Shown piece by piece: positions 1-64,000 of a stretch of 64,000 nt of DNA (position 1 is its first letter; each line of letters opens with the position of its first letter). The notes under the pieces are model-generated. The model was not told where the DNA came from. It made no database searches and saw only the letters and a program-made list of their open reading frames with translations. The stretch lies in assembly GCF_014218355.1 (NCBI RefSeq), contig NZ_AP023368.1, positions 5,023,501-5,087,500 of the forward strand, written 5' to 3'. Origin of the DNA: Anaerocolumna chitinilytica. Its GTDB lineage: Bacteria > Bacillota > Clostridia > Lachnospirales > Lachnospiraceae. A program made the translations under genes and the position numbers.

Positions 1-672
1 ATCCTTGAAAATGCTTTTATCATCCAAATTAAAATAATCATATCTCACTTCTTTTTTACCTAATGAATTATCAAACGTAGCATCTAAATGATACCAAACT
101 CCATTGATTCGTATCACATTCCATGCATGACGATATTTGATGTTCTTTTCCGGATTATTCTCAGAAATAACGACAATACAAGGAATAGACAGTCGATCGC
201 AAAGAATCTTTACTGCTTTTGCAATTCCTTCACAGACACCGACTCCCTGCCCCAAGGGCCCTAGTATTTCATGGGAATACTGTTTCTTCAGCTTATCATA
301 AGTCACATTTTCACAGATAAAATCATGAATATATTGCTCCTTTTCCAGGTCACTTTTATCCTTAACAACCCGGGTAAGCTTCTCCACCCTGGCACTCATC
401 GCCTTCTGATGCTCTATGATTTTATTCTTTTCAAACAAATATTCAGGCTTAATCCTTACAAGTGTGGAATCCTCGTAAAAAGAATAACGAAATGTCGGAG
501 CATAAAATATCTCAGGACAGTCCAGTCTTAGCTTGTAAAAGATATCGCTTAGTTCTCTTCCATCAATTCTTTGAACATCAAAACTTAGTGAAAGGGATTC
601 CAGGCCGCTTTTGATGACCTGATAAATTCTTTGCTGTTGTTTGTTCATCTGGCTATAATAATATAGTTCCAT
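1..672 (-). CDS. Transglutaminase-like protein, 3' end outside window
   Basis: An open frame of 224 codons starts at ATG 672 and runs off the left edge of the window, so the C-terminus is missing. It carries a transglutaminase/papain-like triad: Cys in GVCEGIA, His in YRHAWN and Asp in HLDATFD, in the usual order and spacing. No signal peptide is visible, so the protein is probably cytoplasmic. The N-terminal ~100 residues have no recognised domain. The region upstream is a purine-rich tract on the coding strand. The substrate is unknown; such domains can be proteases, peptidoglycan-active enzymes or catalytically inert. The start has only a weak ribosome binding site and an in-frame ATG lies eight codons in. 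Confidence 0.8.
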   Translation of the reverse strand, partial: MELYYYSQMNKQQQRIYQVIKSGLESLSLSFDVQRIDGRELSDIFYKLRLDCPEIFYAPTFRYSFYEDSTLVRIKPEYLFEKNKIIEHQKAMSARVEKLTRVVKDKSDLEKEQYIHDFICENVTYDKLKKQYSHEILGPLGQGVGVCEGIAKAVKILCDRLSIPCIVVISENNPEKNIKYRHAWNVIRINGVWYHLDATFDNSLGKKEVRYDYFNLDDKSIFKD

Positions 673-699
673 TTATCACATCTGCACTTTCTTTTTTCA

Positions 700-835
700 T
701 AAATATTGCTAGTTGTTTATTAATCTCTCTGTTATTTCTCTGCTATTTTCTCTGTTGTTCTGTCTTGTATTCTCTTTTGGTTCTCCCTGTTATTCTCTCT
801 TTGTTCTCTCTGCATTTCTTTCTATATTTTTTATT
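700..835. repeat. Pyrimidine-rich low-complexity tract
   Basis: The plus strand is made of imperfect copies of a TTCTCTCTGTT/TATTCTCT-like unit. On the minus strand this is a GAGA-rich purine leader just upstream of the transglutaminase-like gene. No protein with a sensible reading frame is seen. It may be an untranslated leader or simple sequence expansion. Confidence 0.5.
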
Positions 836-845
836 GGCCCAAATA

Positions 846-876
846 AAACCTCGAATACACTTGGGCTTCGAGGTTT
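846..876 (-). terminator. Terminator after the frameshifted P-loop gene
   Basis: A perfect 10-bp inverted repeat (846-855 with 867-876) encloses an 11-base loop. On the minus strand it is followed by TATTT. It lies 70 bp downstream of the ancestral stop of the P-loop pseudogene. Confidence 0.6.
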
Positions 877-948
877 GAGATATAGCATTGTTATCCCTTA
901 TTTTTGGTTTTCCTATATTTAAAATTCTGTTTCTTTTTTACAATTGAT

Positions 949-1615
949 TCAGTTAAGCTTAAAATGAGTCACCAGATTTCCTAAAGTTTCGGCCTTGGTA
1001 TCTTTGTCAGCATCTGTTCTTACCAGTGTATAAAATCCACTCTTGGCATATTCATCATAATGCTCTTTGCTATTTACCTTGGCTATACACTGCTTTAAAA
1101 TTCTCCATTGTACTTTCCGGATCTTCCGATTGCATTATCTGTTCCTTTAAAAAAGCTTTATCCGGATCATCACGGTCAAAAAACTTCTCAACCGACATAG
1201 CTTGTGGGGACAGCATTACTGCTACTTGGTGATAATCAGCAATCTCATGTAATATAGTAAGAGGTATATTGGTGTCCACAATTACTTTTTGGTTTTGAGA
1301 TAAACGAATTAATTCCGCTACTTCAAATTCAGCGGCTTCCTGGGAGCATCCAAGTATCCACTTTTCATATTCTTCCGGTGTTCTATTCACAAATTCCTGC
1401 CAGTCTTTCATTGTCTGAAAATAGCACAGATTGGGTTGACGTTCTGGCACTATAACCTGATTCGCAACCCTGGAGTGATAATTTTCTCCGCATGGAACCA
1501 ATCCATATCTATCCGCCAGCATTGCTACCATTGTTGATTTCCCTGAATATGCAGTCCCTGTAATAAACATCGCATTCTTTAAATAGTGCTTCACAATATT
1601 GCTATTTATATTCAT
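949..1615 (-). pseudogene. P-loop ATPase/kinase-like gene, frameshifted copy
   Basis: This is a paralogue of the intact gene at 4561-5232, with most residues identical over the first 170. It has the P-loop GTAYSGKST near residue 20 and the same conserved blocks (CGENYHSR, VDTNIPL, FDRDDPDK). One extra base at about 1091 shifts the frame after ...MENFKA, giving a premature TAG at 1070. In the other frame the homology continues (SKEHYDEYAKSGF) to the ancestral stop at 949, so the full length would be 222 codons. Either it is a young pseudogene or it makes a 181-residue truncated protein that keeps the P-loop. The function of the family is not known to me. It retains its promoter, leader peptide and ribosome binding site. 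Confidence 0.85.
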
Positions 1616-1742
1616 ACCAGTATCTCCCTTATTCTACAACAAATAAACTTATACCGTTAGTCAGCATAAGCGCAATTAATAATTAAGAATATTAAATTTA
1701 TTAACGTAATTTATTGTTGTTAAATAAGAAGTGACACCACAT
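1616..1742 (-). promoter_or_regulatory. Putative translation attenuator, copy 1
   Basis: Leader codons 5-10 (CUUCUUAUUUAACAACAA) are complementary, with 16 of 17 pairs including three G-U, to UUGUUGUAGAAUAAGGG just ahead of the P-loop gene; that segment includes the GGG of its Shine-Dalgarno. Between the two arms lies a separate hairpin (1648-1670, nine pairs, loop ACUAA). The layout is that of erm/cat-type translation attenuators: a ribosome stalled in the leader would free the ribosome binding site. The pairing is read from the sequence; the mechanism is inference. Confidence 0.6.
1701..1742 (-). CDS. 13-residue leader peptide MWCHFLFNNNKLR, copy 1
   Basis: A short frame has an excellent ribosome binding site (GGAGGAGCAAATT before ATG) and stops at TAA 1701, 85 bp before the P-loop gene. 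The copy at 5315-5356 is identical for ten residues (MWCHFLFNNN) and diverges after them. Across leader codons 1-10 the DNA is identical between copies, while flanking non-coding DNA differs at many positions. That argues for selection on the peptide and/or RNA. Confidence 0.65.
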   Translation of the reverse strand: MWCHFLFNNNKLR

Positions 1743-1762
1743 AATTTGCTCCTCCAGGTTTT

Positions 1763-1790
1763 ATTATATCATACCACCGGTAATTATCAA
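1763..1790 (-). promoter_or_regulatory. Promoter of leader/P-loop transcript, copy 1
   Basis: The minus strand has TTGATA (1790-1785), a 16-bp spacer and a perfect TATAAT (1768-1763), about 20 bp ahead of the leader ATG. The spacer contains ACCGGT, a possible operator half. Confidence 0.7.
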
Positions 1791-2032
1791 TGTTTAAGAT
1801 AAAACGGCATTTGCCGGTAGATTACCTCGTTATGGGTTTGAAGAGGAACTCTGAACCACAGGTGTAAGCATTTTAGAAATCCATTCTCTGCAAAGAGGAC
1901 TACCAACATCAGAGGCAATAATAAATTTTTTTATTTTTTGCAACATTATCCATTTCTCATTTGTATACAGGTTAGAACCGAAAATATATGGTTACTAAAA
2001 ATCAAGCCAAAAATGAGAAAGGAAGAACAATC

Positions 2033-2959
2033 ATGAAAAAAATTATAGTTTTTATTCTTTGCGCAGTTATAACATTATCCTTTACCGCTTGCTCCAACAA
2101 TTCTCCCTCAAAAGATAGTACCCAAAAACAAACCACCGGGGATAACGCACAAATTCCAAATCCCTTTGTTGATTGTAAAACCATAGCGGACGCCAATAAA
2201 ATAGCCGGGTTTACTGTAGTTACCCCTAAAACCCTACCGACTGGTTATTCACAGGATACAATACGTGCTATTAAAGATGACCTTGTAGAAATCATTTATG
2301 TGAAGGGCGAAAACAAAATCAGTTTCCGTCAAGGCAAAGACAGTAAAGATATCAGCGGCGACTACAACGAATATAAAGAAAGTAATACCCTGACCATCGG
2401 AAGTCTGCAAGTAACGATTAAGGGAGACAACGGAAAAGTTAACCTTGCTGTATGGACTGATGGAGATTATGCCTATGCAATTTCGTCAGAAGGTCTTGAC
2501 AATAATACAATTAGCGATATGATAACCAGTATGAAGTCTGACGCTGATGACAATGTTCAAATACCCAATCCTTTTATTGATTGCGCTACAATGGCGGATG
2601 CAAAAAAAACAGCCGGTTTTACCCTTACTGTTCCCTCAAAAATGCCGAAAGGTTATGTACAGGAGCTCATTCAGGCCACTGAAAATGATATGGTGCAGGT
2701 TTTCTATAAAAATGGTGAAAAGGAAATTCTCATCCGCAAGACGAAAGGCACCGAGGACATCAGCGGTGACTATAATGAATATAAAGAAAATAACACAATC
2801 ACTGTTGGCAGCCTCAAGGTATCTACCAAAGGAAATGATGGTAAAATCAACACAGCCACATGGGTTGACGGGGAGTATACCTATTCTATTACTGCCAATC
2901 TTGGAGAAACAGGTTTGGATGCGACCACTATCAACGAAATGGTAAGCGATATCCACTAA
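2033..2959 (+). CDS. Lipoprotein with two DUF4367-like repeats
   Basis: Secreted lipoprotein of 308 residues. ATG 2033 is preferred to an upstream ATG at 1988 because it follows GAAAGGAAG and starts a signal peptide (MKKIIVFILCAVITLSFTAC) ending in a lipobox-like Cys at residue 20. The mature part is a tandem duplication of about 130 residues. Each copy begins QIPNPF[VI]DC, holds AGFT and DISGDYNEYKE near its middle, and ends in a W-x-DG(D/E)Y-x-Y segment. The same domain ends the anti-sigma-like protein at 3643-4272. By position it probably belongs to the same sigma-factor regulon, perhaps as a secreted decoy or sensor; that is inference. Confidence 0.8.
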   Translation: MKKIIVFILCAVITLSFTACSNNSPSKDSTQKQTTGDNAQIPNPFVDCKTIADANKIAGFTVVTPKTLPTGYSQDTIRAIKDDLVEIIYVKGENKISFRQGKDSKDISGDYNEYKESNTLTIGSLQVTIKGDNGKVNLAVWTDGDYAYAISSEGLDNNTISDMITSMKSDADDNVQIPNPFIDCATMADAKKTAGFTLTVPSKMPKGYVQELIQATENDMVQVFYKNGEKEILIRKTKGTEDISGDYNEYKENNTITVGSLKVSTKGNDGKINTATWVDGEYTYSITANLGETGLDATTINEMVSDIH

Positions 2960-2972
2960 AATAAAAGCAGCC

Positions 2973-3021
2973 GATTGAAGTATGGCGATACTGTGAGTTG
3001 CAGTTTCGCCATACTTCAATC
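2973..3021 (+). promoter_or_regulatory. Long hairpin ahead of the sigma-factor gene
   Basis: A perfect 16-bp inverted repeat (2973-2988 with 3006-3021) extends by four more pairs past one T-T mismatch, with a 7-base loop. It lies 13 bp after the lipoprotein stop and directly abuts the strong Shine-Dalgarno AAGGAGGTGACC of the sigma gene. No T-run follows, so it is not a typical terminator. It could stabilise the upstream mRNA or control sigma translation. Confidence 0.6.
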
Positions 3022-3035
3022 CAAGGAGGTGACCT

Positions 3036-3659
3036 ATGGTAGAAACATACAAGCTACCAAATGGATTATGGAGCTTTATAAACTTCTTAAAGGAGTGTAT
3101 CTTTTCCCTGTTCTGCTTGCTACATTCTGCAGGAAACAGCACGAAGGTAATACCCATACAGGGCACTTTGTCTTCTGCTCAGATCAATGAGCAAGCTGGC
3201 CGATTGATGACAACCTATGGAAATAATGTTCTACGCCTTGCTTACTCCTACCTTCACAATATGAGCGATGCAGAAGAGGTATTACAGGATGCATTAATAC
3301 AATTTATTAAAACACAGCCACAATTTGAAACAACTGAACATGAAAAAGCATGGTTACTGCGGGTTGCGATTAATCTCAGCAAAAATAAGATAACCTATAA
3401 TAACATCCGAAAAACCGATGAACTAAGCGAAACCTTGGCAGCAAACGAAACCGAGGATTTATCTTTTGTGTGGGATGCCGTGAAACAACTACCAGAAAAA
3501 TACAGCGAAGTCATTCATCTTTTTTATCATGAGGGTTACTCTACCGCCAAAATAGCTTCCCTATTATCAAAGAAAGAAGCAACTGTTCGTTCATTACTGC
3601 AAAGAGCCAGAATCAAACTGAAAGATGTGCTGAAGGAGGTGTATGATTTTGAAGAATAG
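3036..3659 (+). CDS. ECF-type RNA polymerase sigma factor
   Basis: Sigma-70 family protein of the extracytoplasmic-function group. Region 2 is seen in NNVLRLAYSYLHNMSDAEEVLQDALIQF, region 4 in LPEKYSEVIHLFYHEGYSTAKIASLLSKKEATVRSLLQRARIKLK. ATG 3036 has a near-perfect ribosome binding site but gives an unusual N-terminal extension of about 50 hydrophobic-rich residues before region 2; an internal start near MTTYGNN (3207) lacks a clear ribosome binding site. It overlaps the next gene by 17 bp, so sigma and anti-sigma are translationally coupled. It probably transcribes its own operon and perhaps the lipoprotein gene. No promoter motif could be assigned. Confidence 0.85.
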   Translation: MVETYKLPNGLWSFINFLKECIFSLFCLLHSAGNSTKVIPIQGTLSSAQINEQAGRLMTTYGNNVLRLAYSYLHNMSDAEEVLQDALIQFIKTQPQFETTEHEKAWLLRVAINLSKNKITYNNIRKTDELSETLAANETEDLSFVWDAVKQLPEKYSEVIHLFYHEGYSTAKIASLLSKKEATVRSLLQRARIKLKDVLKEVYDFEE

Positions 3660-4272
3660 GTATGATAAAATTATGGAGAACATTGAAGTTACCCCAGAAA
3701 TGCGCGATAGAATTCTTAATAATATTAATACGCTTGATTTGGAGAAAACTCCGAATAAAGTTATTCCCTTTCACAATTACAAGAAATACCTTTCCATCGC
3801 AGCTTGTTTTGTAATTTTACTTGCAAGTTCTTTCTTCCTTCACAACCTAATAAGCTCAAGAAATGGGGCCCCACCGCAGCAGGTAGTACCGGTTATCGTT
3901 GAATATAGTTCAGCAAAGGAACTGTCGAAAGCCATTGGATTTACTGTAAAAGAAATACAGAGTGTCCCATTTACGGTGGAAACGATAAAATATACTGCAT
4001 ACTGGAAAAAACTTGGGCAAATACAATACGCAGGTCAGGATAATACAGCTGTGTTAAGAATGGAACCCACCGATGAGGATGTAAGTGGAGATTATACAGA
4101 GTATACCAGTATAAAAAGTATTAAAATAAAGGATGACAATGTAACATTCAAAGGAAACGATGGAAAATATATGCTTGCCGTCTGGAAAACCGCAGGGTAT
4201 TCTTACTCTATTCAGTTTACCAATGCGATTTCCGAAAAGGAAATGCTGACCACTGTACAGAGTGTGAAATAA
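3643..4272 (+). CDS. Membrane anti-sigma-like protein with DUF4367-type domain
   Basis: Short cytoplasmic N-terminus (about 45 residues), one membrane segment at about residues 46-66 (YLSIAACFVILLASSFFLH), then an extracytoplasmic domain. That outer domain (AKELSKAIGFTVKEI ... DVSGDYTEYTS ... GNDGKYMLAVWKTAGYSYSI) is the module found twice in the lipoprotein at 2033-2959. A one-pass protein overlapping an ECF sigma gene is the usual anti-sigma arrangement. The cytoplasmic part is too short to show a classical zinc anti-sigma motif, so the role is inferred from context. Ribosome binding site GAAGGAGG is 4 bp from ATG. Confidence 0.75.
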   Translation: MILKNRYDKIMENIEVTPEMRDRILNNINTLDLEKTPNKVIPFHNYKKYLSIAACFVILLASSFFLHNLISSRNGAPPQQVVPVIVEYSSAKELSKAIGFTVKEIQSVPFTVETIKYTAYWKKLGQIQYAGQDNTAVLRMEPTDEDVSGDYTEYTSIKSIKIKDDNVTFKGNDGKYMLAVWKTAGYSYSIQFTNAISEKEMLTTVQSVK

Positions 4273-4399
4273 ATAGTTTCAAAGATAATAAGAACAGCTT
4301 AAGAAATCAGGACTGATACTAGTGAAGTGTATTACCCCCAAAAACCTATCATTATGACAATGATTCATTTTCAGTAAAAAACTAAACAGTACATCCAAA

Positions 4400-4429
4400 A
4401 AGCCTTGAAATACAATGATTTCAAGGCTT
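4400..4429. terminator. Bidirectional terminator
   Basis: A perfect 12-bp stem (4400-4411 with 4418-4429) with a 6-base loop. T-rich sequence follows on both strands. It lies between the convergent anti-sigma and P-loop genes. Confidence 0.8.
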
Positions 4430-4560
4430 TTGTTATTAGTCTTATTATCTCCTTTGATAGCTTTTACCCTTGCTTTTTAAAGGCTTTCTAACGTTTTTGT
4501 AACCTACTTTGTACTTTACGTTAATTACCTGTAGCTTCTCATAGTTGTCTAAATTAATTT

Positions 4561-5232
4561 TTACATACGATTAAGATTAAAATGATTAGCCAGAATTTCT
4601 AAAGTTTCAGCCTTGGTATCTATATTAGCGTCAGTTCTTACAATCGTAAAAAATCCACTCTTGGCATATTCATCATAATGCTCCTTACTATTCACTATTG
4701 CTATGCACGCTTTATAATTCTCCATTGTTTTCTCCGGATCTTTCGCTTTCATTATCTGTTCCTTTATAAAAACCTTATCAGGATCATCACGGTCAAAAAA
4801 CTTCTCAACCGACATAGCCTGTGGTGACAGCATTACTGCCACTTGATTATAATCTGCAATCTCATGCAATATATCAAGAGGTATATTGGTATCCACAATA
4901 ACCTTTTGGTTTTGAGATATACGAATTAGTTCTGCCACTTCAAACTCAGCAGCTTCCTGCGCACCTCCAAGTATCCATTTTTCATATTCTTCTGGCGTCC
5001 GATTCACAAATTCCTGCCAATCTTTCATTGTCTTAAAGTAACACAAATTAGGTTGACGTTCTGGTATTATAACTTCATCCGCAATTCTGGAGTGATAATT
5101 TTCACCACATTGAACCAGTCCATATGTATCTGCTAACATTGCTACCATTGTTGACTTACCTGCATATGCCGTACCTGTAATAAACATCACATTTTTCAAA
5201 TAATGCTTTATAATATTATTATCTATTTTCAT
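4561..5232 (-). CDS. P-loop ATPase/kinase-like protein, intact copy
   Basis: A 223-residue soluble protein with a Walker A loop GTAYAGKST near residue 20 and, further on, VIVDTNIPLD as a plausible Walker B-type strand. Size and layout fit small nucleoside/shikimate-kinase-like P-loop folds (the AAA_33/zeta-like group), but I do not recognise a specific substrate. A paralogue at 949-1615 is frameshifted. It is transcribed from its own promoter and sits 82 bp behind a 13-codon leader with attenuator-like pairing. Genes so controlled often answer to ribosome-targeting drugs, so an antibiotic-modifying or tolerance role is possible; this is inference from the leader alone. The ribosome binding site is AGGAG, 8 bp from ATG. 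Confidence 0.8.
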   Translation of the reverse strand: MKIDNNIIKHYLKNVMFITGTAYAGKSTMVAMLADTYGLVQCGENYHSRIADEVIIPERQPNLCYFKTMKDWQEFVNRTPEEYEKWILGGAQEAAEFEVAELIRISQNQKVIVDTNIPLDILHEIADYNQVAVMLSPQAMSVEKFFDRDDPDKVFIKEQIMKAKDPEKTMENYKACIAIVNSKEHYDEYAKSGFFTIVRTDANIDTKAETLEILANHFNLNRM

Positions 5233-5356
5233 TGTATTATCTCCTATATTCTACAACAAATAAACCTATGCTGTTTGCATAAGCACATTTAACATATTAA
5301 TAACTTTAATAGAATTAATGAAATCTATTGTTGTTAAATAAGAAGTGACACCACAT
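5233..5356 (-). promoter_or_regulatory. Putative translation attenuator, copy 2
   Basis: It has the same design as copy 1. Leader segment UUAUUUAACAACAA pairs with UUGUUGUAGAAUA upstream of the P-loop start (7 pairs, one mismatch, 5 pairs). The pairing stops a few bases short of the AGGAG, so sequestration is weaker than in copy 1. The intervening hairpin is kept at 5265-5283 (seven pairs, loop AAACA) with a different loop and compensating base changes. Confidence 0.55.
5315..5356 (-). CDS. 13-residue leader peptide MWCHFLFNNNRFH, copy 2
   Basis: The ribosome binding site GGAGGAATAAATT precedes ATG 5356, and TAA ends at 5315. The first ten residues match copy 1 exactly; the last three differ. 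Trp2, Cys3 and His4 at the start would be the likely stall region if it acts as a drug or amino-acid sensor. Confidence 0.65.
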   Translation of the reverse strand: MWCHFLFNNNRFH

Positions 5357-5377
5357 AATTTATTCCTCCGAATTAGA

Positions 5378-5405
5378 ATATTATCATAATATCGATAATT
5401 ATCAA
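5378..5405 (-). promoter_or_regulatory. Promoter of leader/P-loop transcript, copy 2
   Basis: TTGATA at 5405-5400 and TAATAT at 5383-5378 on the minus strand have the same 16-bp spacing as copy 1. The -35 is followed by ATTATCGATATTAT, a near-palindrome that may be an operator. Confidence 0.55.
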
Positions 5406-5540
5406 TACTTAGCTTTCATTGGTAATCATCCTTGGTACCTATTCTCTAGCGATTAGATTATTATAATAATTATATATCAGATAAGTTACGAACCCCACCG
5501 TCATTGTATGAGGTTCTTTTTTTATGTCCTAAGCATGACG

Positions 5541-6518
5541 TTAAAAGGCTTTTTCTAAATTTAATTTATCATTTACAAAATATAAATTATAATATCCCTT
5601 TGATAATAGAGTATTCTTAATTATTTCAGCTTCATATCTATCTTTTAAAGAAATTACAATTGTATCATCTTTATCATATTTTTCTATAGCATTTACACCA
5701 TATTGCCTAATTGATTGTGAGTTATTGTGAGTATCCGTAACTGCAATACCTTTTATTTGAATATCATACTTATCAAATCTATACAATAAATCCAAACACC
5801 TTTTTCCTGCCCCATATATAACTAGTGCTTTATTTTCATCTTTTATTTTTTGCATAATTCTAAAACATTCAAACCTATGCTTATTATAATAATTATTTAA
5901 AATATTCCCCCATATTTCCATATTTCCACGCCAATCGGCTCTTTCTTGTGTAAAGCCGTTAAATGTATCATTAAAACTATATTCCTCAATAGATAAACAA
6001 TCACTTAGCACATATCGCTTCATATTATATGAATTTATGTCCATTTCTTCATTATTTCGTATGTTTATCAATTTAATTTCTAAATGTGGATATAATGATG
6101 AAAATTCCTTTAAAAAAAGCTGTAATTTTTCTATAGTATCTGTTCTATTGCAAATCAAAACCACTCGCTTTGCTTTCTCTAATTTATCATCCATATTTTT
6201 AAATCTTTTACTCATTTTTTCAAGGAACTTTTTTTGTGCTTTTTCAACTTCTATATTCCTTGGAAAATGATGAATAGAAACAATATTATTTATAGTATCA
6301 TTAATCCATCTATATTTACTATCCCCCCTATTATTATCTTCTTCAATATCAACAAAAAAATCAACAAATTGGGTTTTAAATAAATGAATAACGGTATCCA
6401 AAGAATACTCCATCTGCCAGTCTAAAGGATATGCTTCATTTCTTAAATCATTTGCCTGCAAATGATATGCAGGACGACATGCACCTCCGACTGATATATA
6501 TAAATCATAATAATACAT
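5541..6518 (-). CDS. DUF1796-type putative cysteine peptidase with C-terminal Rossmann-like domain
   Basis: 325 residues. The N-terminus (YISVGGACRPAYHL ... LRNEAYPLDW) matches the DUF1796 pattern of putative papain-like cysteine peptidases, with Cys in GGACRPA and the P-x-DW motif. After a coiled region (about 90-125) the C-terminal part has a dinucleotide-binding-like start, ALVIYGAGKRCLDLL, followed by IKGIAVTD and VISLKDRYEAEI, as in nucleotide-sugar or PglD-like domains. Such combinations are seen with surface polysaccharide genes, but there is no such cluster here. The gene stands alone between the P-loop gene and an integrase relic. Activity is unproven. Confidence 0.65.
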   Translation of the reverse strand: MYYYDLYISVGGACRPAYHLQANDLRNEAYPLDWQMEYSLDTVIHLFKTQFVDFFVDIEEDNNRGDSKYRWINDTINNIVSIHHFPRNIEVEKAQKKFLEKMSKRFKNMDDKLEKAKRVVLICNRTDTIEKLQLFLKEFSSLYPHLEIKLINIRNNEEMDINSYNMKRYVLSDCLSIEEYSFNDTFNGFTQERADWRGNMEIWGNILNNYYNKHRFECFRIMQKIKDENKALVIYGAGKRCLDLLYRFDKYDIQIKGIAVTDTHNNSQSIRQYGVNAIEKYDKDDTIVISLKDRYEAEIIKNTLLSKGYYNLYFVNDKLNLEKAF

Positions 6519-6729
6519 TTCAACCTCCTTAGCTATACTAGCGAAATGTTCTTAGGGATATTTTTCCTTGATTATAAGACATTTAACGGTAATTTAACAC
6601 TATTTTCTCTTCTAATATACCAGTCGAAAATCTAATTTGTCAAATACATACATTATTTTAGTAGTTGAGCAGGTTGTAAATCTTCAAATTCTGATACTAC
6701 CGTATGCAAATCACACCCATGTAATTTCT

Positions 6730-7146
6730 GTCTTATATATGAATGATAATTTTATGGCTTTACATAAAAAGCACAAGCACGAGCAACGCAAGTTACAGTT
6801 GGCTATGGGTTCAGACTTCAAGCATCCCGAAATTGTGTTTACTTCCTCTACAGGCAATTATAAAGACCGTAGTTGTCTTAATACCTCATTAAAGCGTTTC
6901 TTAAAGGTACAGACTTTGAATATCTGACTTTACACAAACTTAGACATACAAACGCTTACTTTATTTCTAAATAATGGAATTGACTTGAAGATTGTTTCAG
7001 AACATTAAGGTCATGCTGATATTCAGATTACAGCAGGTACTTATACTGCTGTCTTAGATAGTTCACGTATTAAAACTGCTGAACTTATGGAACAGATTTT
7101 ATCAGAACAAACACCAAATAAACATCAACTGATTAAAATCGGATAA
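6730..7146 (+). pseudogene. Tyrosine recombinase (integrase) C-terminal relic
   Basis: Three pieces of one integrase C-terminus can be read in successive frames: MALHKKHKHEQRKLQLAMG...NTSLKRFLK, then GTDFEYLTLHKLRHTNA, then NNGIDLKIVSEH-stop-GHADIQITAGTYTAVLDSS. The catalytic box R of HKLRHT, the H-(x)-GH pair and the Tyr of AGTYTAV are recognisable, but two frameshifts and one in-frame stop make it inactive, and the N-terminal half is missing. The gene ended 52 bp before the direct repeat at 7199. Confidence 0.85.
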
Positions 7147-7198
7147 AGAAAAACCCTCGGAAAGGTTGATTTCCAAGAGTTTGTAAGTTCTTGATAAT

Positions 7199-7209
7199 TA
7201 TCTCTTTGA
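7199..7209 (+). repeat. Left copy of the island direct repeat (possible att core)
   Basis: TATCTCTTTGA here matches 14413-14423, which covers the last codons of rpsI. Position next to an integrase relic and inside-facing arm repeats supports an attachment site. The match is only 11 bp. Confidence 0.4.
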
Positions 7210-7260
7210 TAGATGTTTGATAAGTGTAGAACCGCATAAATGGTGGATTCTTTGAATGGA

Positions 7261-7282
7261 GTGTTAGTTACGTGTTTGTTAC
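7261..7282 (+). repeat. Tandem 11-bp repeats near left island end
   Basis: GTGTTAGTTAC and GTGTTTGTTAC occur in tandem. The same tandem 11-mer (TTGTTAGTTAC twice) is found at 14301-14322 in the same orientation. These look like integrase arm-type binding sites just inside each end of the island. Confidence 0.5.
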
Positions 7283-7302
7283 CCATAACTATGTGCTTCA
7301 AT

Positions 7303-7926
7303 CTAATAATTTATATCATCAAATATTATTGGTATTATGCCTTTGAATTTATCAAGCATTTTACAAGCCACTTCTCTCATCTGCGGATGTGCTTTTGTAG
7401 ATGTTCTCAGCTTAAAAAAATGTCTCCACTCACGTAAATTCATCGTTACAACTATTTCAGTCTTTAAACTATTTGGCAAAATACTCCTAGCTTCTTGAGG
7501 TGTTACTCCCATTTCTATCATTTTATTATATGCTTTTTCAATCTGATCCATTGACTCAAGCCACAACTTATATTGTTCACTATTTTCATCCCAAAATATT
7601 GGTTTAATTAAAGTTAATTCTTTTCCGAATTTTTCATTACTATAATTGCAATAACGAGTACTTTCTTGACTATAGCTTGCTATTCTATGTCGAACAATTT
7701 CATGCGTGACTCCCCTATCACATATTATTCTAACTGAGATTTTTTCATGTTCAATTACTGACTCATGTCCATTTTTAAGTATGCTAGATATGAATTTTTT
7801 TGATGAATCTTCCGTAATACGATCCTCGCTTTTATAGCAAACCCTTCCAATAATTTCGATCTTCCTAAGTATCTCGTCTCCCTTTATCTCATCTAAAATT
7901 TCAAATGACGGTTCAATAATTCTCAT
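7303..7926 (-). CDS. thyX: Flavin-dependent thymidylate synthase ThyX
   Basis: 207 residues. The ThyX signature is present as RHRIASYSQESTRY near residue 80 (family pattern RHR-x7-S-x-R), plus HESVIEH and a C-terminal LREWRHFFKLRTS block that carries FAD/dUMP contacts. The known reaction is dUMP to dTMP using methylene-folate, NADPH and FAD. Ribosome binding site AAAGGAG lies 5 bp before ATG. It is the last gene of the cluster and starts 18 bp after the PRTase stop, so it is co-transcribed. It may be a normal thymidylate source riding on the island, or a nucleotide-modifying partner of the HD and PRTase proteins. Confidence 0.9.
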   Translation of the reverse strand: MRIIEPSFEILDEIKGDEILRKIEIIGRVCYKSEDRITEDSSKKFISSILKNGHESVIEHEKISVRIICDRGVTHEIVRHRIASYSQESTRYCNYSNEKFGKELTLIKPIFWDENSEQYKLWLESMDQIEKAYNKMIEMGVTPQEARSILPNSLKTEIVVTMNLREWRHFFKLRTSTKAHPQMREVACKMLDKFKGIIPIIFDDINY

Positions 7927-7944
7927 AAAATCTCCTTTCCATAT

Positions 7945-8571
7945 TTACATATCGATACAAATACACTTTCCATATGCTTGCTTTATTTGACATTCTTCTT
8001 GCTTTATTACATCTAACTGAAAACTCGTATTAAGATATACTGCAATTTTTTCATATTTCCATGATTCATTATCTTTTATTTCTCTACCAAATATTGATAA
8101 TATATTTTTTATCATTGAAACTTGAATTTTACATTTATTTATTATTTCGTCAACAGTATCACCTGTAGCTATAGCATCAGTTACAATTATAATATGCTTG
8201 TTCTCACATTCTATGGATATATCCTGTTCAGATTTTTCCAAATATTCCGGAATATAATATGTATATAAACATCCCAAAGCATAAGCCAATAATGTTCCAA
8301 TTTTCAACCCTTCTGTGCCTGCAGCAACAATAATCACATTTTCTTTTCCATACTGGCTAACTACATTCTTTGATAGTTCAAAAAATTTTGAAACGATCTT
8401 CTTCAATACTGATTCATCATCTAATAATTCAGCAATATCTATCCATTCATGCGTACATATTTTGCTATTTATTTTATAATTTCCTGTTCGTAATAGCTTT
8501 TTTTTCCTTATCTCTTCCTCAAGATATACACTTATTTCTTGATCGGATATTAATACTTTTTTATTTTTTTT
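7945..8571 (-). CDS. Orotate-PRTase-like phosphoribosyltransferase, probably read by slippage from the HD gene
   Basis: The frame is open from 8571 to the stop at 7945 but has no ATG or GTG; the first standard start is a TTG at 8406, which would drop the N-terminal third. That third (EISVYLEEEIRKKKLLRTG then ICTHEWIDIAELL) aligns in layout with the N-terminal hood of PyrE-like enzymes, so it is probably translated. The PRPP loop is IIIVTDAIATGDTV and there is a preceding NVIIVAAGTEG strand. The preceding HD frame and this one overlap on an A10 run; a -1 shift, or one added A in the mRNA, gives a continuous HD-PRTase polyprotein. A homopolymer sequencing error in a true single gene would look the same. 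Substrate base unknown. Confidence 0.75.
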   Translation of the reverse strand, partial: KKNKKVLISDQEISVYLEEEIRKKKLLRTGNYKINSKICTHEWIDIAELLDDESVLKKIVSKFFELSKNVVSQYGKENVIIVAAGTEGLKIGTLLAYALGCLYTYYIPEYLEKSEQDISIECENKHIIIVTDAIATGDTVDEIINKCKIQVSMIKNILSIFGREIKDNESWKYEKIAVYLNTSFQLDVIKQEECQIKQAYGKCICIDM

Positions 8572-9488
8572 TTAGGATGGTCTAAATATATCTGCATATC
8601 TGAGTTGTAAGTTTCAATTTCAACACTATGAAATATTCGATAAAAACAACCATCTATTTTATGCGATATGTAACTATTTATACATTCTAATTCTTTAATA
8701 ATTTTATTTTTTACTTCTAATATCATTTCTCCCAAATCATCATTAAAACCATTTTTTTCAAAATAGTAATCATTTGTAGCAATCTTAAGTTGATCATTTT
8801 TTTCGGGATCTTTATAAATCTTATCAACTAATACCAATTTCATATGATGACTTTTTGACAGTCTATCTTTCTCTAAGTTTTCATTAAAGTGGTATTCATT
8901 TTGTGGTCTATTAATTCGATCAACTGTTGAATCTAATTCGTCAGCTAAGCGTAAAGCAGCTCCTATTTGACAAGCTAATTTATCATCATCAGTTTTCGTA
9001 TGTTCATATTTTTTATATAGTTCTTCTAATGTATTTACCTTTACTCCAACATTATTTTTAATATTTCCATGTCCATAAATAGCTGATGCGATAATTTTAG
9101 CACTACTAGCATCTAAAACACTATTAATCTCATTTCGATCATTCGAATAAATTGCATCCAAAACAAACATTTGTCCATCTTTTGCATGTGTTTCCCTCAA
9201 CTCAGTATTATCAGCCATAACAATATCATGTAATAAAACAGCAACATCTAATAAAAATATAGTTTTTTTAGATGGTTTTTTACTAAAATCAACAACCGTT
9301 TCACTTATAATCTTATAAATATTTTTACAATGAGTTGAATAGTCATGTGTCGTAAATTTTATTTCTGAACTTGCTGCTCCTTGGTCTAATCTTTTTCTGA
9401 AAATTCCCCGAAGAGTATTAAAATTTTCTATGTAAATTGAATTTTCTAAATATTTTATGCAATCATATTCATCTTCTTCATAAGTCAT
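8550..9488 (-). CDS. HD-domain phosphohydrolase
   Basis: About 312 residues, starting at ATG 9488 (ribosome binding site AAGGGG, 7 bp) immediately after the stop of the gene before it. Metal-ligand residues fit the HD superfamily: His in FTTHDYSTHCKNIYKI, HD in VAVLLHDIVM, further His in RETHAKDGQ and YGHGN, and Asp in ALRLADELD. The overall pattern resembles HD proteins of bacterial conflict systems that are paired with Hsp90-like ATPases; I could not verify a named family. The expected activity is hydrolysis of a phosphate ester or nucleotide. In the zero frame it ends DHPKKKIKKY at 8550, just after the A10 run that could send ribosomes into the PRTase frame. Confidence 0.8.
   Translation of the reverse strand: MTYEEDEYDCIKYLENSIYIENFNTLRGIFRKRLDQGAASSEIKFTTHDYSTHCKNIYKIISETVVDFSKKPSKKTIFLLDVAVLLHDIVMADNTELRETHAKDGQMFVLDAIYSNDRNEINSVLDASSAKIIASAIYGHGNIKNNVGVKVNTLEELYKKYEHTKTDDDKLACQIGAALRLADELDSTVDRINRPQNEYHFNENLEKDRLSKSHHMKLVLVDKIYKDPEKNDQLKIATNDYYFEKNGFNDDLGEMILEVKNKIIKELECINSYISHKIDGCFYRIFHSVEIETYNSDMQIYLDHPKKKIKKY
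8564..8573 (-). promoter_or_regulatory. A10 slippery run joining HD and PRTase frames
   Basis: Ten consecutive A residues on the coding strand (T10 on plus) followed by TA6G. Zero frame ends three codons later; a -1 shift reads AAT-AAA-AAA-GTA-TTA and enters the 209-codon PRTase frame. Runs of this kind allow RNA polymerase slippage or dnaX-like ribosomal frameshifting. Confidence 0.55.
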
Positions 9489-9492
9489 TAGT

Positions 9493-10491
9493 TTACCCCT
9501 TTTCATCATATAAATTTATACTATACTTAAATTCACTTTTATACTTAGTAATATCTACTAATGCTTCATAATTTATATCTCCACTATATCTCACTAACGG
9601 CAATACTCGTCCTATTCCAATTCCACCAACAAGTTCAGCTCTATGCATGTTTAAAATTACATTTAATATTTTTAATTCTGTACCAAGACATAATACATCA
9701 TACACATAGAAATATTTACTATGCTTATTTATCTTCTTCCATAAATCCTTTTCTTTTATTATAACTTTTGGTCCAAGATTTAGTAAATACAATACTTTTT
9801 TTCTAAATATAGCACCTAGTACCGTTGCTAATACAGCGCCATTATTACTTGTGCAAACAAAACTATCAAATTCATTGTTATGTTTTAAAATATGTCTATA
9901 CAATCCATACAAACAAAAATTTAACATATCAGGTTTTGCATAAATTTTTTTAACATTAATGTACTTTGACAAATACACATTAGAAGATTCATTGTACTTA
10001 TTTAAATCTAAATAAATATCTTCAGATAACAAAGTTTCAACTAATTTAGTTGTATATATATCGCTACACTCAGCTATGAGAGATTCCTTACTTATGCTTT
10101 GTAACATATGAGCTTTGGTACTCATTACCAACGAATTCTCTCCATACCATTTTTCCCACACGATATTACTACCAAATTCGCTTTTTATTATTGAACACAA
10201 TTTTTCTGATACATTTATTAATAAAACAGTTTTTTCCATTTCAACAAATTGGTGAAAAACTTTATCTGCGCTAGCAATTTCTTCTAAATCAAGAATGATA
10301 ATATCTGACTCAAAATTCTTTATTTCATCAACAATGGAACTCACCGCACCATTTGTAACAAATTCTCTAGTTGGTTGAGCCTCCCCTTCATTAGCTTCCA
10401 TTTGAAAATAATCAATTACGTTGCTTTGCCAAAATAACTCATATTTTATTGAAATATACCCGTAATCATAGTTTTTTAATTTTATTATCAT
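9493..10491 (-). CDS. STAS-like / phosphoribosyltransferase-like protein
   Basis: About 332 residues. The N-terminal half contains a STAS-like stretch (SDIIILDLEEIASADKVFHQF followed by KTVLLINVSEKL). The C-terminal half looks like a PRTase fold: FDSFVCTSNNGAVLATVLGAIFRKKVLYL and the loop YFYVYDVLCLGTELK, a degenerate PRPP-binding motif. Catalysis is therefore uncertain; it may bind PRPP or a nucleotide as a sensor. GTG 10494 or ATG 10491 is the start, with AGGGG six bases before the ATG. It starts 10 bp after the GHKL gene and ends 4 bp before the HD gene, so the genes are tightly coupled. Confidence 0.65.
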   Translation of the reverse strand: MIIKLKNYDYGYISIKYELFWQSNVIDYFQMEANEGEAQPTREFVTNGAVSSIVDEIKNFESDIIILDLEEIASADKVFHQFVEMEKTVLLINVSEKLCSIIKSEFGSNIVWEKWYGENSLVMSTKAHMLQSISKESLIAECSDIYTTKLVETLLSEDIYLDLNKYNESSNVYLSKYINVKKIYAKPDMLNFCLYGLYRHILKHNNEFDSFVCTSNNGAVLATVLGAIFRKKVLYLLNLGPKVIIKEKDLWKKINKHSKYFYVYDVLCLGTELKILNVILNMHRAELVGGIGIGRVLPLVRYSGDINYEALVDITKYKSEFKYSINLYDEKG

Positions 10492-10500
10492 CACACACCC

Positions 10501-11502
10501 CTACTGAAAACCTATTTCAAGCTCACATTGAACTCCTGGCATATAAATACCCTCATCAACAAAAATATTTTTTTCATCTTTAATTGCCTTGTCTATTTCG
10601 GAAAAATATTTTTCTTTATTTTCGTGGAGTATTGAAACAAAATTATTATAAAAATTATCAGTTATAACTACTCTAGTATCGTTTGAACTTATTCTAATTA
10701 TTCCTTTTCTCTTTACCGTTTCTGAAACAGCATCATATATACCAAAATCAGGTGTATCACTTCTATAAAAAATGGCTTCCATTATTGCATGTAGTTCTTT
10801 ATACTTATCATTTTTTAATTCAACCAATCTCTTTGGAGTCATAAAATGTAAATTCATTATTTCATCTTTACAAGCTCTTTCATACATTGAAGTATAAATT
10901 CCCGTCCCCCAATCAGAAACAGACACCATAAATTTTTGTATTGATTTAAGATTTTGAAAAGTTACATAACAATCTGTTTTACCATGCCTAGTAGAATTAA
11001 CACAAAAATTCCATATCATATTCATCACTATAATACTATTATTGTTATCCCATTTATCATAAATAGCCGAAAAACTGTCTTGCACAGTGCCCATAACATT
11101 CCATATCATGTCTTCAGTATAATTGTTTTCAATGTGATATGTCTTTTTATTGGGATCTTTTTTGGGCAAATATCCGCCTATATATTCTTCTAAAACCTCA
11201 TAAATTTCATCATCACTGTTATATTGTAAAAACTTAACATTGTCTAAATATGACAATAACGTTTCTTTTGTTGGTATATATAAAACAGCACTTTTTCCAC
11301 ATACTTTTTTGATCCATTTGCCCATGACTAATAAATCCGGTATAACTAATGGATTTACAATATCAACAATTCCCCAATCCAAAAAAAGTCTTTTACTTTC
11401 ATAAATACTACAATTAATAAACTTATTTATTTGAGGTAGAATCTCAAAATATAAATTAAATGTCGATATTTTTTGTGGAAACCTAACAATGTAATATTCC
11501 AT
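10501..11502 (-). CDS. STAS-GHKL (Hsp90-like) ATPase, first gene of island cargo operon
   Basis: About 333 residues. The N-terminal 100 residues resemble a STAS domain (RLFLDWGIVDIVNPLVIPDLL, then SAVLYIPTKETLLSYL). The middle has a Bergerat ATP-binding fold: N-box MNMIWNFCVNSTRHG and the G1 box VSVSDWGTGIY (D-x-G-x-G). No His-phosphorylation or receiver domain is present, so it is not an ordinary sensor kinase. ATG 11502 is preferred because AGGAATGAGGG precedes it; ATG 11550 is an alternative with a weak site. In known conflict systems such ATPases act as sensors or chaperone-like switches; here that is inference from the HD/PRTase neighbours. Confidence 0.7.
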   Translation of the reverse strand: MEYYIVRFPQKISTFNLYFEILPQINKFINCSIYESKRLFLDWGIVDIVNPLVIPDLLVMGKWIKKVCGKSAVLYIPTKETLLSYLDNVKFLQYNSDDEIYEVLEEYIGGYLPKKDPNKKTYHIENNYTEDMIWNVMGTVQDSFSAIYDKWDNNNSIIVMNMIWNFCVNSTRHGKTDCYVTFQNLKSIQKFMVSVSDWGTGIYTSMYERACKDEIMNLHFMTPKRLVELKNDKYKELHAIMEAIFYRSDTPDFGIYDAVSETVKRKGIIRISSNDTRVVITDNFYNNFVSILHENKEKYFSEIDKAIKDEKNIFVDEGIYMPGVQCELEIGFQ

Positions 11503-11590
11503 TACAACCCTCATTCCTATCATAATAAATTCACGTAGAATCTTTTTCATTATAACAAACTCTCTAGATTATTGCCACATTTTTCAAGTT

Positions 11591-11619
11591 TTTATACAAA
11601 TAATTATCACAAGTATCAA
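11591..11619 (-). promoter_or_regulatory. Promoter of the GHKL-PRTase-HD-ThyX operon
   Basis: TTGATA (11619-11614), 17-bp spacer, TATAAA (11596-11591) on the minus strand. The -35 lies inside a hairpin palindrome AAGTAT-CAAA-ATACTT (11611-11626), a possible operator. Confidence 0.6.
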
Positions 11620-11646
11620 AATACTTATTTTATATATATTCAAAAA

Positions 11647-11669
11647 TATGAGAGCCGATGGCTCTCATA
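11647..11669 (-). terminator. Terminator after the Mob relic
   Basis: A perfect 10-bp stem (11647-11656 with 11660-11669), 3-base loop, followed by ATTTTTG on the minus strand. It insulates the cargo operon from the decayed genes upstream. Confidence 0.8.
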
Positions 11670-11711
11670 AAATTAGATTCCCACAAAGTCCCTTACCTTT
11701 TTCTTCACTCC

Positions 11712-12950
11712 CTACATAAATTTCTCAAATAGCGTCATTTCCCCAATCATAAATCGCTTAACAAACTCATATGCGTCATTCAACTTCTGCTTCAAACTTC
11801 GAATTTCTCCGTCTTTCTTCTCATTCTCGTACCGAAGCTGAACCACTTCTTCAAACAAATCATGCTCCTTGTCAGAGCCAGCACCGCTATACATGAAAAA
11901 GACTTCTTCCGCTATTTCTGCTTTTCGACTTTTCTCTTCCAGTTTAGCAGAAACTACCTTGTAATCGTCTTCCACAACTGTAAGTTCCTTCTTTGCCAAA
12001 TCTAACTTTCAATCATAATACCGAACCGTACCATCAACTTGCTCCAGATTCATCTTTTTATCTGTCAGCATTTCATCTAGCTTAAATATAGTAGAAGCTT
12101 TCTCCGTAACTGCTTTTTCTTTCGCTTTCAAATCTGTTTCCACCAAGAAAACTATCTTTTCAGCTTCTTTGGCTCGTTCAGCAGCTCGCTCTCGTCTATA
12201 ATCCGATAATAACAAATCGCCACGTTCATTCTTACCCTTAAAGAATCGCTCCCAGCCAAGTTCCTTTTGCATATAGTCAGCAATCCACTCACTCTGCTCC
12301 TCAATCCAAGTCACGGCTCCATACTCCACTTTTTTCATCTGTGGAACTTTCCCCTGTGGTGTATCTTGCCAGACCAGATTATCAGATTCATCAACAGCTT
12401 GCTTCATGGTGGTTGCATATCCCATTCGTTTAAATGTCTGTGAAAATGCATTCTGAACACTTTGCCCTCTACTACAATTCTTCACATAAAGGATAAAAGT
12501 CATATGAAGATGTGGTGCTGATTCATCTCCATTAAAAGCCATATTATTGATTACAATTCCTTCCTCAAATGCTGGCTTCCAATCTGGATCAGCAATTCTA
12601 TCTTTCGTTAGAAAAGTTACATTCGGGACTTCGGTCAGCATATGTTCTGCAAAGTCCAGCAATGCCCGTTCCGCAAATAGCGAATCATAGAAATTATTAT
12701 CATATCCCGTATCTCCCATATCTCCTATCTGCCAGATAATTTCATACTGCTCATGCTCTGTTTATCCTGCTTGATTTTCTCATAATAAGTATCAGGACAC
12801 CAATCCCCACGACTTTTCTTAATCTCCTTTTGTCTCCACTCCTGATAAGAAGCCTCAAACAACTTGTCATATGCTTGCTCAATGGTAAAATCTCTTGTAC
12901 CATTAACATAATAGACATTTCTATCTTCTCTATCATGCGTTGCATTTCTC
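11712..12950 (-). pseudogene. Mob/Pre-type relaxase, decayed
   Basis: A plasmid-mobilisation relaxase in three readable pieces. The N-terminal piece (about 12950-12770) reads KRNATHDRED...FTIEQAYDKLFEASYQEW...YYEKIKQDKQ; a frameshift follows; the second piece reads EHEQYEIIWQIGDMGDTGYDN and continues with the metal-binding motif APHLHMTF in the frame ending at 12009. An in-frame TGA there separates it from a coiled-coil tail (KLDLAKKELTVVEDDYK) ending at 11712 in FMIGEMTLFEKFM. One frameshift and one nonsense codon make it inactive as a single protein. It shows that the island was once mobilisable. Confidence 0.8.
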
Positions 12951-13790
12951 TTTATACCTTTTCTAGATGCTTCCTCTTCAATATCCTTAGAAGAAACTTC
13001 GCTTTCTACTCCGAAGTATTCCTTGATAAAGGCAATAGCTACATCTAACTTCTTTCGACCTCTGCCTTCTTTCCCTGCAAGCAGTTCATTTACTGTTATG
13101 TCATATGGACCGATACACTCAAATCCTCTGTCTTCTGATATTTCAAATCCAATGGAATCTCCTGCCGCCGCAAGACTGATTTATCTTGTGCCATAATACG
13201 AATGTTGGGTTTATCTGGTATTTTTGCTACTAGTAATACACTTCTAACCGTTGCCTGAATATCAATAGAGCCAAGTCCTCGATATGTTGACTTTGAGCCA
13301 GAAGCTTTATTCATGTGACCGATTAGAACAATGGCACATCCATACTTTTCAGCAATTATCCCTAAGCGCTTTAATACGAATCGTATCTCATTGGCTCGGT
13401 GCATATCTACATCAGAACCGATATAGGTTTGAATCGGATCTAGAATTACAAGCTTTGCTTTTGTTTCAGCGATTGCCTGCTCTAGTCTTTCATCCGTCAT
13501 ACCCAGTTCTTTCTCTGTTTCATCAATCACATGGATTTTGCTACAGTCTGCATTCGCCTTTTCAAGTCTTGGCTTTATCGTATCGTCAATCCCATCCTCC
13601 GCAATTTGGTAGATAATGTTAATTGGCTCATATGGTATATCTTCATCACATGGAAGAGGTTGCCCTCTGCTAAGTAGTGCCGCTAATGTTAGTGCAAGTG
13701 TTGTCTTACCTTCTCCTGGATCTCCTTCTATTAAGAAGCTTTTGATATAATTATATTTGCGAGATAAGATATATCAGCTCTGCTGGTTGT
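12951..13790 (-). pseudogene. RepA/AAA_25-type ATPase, decayed
   Basis: A replication-helicase-like ATPase. A Walker A motif is seen (SFLIEGDPGEGKTT, around 13720), then KAKLVILDPIQTYIGSD (Walker B) and IVLIGHMNKASGS. Near 13140 the frame shifts: the homologous tail (GFECIGPYDITVNELLAGKEGRGRKK...) is in another frame. That tail runs without a stop into the first residues of the Mob protein, so a deletion seems to have fused Rep and Mob. At the 5' end another shift near 13775 breaks the N-terminus. Not functional. Confidence 0.75.
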
Positions 13791-13802
13791 CTTTAAGTCC
13801 TT

Positions 13803-14110
13803 TCCCTTTGGGTTAGGACTTTTTTATTGGAATCCCAATAAAACCACTCCCTTCTTTCTTTGTTGCTACACTGCCCTTGATACTTCTTTGAAATATCCAA
13901 TTTCTTCCTATGCCTTCTTGCCAGGGCAAAAGTAGTTGTATTCTGAGGAATTCTCCATCTTGAATGCATATCCAAATTTGAGAATCCCTTTTTGCAATCC
14001 GACTCTTATATATTGGGCATCTTTTCCGATGGCTTTTGTATTTTAGCAATCGGAACATTCGCCCTGTAAATGACGGAAGCTCAATCTGGTAATTTACTTC
14101 TCCCATTAAA
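13803..14110 (-). other. Unresolved remnant upstream of the Rep relic
   Basis: Two overlapping minus-strand frames of 97 and 60 codons exist here, neither with a recognisable domain. One begins at ATG 14106 after GGTGAAGTTTA. Given the frameshifts around, this may be the 5' part of the Rep module. Function unknown. Confidence 0.3.
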
Positions 14111-14256
14111 CTTCACCTCCCAATACTCTATAAGCAATCAACCAAATTTAATCCCACAATACAAGTTCCAAATCATAAGGAACTTGAAAAATGAAGGAGA
14201 GCAAAATGAAGAATATATTTATTCCTAGAAGTTTGCCTAAAAAACGATATCAAAAA

Positions 14257-14294
14257 AGGATGTTCTAAGCACTGATTAGCACTTAAAACATCCT
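14257..14294 (-). terminator. Terminator downstream of rplM-rpsI
   Basis: A 13-bp stem with one mismatch (14257-14269 with 14282-14294), followed on the minus strand by TTTTTTG. It lies inside the island's right end and would stop rpsI transcription before the Rep/Mob relics. Confidence 0.75.
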
Positions 14295-14300
14295 ATATTT

Positions 14301-14322
14301 TTGTTAGTTACTTGTTAGTTAC
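14301..14322 (+). repeat. Tandem 11-bp repeats near right island end
   Basis: TTGTTAGTTAC occurs twice in perfect tandem. A close copy of the pair lies at 7261-7282. These are probably integrase arm sites. Confidence 0.5.
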
Positions 14323-14411
14323 CGTATTAAATCCACACCATTTTACGACATTCCAGAACTTCAAGAAGCCAGTAAATATGCGGTTTTGCACGATTCCACA
14401 AACGGCACAGA

Positions 14412-14804
14412 CTATCTCTTTGAGAACTGAGGAGCACGACGAGCTGCTTTTAAGCCGTACTTCTTTCTTTCTTTCATTCTAGGATCTCTTGTTAAGAAAC
14501 CAGCTTTCTTTAATGCAGGACGATATTCCTGATCAGCCTGTAATAAAGCTCTGGAGATTCCGTGACGGATTGCGCCAGCCTGGCCGGTGAAACCACCTCC
14601 GTGAACGTTAACAAGTACATCAAACTTATCTACTGTATCAGTAATGGTAAGAGGCTGACGAACGATTAACTTTAATGTCTCAAGTCCGAAATACTCATCC
14701 ATATCTCTTTTATTGATTGTAACTTTACCAGTTCCAGGTACTAAATATACTCTGGCAATACTGCTTTTTCTTCTTCCGGTTCCGTAGTATTTTGCTTTAG
14801 CCAA
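14412..14804 (-). CDS. rpsI: Ribosomal protein S9
   Basis: 130 residues, full family length, with the [12 protein letters not shown] start and the conserved C-terminal tail ending APQFSKR that reaches the ribosomal P-site tRNA. It forms an operon with rplM, which ends 25 bp upstream. Its last codons coincide with the putative island attachment repeat, and the intact C-terminus suggests insertion restored the reading frame. Confidence 0.97.
14413..14423 (+). repeat. Right copy of the island direct repeat within rpsI 3' end
   Basis: TATCTCTTTGA covers the stop and last codons (SKR) of rpsI. The 3' end of rpsI is a known integration target of some Firmicute ICEs and IMEs, so use as attB is plausible. 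Confidence 0.4.
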
Positions 14805-14829
14805 TGTTTTTTCCTCCTTTCAGTCTGGA

Positions 14830-15264
14830 TTAATATTTAATCTCTAATACTTCCGGTTTCTGAGCTGCATTCTCATGCTCAGGACCAGCGTATACGTGTA
14901 ATTTTGTGATCATCTGTCTTCCTAAAGGTCCCTTAGGTAACATACCCTTAACTGCAATGCTGATAGCATCAGTAGGTTTCTTAGCCATTAATTCCCTTAA
15001 GGTTGTCTCTCTCATACCGCCAACATAGTCGGAATGATTGTAGTATATTTTTTGATCCAGCTTTTTACCGGTCACTTTAATTTTTTCAGCATTTACAACG
15101 ATAACATAGTCACCGGTGTCAATGAAAGGTGTATAAGTAGGCTTGTTCTTGCCTCTTAATATTTTAGCAATTTCGGATGAAAGACGTCCTAAAGTATGTC
15201 CTGTTGCATCTATCACATACCATTTTCTTTCAATGGTTGATGCGCTTGCCATATAGCTTTTCAT
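14830..15264 (-). CDS. rplM: Ribosomal protein L13
   Basis: 144 residues; conserved [20 protein letters not shown] and [12 protein letters not shown] blocks. First gene of the rplM-rpsI pair. Ribosome binding site GGAGGG precedes the ATG. L13 is an early-assembly 50S protein and in Firmicutes this pair can be controlled by an mRNA leader. Confidence 0.97.
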
Positions 15265-15394
15265 TGGATACCCTCCTTATTTCATTCAATCAATAATCAT
15301 TTTCAAAGTAATATATGTTAAAATACCTTACCGGGGCTTGGCTCTGGTATTCTCACGTCACATCTCCATATTATACAATAATGTACATACAGTG
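15265..15394 (-). promoter_or_regulatory. rplM leader region, possible L13-type leader
   Basis: The 130-nt gap holds a hairpin with stem AATACC/GGTATT (15322-15327 with 15346-15351) enclosing a G/C-rich segment. Position matches L13-leader RNAs of Firmicutes, but I could not align it to that model. Confidence 0.3.
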
Positions 15395-16144
15395 TCAATA
15401 GCTTTTATTGCTGTATTCAATTTTTTCCAAGGTTAATCCCTGTGCAGGAGCTTTTGGACCTGCCGCAGCACGATCCTTCTTTTCCAACGCTTCTTTCACG
15501 TTAACAGGAGGCCTGGCACCAAGACCGACTTTTATCAAAGTTCCGGCAATAATCCTTATCATATTATAGAGGAATCCATTTCCCGTTATCCTGATAGTAA
15601 TAGCATCTCCGGATCTTTCAACTTTAATGTCATATATGGTCCGGGTAGTATCTGCTACTTGGGAACCGGAGGAGCAAAAACTCTTAAAATCATGAGTGCC
15701 AATCAAATAACTCGCTGCTTCTGCCATCAATTCTTCCTTCAAAGGATAGTATACAAAGTAGGAATAGAGTCTTTCTGTAGGTACAGGAAACCTGGAATTT
15801 AATATTCTGTAGCAATATGTTTTTTGGCTTACGCAGCGTCTGGGATGAAAGTCCTCCTCTACTTCTTTTGATTCCCTAATTACAATATCTTCGGGAAGCC
15901 TCTGATTTAAGGCGAAAGAAATCTTCTCTCCGGGTATTCTGCTATTCGTATCAAAGACCGCTACATTTCCCAATGCATGTACTCCGGAATCCGTCCTGCT
16001 GGCTCCAATGATGGTTATGGGTTCCTGCAGCAGTTCACTCAGCACTTTATTTAAAACTTCTTCTATTGTTATTCCGTTTGGCTGCACCTGCCACCCACAG
16101 TATTTTGTACCGTCGTAGGCTACCACCAACATAATTCTCTTCAT
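15395..16144 (-). CDS. truA: tRNA pseudouridine(38-40) synthase TruA
   Basis: About 249 residues. Catalytic Asp lies in the family motif ASRTDSGVHALGN; the N-terminus MKRIMLVVAYDGTKYCGWQ is typical, which favours ATG 16144 (AGAGG upstream) over ATG 16162. It converts uridines 38-40 in the tRNA anticodon arm. Position after ecfT and before rplM is the common Firmicute order. Confidence 0.95.
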   Translation of the reverse strand: MKRIMLVVAYDGTKYCGWQVQPNGITIEEVLNKVLSELLQEPITIIGASRTDSGVHALGNVAVFDTNSRIPGEKISFALNQRLPEDIVIRESKEVEEDFHPRRCVSQKTYCYRILNSRFPVPTERLYSYFVYYPLKEELMAEAASYLIGTHDFKSFCSSGSQVADTTRTIYDIKVERSGDAITIRITGNGFLYNMIRIIAGTLIKVGLGARPPVNVKEALEKKDRAAAGPKAPAQGLTLEKIEYSNKSY

Positions 16145-16278
16145 CTTGCCTCTTTCTTGCATTAATAGCCTTGTAAATTGAAATCTAAACTATACTATTT
16201 ACTAGCTTTGTCTACTCTTCATATTATATTGAACGTTAGTTTCTCTGTTGTATTGATATAATAAATCTCAAGTAAGGT

Positions 16279-17085
16279 TTACACCAGACCAACATGATTC
16301 ATCAAAATAATTGCTGCTAAAAATACCACTAAAACAAAATAAGATATGATATCTCTTCCCTTATATTTAAGAGGCTTCATCTTTGTTCTGCCATCACCGC
16401 CACGGTAACACCTGGCCTCCATTGCCATGGCAAGATCATTTGCCCGGCGAAATGCCGATACAAACAGAGGTACCAATAAAGGAATAAGACCTTTGGCTTT
16501 CTTGACCAGGTTACCGCTTTCAAAGTCAGCACCTCTGGCCATCTGTGCCTTCATAATTTTATCTGTCTCTTCCATAAGGATGGGGATGAATCTTAAAGCA
16601 ATTGACATCATCATAGATATCTCATGTACCGGAACCTTTATCTTCTTTAAAGGCCCTAGAAGACTCTCTAACCCATCTGTCAGATTATTAGGAGTCGTAG
16701 TAAAAGTCATTAGGGATGAGCCGATTATGAGCAGAATTAAGCGTATTGCCATAGTAATACACAGCTTGATTCCCTGTTTGGTAATTGTGATAATTCCAAA
16801 TGTTATTACCGGGTCGCCTTGGGTAAAAAACAAATTAAATACAACTGTAAATAGAAGGATTGCTATAATAGGCCTCAAACCTCTTAATATGAATTTCAGC
16901 GGTACTTTTGACATCTTTATGACAGCAAATAAGGCCAATGCCGCTAGCAAATATCCTGTGTAAGGTTTTATAATAAACAGGGCGACGATGTAACAAATAG
17001 TTCCGACTAATTTCACCCTTGGGTCCAATTTATGAAGCAGGGAATCGGCAGGATAATATTGTCCGATTGTTATGTCACGAATCAT
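16279..17085 (-). CDS. ecfT: ECF transporter membrane subunit EcfT
   Basis: 268 residues with about five or six membrane segments and the two cytoplasmic coupling helices; the Ala-Arg-Gly motifs appear as AQMARGADF and AMEARCYRGGDGRTKM. It couples the EcfA1/EcfA2 ATPases to interchangeable S components for vitamin uptake. No S component is encoded nearby, as usual for a shared (group II) energising module. Confidence 0.95.
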   Translation of the reverse strand: MIRDITIGQYYPADSLLHKLDPRVKLVGTICYIVALFIIKPYTGYLLAALALFAVIKMSKVPLKFILRGLRPIIAILLFTVVFNLFFTQGDPVITFGIITITKQGIKLCITMAIRLILLIIGSSLMTFTTTPNNLTDGLESLLGPLKKIKVPVHEISMMMSIALRFIPILMEETDKIMKAQMARGADFESGNLVKKAKGLIPLLVPLFVSAFRRANDLAMAMEARCYRGGDGRTKMKPLKYKGRDIISYFVLVVFLAAIILMNHVGLV

Positions 17086-17151
17086 GTTAACCTCTTTCTT
17101 AAAATTAGATTGTTACGATAGTTTTCTTTTGTGTATATAGTACCTTTGCAT

Positions 17152-18000
17152 TTACCGCAATAAACACTTCAATATTTCTTCTCTCGCCTCTTCAATCGTA
17201 GTCGCATCGGTTTTTACCGGTATTCCTCTGTCTTTTAACTCATGCATCACATAAGTTACCTGGGGTGCTGCTAGACCCATCATTTCCAATTCCTTATAAT
17301 GCTCGAATACCTTATGAGGTGTATCTTGAAATACAACGCTTCCTTTATTCATAACTATCAGTTTATCAGCGTATTTCGCTACGTCTTCCATGCTATGGGA
17401 AACCAGTACGATGGTTATATTGCTTTCCTTATGAAGTTTATTAATCTGCTCTAAGATTTCATCCCGTCCCTTTGGATCAAGTCCGGCAGTAGGTTCATCA
17501 AGGATTAAAACTTCCGGTTTCATTGCTAATACACCCGCTATGGCAACCCTTCTCTTCTGACCGCCGGAAAGCTCGAAAGGTGAAGCATCAATCATATCTT
17601 CTCCCAACCCGACCATTTTTATCGCTTCATAAGTACGCATATCCACTTCAAGCTGATCTAGACCGAGATTTTTTGGGCCAAAGCTAACATCTTTATAAAC
17701 CGTTGTCTCAAATAATTGGTGCTCGGGATATTGAAAGACAAGTCCAACTTTACTTCTTAGATATTTCATATTGAAGTCTTTCTCATATATATCTTGGCCG
17801 TTAAAGTAGATTTTCCCACCTGTAGACCGAAGCAAGCCATTCAGATGCTGTATAAGAGTCGACTTTCCAGAGCCTGTATGTCCGATTAAGCCAACAAATT
17901 CTCCATCATTAATAACTAGATTTATATCCTTCAATGCATGCTTTTCGTATGCCGTTTGAGGACTGTATACATACTGCAGCTTATCTATTATAATTGGCAT
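17152..18000 (-). CDS. ecfA2: ECF transporter ATPase EcfA2
   Basis: About 282 residues. Walker A GHTGSGKST, signature LSGGQKRRVAIAG, Walker B VLILDEPTAGLDP and the switch His (LVSHSMED) are all present. ATG 18000 follows AGAGG; an upstream start at 18036 would overlap ecfA1. It pairs with EcfA1, which ends 2 bp upstream of this start. Second ATPase of the energising module. Confidence 0.95.
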   Translation of the reverse strand: MPIIIDKLQYVYSPQTAYEKHALKDINLVINDGEFVGLIGHTGSGKSTLIQHLNGLLRSTGGKIYFNGQDIYEKDFNMKYLRSKVGLVFQYPEHQLFETTVYKDVSFGPKNLGLDQLEVDMRTYEAIKMVGLGEDMIDASPFELSGGQKRRVAIAGVLAMKPEVLILDEPTAGLDPKGRDEILEQINKLHKESNITIVLVSHSMEDVAKYADKLIVMNKGSVVFQDTPHKVFEHYKELEMMGLAAPQVTYVMHELKDRGIPVKTDATTIEEAREEILKCLLR

Positions 18001-18002
18001 GA

Positions 18003-18872
18003 TTACCTCTTTTCTTTTTCTCCCTTTAGTGCACAAAGCGCCTTTACCAGTTCCTCAACTGTTAATATTCCTTCGGGTATATTAAGCCCCCTTTGACGCA
18101 ATTCATAGCTTAATTCCGTTACCTGAGGAACATCAAGGCGGTATCGTTTCAGTTTTTCCACCTCTTTAAAGATTTCTCTCGGTGTACCTTCCATAACAAC
18201 TTTACCCTTGTCCATAACGAAGACTTTATCTGCATTGATAACCTCTTCCATATAATGTGTAATGAGAACAACCGTAACTTTTTCCTTTTTATTTAGCTCT
18301 CTAACCGTCTCAATAACTTCTTTACGGCCCATAGGATCAAGCATAGCCGTCGGCTCATCCAGTACAATGCATTGGGGCTTCATAGCCATAACTCCAGCTA
18401 TCGCTACTCTTTGTTTTTGACCGCCTGAAAGTTTATTCGGTGAATGTTTTCGATAATCAAGCATACCAACTGCCTTTAAGCTTTTTTCAACTCTTTCCCA
18501 TATTTCATCCGTAGGAACTCCCAAATTTTCCGCACCAAATCCCACGTCTTCTTCTACTACAGTTCCTATTATCTGATTGTCCGGATTCTGAAAGACCATG
18601 CCTGCATTTTGTCTGATATCCCAAAGGTGCTCTTCTTCTTTGGTATTTATGCCATCTACCCAGATAGAACCTTCTGTCGGAGTTAGTATGGCATTAATGT
18701 GTTTGGCAAGTGTTGATTTACCGGAACCATTATGCCCCAGAATCGCTATAAAATCACCTTTTTTTATCCCTAAATCCACATTGTCAATTGCACGGTTGAT
18801 AGACTCGACTTCACCTTCATCGTTGCGCCTTATATATTCAAACACTAAACCTTCTGTTTTTACCATTTCCAT
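18003..18872 (-). CDS. ecfA1: ECF transporter ATPase EcfA1
   Basis: About 289 residues. Walker [10 protein letters not shown], signature [13 protein letters not shown], Walker [14 protein letters not shown] and [11 protein letters not shown] 18872 is chosen because GGAGG lies six bases before it. First gene of ecfA1-ecfA2-ecfT. In related genomes this operon follows rplQ directly; here a plus-strand lepB intervenes, so it needs its own promoter in 18873-19160. Confidence 0.95.
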
Positions 18873-19079
18873 ACGAAACCTCCATACTGCCAAAGCATGC
18901 GGTTTGAAACCGCCAAATAGAAATTGATATTAGCTGTCAATACTATTGTAAATACTTTTTACATTTTAAATTATTATCTCCATAAATGCAATGTATTTTT
19001 CATAGGTGCTTATTCATTTATCTGTATTTCAAACAATGAAAGCCATATCTTAATTCGTACTATATATTTCCCATACTCC

Positions 19080-19108
19080 TTGTTACGTTTCTCTATGTGT
19101 GTTAAAAT
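19080..19108 (+). promoter_or_regulatory. Promoter of lepB
   Basis: TTGTTA (19080-19085), 17-bp spacer, TAAAAT (19103-19108), about 55 bp ahead of the lepB ATG. The ribosome binding site is GGGAG. Confidence 0.5.
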
Positions 19109-19161
19109 AATAGGGAATTGTCATAAATAGGTTTTAATAAATGCAAAAAGGGAGATAACAT

Positions 19162-19737
19162 ATGTCAGAAAATATGCCGAATGAACCTGAGAAACACACA
19201 GAGGAAGAAAAACAGCCTTTCTCTGCTAAAAAAGAGATATTAAGCTGGGTAAAAGTTATCCTGGCTGCTCTTGTACTTTCATTTCTTTTAAATCATTATG
19301 TAATTGTCAGTGCCGAGGTTCCTACAGGCTCCATGGAGAATACCGTTATGATCGGTGACCGGATTATAGCTTCGAGACTAAGCTACCATTTCCATGAACC
19401 CAAACGCGGAGATATCGTTGTCTTTTATTTTCCGGATGATGAAACTCAGAGATATTTAAAGCGCATCATCGGACTTCCTGGGGATACCATTGAGATAAAG
19501 GATGGAAAAGTGTACATTAACGGAAGTACTGAACCCTTAAAGGAAGATTACCTTAGAGAAACTCCTGTGGGCGATTACGGTCCTTACACCGTTCCCAAAG
19601 ATTCTTATTTTATGATGGGCGATAATCGAAACGACTCCTTTGATTCAAGATTTTGGGAACATACCTATGCTACAAAAGATGAGATAATAGGAAAAGCAGA
19701 ATTTCGTTACTTTCCCTATCCTAAACTGCTTAAGTAA
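19162..19737 (+). CDS. lepB: Type I signal peptidase
   Basis: 191 residues: a cytoplasmic tail, one membrane segment (VILAALVLSFLLNHYVI), catalytic Ser in VPTGSMENT, catalytic Lys in RYLKRIIGLPGD, and the conserved GDNRNDSFDSR box. It removes signal peptides at the outer membrane face. It is the only plus-strand gene in the 14-37 kb minus-strand block. Lys/Glu-rich N-terminus is typical of clostridial versions. Confidence 0.97.
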   Translation: MSENMPNEPEKHTEEEKQPFSAKKEILSWVKVILAALVLSFLLNHYVIVSAEVPTGSMENTVMIGDRIIASRLSYHFHEPKRGDIVVFYFPDDETQRYLKRIIGLPGDTIEIKDGKVYINGSTEPLKEDYLRETPVGDYGPYTVPKDSYFMMGDNRNDSFDSRFWEHTYATKDEIIGKAEFRYFPYPKLLK

Positions 19738-19741
19738 CAGC

Positions 19742-19784
19742 AAAAAAAGACAGAAGAACTTAGTTAAGTTTCTTCTGTCTTTTC
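19742..19784. terminator. Bidirectional terminator between lepB and rplQ
   Basis: A stem of about 15 bp built from AAAAGACAGAAGAA and its complement, with T-rich sequence on both sides. It serves the convergent lepB and rplQ transcripts. Confidence 0.85.
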
Positions 19785-19795
19785 TATATATAGGA

Positions 19796-20332
19796 TTAAA
19801 CTAATTCGATGAGTACTTCCATTGCAGCATCACCTTTACGCTGGCCAATCTTTACGATTCTTGTATAACCACCGTTACGGTTTACATACTTAGGAGCGAT
19901 TTCTTCAAAAAGCTTATCTGTTACATCAACAGTCTTTGTATTTCTCTTTCTTCCAGCTGCTTCTGTAGGAACTTCTGTTACAGTGTAGAGCTGCTTTAAC
20001 ATCTGTCTTCTAGCGTGAAGACGGGATGCACTGTCTTTTGTAACTGTCTTTTCTACTTCATCATAAACGTTAACTTTCTTTCCGTTTACAACTTCTTTAA
20101 CATTCTTACCTTCTTTATCTTTACGGGCAACTTTTGCTTTAACAGTAACTGTTTCGAAATTATCTTTTTCTTTAACAGCTAAAGCGATTAAGCTTTCAGC
20201 AATTTTACGAATTTCTTTTGCTTTGGCTTCAGTTGTCCTGATCTTGCCGTGATATAACAGGCTGGTAACCTGATTTCTCAGCAATGCCTTTCTCTGACTG
20301 GATGTTCTTCCAAGTTTTCTATAGGCTGCCAT
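19796..20332 (-). CDS. rplQ: Ribosomal protein L17 with internal insertion
   Basis: 178 residues against about 115-130 in most bacteria. The N-terminal core ([17 protein letters not shown]) and the C-terminal [25 protein letters not shown] are normal; an extra Lys/Val-rich segment of about 50 residues lies around 65-120 ([20 protein letters not shown]). Similar insertions are known in Lachnospiraceae. Last gene of the alpha operon. Confidence 0.96.
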
Positions 20333-20358
20333 TACATTCCCTCCTTTGACGTATCAGC

Positions 20359-21318
20359 TTAGTCATCACTTACATTCAGTGATAAACCAAGTTCTTTCAG
20401 TTTTGCAAGTACTTCCTCTAAGGACTTACGACCAAGGTTTCTTACCTTCATCATATCTTCAGAAGTTTTATTTGTTAATTCTTCAACCGTATTAATGCCG
20501 GCTCTCTTAAGACAATTATAAGAGCGAACGGATAACTCCAGTTCGTCAATATTCATTTCCAGAACTTTTTCTTTCTCGTTATCTTCTTTTTCTACCATGA
20601 TTTCTGCTGTCTTGGCATTTTCAGATAAATCGATAAAGGAATTCAGATGCTCGCTCAGAACCTTGGCAGCAAGGCTGACAGCTTCATCGGGAGCTAAAGT
20701 TCCGTTAGTAAATACATCAAGTGTAAGCTTATCAAAGTCAGTAATCTGTCCAACACGAGTATTCTCAACGCTTAAATTAACACGTTCAACAGGAGTATAG
20801 ATAGAATCAATGGGAATTACACCTATAGGCAGGTCGTCGTTCTTGTTTTTATCTGCACTAATATAGCCTCTGCCTTTTGTGATAGTGATTTCCATATATA
20901 ATTTACTGTCACTTCCACCGTTCAGAGTTGCAAGAACCAGTTCCGGATTTAAAACCTCAATGTCAGGATCAGCCTGGATATCTCCTGCTGTTACGACACC
21001 TTCTCCTTCGAATTCGATATAAGCCGTTTTAGGCTCATTTGTCTCACTGGTATTTTTAATTGCAAGGCTCTTTAAGTTCATTATAATTTCAGTAACGTCT
21101 TCTTTTACTCCGGGAATCGCGCTAAATTCATGAACCACGCCTTCAATCTTAACTTGGCTGACTGCAGCTCCGGGTAAGGATGAAAGCATAATTCTGCGTA
21201 AAGAATTGCCCAAGGTTGTACCGTATCCTCTTTCCAAAGGTTCTACTACAAAACGTCCAAATTTTTTATCTTCAGAAATTTCTGCAATTTCAATTTTTGG
21301 TTTCTCAAAATCAAACAC
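20359..21318 (-). CDS. rpoA: RNA polymerase alpha subunit
   Basis: 319 residues. N-terminal dimerisation/assembly domain ([20 protein letters not shown]), an acidic linker near 240, and the C-terminal DNA/UP-element domain ([22 protein letters not shown] ... [12 protein letters not shown]). In the operon rpsM-rpsK-rpsD-rpoA-rplQ. Confidence 0.98.
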
Positions 21319-21359
21319 AATAGGACCCTCCTTTTGGGTTATTATGATACGATTAATGA

Positions 21360-21956
21360 TTACTTAGAATACAACTCGACGATAAGCACTTCATTTACCG
21401 GAACATCAATTTGATCTCTTGAAGGAATCTCTTTTACAGATCCTTTTAAGGATTCGTGATCTACTTCAAGCCAAGCCGGAACAGTTCTTCCAGCTGTTAC
21501 TTCTAATACATCTTTATATCTCTGTGCGCTCTTGAATTTTTCTTTGATTTCAATAACGTCTCCAGCTTTTACTGTGTAGGAAGGAATGTTGATGCACTTG
21601 CCGTTAACTAAAACATGCTTGTGGTCAACAATCTGTCTTGCTTCACTTCTGGTTCTGCCGAATCCTAAACGGAAAACTACGTTATCCAGTCTAAGCTCAA
21701 GAAGAATCATAAGGTTTTCACCGGTTGTACCGATTTTCATTTTCTTTGCTTTTTCAAAGTTATTTCTGAAAGGTTTTTCCAGAACGCCATAGATAAACTT
21801 AGCTTTCTGTTTTTCTCTTAACTGTGTACCATATTCACTTACTTTTTTACCTGCTCTGGAAGAAGTTCTGTTGGACTTCTTATCAATTCCTAAATAAGCC
21901 GGTTCCAGTCCAAGTGTTCTACATTTCTTTAATACAGGACCCATGTCTCTTGCCAT
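21360..21956 (-). CDS. rpsD: Ribosomal protein S4
   Basis: 198 residues with the S4 RNA-binding domain ([30 protein letters not shown]) at 90-150. No Cys ligands in the N-terminal part, so a zinc-free type. A primary 16S rRNA binder and often an operon repressor in bacteria. Confidence 0.97.
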
Positions 21957-21972
21957 TGTTACTTACCTCCTA

Positions 21973-22368
21973 TTAGACTCTTCTGCGTTTAGGTGGTCTA
22001 CATCCGTTATGAGGAACCGGTGTGACATCCTTGATACTTGTTACTTCAATGCCGCAAGCCTGAAGTGCACGGATTGCTGCTTCTCTTCCTGATCCGGGAC
22101 CTTTAACCATAACATCAACTGATCTTAAACCATGAACTAAAGCTGCCTTAGCTGCTGTTTCAGCTGCCATCTGTGCTGCATAGGGAGTTGACTTTCTGGA
22201 ACCTCTAAAACCTAAGCCGCCAGCGCTAGCCCAGGAAAGGGCGTTGCCTTCTGCATCTGTCAGAGTAACAATTGTATTGTTAAAAGATGACTGGATATGT
22301 GCCTGTCCACGATCAACGTTTTTCTTAACACGTTTCTTAGTCACTTTTTTTGCTATTTTCTTAGCCAT
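21973..22368 (-). CDS. rpsK: Ribosomal protein S11
   Basis: 131 residues, with a basic N-terminal tail and the conserved [23 protein letters not shown] and [13 protein letters not shown] blocks. The rpsM-rpsK gap of 155 bp is larger than the others in this operon, with no visible gene. Confidence 0.97.
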
Positions 22369-22523
22369 TTAACAAACCCTCCTATTGGATTTTAATTACC
22401 TTATTTCGTGACTGTTCAGCCACGCAGTCCATACGAACTGTTGTTTCCAAACAACACAAAAATGCGTCATTTGGCACCGGAGAATTCAAGACCTCTCGAA
22501 ATTCCGGAGTAACTGAAGCCTAA

Positions 22524-22892
22524 TTATTTCTTCTTATTAGCAACTGTACGCTTAGGACCTTTTCTGGTTCTTGCGTTTGTCTTAGTCTTCTGTCCGCGAA
22601 CAGGAAGACCCTTCCTATGACGGATTCCTCTGTAGCAGCCGATTTCCTGAAGTCTCTTGATGTTAAGAGCTACTTCTCTACGCAAATCACCTTCTACCAT
22701 CTGTGTTGCATCAATAATATCACGAATTCTGGCAACTTCTTCGTCTGTTAAATCTCTAACGCGTGTGTCAGGATTAACATTTGCTTCTTTTAAAATACGG
22801 TTAGAACTTACTCTGCCGATACCATATACATAAGTAAGACCGATTTCAACACGTTTCTCTCTTGGTAAATCTACACCACTGATACGAGCCAT
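22524..22892 (-). CDS. rpsM: Ribosomal protein S13
   Basis: 122 residues: N-terminal H2TH fold ([25 protein letters not shown]) and a basic C-terminal tail ([23 protein letters not shown]). First gene after the 594-bp gap, ribosome binding site CGGAGG; probably transcribed in part from a promoter within that gap. Confidence 0.97.
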
Positions 22893-23486
22893 GTGCGTAT
22901 TACACCTCCGTTAATTTTTAAGGTTAGCGTGAAATAAGAACATTTCACATCCGACATTGAGCGGCCTTGCGGCCAAATAGTACGTCAGGCTGAAAACAAA
23001 ACTTCTATTTTCAACTACATACTTGGGAATACCAGAGCAAAGCTCGATATTCGCCAAAAGATTACAATGAAAAGTTATAGTTAGGTATCATACAGCCATC
23101 TTACTGCGCTCTTAGCGTTTAACCAGGCCATATGGTGAAATGCATACCTCTTATTACTTTTCACGAATGATGCGGCAATTATTTTCTTTGCAGCAGCATT
23201 CTATTTGATACTTCTTTCAAACATTTTCAATCAGAATAATGTTTTCGCAATGAACAACTCTTCCTGGTGTTTCATTGCGCAGCCGCTTTAAATTGTGACA
23301 GACTACCCCTAGGGTTAATCTGCTGAAACCCCATAGATTTCAAGATGAATCTTTTGATTCACCCACAATATCACAATTGCAAAATGCAGATTGTAACACA
23401 GAAAGCAAGAACTATTTATATCGTTTATAAAATAAACGTATTATATAAAACAGTTAAGCTTCCGACAGGACAGCCTTAACTGACTA
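22893..23486 (-). ncRNA. Unexplained structured region between rpmJ and rpsM
   Basis: A 594-bp non-coding stretch, exceptional in this operon. On the minus strand it contains a GGCC-GCAA-GGCC tetraloop hairpin (near 22965), a 9-bp stem CGCAATGAA/TTCATTGCG (23246-23254 with 23271-23279), a GAATC-AAAA-GATTC hairpin near 23355 and other small inverted repeats. No protein frame is credible. It may be a long rpsM leader or a separate small RNA; I cannot match it to a known family. Confidence 0.35.
23451..23480 (-). terminator. Attenuator-like terminator after rpmJ
   Basis: Just after the rpmJ stop the minus strand forms CAGTTAAG.../...CTTAACTG with an inner TCC-GACA-GGA-like loop, followed by TTTTATAT. 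It would reduce read-through from the spc transcript into the rpsM-rpoA genes. Confidence 0.6.
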
Positions 23487-23600
23487 TTAGCCTTGTCTTT
23501 GTTTGTGTCTGGGATTCTCACAGATTACTCTGATGCTTCCCTTTCTTTTAATAATCTTACACTTTTCGCAGATGGGTTTTACTGATGACCTTACTTTCAC
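23487..23600 (-). CDS. rpmJ: Ribosomal protein L36
   Basis: 37 residues with a GTG start (ribosome binding site AAAGGAG). Zinc-ribbon type: [12 protein letters not shown] and [13 protein letters not shown] supply three Cys and one His. Lies 79 bp after infA, as in other Firmicutes. Confidence 0.95.
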
Positions 23601-23679
23601 AGTAATTCACTCCTTTCAAAAAAAGTCCGTCTATCATTATAACATCTGATAGATAGAAAATCAAGTAAAATTTAACACT

Positions 23680-23898
23680 TTATTTATCTCTCCAAATAAT
23701 TCTTCCTTTGGTCAAATCATAAGGGGATAGTTCTAATGTTACTTTGTCACCGGGTACAATTTTAATAAAGTTCATACGTAGTTTTCCGCTAATATGTGCT
23801 AAAACTCTATGACCATTTTCCAGTTCTACCTGAAACATGGCATTCGGGAGTTTTTCAATAACGGTTCCTTCGATTTCAACTACATCAGATTTTGACAT
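23680..23898 (-). CDS. infA: Translation initiation factor IF-1
   Basis: 72 residues, an OB-fold protein with the standard sequence ([21 protein letters not shown] ... [16 protein letters not shown]). Binds the 30S A site during initiation. Follows the KOW protein gene by 35 bp. Confidence 0.97.
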
Positions 23899-23933
23899 TA
23901 AGTCACCTCCACAATTTGAAGAAATACAACAGA

Positions 23934-24230
23934 CTAAAGGGTTCCTTCCCCTTTTCTTATCTTATTGTAAGTTTTTATTGCCTTTTTGATATCTTCATTC
24001 CTGGTTGCTTTTGTATCATCATTCATACATGGAAGGAGATTTTCAACGCCTTCTATGAGTCTTACATGCTTTTTATTTTTTTTCTTAGGATTATTTAAGG
24101 TTTTTAGTACACCATCCACTAAATATACATATTCTGAATCTACTCCGCATATGACATAGCATTTTCCTATATCATGACCTGCGGTAGATACGATGCCTCT
24201 TCCTATTTGATATTCCACTCTGTCAGTCAT
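23934..24230 (-). CDS. KOW-domain RNA-binding protein (L14e-like)
   Basis: 98 residues. The N-terminal part ([32 protein letters not shown]) is a KOW fold similar to archaeal/eukaryotic L14e; the rest is basic ([13 protein letters not shown]). Genes of this type sit between map and infA in many Clostridia. RNA or ribosome binding is likely; the exact role is unknown. Starts at ATG 24230 with GGGAAGG. Confidence 0.8.
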
Positions 24231-24434
24231 GTCCTTCCCAACTTGCTGTAAGATTGGACTGAGGATTTTGCAGGTACAAGTCTCTTATGAACTTTGCTTT
24301 TTTAATAAGTTCATACCAGCTCCTTTGCAAACAACTTCTATTAATTTGCAGTATGCCGGCAAATTGTACCTTACTGTTACCAATCATAATGTGAATGCTT
24401 ATCACTTCACACAAGCTTCGTTGTTATTTTACTT

Positions 24435-25184
24435 TTATAAGGAAAGAATTTCAGGATCCCCGTCCGTTATCAAGATGGTGTTTTCGTAATGTGCGGATAA
24501 AGACCTATCCTCCGTTACTACAGTCCAGTCATCATTTTCCCAATATACTTCAGGTCGCCCTGCATTTACCATAGGCTCTATAGCAAATGTCATCCCTGCT
24601 TCCAGTTTTATTCCTCTTCTTCTTTGAGAGAAATTCGGAATTTGAGGATCTTCATGAAGCTTTGTTCCAATACCATGCCCTACCAAATCCCTAACAACGG
24701 AAAACCCGTAGGATTCAATATATGTTTGGATAGCTGCAGATATATCATTTAGATGATTGCCAGATTTTGCATATTTAATACCTTCAAAAAAACTTTGCTT
24801 CGTAACCTGTATCAGTTTCTCTGCTTCTTCCGTAATCTCCCCTACTGCCCAGGTTCTTGCGGCGTCTGAATGATATCCTTTGTATATCACACCAGCATCC
24901 AAGCTTACAATATCTCCATCTACTAATACTCTTCCCTTGGAGGGGATTCCATGAACCACCTGATTATTTACGGAAACACAGACAGATGCAGGATAGCCGT
25001 TGTAATTAAGAAAGGAGGGTATACAATTATATCCCTTTATTAACTCCCGTGCCTTTTTATCAATATCAATGGTAGTTATCCCCGGTACTATAATTGCTCT
25101 TAGTTCTTCATGGACGGCTGAAAGTATTTTCCCGGCCTCCCGCATTAAACCAATTTCTCTTTCTGACTTAATTGTTACTGACAT
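24435..25184 (-). CDS. map: Methionine aminopeptidase, type I
   Basis: About 249 residues. Metal ligands of the pita-bread fold are visible: Asp in VSLDAGVIYKGYHSDAART, His in VGHGIGTKLHEDPQIPNF, Glu in FAIEPMVN and near the C-terminus. It removes initiator Met from nascent proteins. ATG 25184 has GGGAG five bases upstream; ATG 25199 lacks one. It begins 27 bp after adk. Confidence 0.96.
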   Translation of the reverse strand: MSVTIKSEREIGLMREAGKILSAVHEELRAIIVPGITTIDIDKKARELIKGYNCIPSFLNYNGYPASVCVSVNNQVVHGIPSKGRVLVDGDIVSLDAGVIYKGYHSDAARTWAVGEITEEAEKLIQVTKQSFFEGIKYAKSGNHLNDISAAIQTYIESYGFSVVRDLVGHGIGTKLHEDPQIPNFSQRRRGIKLEAGMTFAIEPMVNAGRPEVYWENDDWTVVTEDRSLSAHYENTILITDGDPEILSL

Positions 25185-25211
25185 AAGCTCTCCCTGCATC
25201 TGTTTCTTTCA

Positions 25212-25853
25212 TTATTTGAGTATTTCCAGGATATCTTCAAAAGTATCAGACATGGTCTTTCTTCCGTCTACTTCTTTTAAAATTCCCTGCTTGTTATAAT
25301 AATCGATTAACGGCTGAGTCTGATTATGATATACCTCAAGACGTTTTAAAACTGTCTCCGGCTTATCATCCTCTCTTAATACGATTTCACTACCGCAAAC
25401 ATCGCAGATTCCTTCAACTTTGGTAGGAATATTTACAAGATGGTAAGTAGCTCCGCAATTTAAGCAAGCTCTTCTTCCAGCCATTCTCTCTACGATATCA
25501 CCATCGGGCACTTCAACATTAATGGCATAGTCTACTTTCTCGCCAATAGCAAGAAGAGCCTTATCTAATGACTCTGCCTGAGGAATTGTTCTAGGGAATC
25601 CATCCAGTATATAACCTTTTTCACAGTCTGCCTGTTTTACTCTGTCAACTACAAGGTCAACTACAAGTTCATCGGGTACTAAAAGGCCCTGGTCCATATA
25701 AACCTTTGCCTTATTACCTAGTTCTGTGCCATTCTTGATATTAGCTCTAAAAATATCACCTGTTGAAATATGAGGGACCTTGAACTTTTCTGCTATTTTT
25801 TTAGCCTGTGTTCCTTTACCAGCGCCTGGTGCGCCTAACATAATGATCTTCAT
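25212..25853 (-). CDS. adk: Adenylate kinase
   Basis: 213 residues; P-loop GAPGAGKGTQ at the N-terminus and a zinc lid with four Cys (CLNCGATYHL ... ICDVCGSEI), as in Gram-positive forms. ATP + AMP to 2 ADP. Between secY and map as in most Firmicutes. Confidence 0.98.
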   Translation of the reverse strand: MKIIMLGAPGAGKGTQAKKIAEKFKVPHISTGDIFRANIKNGTELGNKAKVYMDQGLLVPDELVVDLVVDRVKQADCEKGYILDGFPRTIPQAESLDKALLAIGEKVDYAINVEVPDGDIVERMAGRRACLNCGATYHLVNIPTKVEGICDVCGSEIVLREDDKPETVLKRLEVYHNQTQPLIDYYNKQGILKEVDGRKTMSDTFEDILEILK

Positions 25854-25925
25854 TGTGTTACTCCCTTCTACAAGAAATCTGCAAATGGCGGGGCTGTGCC
25901 CCGCCTGCAGCTGTTCTATATTTTA

Positions 25926-27254
25926 TTAATCATTTAAGAATCCTTTGTAATGACGTACTAACATCTGAGATTCAATCTGCTTCATAGTATCCAGAACAAC
26001 ACCAACGATAATGATGATGGATGTACCACCAAAAGATACCGTTGCATTAAATGCTCCTGAGAAGAAAATGGGAACTACAGAAACAATGGTTAAGCCGATT
26101 GCACCGATTAAAATTACGTTATTCACAACTTTTGTAAGATATTCTGTCGTAGGCTTACCAGGACGAATGCCAGGTACAAAGCCTCCCTGTTTCTTCATAT
26201 TATTAGATACTTCAAGTGGATTAAAAGTAATTGAAGTATAGAAATAAGCAAAGAAGATGATTAAAACAATATACATTAGTAATCCTAGGGTATACTTAAA
26301 CTCACCAAAACTTGTGAAATCGCACCAGTTATTCTGGTTTAATAAGTATAATATCTTAGGCCATACATGAGCTCTTGCAGGCTGTACTCCAAAGAAGGAA
26401 GATACAACGATAGGGAACTGCATGATAGAACCGGCAAAAATTACCGGGATAACACCTGCGGTATTTACTTTTAAAGGAATATGGGAGGATTGTCCACCAA
26501 CCATTTTTCTACCTTGTACTTTTTTTGCATATTGAACAGGGATTTTTCTCTGAGCACTCTGCAGTAAAACTACAAATGCAATTACAAATACAGTTACTAA
26601 GATGATTATAACTGCACCTATAATACCGTTAATTACACTGGCAGCACCGGTAACAAAGGTTCTGAAAAGGTTTGTGAAGTCGCTTGGCAACTTTGCAATG
26701 ATATTAATTAAAAGGACAATTGAGATACCATTTCCAACGCCTTTTTCTGTAATTCTTTCACCTAACCACATCAGGAAGGTAGAACCTGCTGTTAAAGTAG
26801 CTACAATAATTACTACGTTAGAGAAAGTAATACCGCCGATAAGTAATCCTGATCTACCAAATCCAATTGCCATAGCGATGGATTCAATTAAGGATAAAGC
26901 AACATTCAGGTAACGTGTAAACTCGGCGATTTTCTTTCTTCCGTCTTCACCGTCTTTTTGCAGCTCTTCCAATTTAGGAATAGCAATAGTAAGAAGCTGC
27001 ATAATGATGGATGCTGTAATGTAAGGTGTAATATTCAGAGCAAGTATTGACATCCGAGTGAAAGAGCCACCAGTTAAAGTATCAAAGAAACCTAATGAAG
27101 TCTGACTGCCAACCCATTGGGAGAAATACTCCCTGTTTATTTCAGGTACAGGGAGCTGACAGCCAATTCTTACTATAATTAATGCAATTAAAGTGAACAC
27201 TAACTTATTTCTTATATCTTTAATCTTAAAAGCATTTCGGATTGTTTTAAACAT
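25926..27254 (-). CDS. secY: Protein translocase subunit SecY
   Basis: 442 residues with ten membrane segments; plug region and pore motifs are normal (GGSFTRMSILALNITPYITASIIMQ is recognisable around 60-85). Channel for Sec-dependent export and membrane insertion. Last gene of the spc ribosomal group before adk. Confidence 0.98.
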   Translation of the reverse strand: MFKTIRNAFKIKDIRNKLVFTLIALIIVRIGCQLPVPEINREYFSQWVGSQTSLGFFDTLTGGSFTRMSILALNITPYITASIIMQLLTIAIPKLEELQKDGEDGRKKIAEFTRYLNVALSLIESIAMAIGFGRSGLLIGGITFSNVVIIVATLTAGSTFLMWLGERITEKGVGNGISIVLLINIIAKLPSDFTNLFRTFVTGAASVINGIIGAVIIILVTVFVIAFVVLLQSAQRKIPVQYAKKVQGRKMVGGQSSHIPLKVNTAGVIPVIFAGSIMQFPIVVSSFFGVQPARAHVWPKILYLLNQNNWCDFTSFGEFKYTLGLLMYIVLIIFFAYFYTSITFNPLEVSNNMKKQGGFVPGIRPGKPTTEYLTKVVNNVILIGAIGLTIVSVVPIFFSGAFNATVSFGGTSIIIIVGVVLDTMKQIESQMLVRHYKGFLND

Positions 27255-27257
27255 CTC

Positions 27258-27698
27258 CTAAATCACCTCAGCATTTCCACCAAGAGCTTTTATTTTCTCT
27301 GCAGCAGATTCGCTGAATGCAGATACTTTTACGTCAAGCTTCTTAGTAAGTTCTCCATTTCCTAGGATCTTAACACCATCTCTTGGGTTCCTTACAATGC
27401 CGTATTCCATTAAGGAATCTATTGTAACTACAGAACCATCTTCAAAAACATTCAGTCTGTCTACGTTGATTGCTACGATTTCTTTTGTGTTTCTATTAGT
27501 AAAACCTCTCTTTGGTAAGGTTCTGATAAAAGGTGTCTGACCACCTTCGAAACCTACTCTGGGTGCGCCGGAACGTGCCTTCTGTCCTTTATGTCCTTTA
27601 CCTGCAGTCTTACCATTACCTGAACCATGTCCACGGCCTCTTCTGAAGTTTCCGCTTTGTTTGGAACCTTCTGCCGGTCTTAATTCTGATAAATTCAT
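27258..27698 (-). CDS. rplO: Ribosomal protein L15
   Basis: 146 residues. Gly/Lys-rich N-terminal tail ([22 protein letters not shown]) that threads into 23S rRNA, and a globular C-terminal part. Ends 3 bp before secY. Confidence 0.97.
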
Positions 27699-27725
27699 CT
27701 AGTACACCTCCTTACTATTTTTGGA

Positions 27726-27908
27726 TTATATTTCTTCCACTTTTACTAAATGTCTTACCTGATCAACCATTCCTCTTACACATGCATTATCGGGTAATTC
27801 TACCGTTTTGTGGAGCTTCTTAAGTCCTAATGCTTCCACTGTTTTCTTGTGCTTAGGAATTGAGCTGATTGTAGACTTTACTAAAGTAATTTTTAATTTA
27901 TCTGCCAT
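27726..27908 (-). CDS. rpmD: Ribosomal protein L30
   Basis: 60 residues, bacterial short form: KITLVKSTISSIPKHKKTVEALGL then the basic VRGMVDQVRHLV end. Between rpsE and rplO. Confidence 0.97.
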   Translation of the reverse strand: MADKLKITLVKSTISSIPKHKKTVEALGLKKLHKTVELPDNACVRGMVDQVRHLVKVEEI

Positions 27909-27920
27909 CTTAAGACCTCC

Positions 27921-28430
27921 TTAGCCTAACAGCTCTTCTACAGTGATACCGCGGAGTTTAGCAACTTCCTCGGGTGTCTTTAACTGGCTTAATCCATCAA
28001 TAGTTGCCAGAACTACGTTCTGCTTGTTATTGGAGCCAAGTGATTTTGTACGGATGTTCTTGAATCCGGCAAGCTCTAATACGTTACGTGCAGGACCACC
28101 AGCAATGATACCGGTACCTTCTGCGGAACGTTTTAAAAGAACAGTTGCACTGCCGAACTTTCCTGTATAGTCATGAGGAACACTTCCATTTTCATCAATA
28201 GGAAATGAAATAAGCTTTTTCTTAGCATCTTCAATTCCTTTACGAATAGCTTCCGGAATTTCAGTCGCTTTTCCAAGGCCTGCTCCAACATGGCCGTTCT
28301 TGTCACCAACTACTACTAAAGCTGTAAAGCGGAAGTTACGTCCACCTTTTACTACTTTCGTAACACGTTTAATGGATACTACCTTTTCTTCTAACTCCAG
28401 TTGATCAGCATCAACGATTGTACGTTTCAT
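27921..28430 (-). CDS. rpsE: Ribosomal protein S5
   Basis: 169 residues; the S5 double-stranded RNA-binding fold ([21 protein letters not shown]) and the C-terminal domain ([21 protein letters not shown]). Central to decoding accuracy and mRNA entry. Confidence 0.97.
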
Positions 28431-28446
28431 GTGTTTCCCTCCTCGC

Positions 28447-28815
28447 TTAGAATTCCAGACCAGCTTCTCTAGCTGCTTCTGCTAATGCTTTAACTTTACC
28501 CTGATATATGAAACCGCCTCTGTCAAAGACAACAGCCTTGATACCTTTTTCAAGTGCTTTCTTTGCAATAACAGTTCCTAAATATGCTGCTGCAGCTACG
28601 TCATTTGTCTTATCAAGCTCAGCCTTTACGTCTTTTTGTACGGTGGAAGCTGATACTAAAGTATTACCAATTGTATCGTCGATGATCTGAGCGTACATAT
28701 GAGTATTACTTCTAAACACAGCAAGACGCGGTCTTTCAGGAGTTCCGGAAAAACGATTACGTAATTTTCTATGTTTATTTACACGAACTTTGGATCTTGC
28801 TTCTTTACTAACCAT
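28447..28815 (-). CDS. rplR: Ribosomal protein L18
   Basis: 122 residues with the 5S rRNA-binding core ([24 protein letters not shown]) and the C-terminal [24 protein letters not shown]. Confidence 0.97.
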
Positions 28816-28832
28816 TTTTATTTCACCTCCAA

Positions 28833-29375
28833 TTATTTCTTACCAGTCTTACCAACTTTACGTCTGATAACTTCATCAGCATATTTAATACCCTTGCCCT
28901 TATAAGGTTCAGGTCTTCTCTTATCTCTGATTTCAGCAGCGTATTGTCCGACTTTTTCTTTATCGATACCTTTAACTGTAATTTTATTCTGTCCTTCTAA
29001 TACAGATTCAACACCTTCAGGATCAACCATAACAACCGGATGTGAATATCCTAATGTTAAAGTTAACTCTTTACCGGATTTTGCAGCTCTGTAACCAACA
29101 CCGTTGATTTCAAGAACTTTCTCATATCCAGCGGTTACACCGGTTACCATGTTAGCAACCAATGTTCTTGTAAGACCGTGTAAAGACTTCATTTTCTTTA
29201 ATTCATTAGGTCTTGTAACAACGATTTCTGCACCTTCAAGTTTAATATCCATTTCTGAGGGTAACACTCTCTCTAATGTTCCCTTAGGACCTTTTACAGT
29301 CACTTTATTATTTTCTGCTATATCAACGGTTACACCTGCTGGTACAGCGATAGGCATTCTTCCTATACGTGACAT
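28833..29375 (-). CDS. rplF: Ribosomal protein L6
   Basis: 180 residues, two repeated alpha/beta domains; typical ends [15 protein letters not shown] and [22 protein letters not shown]. Preceded by a 258-bp gap carrying tandem repeats and a hairpin. Confidence 0.97.
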
Positions 29376-29473
29376 GCCCGCACCTCCTATGGTTTTCTAT
29401 ATACTCCAATCCACCTTTCAAAGAAAAATGATTTGGTGTATTTGATTAGTTTATACAAACTCAGCCTCATTTC

Positions 29474-29492
29474 TCCTGCAATAAATGCAGGA
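29474..29492. other. Hairpin in the rpsH-rplF spacer
   Basis: TCCTGCA-ATAAA-TGCAGGA, perfect 7-bp stem. No T-run follows on the coding strand, so it is not a clear terminator; it may protect or slow processing of the long spc mRNA. Confidence 0.4.
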
Positions 29493-29580
29493 AAAATGTT
29501 TGTCTCTATTTTACCAGATAAATCAATTTATTACCAGATATTTCTTTCTGTATAGTAATTCGACTCAGCTGATATTTTTA

Positions 29581-29642
29581 TCTTACCAGATAATTCATCT
29601 TACCAGATAATTCATCTTACCAGATAATTCATCTTACCAGAT
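29581..29642 (-). repeat. 17-bp tandem repeats derived from the end of rpsH
   Basis: Three exact copies of TCTTACCAGATAATTCA (29581, 29598, 29615) and a fourth partial copy that is the rpsH terminus itself (ATC TGG TAA on the coding strand). Two degenerate copies lie at 29513-29545. Replication slippage from the gene end is the simplest source. Confidence 0.85.
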
Positions 29643-30035
29643 GAAGGCAAGAACTTCTCCGCCTACATTTAATTTTCTAGCTTCCTTGTCTGTAACCACA
29701 CCCATATTAGTGGAGATGATAGCTACACCAAGTCCTCCGAGAACCTTCGGAAGCTCTTCCTTGTTGGCATAAACGCGGAGTCCGGGTTTAGAAATTCTCT
29801 TAAGACCGGTGATGATCTTAACATTTTTATCTTTACCATACTTTAAAGTAATATGGATATTCTTAAAACCGTCAACTTCTTCAATGTCATACTTTCTGAT
29901 ATAACCCTCTTTTAAAAGGATATCAGCAATAGCTACTTTCATTTTTGAAGCCGGTACATCTACTGTATCATGTTTTGCAGTGTTGGCATTGCGGATTCTT
30001 GTAAGCATATCTGCAATAGGATCGCTCATTGTCAT
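29634..30035 (-). CDS. rpsH: Ribosomal protein S8
   Basis: 133 residues; [18 protein letters not shown] start and C-terminal [11 protein letters not shown]8 binds 16S helix 21 and in some bacteria represses the spc operon. Its last codons form the unit of the tandem repeats that follow. Confidence 0.97.
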
Positions 30036-30058
30036 GTCGTTTGCCTCCTTCCTTTTAA

Positions 30059-30244
30059 TTACCAGCTAGCTTTCTTAACGCCTGGTATTTGTCCTTTATA
30101 TGCTAATTCACGGAAGCAGATTCTGCAAATTCCGTATTTTCTTAAATAACCATGTGGACGGCCACAGATTCTGCAGCGGTTATACTCCCTGGTGGAAAAC
30201 TTCTGGGGACGTTGCTGCTTTATTTTCATAGACGTTTTAGCCAT
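30059..30244 (-). CDS. rpsZ: Ribosomal protein S14, zinc-binding type
   Basis: 61 residues, the short form with two CxxC pairs ([10 protein letters not shown] and [10 protein letters not shown]) that bind zinc; the long zinc-free paralogue is not in this window. Confidence 0.96.
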
Positions 30245-30259
30245 GAAATTCCCTCCTAA

Positions 30260-30799
30260 CTATTTTTTGAATGGCATACCGAATAATGTCAATAATTCAC
30301 GAGCTTCTTCATCAGATTTAGCAGTAGTAACGAATATTACATCCATACCTCTGACTTTGTCAATTTTATCATATTCGATTTCAGGGAAAATAACCTGTTC
30401 CTTAATTCCAAGAGCATAGTTTCCTCTTCCGTCAAATGAATTGGCACTTACACCTCTAAAGTCACGTACTCGAGGGAGTGCAAGGTTAATCAGACGATCA
30501 GCGAACTCATACATCTTATCTCCTCTTAAGGTAACTTTGCATCCGATGGGCATGCCTTCCCTGATTTTAAAGTTAGCTACGGATTTCTTAGCCTTGGTAA
30601 CAACAGCTTTCTGTCCAGCGATTGTTTCCATATCTTTAATAGCAGCATCTAAAAGCTTGGAGTTTTCCTTTGCTTCGCCGACACCCATATTAATAACGAT
30701 TTTGTCTAACTTGGGTACTTCCAGTGTGTTTTTGTAACTGAATTTCTTTTCCATTCCAGCTACAATCTCATTCAAATAAAGTTCTTTTAATCTAGTCAA
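30260..30799 (-). CDS. rplE: Ribosomal protein L5
   Basis: 179 residues with a TTG start at 30799 preceded by GAGGAGG. Conserved [16 protein letters not shown] and [20 protein letters not shown]. Binds 5S rRNA with L18. Confidence 0.97.
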
Positions 30800-30823
30800 C
30801 TTTTGGGACCTCCTCTCTTAGAA

Positions 30824-31141
30824 TTAGTCAATTACGTCGCCGTTTACTTTAGCGACACGTACTTTCTTGGAACCTTTTTTACCTTCAACAGTAGTAAAAC
30901 CGATTCTTGTAGTCTTTCCCTTGTGAACATACATAACATTAGAAGCATCAATAGGTGCTTCCTGGTGCATGATGCCGCCCTTAGGATTGGACTGGCTGGC
31001 TTTGGAATGCTTTGTTACCATGTTAACGCCTTCAACAAGTACTTTACCATCTGTAACGCCGATTACTTTGCCTTCTTTGCCTTTATCTTTACCGGTGATA
31101 ACTTTCACGTTATCTCCCTTTTTGATTTTTAACATTGACAC
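30824..31141 (-). CDS. rplX: Ribosomal protein L24
   Basis: 105 residues with an N-terminal KOW motif ([20 protein letters not shown]). Start is a GTG at 31141 nine bases after AAGGAGG, or the ATG two codons later. An assembly initiator of the 50S subunit. Confidence 0.96.
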
Positions 31142-31155
31142 AGGTTTCCACCTCC

Positions 31156-31524
31156 TTATAATACTTCTGGTGCTAATGAAACAATTTTCATGAACTGCTT
31201 TTCTCTTAATTCCCTTGCAACAGGTCCGAAAATACGTGTTCCTTTGGGATTTTTGTCTTCTTTTATAATAACAGCTGCGTTCTCATCAAATTTAATGTAG
31301 GAACCGTCTTTACGACGAGCACCTTTAACAGTACGAACAACAACAGCTTTTACAACGTCACCTTTTTTTACAACACCGCCTGGTGTTGCATCTTTAACGC
31401 TGGCAACAATAATATCACCGATATTAGCGTATCTTCTTGTAGATCCGCCAAGTACCCTGATGCAGAGTAATTCTTTTGCACCGGTATTATCAGCAACTCT
31501 AAGTCTTGATTCCTGTTGTATCAT
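31156..31524 (-). CDS. rplN: Ribosomal protein L14
   Basis: 122 residues, start [19 protein letters not shown] and C-terminal [24 protein letters not shown] as in all bacteria. Contacts 16S rRNA at the subunit bridge. Confidence 0.98.
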
Positions 31525-31548
31525 GACCTTACTCCTTTCAGAATCTCA

Positions 31549-31803
31549 TTATTTTGCTTTCTCGATAATTTCAACAAGTCTCCATCTCTTATCTTTGGAT
31601 AAAGGTCTGGTCTCCATAACTTTTACTCTATCGCCGATACCACACTCGTTGTTCTCATCGTGAGCCTTCAATTTATAAGTTCTCTTTACGATTTTATTGT
31701 ATAAAGGATGCTTAACATGGTCAATAACAGCAACCGTAATTGTTTTATCCATTTTATCGCTTACTACCTTACCGGTACGAACTTTTCTCAGATTTCTTTC
31801 CAC
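31549..31803 (-). CDS. rpsQ: Ribosomal protein S17
   Basis: 84 residues, GTG start at 31803 with AAAGGAG. Short OB-fold protein ([20 protein letters not shown]). One of several non-ATG starts in this operon. Confidence 0.97.
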
Positions 31804-31822
31804 AACAATTCTCCTTTCTCAA

Positions 31823-32032
31823 TTAGTTAGAAGCTTTTGCTTTTTCAGAAATAACCGTCTGGATTCTGGCAATGTTCTTTCTGACTTCTTTGATACGGCT
31901 GGTATTATCCAGCTGATTTGTTGCGTTCTGGAACCTTAAGTTGAAAAGTTCCTTTTTAGCAGCTACTAATTCGTCGTTCAGTTCACTAACTGATTTTACT
32001 TTTAAATCTTCTAATAATTTACTAGTTTTCAC
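31823..32032 (-). CDS. rpmC: Ribosomal protein L29
   Basis: 69 residues from a GTG at 32032, eight bases after AAGGAGG; the frame also opens at a GTG three codons earlier. Two-helix protein ([26 protein letters not shown]). It overlaps the end of rplP by 11 bp, so translation is coupled. Confidence 0.96.
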
Positions 32033-32459
32033 TGCCCGCACCTCCTTCTAATTCTGCGCGAGAAACAATTTTGCACTTAACAGGAAGTTTATGCATTGCA
32101 AGTCTTAAAGCTTCTCTTGCGGTTTCTTCCGGAACACCTGCGATTTCAAACATAACGCGTCCCGGTTTAACAACAGCTACCCAGTACTCTAAGGAGCCTT
32201 TACCGGAACCCATTCGAGTTTCAGCCGGTTTAGTTGTTACTGGCTTATCGGGGAATATTTTAATCCAAACTTTACCACCACGTTTGATGTAACGAGTCAT
32301 CGCAACACGGGCAGCTTCGATTTGGTTTGATTTAATCCAAGCTGGCTCTAATGATACCAGACCAAATTCGCCGTTAGAGATAGTATTACCTCTTGTAGCT
32401 TTTCCTGCCATGGAGCCACGGAACTGCTTACGACGTTTTACTCTTTTTGGCATTAACAT
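32022..32459 (-). CDS. rplP: Ribosomal protein L16
   Basis: 145 residues starting [15 protein letters not shown]. Its ATG overlaps the rpsC stop (TAATG). Sits near the A site and peptidyl-transferase centre; motif [19 protein letters not shown] is intact. Confidence 0.97.
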
Positions 32460-33115
32460 TATTTATCGCTCCCTTCCTTTTTTGCCTTTGTGGGAAGTAC
32501 TTCACCTTGATAAATCCAAACTTTAACGCCTAATTTACCAAAAGTGGTGTCTGCTTCTGCAAATCCATAGTCAATATCCGCACGTAATGTCTGTAACGGA
32601 ATAGTTCCTTCACTGTAGAATTCTGTACGAGCCATATCTGCTCCGCCAAGACGTCCTGCAACAGCAGCTTTGATACCCTTAGCTCCTGACTTCATTGTTC
32701 TTGACATAGTAGATTTCATAGCTCTTCTGAAAGATATACGGTTCTCGAGCTGAGCTGCAATATTCTCTGCTACTAACTGGGCATTTAAGTCCGGTTTTTT
32801 GATTTCCTTGATGTCTACCATTAATTTCTTAGCAGTAAACTTCTGGATTTCAACCTTTAATTTCTCGATTTCCTGTCCGCCTTTACCGATAACCACACCC
32901 GGTTTTGCAGTAAAGATGATAACCTTTAAACGGTCAGAAGCACGTTCGATTTCGATTTTTGCAATACCTGCACTGTATAATTTCTTTTTCAGGTATGTTC
33001 TGATATTGTAGTCTTCTACTAAATTGTCTGCAAAATCAGCTTCTGCATACCATCTTGAATCCCAGTCTTTGATAACTCCGACTCTTAAACCATGAGGATT
33101 AACTTTCTGTCCCAT
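32459..33115 (-). CDS. rpsC: Ribosomal protein S3
   Basis: 218 residues: KH domain with [13 protein letters not shown] near 70 and the C-terminal domain ([19 protein letters not shown]). Part of the mRNA entry tunnel helicase. Confidence 0.97.
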
Positions 33116-33126
33116 TATTGCCCTCC

Positions 33127-33513
33127 TTATCTTTCATTTAGTACAACAGTGATGTGGCTTAATCTCTTTAAGATTCTGTATGCCCTTCCCTGTGCCCTAG
33201 GTCTGATTCTTTTCATTGTAGGAGCCTGATTTGCGTAGCACTCCTGAATATATAACTTACTTACGTCCATGTGGTTGTTATTTTCAGCATTTGCAATTGC
33301 TGATTTTAACACTTTGTCTATTACAGTTGAAGCATATCTGGGATTATAAGCTAAAATACCAAGAGCTGTTTCAACGTCTTTACCTCTAATGGCGTCTAAA
33401 ACGAAACAAGCTTTCTGTACAGACACTCTTGCATAGGAAACCTTTGCACTGGGTCTTGTATCTCTATTCTCATTTCTTTCTCTCTTTATCTGGGATCTAT
33501 GTCCTTTCGCCAT
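33127..33513 (-). CDS. rplV: Ribosomal protein L22
   Basis: 128 residues; conserved ANAENNHMD and the long beta-hairpin tip near [17 protein letters not shown] that lines the exit tunnel. The N-terminus is about ten residues longer than usual ([19 protein letters not shown]). Confidence 0.97.
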
Positions 33514-33544
33514 GGATGAAACCTCCTTTCAATTCCAAGTTACT

Positions 33545-33823
33545 TTATCTCTTCGTCTTCTTTTCGTCTTTTCCATGTCCTCTATAGGTTCTAGTTGCAA
33601 CAAATTCACCTAACTTGTGGCCAACCATGTCTTCTGTAACATATACAGGTACATGTCTTCTGCCATCATGTACAGCAATGGTGTGCATAACCATCTGAGG
33701 GAAAATCGTAGAACGACGTGACCATGTCTTGATTACAGATTTGTCACCTGCTTTATTCATAGCATCTATCTTTTTAAGCAGATGCTCATCAGCGAACGGT
33801 CCTTTTTTTAATGAACGAGCCAT
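33545..33823 (-). CDS. rpsS: Ribosomal protein S19
   Basis: 92 residues: [19 protein letters not shown] start, [20 protein letters not shown] core. 30S head protein. Confidence 0.98.
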
Positions 33824-33840
33824 AGGTTTAACCTCCTTAA

Positions 33841-34683
33841 TTATTTAACAGTTTTACCGTCTCTTCTTCTTACAATCATCTTGTTAGACGCTTTGTTGGT
33901 TTTTCTGGTCTTTAAACCAAGAGCAGGTTTACCCCAAGGTGTAACAGGACCTGAGCGGCCGATACCAGTCTTACCTTCACCACCACCGTGAGGATGGTCG
34001 TTAGGATTCATAACGGAACCGCGGACTGTAGGTCTGATACCCATATGACGCTTACGTCCAGCTTTACCGATGTTTACTAATTCATGATCAATATTGCCCA
34101 CCTGTCCAATAGTAGCACGGCAGATAATAGGCACTAATCTCATTTCGCCGGAAGGAAGACGAAGAGTTGCATATTTGCCTTCTTTAGCCATTAACTGTGC
34201 AGAGTTACCTGCTGAACGTACTAACTGGCCGCCTTTTCCAGGATATAATTCGATATTGTGAATCTGTGTACCAACAGGGATGTTCTGAAGAGGTAAGCAG
34301 TTTCCTACTCTAACTTCTGCAGTCTCACCATTCATTAAGGTAGCGCCTACCTGTAATCCGTTAGGAGCCAGGATGTAGGACTTCTCACCATCTGCATAGC
34401 AGATTAATGCGATGTTTGCAGTTCTGTTAGGATCATATTCGATAGTCAGGACCTTTGCAGGTACTCCGTCTTTTCTTCTCTTAAAATCTACTAATCTATA
34501 TTTTCTTCTAGAGCCGCCGCCCTGATGTCTTACTGTAATTTTTCCTTGATTGTTACGGCCTGCATTCTTGTTAATAGAAACAACTAAGGATTTCTCAGGT
34601 GTAGATGTTGTAATCTCTGCGAAATCGGATGAGGTCATATTTCTTCTGGAAGGTGTATATGGGTTAAACTTCTTAATTCCCAT
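33841..34683 (-). CDS. rplB: Ribosomal protein L2
   Basis: 280 residues from ATG 34683 (AAAGGAG upstream). C-terminal [21 protein letters not shown] with the His involved in peptidyl-transferase centre organisation. Confidence 0.98.
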
Positions 34684-34758
34684 CTTTTGCACTCCTTTCG
34701 AGCAATTATTTTATTCTGTTATCGGCGAATAAACACCATAATTTATTGATCGTATATC

Positions 34759-35058
34759 TTATAATCCGGAGAAGATCTCAATTTCAGGACTATCAGCAGT
34801 CAACTGAACAATTGCTTTCTTAACCTTGGAAGTCTTTCCTGCTGTATTTCCACGTCTGCGGTTCTTTCCGTCAAGGTTCATTGTATTAACACTTACAACC
34901 TTTGTTCCGGCAAACATCTTCTCAACAGCTTCTTTAATCTGATTCTTTGTAGCATCAGGATGAACAGAAAAAGTGTACTTCTTTTCAGACATAGAATTCA
35001 TGCTTTTTTCTGTTACGATTGGTTTTAAAATTACATCATAAAATTTTAAATCAGCCAT
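34759..35058 (-). CDS. rplW: Ribosomal protein L23
   Basis: 99 residues: LKPIVTEKSMNSMSEKKYTFSV and AGTKVVSVNTMNLDGKNRRRG. At the tunnel exit; docking site for SRP and trigger factor. Shares one base with rplD. Confidence 0.97.
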   Translation of the reverse strand: MADLKFYDVILKPIVTEKSMNSMSEKKYTFSVHPDATKNQIKEAVEKMFAGTKVVSVNTMNLDGKNRRRGNTAGKTSKVKKAIVQLTADSPEIEIFSGL

Positions 35059-35678
35059 TATGCGTACACCTCCTCAATTTTTGCTACTGCATCCTTGGTG
35101 AGTATCAGTGTATCATACTTTAAGATATCAAACACATTGATAGTTCCAGGAATTGCGGTAATTACAGTAGGGATGTTTCTTGCAGAAAGAATTACATTCT
35201 CATCCTTCTCACCTGTAACCACAAGTGCTTTGTTAACCTTTAAATTGTCAAGAACTTTTACGAAGTTCTTTGTTTTAACTTCACTTAATTTTAACTCATC
35301 TAAAACGAAAATCTTCTTTTCTTCCACTCTGGAAGTCAAAGCAGATTTCAGAGCAAGCTGTTTTTCTTTCTTGTTCATCTTAAATGAATAATCTCTTGGC
35401 TTGGGAGCAAATACAATTCCGCCGCCCTTCCACTGAGGAGATCTTGTTGAACCCTGTCTTGCATGACCGGTTCCCTTCTGTCTCCAGGGTTTTCTTCCGC
35501 CGCCGCTTACTTCAGCACGGGTCTTGGCACTCTGTGTACCCTGACGTTTATTGGCAAGCTGTAAAACAACTGCCATGTGAACTAAATGATCGTTAACTTC
35601 TACTCCGAAAACAGCGTCGTTAAGTTCGATAGAACCAACTTCCTTGCCTTCCATATTAAAAACAGATACGTTTGCCAT
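35058..35678 (-). CDS. rplD: Ribosomal protein L4
   Basis: 206 residues, with the tunnel loop ([20 protein letters not shown]). In E. coli L4 autoregulates the S10 operon; whether that holds here is not shown. Confidence 0.97.
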
Positions 35679-35705
35679 CTGTGTCGTCCTCCTTTCTCAA
35701 AGCTT

Positions 35706-36338
35706 CTAGTTTGCCTTTACGGTATTCTTTAACATTACTAAAGATTTCTTAGGTCCGGGAACGGCACCTTTTACTAAAATAATGTTCTTTTCTGCATCAA
35801 CTCTTACAACTTCCAGATTCTGAACTGTTACTTTTACATGTCCCATATGTCCAGGCATGTGTTTTCCCTTGAATACACGTCCGGGTGTTGTAGCAGCACC
35901 ATTGGAACCTGCATGTCTGTGGAATTTGGAACCATGAGCCATAGGTCCTCTGGACTGTCCGTATCTCTTGATTGCACCTTGGAATCCCTTACCCTTTGAT
36001 TTAGCAGTAGCATCAACTCTTTCACCTTCTGTAAAGATGTCAGCTTTGATTTCTTGTCCTACTGTGTAATCAGCAGCATTATCAAACTTGAACTCTTTAA
36101 GATATTTTTTGTTTGCAACACCTGCTTTTGCAAAGTGTCCTTTTCTTGGTTTGTTAACCAATACTTCACGGATATCTCCGAAACCTACCTGAACGGCAGC
36201 GTATCCGTCGTTTTCAACTGTTTTAACCTGTGTTACAACGCAAGGTCCTGCCTGTAATACAGTTACCGGAATCAAGCTTCCGTTCTCGTTGAAAATCTGA
36301 GTCATTCCGACTTTTGTCGTTAAAATTGCTCTTTTCAT
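35706..36338 (-). CDS. rplC: Ribosomal protein L3
   Basis: 210 residues from ATG 36338 (AGGAGG upstream). Core [18 protein letters not shown] appears as [19 protein letters not shown]. Early assembly protein reaching the peptidyl-transferase centre. Confidence 0.97.
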
Positions 36339-36347
36339 TACTTGCAC

Positions 36348-36519
36348 CTCCTGTTTAATCTACAGCGGATTGCGCCATGTGCTTTGCAGTACTCCGTTAC
36401 ACTTCGCACTTCAACACTACGCGTAATCATCCTAGATGGTCTACCTTGGTGCAGGTTCCTTGTGAACCTTACCCTATATATAAACCCTAAAGGATTTTGT
36501 CTTTGCTTGTTTTCGATGA
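36348..36519 (-). promoter_or_regulatory. Non-coding spacer between rpsJ and rplC
   Basis: A 172-bp gap in a block where most gaps are under 30 bp. On the minus strand it holds AGGTTC-ACAA-GGAACCT, a perfect 6-7 bp tetraloop hairpin, and further weak pairing. Possibly a leader for rplC or an mRNA processing site. Confidence 0.4.
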
Positions 36520-36837
36520 TTACTTTGTCTTCATCTTGATGTCGATGTACACACCGGCAGGCATTTCTAATCTGGATAATGAATCTACCGTTTTTTGTGT
36601 AGGTGTGATGATATCGATTAATCTCTTGTGAGTTCTCTGCTCGAACTGCTCTCTGGAATCCTTGTATTTGTGTACCGCTCTAAGAATTGTAACTACTTCC
36701 TTCTTAGTAGGTAGGGGTACAGGTCCGCTCACCTTTGATCCTGTCTTTTTTACAGTCTCGATGATTTTTGCAGCTGACTGATCGATTAACTGATGGTCAT
36801 ACGCTTTCAATGTAATCCTCATTACTTGACTTGCCAT
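36520..36837 (-). CDS. rpsJ: Ribosomal protein S10
   Basis: 105 residues; conserved [21 protein letters not shown] and [18 protein letters not shown]. First gene of the S10 operon and also the NusE factor of antitermination complexes. Confidence 0.98.
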
Positions 36838-37113
36838 AAAAAAAGTCGCCTCCTTTTCGCACTTAATAGCAGTACGACAAGCGGTGACTGTACACTGGGC
36901 CGTGTGTGTCCCGTCTTTAAAGCCTAATTAAGACTCTCCGTTTTCCACATAAGAAAACATAGGGTTACCCACACTTATCTGCTCGAAATAATCTTTTGCA
37001 GAATCTTTATTTGTACAGTGACTTGTCGCCAGTTTCATAACTTGACATTCGCTCCACGGAAAACCTACATTATATGTAGCAACCTCTCGCTTCTACGCTA
37101 TCAATGTCACAGC
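36838..37113 (-). promoter_or_regulatory. S10 operon 5' leader
   Basis: About 275 nt of untranslated leader between the promoter and rpsJ, with several short inverted repeats (for example CTACAT-TATATGTAG near 37066). Such a long leader suggests ribosomal-protein feedback or another RNA control. I do not recognise the motif. Confidence 0.45.
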
Positions 37114-37120
37114 AGTACTA

Positions 37121-37149
37121 ATTATACTATAGTAAAATCAATAATGCAA
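37121..37149 (-). promoter_or_regulatory. Promoter of the S10 ribosomal operon
   Basis: TTGCAT (37149-37144), 17-bp spacer, TATAAT (37126-37121) on the minus strand, followed by the leader. The upstream side is very A/T-rich, like an UP element. Confidence 0.75.
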
Positions 37150-37241
37150 GCAGTTTTTTATCTTTTTTTTATTTTTAATTACATCATTTTTTTACAATAA
37201 ATTTTTATCATTATGTGTAATAAATATATTTTATAGCAAAA

Positions 37242-37282
37242 AAATATCAGCATAGGGATTATATCCTCGTATACTGATATTT
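37242..37282 (-). terminator. Terminator of the riboswitch-controlled transglutaminase gene
   Basis: AAATATCAG/CTGATATTT stem with an inner AGGATATAATCCCT loop; the minus strand continues TTTTTTTGC. It lies 50 bp after the stop. Confidence 0.85.
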
Positions 37283-37333
37283 CTTCTTTCTATAATAAAA
37301 TATAAAAAAAGGAAGGCAGATTATTCATTTTGT

Positions 37334-38140
37334 TTAATATTGCTTTTCTATACTATAGTGTGATACTTTCTTCGCCATTTTATCCATATTAACCGTTTTC
37401 AAAGCCGCATCGATTGTAGTGTCAATCGTAATCCATTTTTTTGTATCTTTCATATAAACCTGATTCCATGCATGATATTCAGTCACATCCGTTGATGTTC
37501 CCATCAGTACTTTCGTCGGTATTCCAACACTTCTGAGCATTGCTGCAAAAAGTACCGCGTAATCGTAGCAGATTCCTTCTTTCGCTGTATATACATCGTC
37601 AATAGCCGGTACATAACCGTTTTGCACTGTCTCTGCCTTTTCGTAGTCATACTTTATATTCTTTACAATATAGGAATAAATTGCAGCAACTTTTTCAGTA
37701 TCCGTAACAGCGTTTTGTGTCAAAGCTTTCGCTTTCTTTATGGATGCCATATCTGAATTCCAATTAACGATTTCATTGCTTTGTAAAAATACTGTTTTAC
37801 CGTTGTCATCGTTGTAATTTATAGTTTCTGCTGCAACCTGACGATATTTGTTTCCTTCAATATTTTCCAGAACTTCAATCTTATAGTCACCATTTCCCAA
37901 CTGAAGAGGTACTCTGACTTCCCCTGACAAATCATATATATACTTAGAACTGTCTTTCGTGATTCTCACCAGTGATGTTGTTTCATTGTTATAATCAACA
38001 ATAATAATGCCGTTCTTTATTTCGCTCTTGTCTATGACTGCTGCATCCGCTGCATAAGTCATTTCAGGTATATATACACTTTCGGATAGCAAAATCACTG
38101 CTACTATAAATAGCAGGCCTTTCTTTAAAAAATTATACAC
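37334..38140 (-). CDS. Secreted transglutaminase-like protein under c-di-GMP riboswitch
   Basis: 268 residues, GTG start six bases after AAGGGGAG. The N-terminal hydrophobic segment (LLFIVAVILLSESVYIPEMTYA) followed by an AxA-type site marks export. The C-terminal half has the transglutaminase triad: Cys in KEGICYDYAVLF, His in TEYHAWNQV, Asp in WITIDTTID. The first 110 mature residues have no clear domain. The role is probably modification or cleavage of cell-surface proteins. Control by c-di-GMP, next to a large surface adhesin, suggests a part in attachment or its release; that is inference. Confidence 0.85.
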   Translation of the reverse strand: MYNFLKKGLLFIVAVILLSESVYIPEMTYAADAAVIDKSEIKNGIIIVDYNNETTSLVRITKDSSKYIYDLSGEVRVPLQLGNGDYKIEVLENIEGNKYRQVAAETINYNDDNGKTVFLQSNEIVNWNSDMASIKKAKALTQNAVTDTEKVAAIYSYIVKNIKYDYEKAETVQNGYVPAIDDVYTAKEGICYDYAVLFAAMLRSVGIPTKVLMGTSTDVTEYHAWNQVYMKDTKKWITIDTTIDAALKTVNMDKMAKKVSHYSIEKQY

Positions 38141-38149
38141 AAAAAACTC

Positions 38150-38250
38150 CCCTTTCGGTAACTGGCTGCCAATTTATAAAAATAAATAAGGCCCTATAGC
38201 TTTGCGTCATCAGCTTTCGCTGATTTTGCCTTTATCGGTGGAAAGCACCG
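38150..38250 (-). ncRNA. c-di-GMP-I (GEMM-I) riboswitch
   Basis: On the minus strand the class I aptamer is complete: AAAGGCAAAATC, a GAAA-capped stem (TCAGC-GAAA-GCTGA), TGACGCAAAGCTATAGGGCC, then the P3 arm ending GGCAGCCAGTTACCGAA, as in the family consensus. P1 pairs CTTTC (38246-38242) with GAAAG (38157-38153), next to the GGGGAG ribosome binding site of the gene. That placement allows the ligand-dependent stem to affect translation start. A separate CGGTG-CACCG hairpin lies at the 5' side. Confidence 0.93.
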
Positions 38251-38443
38251 GATTTATATGTAGACTATTTCCTAATATTTATGCCATTATTATATCATAG
38301 CCTTTACTTCTTGAATACAGTTATTTCTACAAAATTCTCGCTTTTATTTTGGTGTAATTTTGTTCAATGTTATATATTGTCTTTCAACTGCGATGTTTTT
38401 TATATATTTGTCTGAATAATAGACATTCAGATAATATTAAAAA

Positions 38444-38497
38444 ACTGCAAGTCCAGTTATTAATGGATTTTATCCACCCTAATAATGAACTTGCAGT
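38444..38497 (-). terminator. Terminator of the CnaB adhesin gene
   Basis: ACTGCAAGT/ACTTGCAGT outer stem with a long paired inner part (TTATTA/TAATAA, GGAT/ATCC), followed by TTTTTTAATATT on the minus strand, 45 bp after the stop. Confidence 0.85.
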
Positions 38498-38541
38498 CTC
38501 TGTTACTTATTTAAATAATAATCTTCCTTAACTATCCGGCA

Positions 38542-41500
38542 CTAACTTCTGGTTTTTTTCTTTCTGCTGAATATCATTATAATACCACCGGTTATACCAC
38601 CTATCATAGCTGGCAGTAAACCTAACGGAACAGTTTCACCAGTCTTTGGTATCTTTACATCCTCTGCCGTGTCATTCGGCTTCGGTTTCACATTTCCGAG
38701 AGGGATTTTATCCACATCAATTTCAACCACAACTTCTTCCTTGCTTCCATCGGGATGTTTTACAATGATAGAGAATTTATCTTTACCGGTATAGCCGCTA
38801 TCCGGTGTGTACGTCCATTTGCCCTTATCATCTACTTTAACCGTTCCGTTACTTGGTTTTTCTCCCACCTCGGTTTTACTTCCATCTGGAACAGGCACCG
38901 TACCGCCTTTTGGTGTATCCTCTTTCGTGGCCTCAGTGATTGGCTCTGGTGTAGGCGTAGGCTTATTCGTTGGTTCCGGTCCCTTAGACGGAGTCGGTGT
39001 TGGCTCTGCAGTTGGTGTTGGTGTAGGACTGGGCGTTACACTGGGTTCCGGTGATGGATTCGGTGACGGAATGTATAGAGCATTCCCTATTTCAACAGTA
39101 AATATTTTTTGAGAGTTATCAGTAATAACTGTTTTCGGCAAACTCATTATTAGGTACCCTGTAGGTGCCTTTGTTTCAGTTATCACATAACTGCCGAAAG
39201 TTAATCCTGATAAAACTGCAGTACCATCAGCTCCCGTCTTAAGTGTTTTGGTCGTTCCATCAGGAGCCTTTACTGTGAATTCTGCTCCTTCCAGTAATTT
39301 AGTTGTATTTCCTGCATCTACCTTTTTAATTACTAAGGTTCTTAAAAGGTCATTTTCTACTGTAATCGGAATCTGGATGGGTGATCCCACTTTAATTTCT
39401 ATTCCAATCTGACTGTCAGAAAGTGTGATATATCCTTCCGGTGCTTTTGTTTCAATCAGTTTATACTTACCTAACAATAGATTTGGGATAACAGCAACTC
39501 CGGATTCATCTGTCATAATCTTATCTGCTACCTTTATTCCATCCTTCCATAACTGAAATTCCGCATCCTTTAATACAACAGAGGTATCATCCTTATCGAC
39601 CTTAATAATCTTTATTGAACGGTATACTTCATTTCCAATAGAAGGTAATATCGTATCATAATCCGTATCATAAGTGATCTCTACAGGCGTCACAGGATTA
39701 TCCGGTAGTTTATAGCCAGCAGGTGCTTTTGTCTCCTCCAGTTTATAACTGCCTACTTTAAGCCCTGATATAATAATTTCTCCATTGCTGTCTGTAGTAT
39801 ATGTTCCTATTAGAATATGATTGGAATCATATAATTTAAACTCAGCACCGGGCAGGGTCTTGCTGGTATCCTCCGAGTCTACCTTTATAATCTTAATGGT
39901 CTTTAAAGATGCATTCTTGATAATTTGTGTAACGATATTGTCACCGGTTCCATCAGAGGACAGGTCAGTTGCTCTATTGATATTTATCACCGTTTCTGTA
40001 ATCTGAGGCAGTTGATAATTTTCCGGTGCAGAGATCTCTTTTAAGGTATAAGTTCCGTTATCTAAATCCGGTATTTTTATCTCTCCGTGGCTGTCACTGG
40101 TATAGGTATCACCAATTTGTATATTAGAAGCATCAAACAATTTAAAGACTGCTCCCTCCAGTTTCTTTCCGGAATCTTCCTTATCTTCTTTTATGACCTT
40201 TAATGTTCTTTTACTTTCATTGGTCATCGGAACTACAAGAGGACTATTTGTACCGGTTTTAATCTCCAGCAGATCACTCTCTCCCTCTGTGGGAAGCTGA
40301 TACTTATTCGGTGCTTCAATTTCTAATACCTTGTACTTACCGAACTCCAGTCCGCTAAAGAGTAACTGGCCATTTGCATCTGTAGCCTTTTCTTCAACAG
40401 TTGTAACGGTGCCGTCATCAGCAATCTTTAGAAGCCTGTATTTAGCGCCTTCCAGTTTTTTACTTGGGTCATATTTATCTGTCTTTACTATCTGTATTGC
40501 TTTCTTTGCTTCATTTTCTACTACTTGAGTAATATTCTTATTGCTTGAATTTAATGTTATGGGATAAACGGTATCATTAAGGTAATATCCATTAGGTGCT
40601 GACAGTTCCTTCAGATAATATGTTCTAAAGGAAAGCCCGGAATAGGTAAGTACTCCGTTAGCCGTAGACTGGCCGGAACCGCTTATTACCATTTTCGTAT
40701 CATTGAGCATATAATACAGCTCGAAGACCGCCGGTGACGTATTAATAAGGTTACCGGTATCTTTATCTACCTTATTAATGGTTATCTTTCCTTTATTAGT
40801 GGTTCCGCCTCCCGTGCCAAAAGCAGTCTGTGTAACCGTAAACCCTGCGCCGTTATTCGCATTGCTGGATTTGTTAACACCGGTACCGGTGAATTTGGCA
40901 TTATTCTTTATAGTGCCCTCTTTTGCAGTTACAACTGTTTTATACTCAATTTCATATCGGCTGGTAATGTTATTCTTAAAACTTACTGTAAGATTCCATT
41001 CCCCAGGATTCACACCGGCCTCGCTCTTTAATTCAAAGGTTGTGTCGGAAGGGCTGATTTCTATCCTGTCATTGGTATTGACATTTGTTATCTGGTAGAC
41101 CTTCAGGCTTCCGTTTACATATACATGACCGCTGCTGATAACATCTGTAAATACCCCGTTTGTTATTTCTGATAAACTCTTATTCAGTACTACCTTCCAA
41201 TTAATTTCATCGTCCGGATAAACCTTCATGTTGGAGTCAACATCAACGGCCGTCTTAGCGATAAAATTATCCCAGTCCGGATAGGTCACTGTCTTTTCAT
41301 ACAGAACAGAGTCTCCGTCCTTCGTTACTGTCGCACTGTTTTTATAACTAGCCTTTGAAAGACCATCAATCTGTGTCTTATACTGAATAACATAGGCTTT
41401 ATCCGGCTCTTTTGTAATTGTGAGATTAAAGCCATCACCGGCTGCTGTAAGGATATAATCCGTGCCCGGAATTAATGGTGTACTATCCAGTATAGGCGTT

Positions 41501-44016
41501 CCGGAGGCATTCAGCTTATATTTCGTAACCGTAAAGGTTTCCGGAAGAAGGTGCTGGCCAGCTTCGTATGTATCTGCAACCGTAATATCTGCTCCTTTAT
41601 TTACCGACAAATAATTGGTGTAAATCTGCCAGCTTATCTGTCTGGTCTGCAAATCTAAGCTTCCGTCTTTTTTACCGTTATTATAAGCGGTACTATCCAG
41701 CTGGTAATATGCATCCGTTGGTGTGACGGTAAAAGGACCATCGGATGTTTTTCCGGTAAAGACCACATGATTTAAATATTTGTTTTGCGTTACCGGTACA
41801 ATTCCCGGTGTGTTCAAATCAAAACTGGTTTTGTAATAAATATGGTAATCTGAACCCTGCCAGGGGTTCCCGATAAGCTTTAGTACAAAGCCATTCTGAT
41901 AATCCGTACTTCCTCCGGCAGGAGCTTCAATGGTATAGTCCGTACCAAGTGTTAAAACCGTGTTACCTGCCAGTACCCGTAAGGTCTCAGGAAGAAATAC
42001 CATGCCGTTGTTAGGGAAAGAATCTGTTATCGTAAGTTCTTCCACCGCTCTCTTAATCGGTTTAACCGTCAGTTGCCAACTCATTGTTTTAGCATCATAA
42101 TCAATTCCCTTATAAGTAATCGAATCACTTCCGGGTACCGTCGTGGTGGTAGTTAAAGTACCTTTTGTATAAGAGTTTACAATAGTAGGCGTAATTGACT
42201 TTTCCAAGGCCTGCTCCGCTGTAGTTCCGGGTCCCACACCGGTTCCGGTACCTGATAGCCACGCTTTATTTTTGAATTCACTGCCATAAAAATTTGGTTG
42301 AATATCTGTTACATAGGTAATTGTGCGCTTCGCATTAATATTTCCCAGTGTAATGGTAAAATTCCCGCTCCCATCAGGAGTAATACTAGGGGTGTCTATT
42401 AAACTTCCATTCTCGTTCATTACCTTAACGCTGTTGGCTTTTAAGGTCAGTCCATCCGGAAGCTGGTCATGTACCACTGCTCCGTTAATAGACTGATTAC
42501 CTGTATTTGCTACTATGGTCCAGGTTATAGTTTTAGCACTGTAACTAATAGAATTAATTGCTGATTTTGAAAGTATAGCACCTCTGGTTACATTAATTGA
42601 TTTTTCCGCATCTGCAACATAAACACCGCCATCAGTTAAAGTAGCCTTATTGGTACAGGTAAGAGAAGACTTATTGTCTTCATAATAGTAATTATCTCCA
42701 TAGATAATACCTGCATCATAAACAATACGGTATGCGCCTTCCTTTAAATCACCCATGTTAATAGGAAACTGAAGGTTACCATCCATATCAAGAGAATTAA
42801 TAGCCTTAATCGCATCCGTTACATCAGCTCCCTGACTCCAACTGCTTCCGCTCTTGATCAGTTTATATACTTTTATTGTATTGTTCTTAATTGTCTGGTT
42901 ATCGGATATTGTTTCCGATATTGCTGCTCCGGTAACGATGGATTCTGCCTTATTAACATCAATAGTCCAGTGAATCACACTTGCATTCCCATCGTTATTA
43001 TAAGCAGCAGAGCCGTTCTTTTCAATCATGGCACTGCGTGGAAAATTCGGAATTGTACTGCTGGCGGTCCCCAAAAGGCTCCCACCGTCTGATAAGGTCG
43101 CATTGTTGGTATAAGGACCTGATGTATAACTAACTATCTTTGTTTTATAGATAAAACGGTAAGCTGATTGAATATGCCCCATGGGAACAGAAAACCCGCC
43201 AGCCTCCATAACTGGTGTTATGGATTCTTCTGCTCCTTGGGTAATCTTTCCATTATAACCTACCGTAAGAGGATATTTCTTAACACTGCCAGATACCAAT
43301 TCCAATCCTGCCGGTATGATATCCTTAAAAACAGCATCTGTAATATTATCTAGAGAGGTATTTACATCCACTGTCCAGGTTACCTCTTTGGCATTCTGTG
43401 CTTCATGAATTTCGTTCTTTGTAATTACTGTTCCGCCGCTGCCAGGCTTGACAGTAACAGTAAAATCAAGTTTTTCCATATACTCAAAGTGCACGGTTTG
43501 ACTGGTATCATCTTCAAACTTCGTAAGATCAAATTTAAGGATTATACCAACAGTACCATCCCTATTCTCCGAATAACTTCCGTTCAAGCTCAGAGCATCA
43601 TTAAATACCAATTTCAGAATACGAGTATCCTTATCAAAGTTAAAAGTACCTGCCGATTCTCCGTTAGACATCAGAAGGTTTCCGCTTGCATTAGCAATAG
43701 GCAAAAATGCTGCCGGTACATTGATCTCTGCATAATCGCCTGCTTGTACATCTTGCCCTTCCGGGATGCTCCAATAGAATAAAAGGCCTACGCTCATATC
43801 CTGTGTGATTTGCAAGGGTTGATCCAGCGGCAGCACCGTATAAGGCTCTGATCCTGTAGTCAGCTCAACTTTGTCAAAAATATTGCCCAAATCCTGTCCG
43901 GTATCTGCTTTCACATGTGTCCCCAATCCCAATGCAGGTAATGGTAAGTTCATTATCATGCTTAAGATTAGTATTAAAATTAAGGTTGTTCTACCTTTTT
44001 TAATAAACATTTTCAT
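38542..44016 (-). CDS. Giant sortase-anchored adhesin with isopeptide-type and CnaB repeats
   Basis: 1,824 residues. N-terminal signal peptide (about 1-37). Residues ~40-220 form a collagen-binding/adhesin-like head. Then about six modules of ~130-150 residues, each opening like WTVDVN/WTIDVN/WQLTVK and followed by a D-x-LP-x-G-like turn (DUF11/fimbrial isopeptide type). Then six CnaB modules (I-x-K-V/E-D ... L-x-GAEF ... G-x-Y-x-L-x-E-x-x-AP-x-GY), whose Lys and Glu would form internal isopeptide bonds. A Pro/Thr/Ser wall-spanning stretch, a cadherin/VCBS-like domain (YTPDSGYTGKDKFSI), a sortase motif IPKTGE, a membrane helix and KKKTR end follow. No sortase gene is in the window. Confidence 0.9.
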   Translation of the reverse strand: MKMFIKKGRTTLILILILSMIMNLPLPALGLGTHVKADTGQDLGNIFDKVELTTGSEPYTVLPLDQPLQITQDMSVGLLFYWSIPEGQDVQAGDYAEINVPAAFLPIANASGNLLMSNGESAGTFNFDKDTRILKLVFNDALSLNGSYSENRDGTVGIILKFDLTKFEDDTSQTVHFEYMEKLDFTVTVKPGSGGTVITKNEIHEAQNAKEVTWTVDVNTSLDNITDAVFKDIIPAGLELVSGSVKKYPLTVGYNGKITQGAEESITPVMEAGGFSVPMGHIQSAYRFIYKTKIVSYTSGPYTNNATLSDGGSLLGTASSTIPNFPRSAMIEKNGSAAYNNDGNASVIHWTIDVNKAESIVTGAAISETISDNQTIKNNTIKVYKLIKSGSSWSQGADVTDAIKAINSLDMDGNLQFPINMGDLKEGAYRIVYDAGIIYGDNYYYEDNKSSLTCTNKATLTDGGVYVADAEKSINVTRGAILSKSAINSISYSAKTITWTIVANTGNQSINGAVVHDQLPDGLTLKANSVKVMNENGSLIDTPSITPDGSGNFTITLGNINAKRTITYVTDIQPNFYGSEFKNKAWLSGTGTGVGPGTTAEQALEKSITPTIVNSYTKGTLTTTTTVPGSDSITYKGIDYDAKTMSWQLTVKPIKRAVEELTITDSFPNNGMVFLPETLRVLAGNTVLTLGTDYTIEAPAGGSTDYQNGFVLKLIGNPWQGSDYHIYYKTSFDLNTPGIVPVTQNKYLNHVVFTGKTSDGPFTVTPTDAYYQLDSTAYNNGKKDGSLDLQTRQISWQIYTNYLSVNKGADITVADTYEAGQHLLPETFTVTKYKLNASGTPILDSTPLIPGTDYILTAAGDGFNLTITKEPDKAYVIQYKTQIDGLSKASYKNSATVTKDGDSVLYEKTVTYPDWDNFIAKTAVDVDSNMKVYPDDEINWKVVLNKSLSEITNGVFTDVISSGHVYVNGSLKVYQITNVNTNDRIEISPSDTTFELKSEAGVNPGEWNLTVSFKNNITSRYEIEYKTVVTAKEGTIKNNAKFTGTGVNKSSNANNGAGFTVTQTAFGTGGGTTNKGKITINKVDKDTGNLINTSPAVFELYYMLNDTKMVISGSGQSTANGVLTYSGLSFRTYYLKELSAPNGYYLNDTVYPITLNSSNKNITQVVENEAKKAIQIVKTDKYDPSKKLEGAKYRLLKIADDGTVTTVEEKATDANGQLLFSGLEFGKYKVLEIEAPNKYQLPTEGESDLLEIKTGTNSPLVVPMTNESKRTLKVIKEDKEDSGKKLEGAVFKLFDASNIQIGDTYTSDSHGEIKIPDLDNGTYTLKEISAPENYQLPQITETVININRATDLSSDGTGDNIVTQIIKNASLKTIKIIKVDSEDTSKTLPGAEFKLYDSNHILIGTYTTDSNGEIIISGLKVGSYKLEETKAPAGYKLPDNPVTPVEITYDTDYDTILPSIGNEVYRSIKIIKVDKDDTSVVLKDAEFQLWKDGIKVADKIMTDESGVAVIPNLLLGKYKLIETKAPEGYITLSDSQIGIEIKVGSPIQIPITVENDLLRTLVIKKVDAGNTTKLLEGAEFTVKAPDGTTKTLKTGADGTAVLSGLTFGSYVITETKAPTGYLIMSLPKTVITDNSQKIFTVEIGNALYIPSPNPSPEPSVTPSPTPTPTAEPTPTPSKGPEPTNKPTPTPEPITEATKEDTPKGGTVPVPDGSKTEVGEKPSNGTVKVDDKGKWTYTPDSGYTGKDKFSIIVKHPDGSKEEVVVEIDVDKIPLGNVKPKPNDTAEDVKIPKTGETVPLGLLPAMIGGITGGIIMIFSRKKKTRS

Positions 44017-44185
44017 ACTCCTTCTTCCTTTCTTTAAATTCTTAAAATGCTATTTCCGTTTTATGTAACAATAAGAGCCAAAAAGATTAACCAATATTTT
44101 CAAGGTTTGTCTTTTTATTATACTTATAGATACTGAACATATTCTGAACAATAATATTAGTTATCGTTACTGAATATTACATAAA

Positions 44186-44209
44186 AAAAAGAGAGCTTAC
44201 TCTCTTTTT
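44186..44209 (-). terminator. Terminator built into the end of the SARP-like gene
   Basis: AAAAAGAGAG/CTCTCTTTTT 10-bp stem with a 4-base loop. The TAA stop of the response regulator lies at the stem-loop apex, followed by eight T on the minus strand. Confidence 0.9.
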
Positions 44210-45321
44210 AGAAATCTGTTGTATATTTCAATTACCTTACTCGATGGTTTGAGTCCTAATTCCTCTCGGAGAACCTTACTGTAATACTGGTATACCTTTA
44301 TAACCCCTTTCCCATTTCCATTATCAGCATAATATTCCATCAGCAGAAAGACATATTTTTCATTATAAACATCCAATCGAAGCAGCTTTTGAAGGCAGCT
44401 TTCCATTATTTCACTTTTTAAGGTGTTCAGATTCTTATCAATATATTTTTCCAGATAGTTCAAATAAGCATTCCTAAGATGCTGTCTATCATAAATACAC
44501 CAGTCATACTCGTCGTGTTCCAATAAGTCCCCTTCGTATATTGTAAGAAGCCTGCTCATTTGCTCGGGTGTAGGCTCAGGTTCTCGGAGCAGTGTTCTTA
44601 ATTCTTCCAGGTCACTTTTCATTGGTAAGGTTAAAATATACTGGTCGTTCATATATTGCAAACCCTCTTCATATCCCAGCTCTTTGATGGCTTTCCTTAA
44701 TTGATACACCGTAGTATGCAGTAAAACCGTGCTTTTATCCAAAGGTGCATCTGCCCATAATTCTTCCAGAATACGATATTTATTTACCGGTTTTTCGTTA
44801 TTCAGCCACAAATAGCAGAACATCTCTTTTACTTTCTTCGTACGCCACCGCATAGGAGGCGCAGACATTTTATCTCCCTTAAACACTTGAAATTCCTTCA
44901 AGGAATGAATATATATATTTGTCTTTCCTTCTGCTATCTGTGTCCTCGCAATCTTCTTAATTTTTAGTTTTTCCTCAACCTTTTGAATGGATTTTTCGAG
45001 ACGGCTTATCGTTATAGGTTTTAATAAATAATCCAGTGCATCAACCTCAAAGGCTTCCACTGCATACTGAGCATAAGCCGTTACAAAAATAACCTCCGGT
45101 GCTTCTTCCTTATGTAACAGCCTTCTGGCAAACTCAAGGCCATTTAGTCCTCCCATTTCTAAATCCAGAAATACAACATCTATGCTTTCTGTTCTTAGGT
45201 CGTCAAATGCTTTCTGGGAATCCATGTATTTTCCTACAATCTGAACATTCTCTATTCGGTTTAACATTCTTTCCAAAACATCCAATGCCAACTCTTCATC
45301 ATCTACCAAAAACACTCTCAT
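44197..45321 (-). CDS. Response regulator with SARP-type DNA-binding and BTAD domains
   Basis: About 374 residues. Receiver domain 1-120 with phospho-acceptor Asp in VVFLDLEMGGLNG and Lys in LLKPITI. Then an OmpR/SARP winged helix (KVKEMFCYLWLNNEKPVNKYRILEELW) and a C-terminal bacterial transcriptional activation domain (LLEHDEYDWCIYDRQHLRNAYL). ATG 45321 follows GAGGG; a GTG at 45333 is less likely. No histidine kinase is adjacent. It lies just upstream of the adhesin gene but has its own terminator, so adhesin control is possible but not shown. Confidence 0.85.
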   Translation of the reverse strand: MRVFLVDDEELALDVLERMLNRIENVQIVGKYMDSQKAFDDLRTESIDVVFLDLEMGGLNGLEFARRLLHKEEAPEVIFVTAYAQYAVEAFEVDALDYLLKPITISRLEKSIQKVEEKLKIKKIARTQIAEGKTNIYIHSLKEFQVFKGDKMSAPPMRWRTKKVKEMFCYLWLNNEKPVNKYRILEELWADAPLDKSTVLLHTTVYQLRKAIKELGYEEGLQYMNDQYILTLPMKSDLEELRTLLREPEPTPEQMSRLLTIYEGDLLEHDEYDWCIYDRQHLRNAYLNYLEKYIDKNLNTLKSEIMESCLQKLLRLDVYNEKYVFLLMEYYADNGNGKGVIKVYQYYSKVLREELGLKPSSKVIEIYNRFLKRE

Positions 45322-45525
45322 GAAATCCCTCACAACCGTTAAATTTATCCTTATGAAAGTTACAGGCTTTGATATTTATTGTAATGCAGGTGTAAATATA
45401 TTCTTTCATTATACCAGTCTGATATCTGTTAAATAATCATATCTTAAAATACAGTCCCAACAGAAGTAAAAAAGCTCAGTAATAGCAACATTTACTTTAT
45501 AGAGTCGTTATAAGTTGACGAAGAG

Positions 45526-45583
45526 CTAAAATTAGAAGACAAAAGAAAGATTAACATCACCTTTCATTTCCTCTTCTAATTTT
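45526..45583. other. Inverted repeat in the 45.3-45.6 kb gap
   Basis: AAAATTAGAAG and CTTCTAATTTT (11 bp) flank about 36 bases. It may be the 3' end structure of the methyltransferase gene, though no strong T-run follows. Nothing else is seen in this 290-bp gap. Confidence 0.4.
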
Positions 45584-45611
45584 AATCATGAAATCCTGCT
45601 TGCCCTTACGG

Positions 45612-46493
45612 TTATCGGATGTTAGACCAACGTCCCGATGCACCGCAGGGAAGAGTAAGCTTACTTAAAGTCACCGGTATACCTATTTCATCAGCTTTCA
45701 CCACTCCTCCGAATCTGCTTTGGATTTCAAGCCCCAGCAGATAAGAGAGAACTGCCGGCTGAAGGCCTGTAGTATAGGAATTTATCAGGAAAAATAACGG
45801 TTCTTCTCTTAGAACCCCTGCACATAATTTCACAAACGAATGAATATTCTCTTCAATTTTCCAAGTCTCACCCTTTGGACCTCTGCCATAAGACGGAGGG
45901 TCCATGATAATTGCATCATAAAAATTTCCTCTGCGAATTTCCCGTTCTACGAACTTTATACAGTCATCTACGATATAGCGAATGGGAGCTTCGGATAAAC
46001 CAGAAAGAGCAGCATTCTCTTTTGCCCATGTAACCATTCCCTTAGAAGCATCCACATGGGTCACACTGGCGCCAGCCTTTGCAGCAGCTATTGTTGCTCC
46101 GCCGGTATAGGCAAACAGGTTTAATACTTTTATCTCTTTCCCTGGATTCTTCTCTTTCTCCTGTTTAATAAGTTCATAAAACCAATCCCAGTTTGCTGCC
46201 TGTTCCGGAAATATTCCAGTATGCTTAAAACTAAAAGGCTGTAGATGAAATACCATGTCTCTATAGGTAATATTCCATTCCTTCGGCAAGTCAAAAAATT
46301 CCCATTCACCGCCGCCTTTGCTGCTGCGGTGATAATGTCCGTTAGGCTTCTTCCACCTGGCATCTGTCTTTTCCGTATCCCATAGCACTTGAGGGTCGGG
46401 CCTGACAAGAATATATTCTCCCCAACGCTCTAATTTTTCACCATTAGAAGTATCGATTACTTCGTAATCTTTCCATTTATCTGCAAGCCACAT
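45612..46493 (-). CDS. Class I SAM-dependent RNA methyltransferase (RlmI/RlmK-like)
   Basis: 293 residues. SAM-binding motif I VLNLFAYTGGATIAAAKAGA, then VDASKGMVTWAKENAALSG, and motif IV DAIIMDPPSYGRGPKGE. This pattern fits 23S rRNA base methyltransferases of the YwbD/RlmI/RlmK group, though the N-terminal PUA domain is missing (only about 100 residues precede motif I). Substrate base is not certain. Single gene. Confidence 0.8.
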   Translation of the reverse strand: MWLADKWKDYEVIDTSNGEKLERWGEYILVRPDPQVLWDTEKTDARWKKPNGHYHRSSKGGGEWEFFDLPKEWNITYRDMVFHLQPFSFKHTGIFPEQAANWDWFYELIKQEKEKNPGKEIKVLNLFAYTGGATIAAAKAGASVTHVDASKGMVTWAKENAALSGLSEAPIRYIVDDCIKFVEREIRRGNFYDAIIMDPPSYGRGPKGETWKIEENIHSFVKLCAGVLREEPLFFLINSYTTGLQPAVLSYLLGLEIQSRFGGVVKADEIGIPVTLSKLTLPCGASGRWSNIR

Positions 46494-46678
46494 ATCATTC
46501 TCACTTTCTTTTATATTCTTAATCAGTACTCTTTATCTTCTATATTCGGAATAATAATTATTCTTTTCATTACGTATCACAACAAATCTACTATAGTTCC
46601 TGCGGTTTTTCAAGCAATATACGGAATTTAATCAAAAAAACACCAATTTTTATTCTATTCAAACAATACCAATCAATA

Positions 46679-46738
46679 AAAAAGATTCCGGTGAGTAACC
46701 TGTCGCTGTAATCACAAGCTGGCCTTCCGGAATCTTTT
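46679..46738 (-). terminator. Terminator of the LacI-type regulator
   Basis: AAAAGATTCCGG/CCGGAATCTTTT 12-bp stem with a 36-base loop; T-run on the minus strand. 50 bp after the regulator stop. Confidence 0.85.
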
Positions 46739-46787
46739 CTAATCAGATCTTATATTTTTAGGTAAAAGTTGCTTTTTTCCTCAAAAT

Positions 46788-47831
46788 TTAATCATTTCCC
46801 TTTCGTATAGAGGATTCCCTGATAATAGTCTCTGTATTTATTACAACAATTTCTTTCGGCAAATCCAGATTATCTATTCTCCAGATAAGCTGCTGCACTA
46901 GTCTGCGCCCCATCCTCTGATTACCAATATGAACTGTTGTCAGCGCAGGGGAAAGTAACTCAACTTCTTCCTTATCATCAAAGCCGGTAAGAGCTACCTC
47001 TTCCGGTACCTTGATTCCCTTTCTCTTAAGCCAGAGCATCACATCTTTGGCTATATCATCATTGGCGCACACTATAGCCTCCGGAAGGTCTTTTAATTTC
47101 TCAAGTTCCCCATGGACTTCTTCCTGTTTGTAGTACTTGTGCTCCACATGACGGGTAATCATATAACGCTCTTCCGGTTCTATACCATAATCCATAAGTG
47201 CGGACCGGAAGCCGTCATGTCGATCTCTGATTGTCCTGCAGTAGCTGGTATCACCTATAAATGCAAGCTTTCTATTCCCCTGACTTAATAGATGCTCTGT
47301 TATTTTTCTCGTAGAGTGAAACCCTTCAAAGATAACAATATCGCCCATTGTAGAGATTTCAAATACATCGCTCGGACCATCCAGAAATACTACCGGTACA
47401 TCTTTTTTTAGTATCAGTTCCAGGAATTCTTTATGAAATACATTCAGTATAATAATTCCGCTCATATCCGTATCCACATCTAAGGGAGCAATATGTTTCG
47501 CTTCATCCTCTTCACTGATAAAATTAAGCTGAAGTTTGCAGTTGTTCTTATTCAGCTCATCAGAAATCCCCATAATAATCCTGTTCCAAAAGGTTGACAG
47601 CTCTCTTCTGGCAAAGACTACAACCGTTCTTACCTTTTCCAGCTTGTCCTTTATTTTGTATTCATTCAGTACAAGAGGTGACAACTTTGAGTAACCCATT
47701 TCATAAGCTTTCTTGATAACTACATACCTTGTCTCATATGCCACCGTTTCACTGTTATTTAACGCCTTAGCTACAGTATTGCGTGAGAGATTCAGTTCCT
47801 TTGCCACATCCTGTATTGTAATCTTCTTCAA
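46788..47831 (-). CDS. LacI-family transcription regulator
   Basis: 347 residues. N-terminal helix-turn-helix and hinge (ITIQDVAKELNLSRNTVAKALNNS) and a periplasmic-binding-like ligand domain (PEAIVCANDDIAKDVMLWLKRKGIKVPEEVALTGFDDKEE is the recognisable C-terminal part). Lies 50 bp after the SGNH hydrolase, so probably co-transcribed. It is a candidate regulator of that gene and of the GH130 gene, both of which carry a shared GTGC-containing motif upstream. Confidence 0.9.
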   Translation of the reverse strand: MKKITIQDVAKELNLSRNTVAKALNNSETVAYETRYVVIKKAYEMGYSKLSPLVLNEYKIKDKLEKVRTVVVFARRELSTFWNRIIMGISDELNKNNCKLQLNFISEEDEAKHIAPLDVDTDMSGIIILNVFHKEFLELILKKDVPVVFLDGPSDVFEISTMGDIVIFEGFHSTRKITEHLLSQGNRKLAFIGDTSYCRTIRDRHDGFRSALMDYGIEPEERYMITRHVEHKYYKQEEVHGELEKLKDLPEAIVCANDDIAKDVMLWLKRKGIKVPEEVALTGFDDKEEVELLSPALTTVHIGNQRMGRRLVQQLIWRIDNLDLPKEIVVINTETIIRESSIRKGND

Positions 47832-47881
47832 TTTGTTACCTCCCTGCTATTAGCAGTACTTGCAGTACTGATTTTTCTATA

Positions 47882-49009
47882 TTAACCTCGGTCTGAAATT
47901 ATCATGGAAACAAGATAAAAATCAAGATTGCTCTCTTCGTCCGCCTCTGTAATAGTAATATCAATTCTATGCCTGCCCTTACTTCCTCCAACCAGCAGAT
48001 TCTGAAGATATAGGCAGTCACCCCAATCTTCTTCAAAGTTGGCATCCAGTATAACGGGATTCTCACTATCCCCATCGATAACTGCCGCCGCAACAGGTGC
48101 TTTTCTTTGAATCGTCTTTTTATACTGTACCGCAATATTACCGGCTTCTACCTCAAAGGAAATAGTATCTCCAACTTTTCTTGCGAAAAAACCATCCCGA
48201 AAAATATCGGTTATACCCGCTTTTGGTGTTTTATCAGCCTGAAATCCTTTTGCTGAGGGTTTTATATTGTTATTATTCAGTCTTAACGAATCTTCAAATC
48301 TATTATCTGTTAAGGTTTTCTCCGGGAATATATACTCCTTCTCTATTTCTTCCTTTTCAACCTTTTCATATATTATATCCAGAAGATTGGTTACTTTCTC
48401 TGCTACCAGCTTATGCCCTGCGTCATTGGGGTGCAGGTCATCCGGCGTTATGGCGGCTTTATCTACAGCTCCTGATTTTACCAGTTGGTATATGCTATCC
48501 TTTATACTTACCATCGGAAGTTTATAGTAAGCTCCCACTTCATTATGCATCTCCTGGGTGTTCGTTCCGTCATTATAACATACATTATTCAAAATAAGGA
48601 TTCCAGGTTCTGAAGTACAGGTAAGGCACTGTCTTATAAGTCCTTCATAAGTCTCTCTGAAAAATGGTGTATTCTGATCATTTACACTAAATTCTGTAAT
48701 AATAAAATCCGGCTGAAAGGCAAGCAGATCCTCCTCCGCTCTGGCAGTTCCAAATTGGGAAGTAGTTCCTCCTATGCCTGCATTTATATACTGTATTTTG
48801 CAATTGGGAAACCGGTTGACCCACCACATGTATACCAGATATGCGTAGCAGGTTTTAGGAGAGCTTGAGCGGGAGCCTTGGGTAATTGAACCTCCTATCA
48901 TTCCGACAGTGATTCCGTCTCCTGCCATTGCTTTTCTGATTGTTCTGCCAATACGATACAAGTTTCCTAAATCCACTATTCCGTTATCTGATATATTTTC
49001 CGATTGCAT
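47882..49009 (-). CDS. SGNH/GDSL-family hydrolase
   Basis: 375 residues. Catalytic Ser in VGMIGGSITQGSRSS, block II Gly in INAGIGGTTS, Asn in FSVNDQNTP, and the DDLHPNDAGH Asp/His block near residue 190. A C-terminal beta domain of about 140 residues follows (ISFEVEAGNIAVQYKK). Similar to carbohydrate esterases that remove acetyl groups from plant polysaccharide; no signal peptide, so it probably acts on imported oligosaccharides. Pairs with a LacI regulator. Confidence 0.8.
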   Translation of the reverse strand: MQSENISDNGIVDLGNLYRIGRTIRKAMAGDGITVGMIGGSITQGSRSSSPKTCYAYLVYMWWVNRFPNCKIQYINAGIGGTTSQFGTARAEEDLLAFQPDFIITEFSVNDQNTPFFRETYEGLIRQCLTCTSEPGILILNNVCYNDGTNTQEMHNEVGAYYKLPMVSIKDSIYQLVKSGAVDKAAITPDDLHPNDAGHKLVAEKVTNLLDIIYEKVEKEEIEKEYIFPEKTLTDNRFEDSLRLNNNNIKPSAKGFQADKTPKAGITDIFRDGFFARKVGDTISFEVEAGNIAVQYKKTIQRKAPVAAAVIDGDSENPVILDANFEEDWGDCLYLQNLLVGGSKGRHRIDITITEADEESNLDFYLVSMIISDRG

Positions 49010-49264
49010 AAGAACCTCTTTTATTCTTCATAAAATGCACTATTGGTTAGCAAATTGTTTATCATCTAATTTGCATCTATCTTACATAAATAATTTACAA
49101 CAGTGCAAGAAGACTGTCAATCTGAATTTGATAGATTAACTACTTTAATCCTTCTAATTTCCTAATCAGAATTCTAACCTGATTTTAACTTGACTATAAA
49201 GCTGAAAAAAGCTAAACTGATGATGAAAACAATAAATGGAAATTACGTGAACGGAGGTTTTTTC

Positions 49265-49939
49265 ATGGGTATATTGACTAGATTTAAAGATATTATGTCC
49301 AGTAACATAAACGCTCTTTTGGATAAGGCTGAGGATCCTGAGAAGATGATCGATCAGTGTTTGAGGAATCTTACAAGTGACTTAGGTAAAGTAAAGGCAG
49401 AAACAGCAGCTATTATGGCTGAAGAACAACGTGCCAAACGAGTACTGGATGATTGTAACGAAGAAATTACTAAGATGCAGTCCTATGCCGTAAAGGCTAT
49501 TGAGGCAGGAAGCGATGAGGATGCAAGAAAATTCCTGGAGCAAAAGGCATCCTTAAGCAATAAGCTTTCCGGCCTGCAGGAAGCCTATGACCTTTCTCAT
49601 AGCAACGCTGTCCGTATGAGAGAAATGCATGATAAGCTGGTATCCGATATTAACGAATTGGAATCCAGAAAGGATATGATTAAAGGTAAGCTGGCTGTGG
49701 CCAAGACACAGGAACGTATGAATAAGATGACTTCCTCCTTTGCAAGTGCCAATGATTCCATCGCAAGCTTTTCAAAATACGAGGAAATGGCAGATAAAGC
49801 CCTTGATAAGGCCAATGCTATGGCAGAGCTGAATCATTCAGGCTCAGATGCTTCTATTAAAGATCTGACAAAGAAATACAGCCAGAATGCAAATGTAGAA
49901 GATGAACTGGCAGCTCTAAAAGCAAGCCTTAATAAATAA
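49265..49939 (+). CDS. pspA: PspA/IM30-family phage-shock protein
   Basis: 224 residues from ATG 49265, seven bases after ACGGAGG (an upstream ATG at 49190 has no site). Almost entirely coiled coil: MGILTRFKDIMSSNINALLDKAEDPEKMIDQ is the usual amphipathic start. ESCRT-III-like protein that protects stressed membranes. First gene of an operon matching Bacillus pspA-ydjGHI. Confidence 0.93.
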   Translation: MGILTRFKDIMSSNINALLDKAEDPEKMIDQCLRNLTSDLGKVKAETAAIMAEEQRAKRVLDDCNEEITKMQSYAVKAIEAGSDEDARKFLEQKASLSNKLSGLQEAYDLSHSNAVRMREMHDKLVSDINELESRKDMIKGKLAVAKTQERMNKMTSSFASANDSIASFSKYEEMADKALDKANAMAELNHSGSDASIKDLTKKYSQNANVEDELAALKASLNK

Positions 49940-49956
49940 GATAAACTGGATTGTAA

Positions 49957-50007
49957 AAATATCCGTCGAAATAGCGGCTTTATGCCGCTGTTTTCGTATG
50001 CGGACCT
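49957..50007 (+). other. Hairpin between pspA and ydjG
   Basis: Nested pairing TCCG.../...CGGA around AGCGGC-TTTAT-GCCGCT, followed by GTTTTCG. It could be a leaky terminator that lowers ydjGHI relative to pspA. Confidence 0.45.
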
Positions 50008-50147
50008 TTATCCCAACAGAATTCTTTTTGCAAACGAAAGATACCCTTGAAAGGGTATGGGATGTTATTGTGTTTTTACAGATGCACGATTATAATAGGG
50101 TATAGCAATTTGATGATATAGCAGAAATAAATGCTTGGAGGTAACAT

Positions 50148-51221
50148 ATGGTAGTGCAATACAAATGCCCGGACTGCGGCGCTGATATGGTGTTCGACAG
50201 TACCTCGGGAAAGCTGCATTGCGATAGCTGCGGCAACGAGATGAATATTGACGAAATGACAAAAAGCAAAGAAAATAAGGATAGCCGCACTTATAACAAT
50301 ACCAATTATAAAGACGAAGAAGCACATCAGCACCAAGAAGAGGTTAATGAATACCACTGCAAGAATTGCGGTGCTACTTTGATAACAGATAAGGATACCA
50401 CTGCTACTACCTGCAGCTTCTGCGGCGCAGCTGTTGTTCTCTCCGACAGGCTTTCAGGTAATTTTGCTCCCTCTTTGGTAATACCTTTTTCAATTAACAA
50501 AGAACAGGCACAAGCTGCCTTTAAGAAATGGTGTAAAAAAGGTCTGCTGACTCCAAGAGGCTTTATGTCTGCAGATAGGATTAAGAGCATCACCGGCATT
50601 TATGTTCCTTTCTGGCTTTATGATTTAAATGGGCTCGGCAGCGCTGATGCTACCTGTACCAAGGTCCGTACCTATACCCGTGGGGATTATATTTATACAG
50701 AAACCGATTATTTTCATGTGTATCGGCAGGTCAGCTTGAATTATATGAAAGTTCCCACCGACGCTTCCGAGAAGATGAATGATGGTATGATGGATAAATT
50801 AGAGCCCTATCATTATCAGGATTTAAAGGAATTCCAGATGCCATATCTGGCAGGTTATCTGGCAGAAAAATATAATTATGACGACAAGGATTTATTTCCT
50901 CGAATAGAAGAAAGAGTACAGCGCTATGTGGATAATTACATCGATCAGACAATAAGTGGTTATGCCACCACCTCGTATAATTCGAAGGACATTAATATCA
51001 GGAAGAAAAATGCCTGGTATGCTCTTTTCCCTGTATGGATGGTGTGTTATGATTACAAACAGGCAGAGCATACCTTTGCAATGAATGGTCAGACCGGTAA
51101 GATAGTAGGTAAACCTCCCTTAAGTGCCGGAAAAATTGCTGCTTGGTTTTCTGCAGTCAGTGCAGCTGCTTTTCTTATTATTAAGCTTATTGCAGTTCTA
51201 ACAGGAGGGCCAATTTTATGA
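50148..51221 (+). CDS. ydjG: Double zinc-ribbon membrane protein (YdjG-like)
   Basis: 357 residues. Two TFIIB/rubredoxin-type zinc ribbons (YKCPDCGADM...LHCDSCGNE and YHCKNCGATL...CSFCGAAVV), a middle domain with many aromatic residues, and a C-terminal membrane helix (ISAWFSAVSAAAFLIIKLIAVL-like). In B. subtilis YdjG with YdjH anchors YdjI and PspA to the membrane. Start codon follows TTGGAGG. Confidence 0.85.
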   Translation: MVVQYKCPDCGADMVFDSTSGKLHCDSCGNEMNIDEMTKSKENKDSRTYNNTNYKDEEAHQHQEEVNEYHCKNCGATLITDKDTTATTCSFCGAAVVLSDRLSGNFAPSLVIPFSINKEQAQAAFKKWCKKGLLTPRGFMSADRIKSITGIYVPFWLYDLNGLGSADATCTKVRTYTRGDYIYTETDYFHVYRQVSLNYMKVPTDASEKMNDGMMDKLEPYHYQDLKEFQMPYLAGYLAEKYNYDDKDLFPRIEERVQRYVDNYIDQTISGYATTSYNSKDINIRKKNAWYALFPVWMVCYDYKQAEHTFAMNGQTGKIVGKPPLSAGKIAAWFSAVSAAAFLIIKLIAVLTGGPIL

Positions 51222-52132
51222 ATTTAATCAGCCGAAAATCCACACTGCCTGTTTTCTTTCTTGTCTTCATCCTGATTGCCTGCACTGCGGTTTTTCTAAA
51301 AGCCCCTCAGGCAGCTGCCGCCAAAGAGGAGAGCACCAAGCAATACGTATACGATAATTATGGCCTTTTAACAGAAGCGGAAGTTACGGATCTGACCGAT
51401 ACCTGTATCGAATACAGTGACAAAGCAAAGGCTGACATCATAATGGTTACCGATGACCTTGCAGGGAAAGATCCCAAAACATATCTTGAAGATTTCTATG
51501 ACGAGAAAGCTTTTGGTTACGAAGAAGAGTTTGGCAGTGCTGTAATAATGTTAGTCAATATGGAAGAAGGAAACCGCAGCGTAACAATTCAAGGTTACGG
51601 AAAGTCGGAATACTATGTTAACAATGACCGTACAGAATATATGCTGGATGATATTCAGCCTTTACTAAAGGATGGGGAATATAAAAAAGCATTTATTCAA
51701 TTCGCTAAGGAATCTGCTTACTATATGAATGAAGAGAAAGGGGTAAAGGAAACTCCTGCCTCAAGTGATCCGAATTCCGGTAATTACTATGGTGAATCCT
51801 CCTATGACGGCCCTAGTAACTATTATGGGCAAAAGGAGAAAAATCCCCTGTATAACACCTTTGTCCAGCTAGGAATCGCTCTAGCCATAGGTGCTGTTAC
51901 CGTAGGGATAATGGCTGCTAATTCCGGCGGCAGAATGACTACCACCGGAAGAGATTATATGGATGGAAGCACTTCCGGTATTACCGCCAACAGAGATGAG
52001 TATCTTCGTACTACTACAACAAGAGTGAAAAAGCCTACTCCCCAAACAAATGACGGCGGTCCGAGAAGCAGCGGCGGCGGCGGAATTTCAAGCGGCGGTC
52101 ATTCTCACAGCGGCGGTAGCAGAGGCTTCTAA
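51218..52132 (+). CDS. ydjH: TPM-domain membrane protein (YdjH-like)
   Basis: 304 residues; ATG overlaps the ydjG stop (ATGA). Signal/anchor segment at 10-35, TPM (YgcG) domain at 40-165 (YDNYGLLTEAEVTDLTD ... SAVIMLVNMEEGNRSVTIQGYG), a second membrane helix (VQLGIALAIGAVTVGIMAAN) near 215, and a Gly/Ser/His-rich tail (SGGGGISSGGHSHSGGSRGF). Part of the envelope-stress module. Confidence 0.85.
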   Translation: MNLISRKSTLPVFFLVFILIACTAVFLKAPQAAAAKEESTKQYVYDNYGLLTEAEVTDLTDTCIEYSDKAKADIIMVTDDLAGKDPKTYLEDFYDEKAFGYEEEFGSAVIMLVNMEEGNRSVTIQGYGKSEYYVNNDRTEYMLDDIQPLLKDGEYKKAFIQFAKESAYYMNEEKGVKETPASSDPNSGNYYGESSYDGPSNYYGQKEKNPLYNTFVQLGIALAIGAVTVGIMAANSGGRMTTTGRDYMDGSTSGITANRDEYLRTTTTRVKKPTPQTNDGGPRSSGGGGISSGGHSHSGGSRGF

Positions 52133-52202
52133 GTACACTCTGCAAGACCTAGCCTGGCACATATAACTTCAATATAATAATGCACAGAAAGGAAATTGAA
52201 CA

Positions 52203-53189
52203 ATGGGTTTCTTTAAAGACCAATTCTCCAATGTAGTGGAGTGGGAAGAATTTAGAGAAGATATGATATTTTGGAAATGGAGCAATAAGGAGATAAAAAA
52301 GGGAAGCAGGCTTATCATTCGTCCCGGTCAGGATGCCGTCTTCTTATTTAACGGTAAAGTAGAGGGAATCTTTCAGGATGAGGGCGATTACGATATTGAG
52401 TCTCAAATCATACCTTTTCTTTCAACCTTAAGCGGCTTTCGATTCGGCTTTAACAGCGGAATGCGTGCCGAGGTTTTATTTGTCAATACAAAGGAATTTA
52501 CAGTAAAGTGGGGAACAAAGAATGCTATCAATATCCCTGCTCCTACCCTTCCCGGAGGCCTTCCAATCCGCGCTAACGGAACTTTTCAATTTAAGGTTAA
52601 AGATTATGTTAAGCTCATTGACAAGATAGCAGGTATTAAGGAAAGTTATCTGGTTGAGGATGTAAAACTCCGTATCACAGCTTTGCTAGACCAGCTCTTA
52701 ATGAAGTGGATAGTAAAAGAGGGTAAGGATATGTTTAATCTGCAAGCCAATTCCTATGACATTTCCTCCGGAATCAAAACTGACCTGGATATGCAGCTTT
52801 TTGATACTGGTTTAAGCGTAACCGGTTTTCAGATTATGAGCTTTAATTACCCCGAAGAAATTCAGGCAATGATTAATAAAAATGCTTCCTATGGCATGGT
52901 AGGTGACTTAAACCGTTACCAACAGGTTGCTATGACAGACGGTCTTTTTGGAAACAATGCTCATGGTGGCGGAAGTGCTGCCAGCGACATGGCAGGTATG
53001 ATGATGGGTGCAAATATGGCTAACCAGATGCTAAACCGGATGAATAATTCCGGGAACGGCCAAGGTTTTCAAACAAACCCCGGTGCAAATCCAACGGCAA
53101 ACCCCGGCACGAAGCCTAACTTCTGCCCTAACTGCGGTCAGAAAACCACTGATGCCAACTTTTGCCCTAACTGCGGACAAAAATTATAA
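52203..53189 (+). CDS. ydjI: SPFH-domain protein with zinc-ribbon tail (YdjI-like)
   Basis: 328 residues. N-terminal virion-core/SPFH domain (FKDQFSNVVEWEEFREDMIFWKW ... GSRLIIRPGQDAVFLFNGKVEG), a Gly/Asn/Met-rich linker, and two closely spaced CxxC zinc-ribbon motifs (FCPNCGQKTTDANFCPNCGQK). The B. subtilis homologue recruits PspA to the membrane. Confidence 0.88.
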   Translation: MGFFKDQFSNVVEWEEFREDMIFWKWSNKEIKKGSRLIIRPGQDAVFLFNGKVEGIFQDEGDYDIESQIIPFLSTLSGFRFGFNSGMRAEVLFVNTKEFTVKWGTKNAINIPAPTLPGGLPIRANGTFQFKVKDYVKLIDKIAGIKESYLVEDVKLRITALLDQLLMKWIVKEGKDMFNLQANSYDISSGIKTDLDMQLFDTGLSVTGFQIMSFNYPEEIQAMINKNASYGMVGDLNRYQQVAMTDGLFGNNAHGGGSAASDMAGMMMGANMANQMLNRMNNSGNGQGFQTNPGANPTANPGTKPNFCPNCGQKTTDANFCPNCGQKL

Positions 53190-53234
53190 TAAATATTACA
53201 TTAAACATCCATGTTAACATAATTTAAGAATTCA

Positions 53235-53290
53235 AAAAGCAAGGGCATGTCTTCACAGCAGAAGATTCCCTTGCTTTTTTTATATCACAA
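53235..53290 (+). terminator. Terminator of pspA-ydjGHI
   Basis: AAAAGCAAGGG/CCCTTGCTTTT 11-bp stem followed by a T-run, 45 bp after ydjI. Confidence 0.9.
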
Positions 53291-53436
53291 TACAGATAGA
53301 TTCGGCTAAAATCTATAACCCGATGTTTGAATTAAACAGTTCCATGCTTGCTCGCTGACGCACCCTACTTATTCCAAGCCTTGTTACCTCTTATTTGCAG
53401 TTGAGATTAATCACATTACTGTTCGGCTTATTCCCT

Positions 53437-53460
53437 TTAACCTGTAGCGAGACAGGTTAA
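53437..53460. other. Palindromic hairpin at the phosphoglucomutase stop codon
   Basis: TTAACCTGT-AGCGAG-ACAGGTTAA, a perfect 9-bp stem overlapping the stop of the minus-strand gene. No T-run. Confidence 0.5.
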
Positions 53461-55172
53461 GCTACGACAAATACAGGGTCATGCACTAATTTATCCAACT
53501 TTTCAGAGGCATCAGTTAAGCTGCTGCCTTTCACGCCAAAATAGAATTTTATCTTAGGTTCTGTACCGGAAGGCCTTACCGCACACCACGCATCTTCTTC
53601 CAAATCAAAATAGAGTACATCTGATTTCGGAAGACCTGTAGGAACAACTTCTTTTGTCACTAGATCCGTAATCGTATCTGCCTCATAATCTCTGAATTTT
53701 AGTACTTTAAGTCCACCGGCTGTAAGAGGAGGATTTTTGCGGTAATTTCCCATGATTTCCTTAATCTTTTCCATTCCTTCAATTCCCTTTAAGGTAACAG
53801 AAACCAAATCCTCTTTAAAGTAGCCGTATTTTTCAAATACCCGGTTCATCTGTTCATAGAGAGAAATTCCCTGGGTCTTATAGTAAGCTGCCGCTTCACA
53901 TAGAGCCATAACTGCAACTACCGCATCCTTATCTCTGGAATGAGTTCCTACGAGACAGCCATAGCTTTCCTCAAATCCAAATACGTACTCGTGGGAGCCG
54001 GTTTCTTCAAATAATTTAATCTGCTCTCCGATATACTTAAAGCCGGTCAATACTTCGATCAAGTCGGCATGATAATATTCTGCGATTCTATCCGAAATAT
54101 TTCCTGTTACGATTGTTTTAATCAAGGCAGCATTCTTTGGCAGTGTATTATGGGCTGCTTTCTGAGAAAATACATATTCTGCTATAAGTGCACCGGACAT
54201 ATTTCCGGTCAGAAGTCTGAATTCACCATCTTCTCCCCTTACCTGCACGCCCAGCCTATCTGCATCGGGGTCTGTGGCAAGAATCAAGTCCGCTCCAACT
54301 TCATCTGCTAACTTCTTAGCAAGGGTAAATACTTTTGGATCTTCCGGGTTAGGATATCCTACCGTAGGAAAATTTCCATCAGGAAGCTCCTGCTCTTTTA
54401 CCACATAGACATTGGTGAATCCTAATTCCTTTAAAATCCTTCTGACAGGAAGGTTACCGGTTCCATGAAGAGGTGTATAAACAATTTTCATATCCTTACA
54501 TTCATCTGTTATAGGATTAACTACAAGCTTCTTAAGTTCTTCCATATATCTGTCATCAATTTCTTTTCCGATGACCTGATACAGTCCTTTTTTTACCGCT
54601 TCATCTTTCTTCATTGTTTTGACCGCAGCATATTCTGTGATAGCATTAACCTCACCGATGATTTCCACGTCCTTGGGATAGGTTATCTGTGCGCCATCTT
54701 CCCAGTATACCTTATAACCGTTATATTCCGGAGGGTTATGACTTGCAGTGATTACAATACCGGCAATACAATGCAGTTCTCTTACTGCAAAAGAAAGCTC
54801 GGGGGTAGGTCTTAAGGACTCAAATACATAGGCTTTGATTCCGTTTGCATTAAGGCAAAGAGCTGCATCTGCCGCAAATTCAGGAGACATCCTCCTGGAA
54901 TCGTATGCGATAGCTACTCCTTTTTCTTCGCCGGCCTGCTTTAAGATATAATTGGCAAGACCCTGAGTTGCTTTTCTTACTGTATACAGATTCATACGGT
55001 TATTTCCGGCACCCAGAACACCTCTAAGCCCTCCCGTACCGAATTCCAAATCTTTATAAAAGCGATCTTTGATTTCACTGTCATTACCCTTAAGTTCCAA
55101 GAGTTCTTTCTTCGTATCGGCGTCAAAATAGTCATCTGATATCCATTGGTTATATTTCTCTAAGTAGTCCAC
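53457..55172 (-). CDS. pgcA: Phosphoglucomutase / phosphomannomutase family
   Basis: 571 residues, the long alpha-D-phosphohexomutase form. Phosphoserine loop GIVITASHNPPEYNGYK, metal loop DPDADRLGVQ, sugar loop GFEESYG and phosphate loop VRPSGTEPKIKFY are all intact. Interconverts glucose 1- and 6-phosphate, linking the GH130 product to glycolysis and to cell-wall sugars. Single transcription unit. Confidence 0.93.
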   Translation of the reverse strand: MDYLEKYNQWISDDYFDADTKKELLELKGNDSEIKDRFYKDLEFGTGGLRGVLGAGNNRMNLYTVRKATQGLANYILKQAGEEKGVAIAYDSRRMSPEFAADAALCLNANGIKAYVFESLRPTPELSFAVRELHCIAGIVITASHNPPEYNGYKVYWEDGAQITYPKDVEIIGEVNAITEYAAVKTMKKDEAVKKGLYQVIGKEIDDRYMEELKKLVVNPITDECKDMKIVYTPLHGTGNLPVRRILKELGFTNVYVVKEQELPDGNFPTVGYPNPEDPKVFTLAKKLADEVGADLILATDPDADRLGVQVRGEDGEFRLLTGNMSGALIAEYVFSQKAAHNTLPKNAALIKTIVTGNISDRIAEYYHADLIEVLTGFKYIGEQIKLFEETGSHEYVFGFEESYGCLVGTHSRDKDAVVAVMALCEAAAYYKTQGISLYEQMNRVFEKYGYFKEDLVSVTLKGIEGMEKIKEIMGNYRKNPPLTAGGLKVLKFRDYEADTITDLVTKEVVPTGLPKSDVLYFDLEEDAWCAVRPSGTEPKIKFYFGVKGSSLTDASEKLDKLVHDPVFVVA

Positions 55173-55333
55173 TGTCTGTGTCTCCTTTCATCATTGCTTT
55201 AAATAGGCTTTGCAAATTGTCACACCCTATTGTACTGAATTTGCCATTAACTTGCAATGCATTTTTCCTATTTCTCCGTATCAGGAAAATGGGTATAATG
55301 CAAGTAAGTCTAAAGTATTTTCCTTATAAACAA

Positions 55334-55371
55334 AGAAAGCGGTCAGTTCCAAAAGGAACCTCCCGCTTTCT
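55334..55371 (-). terminator. Terminator of the GH130 gene
   Basis: AGAAAGCGG...CCGCTTTCT outer stem with an inner GTTCC-AAAA-GGAAC; the minus strand continues TTTGTTTA. About 50 bp after the GH130 stop. Confidence 0.75.
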
Positions 55372-55419
55372 CTTAACTGCAACAATAACATTTCATACAA
55401 GTGCAGCAATTTAATAGTA

Positions 55420-56442
55420 TCAGATAATACCAATCGTATTATCATCACCAATATTAACGTTATGTTCCTTTACAAAGCCAACGATCTCATCAAGAGTTGT
55501 AAAAGCAAGCCCAACGTAGCTGTCTGCTGCGCCATAATAAATAGCAATTCTTCCGGTTTGGGCATCATGGAGTGTGGCACAGGGGAAGACTACATTTCCT
55601 ACAAAGCCTCTCTCTTCATACCATTCTTCCGGTGTAAGTACGAAACTGTCGGAACGGTATTTTACAATGGAAGGATTCTCACGGTCTAATATAGCTGCAC
55701 CCATACTATATACATAGCCGTTGCAGGTACCGGTTACTCCGTGATAGAACAAAAGCCAGCCTTCACTTGTTTCAATAGGTGCTGCTCCTCCTCCTATCTT
55801 AAGAGTCTGCCACCATTGGTTATTGCCCTTTGTCATAACGTGCTTATGCTTTCCCCAATATACCAGGTCAGGGCTCTCACTTAAGAAAATGTCACCAAAA
55901 GGTGTATGTCCGCTGTCGCTGGGACGGGAAAGAAGCATAAAGTTACCATTTATTTTTCTTGGGAAGAACACACCATTTCTGTTAAAAGGAAGGAATGGGT
56001 TATCCAGTCTGACAAAAGACTTGAAATCTGTTGTTTTTGCAAGTCCAAGAGCTGCACCGTAAAAATCTGTACACCAAATTATATAATAGATATCTTCTAC
56101 CTTAATTAGTCTGGGGTCATAAGCATATCTTGGCATATATGGCTCACCCTTTTCGTTTACAAAGGGAATCTTCTCTTCATCATAAGTCCAATGAATAGCA
56201 TCTTCACTATGTCCTAAATAAAGCTGAGGAACACCGTTGGTCTGTTCCCCACGGAAAACACCGATAAACTTTCCTTCATAAGGAACAACGGCACTATTGA
56301 ATATTCTGGCTACTCCTTTTAAAGGGTTTCTTCCGATTATTGGATTCTCAGAATATCTCCAAACAGGTCCTGCTGCATTAGCAGGCTTCTCCTGCCAGGG
56401 GATATTAGGCAGATTGTCTGCCAGCATCTTAATTTCTCCCAT
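55420..56442 (-). CDS. GH130-family glycoside phosphorylase
   Basis: 340 residues. Five-bladed propeller pattern with the catalytic Asp in YAYDPRLIK and phosphate-binding Arg/His residues in FRGEQTN and LSRPSDSGHTP. GH130 enzymes phosphorolyse beta-mannosides such as mannosyl-glucose or mannobiose to mannose 1-phosphate. No signal peptide, so it acts on imported disaccharides. The phosphoglucomutase next door can process the sugar phosphate. Upstream DNA carries repeated GCATAATNGTGC-like sites. Confidence 0.9.
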   Translation of the reverse strand: MGEIKMLADNLPNIPWQEKPANAAGPVWRYSENPIIGRNPLKGVARIFNSAVVPYEGKFIGVFRGEQTNGVPQLYLGHSEDAIHWTYDEEKIPFVNEKGEPYMPRYAYDPRLIKVEDIYYIIWCTDFYGAALGLAKTTDFKSFVRLDNPFLPFNRNGVFFPRKINGNFMLLSRPSDSGHTPFGDIFLSESPDLVYWGKHKHVMTKGNNQWWQTLKIGGGAAPIETSEGWLLFYHGVTGTCNGYVYSMGAAILDRENPSIVKYRSDSFVLTPEEWYEERGFVGNVVFPCATLHDAQTGRIAIYYGAADSYVGLAFTTLDEIVGFVKEHNVNIGDDNTIGII

Positions 56443-56983
56443 TTTATGTCTCCTTTTTCATGTTTTGTAAAATAACGCACTATTATGCATTAAATTCAAC
56501 GCAAGATATATGTGAATAAATTTTACTATGTACTTACTAAGGCCATTATAATTTATTCTCCTTCTTCTGTCAATAATATGTGCATTTTAATTTATTAATT
56601 GTGCTTTTATATATCATTATTATTGCATATTTAGATTATATCTCACCATAATTTTACTTTTTCTCTTCTATTAGCTAGTATCAGAGTATTTCGCAAATAT
56701 AATTTAAGTGCTATAGTGAAATAATATATATTGTGATGCCTTTATTTTTTCATATATATGCTACTTTTATTTGCTTTTAATGCACAATTATGCACAATAT
56801 TATCTATCAACAAAACTTTTGCTGTTTAATACAAAGAATTATTTTTCTACTTACTAACTTCTATTATAACCATTACACTATATTATATTTCTTGTTGTCT
56901 GTAACGGACTTCCTTTATGTCTCAATACGATTCAATGAAAAAATCGGAAAGCCTGAGTTCATCTCCCTAAAAAAATAAGCTTG
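56443..56983 (-). promoter_or_regulatory. Long AT-rich region upstream of the GH130 gene with repeated operator-like sites
   Basis: No gene is seen in these 540 bp. On the minus strand GCATAATAGTGC (about 56476-56487) and GCATAATTGTGC (about 56783-56794) are 11/12 identical; TGTGCAT and TTGTGC fragments occur near 56578-56605. The first site lies about 40 bp before the start codon. The pattern suggests a repressor with looping. Confidence 0.45.
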
Positions 56984-57020
56984 CCAGAAGAGGTTGATTA
57001 CCACTTCCTGCAAGCTTATT
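56984..57020 (-). terminator. Terminator of fba
   Basis: AATAAGCTTGC/GCAAGCTTATT 11-bp stem extended by GAAG/CTTC, followed by a T-run on the minus strand; 40 bp after the fba stop. Confidence 0.9.
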
Positions 57021-57059
57021 TTCTATAATAAATAAGTATTACTCAATTGTATTGACTAA

Positions 57060-57923
57060 TTAAGCTTTTCCAACAGAACCGAAAAGTTCCATCTTTTCCT
57101 TTACAGTTCCTTTGATTGCTTCGAAACCAGGTGCTAAAAGCTTACGAGGGTCAAATCCTTTACCGGAAAGATCTTTTCCATCTTCAATGTACTTACGGGT
57201 TGCAGCTGCGAAAGTAAGCTGGCATTCAGTATTAACATTGATCTTAGCTACACCAAGAGAGATAGCTTTCTTAATCATATCTTCGGGGATTCCTGTACCG
57301 CCGTGAAGAACTAAAGGCATATCTCCGGTTAATGCCTGTATAGCATCCAGTGCATCAAAGCGAAGACCCTGCCAATTCTCAGGATATTTTCCATGGATAT
57401 TACCGATACCTGCAGCAAGCATTGTTACTCCAAGATCAGCGATGGATTTGCACTCGTTAGGATCAGCTACTTCACCGGCACCGATAACGCCGTCTTCTTC
57501 TCCGCCGATTGAACCAACTTCTGCTTCCAGAGAGAGACCTTTCTCTGCGCAAACCTTAACTAATTCTCTTGTCTTCTCAATATTTTCTGCAATAGGATAG
57601 TGGGAACCATCAAACATGATGGAAGAAAATCCAGCTTCGATGCATTTGAAAGCACCTTCATAGCTGCCGTGATCTAAGTGAAGTGCAACAGGAACGGTAA
57701 TCTTTAATTCATCTATCATGGCTGTTACCATACTTGCAACGGTCTTGTAACCGCACATATATTTACCGGCACCTTCTGATACTCCTAAGATAACCGGTGA
57801 ATTTAATTCCTGAGCTGTTAAAAGAACTGCCTTTGTCCACTCAAGGTTATTAATATTGAACTGGCCTACTGCGTAATGTCCAGCCTTTGCTTTATTAAGC
57901 ATATCTTTTGCTGATACTAGCAT
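57060..57923 (-). CDS. fba: Class II fructose-bisphosphate aldolase
   Basis: About 287 residues from ATG 57923, seven bases after GGAGG; earlier in-frame starts lack spacing. Catalytic/metal motifs: ALHLDHGSYE, SLEAEVGSIGGEED, and VLHGGTGIPEDMIKKAI. Splits fructose 1,6-bisphosphate in glycolysis; zinc-dependent. Confidence 0.95.
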   Translation of the reverse strand: MLVSAKDMLNKAKAGHYAVGQFNINNLEWTKAVLLTAQELNSPVILGVSEGAGKYMCGYKTVASMVTAMIDELKITVPVALHLDHGSYEGAFKCIEAGFSSIMFDGSHYPIAENIEKTRELVKVCAEKGLSLEAEVGSIGGEEDGVIGAGEVADPNECKSIADLGVTMLAAGIGNIHGKYPENWQGLRFDALDAIQALTGDMPLVLHGGTGIPEDMIKKAISLGVAKINVNTECQLTFAAATRKYIEDGKDLSGKGFDPRKLLAPGFEAIKGTVKEKMELFGSVGKA

Positions 57924-58074
57924 ATTCATACCTCCATTTTGTGTGAATATTGTTTGTTTCATTATAGCCTTTTGTTATTATACCTCATTTATAGGAAAAA
58001 GAAAATATAATTTTCTTTTGTTCCTTTTTATTTGTTATTTTATTATCAAAGTTGTTTATGTTTTCCTCTTTTTC

Positions 58075-58097
58075 CGAATGTTTGTTTGTGCTATAAT
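58075..58097 (+). promoter_or_regulatory. dinB promoter with possible LexA box
   Basis: Extended -10 TGCTATAAT (TATAAT 58092-58097). CGAATGTTTGTTTG at 58075-58088 resembles the Gram-positive LexA box CGAAC-N4-GTTCG with two deviations. SOS control is plausible but weakly supported. Confidence 0.4.
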
Positions 58098-58132
58098 GGT
58101 GTTATCATTATGACCGGAAAGGGATTGTTCCT

Positions 58133-59344
58133 ATGAAAGACAGGCTGATATTCCATATTGATGTTAATTCTGCATTTCTTAGCTGGGAAGCTGTTCACAG
58201 GTTGGAAACCGATAAGGATGCATTGGATTTACGGACAATTCCTTCTGCTGTTGGCGGTGATCTAAAGACCAGACACGGAGTAATCCTTGCCAAATCCCAT
58301 CCTACAAAGGCCTTTGGAATAAATACCGGGGAGCCGGTGGTGGCAGCCTTAAAAAAATGTCCTAGTCTTTATCTGGTTCCTCCAAACCATAACTTATACG
58401 AGAATTATTCCAAATCTCTTCGGGAACTCTTGTATCAGTACACCCCCACAATGGAACCCTTTTCCATCGATGAAGCCTATCTGGATATGACAGGTGCAAT
58501 ACCCCTTGGTTCCACACCCCTTAAAATAGCCGAAACAATAGCCAAACGGGTACGAACAGAACTGAAATTTACCGTGAATATCGGCATTTCATCAAATAAG
58601 CTTCTTGCAAAGATGGCCTCTGACTTTGAGAAACCCGATAAAATCCACACATTGTTTCCCTCTGAAATTGAAAAGAAAATGTGGCCCCTTCCTCTTACTG
58701 AACTCTTCTTTGTGGGACGCTCTTCTGCCAGAATTTTAAGAAATCTGGGACTTCGTACTATAGGCGATATAGCGAATACTAATCTTGCCTTTTTAAAGTC
58801 CCACTTAGGAAATAAACACGGTGAAAGTATCTATGCCTTCTCCCATGGGATTGATAATAGTCCTGTAGAAGACTCCCCTTCCGCTGCTAAGGGTTATGGC
58901 AACAGCCTTACCCTATCACAGGATATTACCGACTTTAACGATGCCAAAGAGATATTGCTCCTCCTTAGTGAATCAGTGGGTTCCAGGCTCAGAAAAGATA
59001 ATATAAAGGCTTCGTGCATTACCGTGGAAATGCGGGACTGTGATTTTATCAACCAATCCCATCAGATAACTCTTCCCTTGCCCACTAATACAACGGACGT
59101 TATCTATCATACTGCCTGTAATCTTTTACAGGAATCCTGGAAAGGGGCTCCGTTAAGGCTTCTTGGCGTAAGGGCCGGAAAGCTGGAAGAAAAAACAGAA
59201 TATACGCAGCTCTCCCTCTTTTCCATGAAAGAAGATGAGAAAAAGGAAAAGCTTGATAAGGCTCTTGACAGCATAAGAGAAAAGTATGGTTCAGATGCTG
59301 TACAGCGTGCTACCCTGCTTCCCAAAAAACAAAGTGAAAATTAA
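58133..59344 (+). CDS. dinB: DNA polymerase IV (Y family)
   Basis: 403 residues. Palm motifs: metal Asp in LIFHIDVNSAFLSWEA and the SIDEAYLDMTG box; helix-hairpin-helix in the thumb (LGLRTIGDIANTNLAFL) and a little-finger domain. The steric-gate region differs from E. coli, and the N-terminus resembles the Lachnospiraceae variant. Translesion polymerase. Its stop codon lies inside the following terminator stem. Confidence 0.93.
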   Translation: MKDRLIFHIDVNSAFLSWEAVHRLETDKDALDLRTIPSAVGGDLKTRHGVILAKSHPTKAFGINTGEPVVAALKKCPSLYLVPPNHNLYENYSKSLRELLYQYTPTMEPFSIDEAYLDMTGAIPLGSTPLKIAETIAKRVRTELKFTVNIGISSNKLLAKMASDFEKPDKIHTLFPSEIEKKMWPLPLTELFFVGRSSARILRNLGLRTIGDIANTNLAFLKSHLGNKHGESIYAFSHGIDNSPVEDSPSAAKGYGNSLTLSQDITDFNDAKEILLLLSESVGSRLRKDNIKASCITVEMRDCDFINQSHQITLPLPTNTTDVIYHTACNLLQESWKGAPLRLLGVRAGKLEEKTEYTQLSLFSMKEDEKKEKLDKALDSIREKYGSDAVQRATLLPKKQSEN

Positions 59345-59368
59345 TAAATCATTTTCACTTTGTTTTTC
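59326..59368. terminator. Bidirectional terminator between dinB and the Mrp gene
   Basis: A 17-bp perfect stem (59326-59342 with 59352-59368), A-rich before and T-rich after on both strands. It includes the last codons of dinB. Confidence 0.92.
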
Positions 59369-59374
59369 TATCTA

Positions 59375-60640
59375 TTATTTACAATTACAGGCCCCTTCGT
59401 TATGTTCAGAGTTCCCACCCTGACATCCACAGGTAGCTTTTGAACTTTCATTCAAACCGCCGTCCAGATAAGCAGCAACGGACACATCGGCATCTCCTGC
59501 CGCACCCGGTACTACCAGGATGCCGCTGTTCATTAATCCCTCCATGGCTTCCATTCCTATTCCACCACAGATTACGACATTAATCTTCTCTCTTTTCATC
59601 ATTTCTATGGTTGCGCCATGTCCCTCGCCTTTGGAATCCAGAATTGTTTTACCGACTAATTCATTTTCCTGGAATTCATAAAGAGTAAACTCTGCTGCTT
59701 TTCCAAAATGAGCAAACACATTATTATTTCCGTCTGTTGGTACTGCTATGCGGCAAAATCCATTGTCCTCTTTTTCTTGTCTTTCTTCACCAAGTAAAGA
59801 CTTTAGTGCATCCACTGCTTCTGTAAGCCATGGACCATTAAGACCCTCGATATTTTCTGCATCTACTGCTTCTGCTATAGCAGGTGTAATCGGTATTCTT
59901 CCCAAAACCGGCAGCTTATACTTCTCTGCGGTTTCCTCTACATGGCTGGTACCAAAAACACTTATCTTTTCTCCGCAGTTACCGCACTCTAAGTAACTGT
60001 AATTCTCTACAATACCAAGAATCGGCACATTCATGGCTTCTGCCATATTTACAGCCTTTGCAACAATCATGGATACCAGTTCCTGAGGTGAGGTTACGAT
60101 AATTACACCATCGACAGGAAGGGACTGAAACACCGTAAGAGGAACATCTCCGGTTCCGGGAGGCATATCTACAAACATATAGTCCACATCGTCCCAAAGC
60201 ACATCAGACCAGAATTGTTTTACTGTTCCTGCTATTACCGGTCCCCTCCAGATTACAGGGGTATCCTCTGTTTCTAAGAGCAGATTGACGGACATGATTT
60301 TAATGCCGCTTTTGCTGACAGCCGGAAAAATACCAAGTTCATTCCCTTTTGCTTTTTCATGAATGCCAAAGGCCTTCGGAATGGATGGTCCTGTAATATC
60401 TGCATCCAAAATAGCAGTGTGATAACCTTCTCTGTTTATCAGTACACTTAAATAGGAAGTTAAAAAGGATTTTCCAACGCCTCCTTTTCCACTGACAATA
60501 CCTATAACCTTCTTCACTTTGCTGTAAGGATTCAGCGGCTCTCTAAAGTCCTCCTTCTCCTGTTTTCTGGAAGAGCAGGTAGCCTGACAGCTGGAACAGC
60601 TGTCACCACAGCTGCTTTGAGTTTCATATGTTTCACTCAT
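59375..60640 (-). CDS. Mrp/NBP35 Fe-S carrier ATPase fused to a NifX-like domain
   Basis: 421 residues. An N-terminal Cys cluster (CGDSCSSCQATCSSRK), then a deviant Walker A GIVSGKGGVGKSFLTSYL and MFVDMPPGTGDVPLTV, with the CxxC pair ECGNCGEKI near 225. Residues ~290-400 form a dinitrogenase iron-molybdenum cofactor-like domain (CRIAVPTDGNNNVFAHFGKAAEFTLY). The C-terminal tail is again Cys-rich (CGCQGGNSEHNEGACNCK). Probably a scaffold/carrier for Fe-S assembly. Overlaps the DUF134 gene by 8 bp. Confidence 0.9.
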   Translation of the reverse strand: MSETYETQSSCGDSCSSCQATCSSRKQEKEDFREPLNPYSKVKKVIGIVSGKGGVGKSFLTSYLSVLINREGYHTAILDADITGPSIPKAFGIHEKAKGNELGIFPAVSKSGIKIMSVNLLLETEDTPVIWRGPVIAGTVKQFWSDVLWDDVDYMFVDMPPGTGDVPLTVFQSLPVDGVIIVTSPQELVSMIVAKAVNMAEAMNVPILGIVENYSYLECGNCGEKISVFGTSHVEETAEKYKLPVLGRIPITPAIAEAVDAENIEGLNGPWLTEAVDALKSLLGEERQEKEDNGFCRIAVPTDGNNNVFAHFGKAAEFTLYEFQENELVGKTILDSKGEGHGATIEMMKREKINVVICGGIGMEAMEGLMNSGILVVPGAAGDADVSVAAYLDGGLNESSKATCGCQGGNSEHNEGACNCK

Positions 60641-61037
60641 GTTCTATAACCTCTTTTCTGCATTTTTTACATTTCATACTGCACCGGCAAACCGGTGATA
60701 CCTGATAATTCCCTCCGGCAATGGTAATATTCTTACCCTCCAAAAGTGCCTCGGTAACCTTGTGCCTTGCCGTATACAAAATTCGCTGGAGAGTTCCTCT
60801 GGAAATATTCATGCTATGGGCTGCCATTTCCTGGTCCATCTCCTCAAAGTCACATAACCTTAAGGCTTCCAGCTCATCCATCTGTATCTCGGTAAAATCC
60901 TTGTCTTTGATTGCAGGCTTCAGGTTTTTCTGTTTATATTCTGCACAGATAAATCTGCATTTTTCATTTCCCGGCAAAAAAATCTCCTCTCCGCTGAAAA
61001 CCATCCTTGAATCAGCCATTTTGTATATTCGTGCCAT
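60633..61037 (-). CDS. DUF134 (UPF0251) DNA-binding protein
   Basis: 134 residues. A sigma-70 region 4-like helix-turn-helix (MDELEALRLCDFEEMDQEMAAHSMNISRGTLQRIL) and a C-terminal Cys-rich segment (PVCRCSMKCKKCRKEV) that may bind a metal or Fe-S cluster. Upstream partner of Mrp-NifX in many anaerobes; may regulate that gene in response to iron. First gene of the pair. Confidence 0.85.
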   Translation of the reverse strand: MARIYKMADSRMVFSGEEIFLPGNEKCRFICAEYKQKNLKPAIKDKDFTEIQMDELEALRLCDFEEMDQEMAAHSMNISRGTLQRILYTARHKVTEALLEGKNITIAGGNYQVSPVCRCSMKCKKCRKEVIEHE

Positions 61038-61356
61038 TCAGCACGGTGCATAGAAACTTATGTAGTTGAAGCATTTTGCACAGCATGTTTGCTTGCAATT
61101 TTTACTTTGTTTCCATGTTTTATCCGTGCATATGCACATAGAATACATTATACACCCCGAATTCTTCCTGTCAACCATTCCAGCACAGATAAGATATGAA
61201 ATTCTGCTGTCATACTTAAGTTACATGCCGTTATTCCAGCGCCTCCAGCGTTAATCGTTTAAAGAGGAGAGGCATATAAAATTTTACGCTTCTTTACAGT
61301 AGCAAATATGCAATATTTGAATATGATGTAATAATAGAACGAAAAGGAGTATTATC

Positions 61357-61932
61357 TTGGCTATACGAATTTTTATAGATCAGGGGCATAATCCCCAAGG
61401 CACCAACGCCGGTGCAGAGGGCTTTGGACTTAGAGAACAAGATATTACCTATCAGGTTGGAATCTACCTGGCAAACATTTTAAACGCAGACCCAAGGTTC
61501 GAGGCCCGTACCTCGCGAACCTCTCCGGAACAATCTTTAGGTTACAGCAATACCTCAAGCCTTGCAGAACGTGTACGTCTTGCTAATACCTGGCCGGCAG
61601 ATTACTTTATCAGTATACACTGCAACGCAAGCGACAATCCTGCCTTAAACGGTACCGAGTGTTATGTTTATGAAAATTACACCCAGTCCTATTACCTGGC
61701 TGAACGCATTCTGACAGCAATCGTTGAAAGGCTTGGAACCTATAACAACGGTGTCCGTATCAATCCTTCCCTTTATGTATTAAGAAGAACAAATATGCCT
61801 GCCGTTCTTGTAGAACTAGGATATATTACAAACTATGAAGATTCTCAGAAACTGAAAAACAGGCAATATGATTTTGCTTATGCCATCTATCAGGGCTTAT
61901 TAAATTACTTTGGTTTTTCACCAAATCCCTGA
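61357..61932 (+). CDS. N-acetylmuramoyl-L-alanine amidase (Amidase_3)
   Basis: 191 residues, TTG start behind AAAAGGAG. Zinc ligands: His in FIDQGHNPQGTNAG, Glu in GLREQDITY, His in ISIHCNASDN; catalytic Glu in VLVELGYITNYEDS. No signal peptide or wall-binding domain, so it is probably a mother-cell/cytoplasmic or sporulation-linked form. Cuts the peptide-glycan amide bond. Confidence 0.92.
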   Translation: MAIRIFIDQGHNPQGTNAGAEGFGLREQDITYQVGIYLANILNADPRFEARTSRTSPEQSLGYSNTSSLAERVRLANTWPADYFISIHCNASDNPALNGTECYVYENYTQSYYLAERILTAIVERLGTYNNGVRINPSLYVLRRTNMPAVLVELGYITNYEDSQKLKNRQYDFAYAIYQGLLNYFGFSPNP

Positions 61933-61959
61933 TGGTTGCAATCTTTTTGGGGTAGTTTT

Positions 61960-62050
61960 AAAAGCATTTCCTGGCAAAAATACAGGGCTGCTGCATTCAC
62001 ATAACCGCCAAAATATTATGACTTTTAGCAGTTACATTTATGCAGCAACC
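61960..62050. other. Inverted repeat downstream of the amidase gene
   Basis: GGGCTGCTGCAT near 61987 is complementary to ATGCAGCAACCCC near 62040. It may end the convergent amidase and MIF-like transcripts; no clear T-run. Confidence 0.35.
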
Positions 62051-62060
62051 CCATACTAAC

Positions 62061-62405
62061 TTAAAAGTTATTACCGTTATATCCCCAGTTACTTACTTCT
62101 TCATATTTTACATATATCTGGCCGGGGTCAATAGATAGCTCTTCTTTTAGAATTACAGAAATCTCGGAAGTGAGCTTACTATAGGCCTCTGCACTGGACT
62201 TTCCAAAAAGCTTAACCTCTACGAAAGCAATTGGTTTATCTGATTTTCCCTGAAAATAAAGACTTGAATCTCCTTCAAAAGACAGCATTAACCAGTTCTC
62301 GCTTTTACCGGGTAAAATACTGATGGCCTTCCCAAGCCTTTCCTTTATCTTTACTTCCTTTTCTTTTGGGATGGTGATATTGGTTTTTGTACTGATATAG
62401 GGCAT
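62061..62405 (-). CDS. MIF/phenylpyruvate tautomerase-like protein
   Basis: 114 residues from ATG 62405 (GGAGG six bases upstream); longer frames upstream are not supported. After Met removal Pro1 (MPYISTKTN) would be the catalytic base. The tautomerase fold is marked by GKSENWLMLSFEGDSSLYFQG. Matches the ~115-residue MIF family. The physiological substrate in bacteria is unknown. Confidence 0.88.
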   Translation of the reverse strand: MPYISTKTNITIPKEKEVKIKERLGKAISILPGKSENWLMLSFEGDSSLYFQGKSDKPIAFVEVKLFGKSSAEAYSKLTSEISVILKEELSIDPGQIYVKYEEVSNWGYNGNNF

Positions 62406-62599
62406 ATGAAACCTCCTTCGTTTTCTGCCTTTAGGATAGAGGATTTTCCTGCCATTTGTCAATACTGTTCTTCTTTTTAAATTCATGGATATTTTTACTG
62501 CTTGCCACATATTTTATTCTAGAGAGAGTTGTCTGAAAAATTTGCTGCATTTGAAGCGAATTTTTTCGAGATAAATCGGTTTTCATGATAAAATTTATC

Positions 62600-62628
62600 T
62601 TTTCTTATCGGACAGCCTGTGCTATAAT
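62600..62628 (+). promoter_or_regulatory. Promoter of rpoD
   Basis: Extended -10 TGCTATAAT (TATAAT 62623-62628); the -35 region is poor. A long 160-nt leader follows before the start codon. Confidence 0.5.
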
Positions 62629-62788
62629 GATATTTGGTGGTAATTTTGTCCCATGAAACTTATTTACTAAATATTTATGCATGAAATGTCCCGGGAATAA
62701 TCATACTAGACTCAGGGCACTTAATTTTGTAAAGGGTTTCTTTTTTTATTGTCTTATGCTAATTCAATGAGACCCATGGAGGAATATG

Positions 62789-63904
62789 ATGAGCGAAGCA
62801 ACACATAATTTTGAAGAAAGATTAAAAGAACTACTCTCCTATGCCAATGATAACAAAGGCGTTGTAGATGTAGGCAAAGTAAATGATTTTTTTAAAGAGA
62901 TGAACCTTGAAGTAAGGCAAATCGATAAAATATATGAATATCTTGAGGCACATAATATTGTTGTCTTAAATCCCATTGAAGAGGATGAACCCGATGATGA
63001 AATCATCTTAGAACTAGAAGACAGCGATGAAGCTGCCCTTTTAGACATTGACGATTTTTCCATGATTGGTACTATGTCCGATGACCCGGTAAAGCTTTAT
63101 CTGAAGGAAATCGGAAGCTACCCCTTACTTTCTGTAGCGGAAGAAATTGAATTAGCGAAAAAGATTGAAGAGGGTGACGAATATTCCAAGAAAGTATTGG
63201 CAGAATCAAACCTCAGGCTGGTTGTAAGTATTGCTAAACGTTATGTGGGCAGAGGTCTTTCTTTCCTGGACTTGATTCAGGAGGGTAATTTAGGTTTAAT
63301 CAAAGCGGTAGATAAATTCGATTACAGCAAAGGTTACAAATTCAGTACCTATGCTACCTGGTGGATTCGTCAGGCAATTACCAGATCCATTGCCGACCAG
63401 TCCAGAACCATACGTATTCCGGTACATATGTCTGAGGTTATTAACAAGACATATCGTGTATCCAGAAGCCTGCTGCAAAGTCTGGGCAGAGAACCCAGCG
63501 AGCAGGAAATCGCAGATGCTATGAAGCTTCCCATTGAAAAGGTAAGGGAGATTCTAAAGGTATCCGCCGATCCTATTTCCCTGGATACTCCAATCGGTGA
63601 AGAGGATGACAGCCACTTGGGTGATTTTATTAAGGATGATTCCATTATGGGACCGGAAGATGCCGCATCTTACTCTGTACTGCAGGATCAGATCTCAAAG
63701 CTTCTTGAGACTCTCACTGAAAGAGAGCAACGGGTGCTGATTCTTCGTTTCGGCCTAAAAGACGGAAGAACCAGAACTCTGGAGGAAGTAGGGAAAGAAT
63801 TCAACGTAACCCGTGAGCGTATTCGCCAGATAGAAGCCAAAGCTTTAAGAAAACTAAGACATCCCAGCAGAGCCCGCATGTTAAAAGGCTATGATATTAT
63901 GTAA
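62789..63904 (+). CDS. rpoD: Primary RNA polymerase sigma factor
   Basis: 371 residues; ATG 62789 is six bases after GGAGG (ATG-ATG pair). Region 1.1 is compact and acidic ([18 protein letters not shown]). Region 1.2 [17 protein letters not shown], region 2 ([38 protein letters not shown]), region 3 and region 4 ([30 protein letters not shown]) are complete. No dnaG is seen directly upstream in this window. Confidence 0.97.
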
Positions 63905-64000
63905 ATTTCTTGATACAACCTATTTCATTATGTTAACCTTTCTGGTACAATAGCATAAGAATATAGGCATATTAAAAAGCCTTTTCAACTACGTACGAAT

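Follow-up and report, generated by a model that had tools for sequence, protein, structure and literature searches.

A rare mobile operon combining a GHKL-type ATPase, two phosphoribosyltransferase domains, an HD hydrolase and ThyX: a probable conflict module acting on nucleotide supply

What is the role of an operon that joins a GHKL-type ATPase, two phosphoribosyltransferase (PRTase) domains, an HD hydrolase and the flavin-dependent thymidylate synthase ThyX, and that resides in an insertion at the 3′ end of rpsI? The question is raised by the window, i.e. the whole stretch of 64,000 nucleotides of Anaerocolumna chitinilytica DNA analysed here. An initial annotation had listed five separate genes in this nucleotide-themed set; the conserved mobile operon with these domains is upheld, but the genes number four (GHKL-type ATPase, STAS-like–PRTase, HD–PRTase and ThyX), since the HD and PRTase frames form a single gene in relatives. 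Judged from its sequence, this rare mobile operon probably guards the cell that carries it from competing DNA, e.g. phages, by changing nucleotide supply. The features of the region are as follows (window coordinates).

4457..14413 (approximate limits), no strand: insertion of ~10 kb at the rpsI 3′ end carrying the operon, from same-genus genome comparison
6637..7140, plus strand: decayed tyrosine recombinase, called by eye, with stops and frame changes in the three-frame translation
7262..7283, plus strand: 22-bp att-like repeat, partner 14302–14323 (20/22 bases)
7303..7926, minus strand: gene 4, ThyX (TIGR02170; RHR region conserved)
7945..8563, minus strand: gene 3, second part, orotate-PRTase-like domain, an open frame differing from that of the HD part, fused to it in relatives
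8564..8573, minus strand: A10 run at the HD–PRTase linker, site of the frame change, read from the sequence
8550..9509, minus strand: gene 3, first part, an HD-CE hydrolase domain probably starting at 9488; the frame stops just past the A-run
9493..10491, minus strand: gene 2, N-terminal STAS-like domain and PRTase whose PRPP loop, D-x-x-C-x-G-T-E, is unusual
10501..11502, minus strand: gene 1, N-terminal STAS-like domain and GHKL (Bergerat) ATPase, 333 aa (ORF, motif conservation)
11549..11578, minus strand: candidate promoter 5′ of gene 1 (GTGGCA, 18 nt, TATAAT; TG precedes the −10 element)
13096..13530, minus strand: RepA/RadA-like AAA_25 ATPase fragment (Pfam AAA_25, E 8.6e-11)
14302..14323, plus strand: 22-bp att-like repeat, partner 7262–7283

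Gene content and conservation

The operon is real and conserved. The core order, GHKL-type ATPase followed by STAS-like–PRTase and HD–PRTase, is kept in all six divergent loci compared (the window, L002, L003, L004, L034 and L084), whose core proteins share 22–49% identity. ThyX lies directly 3′ of the HD–PRTase gene in five of the six, and in four of the five loci found without using ThyX, with at most some 20 bases between them; in L002 the core trio is present but gene 3 is not followed by ThyX. The initial annotation had named loss of this neighbourhood among homologues as a result that would speak against it, and the neighbourhood persists. The operon genes are unbroken in L004, L034 and L084, and no constant extra gene accompanies the module across the six loci. 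As for the shared promoter proposed earlier, a candidate lies 5′ of gene 1, in a region where such promoter-like sites occur at chance level.

The start of gene 1 at 11502 agrees with relatives (the longest frame starts at 11550). In its GHKL N and G boxes, N, H and D-x-G-x-G are invariant in the six aligned proteins, and the N-box glutamate is present in four of them, with Asn in the window and L084. The protein matches the YycG ATPase domain (E 0.001) and, weakly, HATPase_c (E 0.1). No STAS match was obtained in Pfam for the N-terminal domains of genes 1 and 2, nor among PDB sequences for that of gene 1, and the gene 1 and gene 2 proteins of L004 gave no match against plasmids (tblastn, E 1). 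In gene 2, the residues of the PRPP and pyrophosphate loops do not vary across 30 sequences, and no invariant Ser/Thr was found ahead of residue 170 in the 30 proteins; the window protein is 94% identical to P0001. VIA and Foldseek lists for gene 2 are filled by PRTase domains, so that its N-terminal domain was barely probed by fold. PRTase-CE (PF24390) is matched by 3 of 29 gene 2 members (best E 0.0076), a faint signal that does not reach the curated cut-off.

The HD domain of gene 3 matches HD-CE (PF24391) with 60.1 bits, above the cut-off of 27 (61.5 bits for L084), as does each of the nine A13 proteins at an E threshold of 0.5, with 1.4e-20 as the best value. Residues H50, H55, H87–D88, H101, H179 and D225 (L084 numbering) are invariant in the eight aligned proteins and presumably bind metal. 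Burroughs and Aravind 2020 is the likely source of the HD-CE and PRTase-CE domains. The PRTase part, fused to HD in P0006–P0010 and P0013, matches orotate PRTase 3dez (E 3.9e-7) and reaches 14.5 bits against PRTase-CE (PF24390), below the cut-off of 27; a PRTase-CE search of G000 was negative at an E threshold of 1e-4. The PRTase domains of genes 2 and 3 have orotate/adenine PRTase folds, with type I PRTase loops that are recognizable but altered relative to the orotate PRTase motif. The gene 3 PRPP loop reads T-D-x-x-x-T-G-x-T; L084 lacks its Asp, and L002 and P0013 lack its Gly. Gene 4 is a clear ThyX (153.5 bits against NCBIfam thyX TIGR02170, cut-off 87.9; Thy1, E 9.5e-57), with RHR invariant in the four aligned operon copies; this kind of thymidylate synthase is common in phages.

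Mobile setting and state of the window copy

The island at rpsI recognized earlier is borne out. Among same-genus genomes, homology starts exactly at 14413 in 10 of 13 non-own places, four of which continue as the window about 4392–4457, and 0.00 repeat pairs like the 22-bp one are expected by chance. The segment at 6637..7140 is presumably a tyrosine recombinase, to go by its motifs, and the AAA_25 ATPase piece probably belongs to the mobile element.

The module is rare: among 397 genomes of the family it was found in its own genome only, and in the phylum the full-length module occurs in its own genome and one of 398. Beyond the window genome and G270, the HD–PRTase has 22 matches, 21 to the PRTase part only and one to the HD part only; the 21 are of about housekeeping pyrE length, as far as can be inferred, and are not counted as the system. 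The HD–PRTase P0006 gave no match in plasmid and phage records at E 1e-5. Carriers of the module are the rpsI insertion, a Tn7-like element, viral contigs and sites adjoining integrase and nuclease genes. The neighbours are TniB-, TnsD- and TnsE-like genes of the Tn7-like element and PADLOC PDC-S15 in L003, integrases, a resolvase and an OLD-like gene in L004, and an integrase, UvrD and PD-(D/E)XK genes in L034. L002 is surrounded, judged by eye, by polysaccharide-type genes rather than defence genes.

This setting bears on whether the window copy, as distinct from the system, is dead, which is quite possible though not the likelier state. Gene 3 is frame-split in the window, within a decaying island that has a broken integrase and small remnants of further genes of the element. 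However, the frames of genes 1, 2 and 4 are uninterrupted, gene 2 retains its closeness to P0001, and the HD part is 97% identical to P0006. Gene 3 is also frame-split in L003, with a second frame break besides A10. An A10 run is found at the same HD–PRTase linker in three divergent loci (the window, L003 and L034) and is absent from it in the three others. It contains A AAA AAG, with a stop shortly after, in the window and L003, and is in-frame in L034. Such recurrence leaves room for slippage giving both products, for a reversible length change or for a sequencing error, and programmed frameshifting is no more than a possibility. In synonymous shuffles, A10 arises anywhere in gene 3 with a probability of 0.09–0.63 (0 for L084).

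Known systems and proposed function

The view that no named system has this composition is supported by PADLOC, in which the window operon gives only weak PRTase matches, genes 1 and 3 of L004 give none and no system fits, and by open-licence PMC papers, in which no matching gene set was found. Partial precedents exist. In VapKSC and CapK–CapS (Chambers et al. 2026, PMC13373217), a STAS/GHKL switch controls an effector and protects against phages. The likeness to these systems lies in a first gene with a GHKL domain and a putative STAS-like one, a second protein with a putative STAS-like start, an effector next and defence genes often adjacent. According to the same paper, the GHKL domain is itself a serine kinase in anti-sigma-factor kinases and CapK, so that a Bergerat ATPase without a kinase domain, noted initially as an oddity, is none. 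In contrast, CapS and VapS have an invariant Ser/Thr in the STAS partner that gene 2 lacks. The tail of gene 2 is a PRTase, whereas that of VapS is short and that of CapS a wHTH. The effector would be HD–PRTase instead of the PIN nuclease VapC (no PIN domain was matched in the operon proteins by profile search), and ThyX is extra.

In Clover (CloA/CloB; PMC12265719), an HD dGTPase is activated by dTTP. Common features are the HD-superfamily enzyme, the thymidine-nucleotide link and the nucleotide pool as target and signal, tested by the authors for Clover only; in the operon, the dTTP link is suggested by ThyX alone. Clover has the nucleotidyltransferase CloB, a domain without profile match in the operon proteins, which instead add PRTases and a GHKL ATPase. 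For Ter systems, nucleoside signals made by PRTases have been proposed (PMC7824862) and PRTases likewise occur in a conflict setting, but none of the operon proteins matched a Ter component. A weak match (E 8e-5) connects the PRTase part of gene 3 with the retron type III-A PRTase of PADLOC, and no reverse transcriptase was matched among 10 proteins of the operon and its surroundings. Lastly, the HD domain belongs to the HD-CE conflict domains (PF24391); in L035, from another genome, HD-CE and an Hsp90-like ATPase are joined in one protein, whereas the operon encodes its ATPase as a protein of its own and joins HD-CE to a PRTase.

The reading favoured here, with a confidence slightly short of even, is a nucleotide-pool conflict module under a CapK/VapK-like switch, probably anti-phage, in which catalysis, regulation, trigger and defence are all deduced. 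Gene 1 would be an ATP-driven sensor or switch resembling the GHKL kinases CapK and VapK and would act on gene 2, which, with its STAS-like domain and altered-loop PRTase, may read the nucleotide or PRPP level and hold back gene 3. The HD–PRTase would be the effector: phosphate would be taken off a (deoxy)nucleotide at the HD site and the base stripped or exchanged at the orotate-PRTase-like site, so that DNA synthesis is starved. ThyX would supply dTMP/dTTP as the threshold-setting or triggering metabolite, or else shield the carrier. This proposal draws on the order kept in six loci, ThyX in five of them, the sporadic occurrence, the mobile and defence neighbours, the HD-CE domain with its invariant residues and its fusion in L035, and the precedents of VapKSC/CapKS and Clover. 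Against it stand the STAS-like domains without profile support, the missing invariant Ser/Thr of gene 2, the N-box Asn in the window and L084, the further-altered gene 3 PRPP loops, L002 with its polysaccharide-type surroundings and lacking ThyX, the frame-split gene 3 of the window and L003, and the near-empty PADLOC result.

A signalling system, in which a PRTase protein makes a nucleotide-like messenger that HD clears or keeps in check, gene 1 detects stress, ThyX sustains thymidylate and the effector is a host target or another gene, is unlikely. Two PRTase domains with an HD site suit a make-and-break logic, the gene 2 loops are invariant and the Ter proposal offers a parallel; but the six loci share no constant additional gene, and the altered PRPP loops speak against ordinary synthesis.

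ThyX and its implications

ThyX is probably a partner in the operon, as it directly follows the core in five of six loci, despite the ThyA of the window genome and a second ThyX in the L034 genome (a further thymidylate synthase is present in three of the four genomes searched). The nearest ThyX proteins are viral, with up to 72% identity in searches of viral and phage collections only. In the best ThyX tree (91 proteins extracted and 71 used, leaving out the G270 chromosomal ThyX, four rows shorter than 150 aa from L075, L086, L087 and L061, and identical rows), operon copies are intermixed with phage copies with four changes, while the AU test is compatible with one clade of operon copies (p-AU 0.111).

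These viral affinities, and the place of both the OPRT-like domain and ThyX among pyrimidine enzymes, would suit a metabolic or replication-support cassette in which pyrimidine salvage and thymidylate supply aid replication of an element or virus, with the GHKL protein as regulator. This is decidedly unlikely, given that no common mode of replication is expected for the Tn7-like element, the viral contigs and the rpsI insertion, that the host of the window already has ThyA, and that neither an HD-CE hydrolase nor an ATP switch belongs to salvage. The idea, considered from the outset, that ThyX is separate cargo and that the system comprises the first three genes only is very improbable: L002 and the intermixed tree favour it, but ThyX closely follows HD–PRTase in four of the five loci found without it, a single ThyX clade is compatible with the data, and several gains at one spot, if they occurred, would themselves signal a functional link.

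Within the nucleotide-pool reading, a more specific version appears very unlikely: the defence operon would bring its own ThyX, with dTMP/dTTP as the signal read by the PRTase regulator and the HD–PRTase effector, and the slippery A-run would yield the HD-only and the fused product at fixed levels. If the module acts as proposed in general, nucleotide-pool immunity would extend to hydrolase and phosphoribosyltransferase chemistry with a dedicated thymidylate synthase, governed by the kind of GHKL switch lately tied to immune control. The loci L004, L034 and L084 are defined and intact ones for studying how thymidine and pyrimidine metabolism is attacked or sensed during infection. For HD-CE, a family that to our knowledge is known mainly by sequence, the module points to a candidate function to seek.

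Conservation of the module and its thymidylate synthase

Genes 1 (STAS-like domain and GHKL ATPase), 2 (STAS-like domain and PRTase) and 3 (HD-PRTase) occur in identical order and strand in six loci, namely the window and five loci met in the searches (listed below), with identities between core proteins of ~22-49%. The co-occurrence count proposed in the initial annotation thus comes out at 6/6 loci.

Loci carrying the module outside the window
L002, Lachnoclostridium sp. An131: genes 1-3, the place of ThyX taken by another gene
L003, Bacillota MAG: genes 1-3 and ThyX
L004, IMGVR_UViG_2834443690_000002: genes 1-3 and ThyX
L034, genome G270: genes 1-3 and ThyX
L084, IMGVR_UViG_3300048574_000396: genes 1-3 and ThyX, on a viral contig

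ThyX directly follows gene 3 in 5/6 loci; since L084 was found by a ThyX search, 4/5 is the less biased figure. In a survey of viral ThyX (142 relatives found, 80 loci kept, flanks up to 5 kb), the module was present at two of the loci kept, L073 (the same as L004) and L084. The core genes very probably act as one functional module, to which ThyX also belongs in most loci. In L002, a 279-residue protein (L002:11858-12697) stands at the ThyX place; it has no match in Pfam or PADLOC and is possibly an alternative fourth component.

The operon ThyX is usually not the sole thymidylate synthase of its genome. The window genome also encodes a ThyA (1310520-1311326). Besides its operon copy, G270 carries another ThyX at a separate site, which a rough tree places on a very long branch. 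The L002 genome encodes ThyA but no ThyX. In the L003 MAG, the operon ThyX is the only thymidylate synthase found, which argues against redundancy there. The closest ThyX relatives in the viral and phage collections searched are viral, and operon copies are interspersed with phage copies in the ThyX tree, where a single clade of operon ThyX is not rejected (p-AU 0.111).

The HD-PRTase fusion and the catalytic motifs

HD and PRTase had been annotated as two separate genes, a view that must be revised. Among the nine proteins found with the window HD protein, six (P0006-P0010 and P0013, 514-549 residues) are HD-PRTase fusions and two (P0011 and P0012) are HD-only, the remaining one being the window's own. 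P0006, 97% identical to the window HD protein, reads uninterrupted into the PRTase, and the frame of window gene 3 switches at an A10 run (8564-8573). An A10 at this linker is common to three divergent loci, the others being L003 (L003:10920-10929, with a frame switch and a nearby stop) and L034 (L034:11052-11061, inside an open frame, both other frames reaching a stop within ~10 codons); no long A run is found at the linker in L002, L004 and L084. Gene 3 of L003 has a further frame break in its PRTase part (L003:11400-11430), again near A runs. We read the A-run as a length-variable site (mutation, sequencing error or slippage). The linker A10 of these three loci is a possible slippage or phase-variation site, and may be put to programmed use. 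In its present state the window copy may be dead, though this is somewhat less likely than not.

The HD residues are invariant in all eight proteins aligned. In gene 1, the N, H and D-x-G-x-G motifs are kept in 6/6 proteins and the N-box glutamate in 4/6, Asn replacing it in the window and L084. In gene 2, the D-x-x-C-x-G-T-E and S-x-N-G loops are invariant (30 sequences). Set in register with the orotate PRTase motif, the PRPP loop of gene 2 has other residues at the initial acidic position and at the Thr; a Cys invariant in all 30 aligned proteins (residue 269, frame from 10494; gene 9493-10491) occupies the place of that Thr. In gene 3, one of the two loop acids is retained in most relatives aligned and absent in L084, and the loop Gly is absent in L002 and P0013. 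These altered loops make ordinary PRTase synthesis by genes 2 and 3 doubtful, although both proteins probably bind nucleotide or PRPP.

Insertion at rpsI, neighbours and rarity

In same-genus rpsI regions, homology starts exactly at window base 14413 in 10 of the 13 places other than the window's own. In four loci (L159, L164, L166 and L168) the rpsI end passes directly into a match of window ~4392-4457, revealing the site in its empty state. L163 has this match ~1 kb off from the rpsI end, and in L160 (genome G009) homology continues into the element end. The insertion thus measures ~10 kb (approximately window 4457-14413). A decayed tyrosine recombinase, assigned by eye, lies close to the inner copy of an att-like 22-bp repeat pair (7262-7283 and 14302-14323) within it, and G+C is 26-32% in the operon kilobases versus 38-39% just past rpsI.

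The repeats do not match the outer insertion limits, suggesting tandem elements or a composite. In this genus the rpsI 3′ end appears to be a hot spot for insertions, G009 having the same element end; in G011 (L157), a piece resembling window 7194-7285 lies near rpsI. Two very similar P-loop-type proteins are encoded ~3.5 kb apart, at 4561-5232 (inside the insertion) and 1070-1615 (the shorter copy), and a DUF1796 protein (putative papain-like cysteine peptidase), its C-terminal half being unassigned, at 5541-6518, also inside.

Mobile or defence neighbours, which the initial annotation proposed to count, are found at L003 (TniB-, TnsD- and TnsE-like genes and a PADLOC PDC-S15 gene), L004 (a resolvase, two integrases and an OLD-like gene) and L034 (an integrase, a UvrD helicase and a PD-(D/E)XK protein), and not at L002, surrounded by polysaccharide-type genes as judged by eye. 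L084 adjoins a ClpP-like SDH protease on its viral contig.

The HD protein occurs in 1/61 genomes of relatives and the gene 2 profile in 1/397 family genomes, each time the window's own. Across the phylum (398 genomes), full-length matches are confined to the window genome and G270, with 22 more matches to the HD-PRTase profile and four to the gene 2 profile, all of them partial. In a 5.8-billion database, the gene 2 profile retrieved 26 proteins (7998 candidates scored).

Relation to known systems and possible role

The component domains are already known from conflict systems. As the initial annotation had supposed, no named system of this composition appears in PADLOC or in the open-licence literature searched. 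According to PMC13373217, CapK of CapKS is an HTH-STAS-GHKL kinase, activated by single-stranded DNA, whose phosphorylation of CapS, a STAS protein, releases an operon; VapKSC, modelled likewise with a PIN toxin as output, gave ~2-log protection against one phage, VapK activation not being testable by its authors. Two other reports describe Clover, in which an HD dGTPase is activated by dTTP, which rises on infection (PMC12265719), and, recently, a thymidylate synthase in a validated defence system (PMC13092281).

The module has parts for a logic like that of CapKS/VapKSC and Clover, both of them tested systems and taken here as models: gene 1 would be the ATP switch, gene 2 the PRTase regulator, gene 3 the HD-PRTase effector and ThyX the thymidylate source. 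Gene 2, however, does not conserve the Ser/Thr that CapS and VapS have, so that the switch, if present, must act in another way, e.g. by ATP-dependent binding. In another genome, a 781-residue protein (L035:1-2346) fuses HD-CE to an Hsp90-like ATPase, tying HD-CE to GHKL ATPases in general. A nucleotide-pool mechanism is put forward tentatively, at slightly under even confidence, and its details with less. The module probably serves biological conflict.
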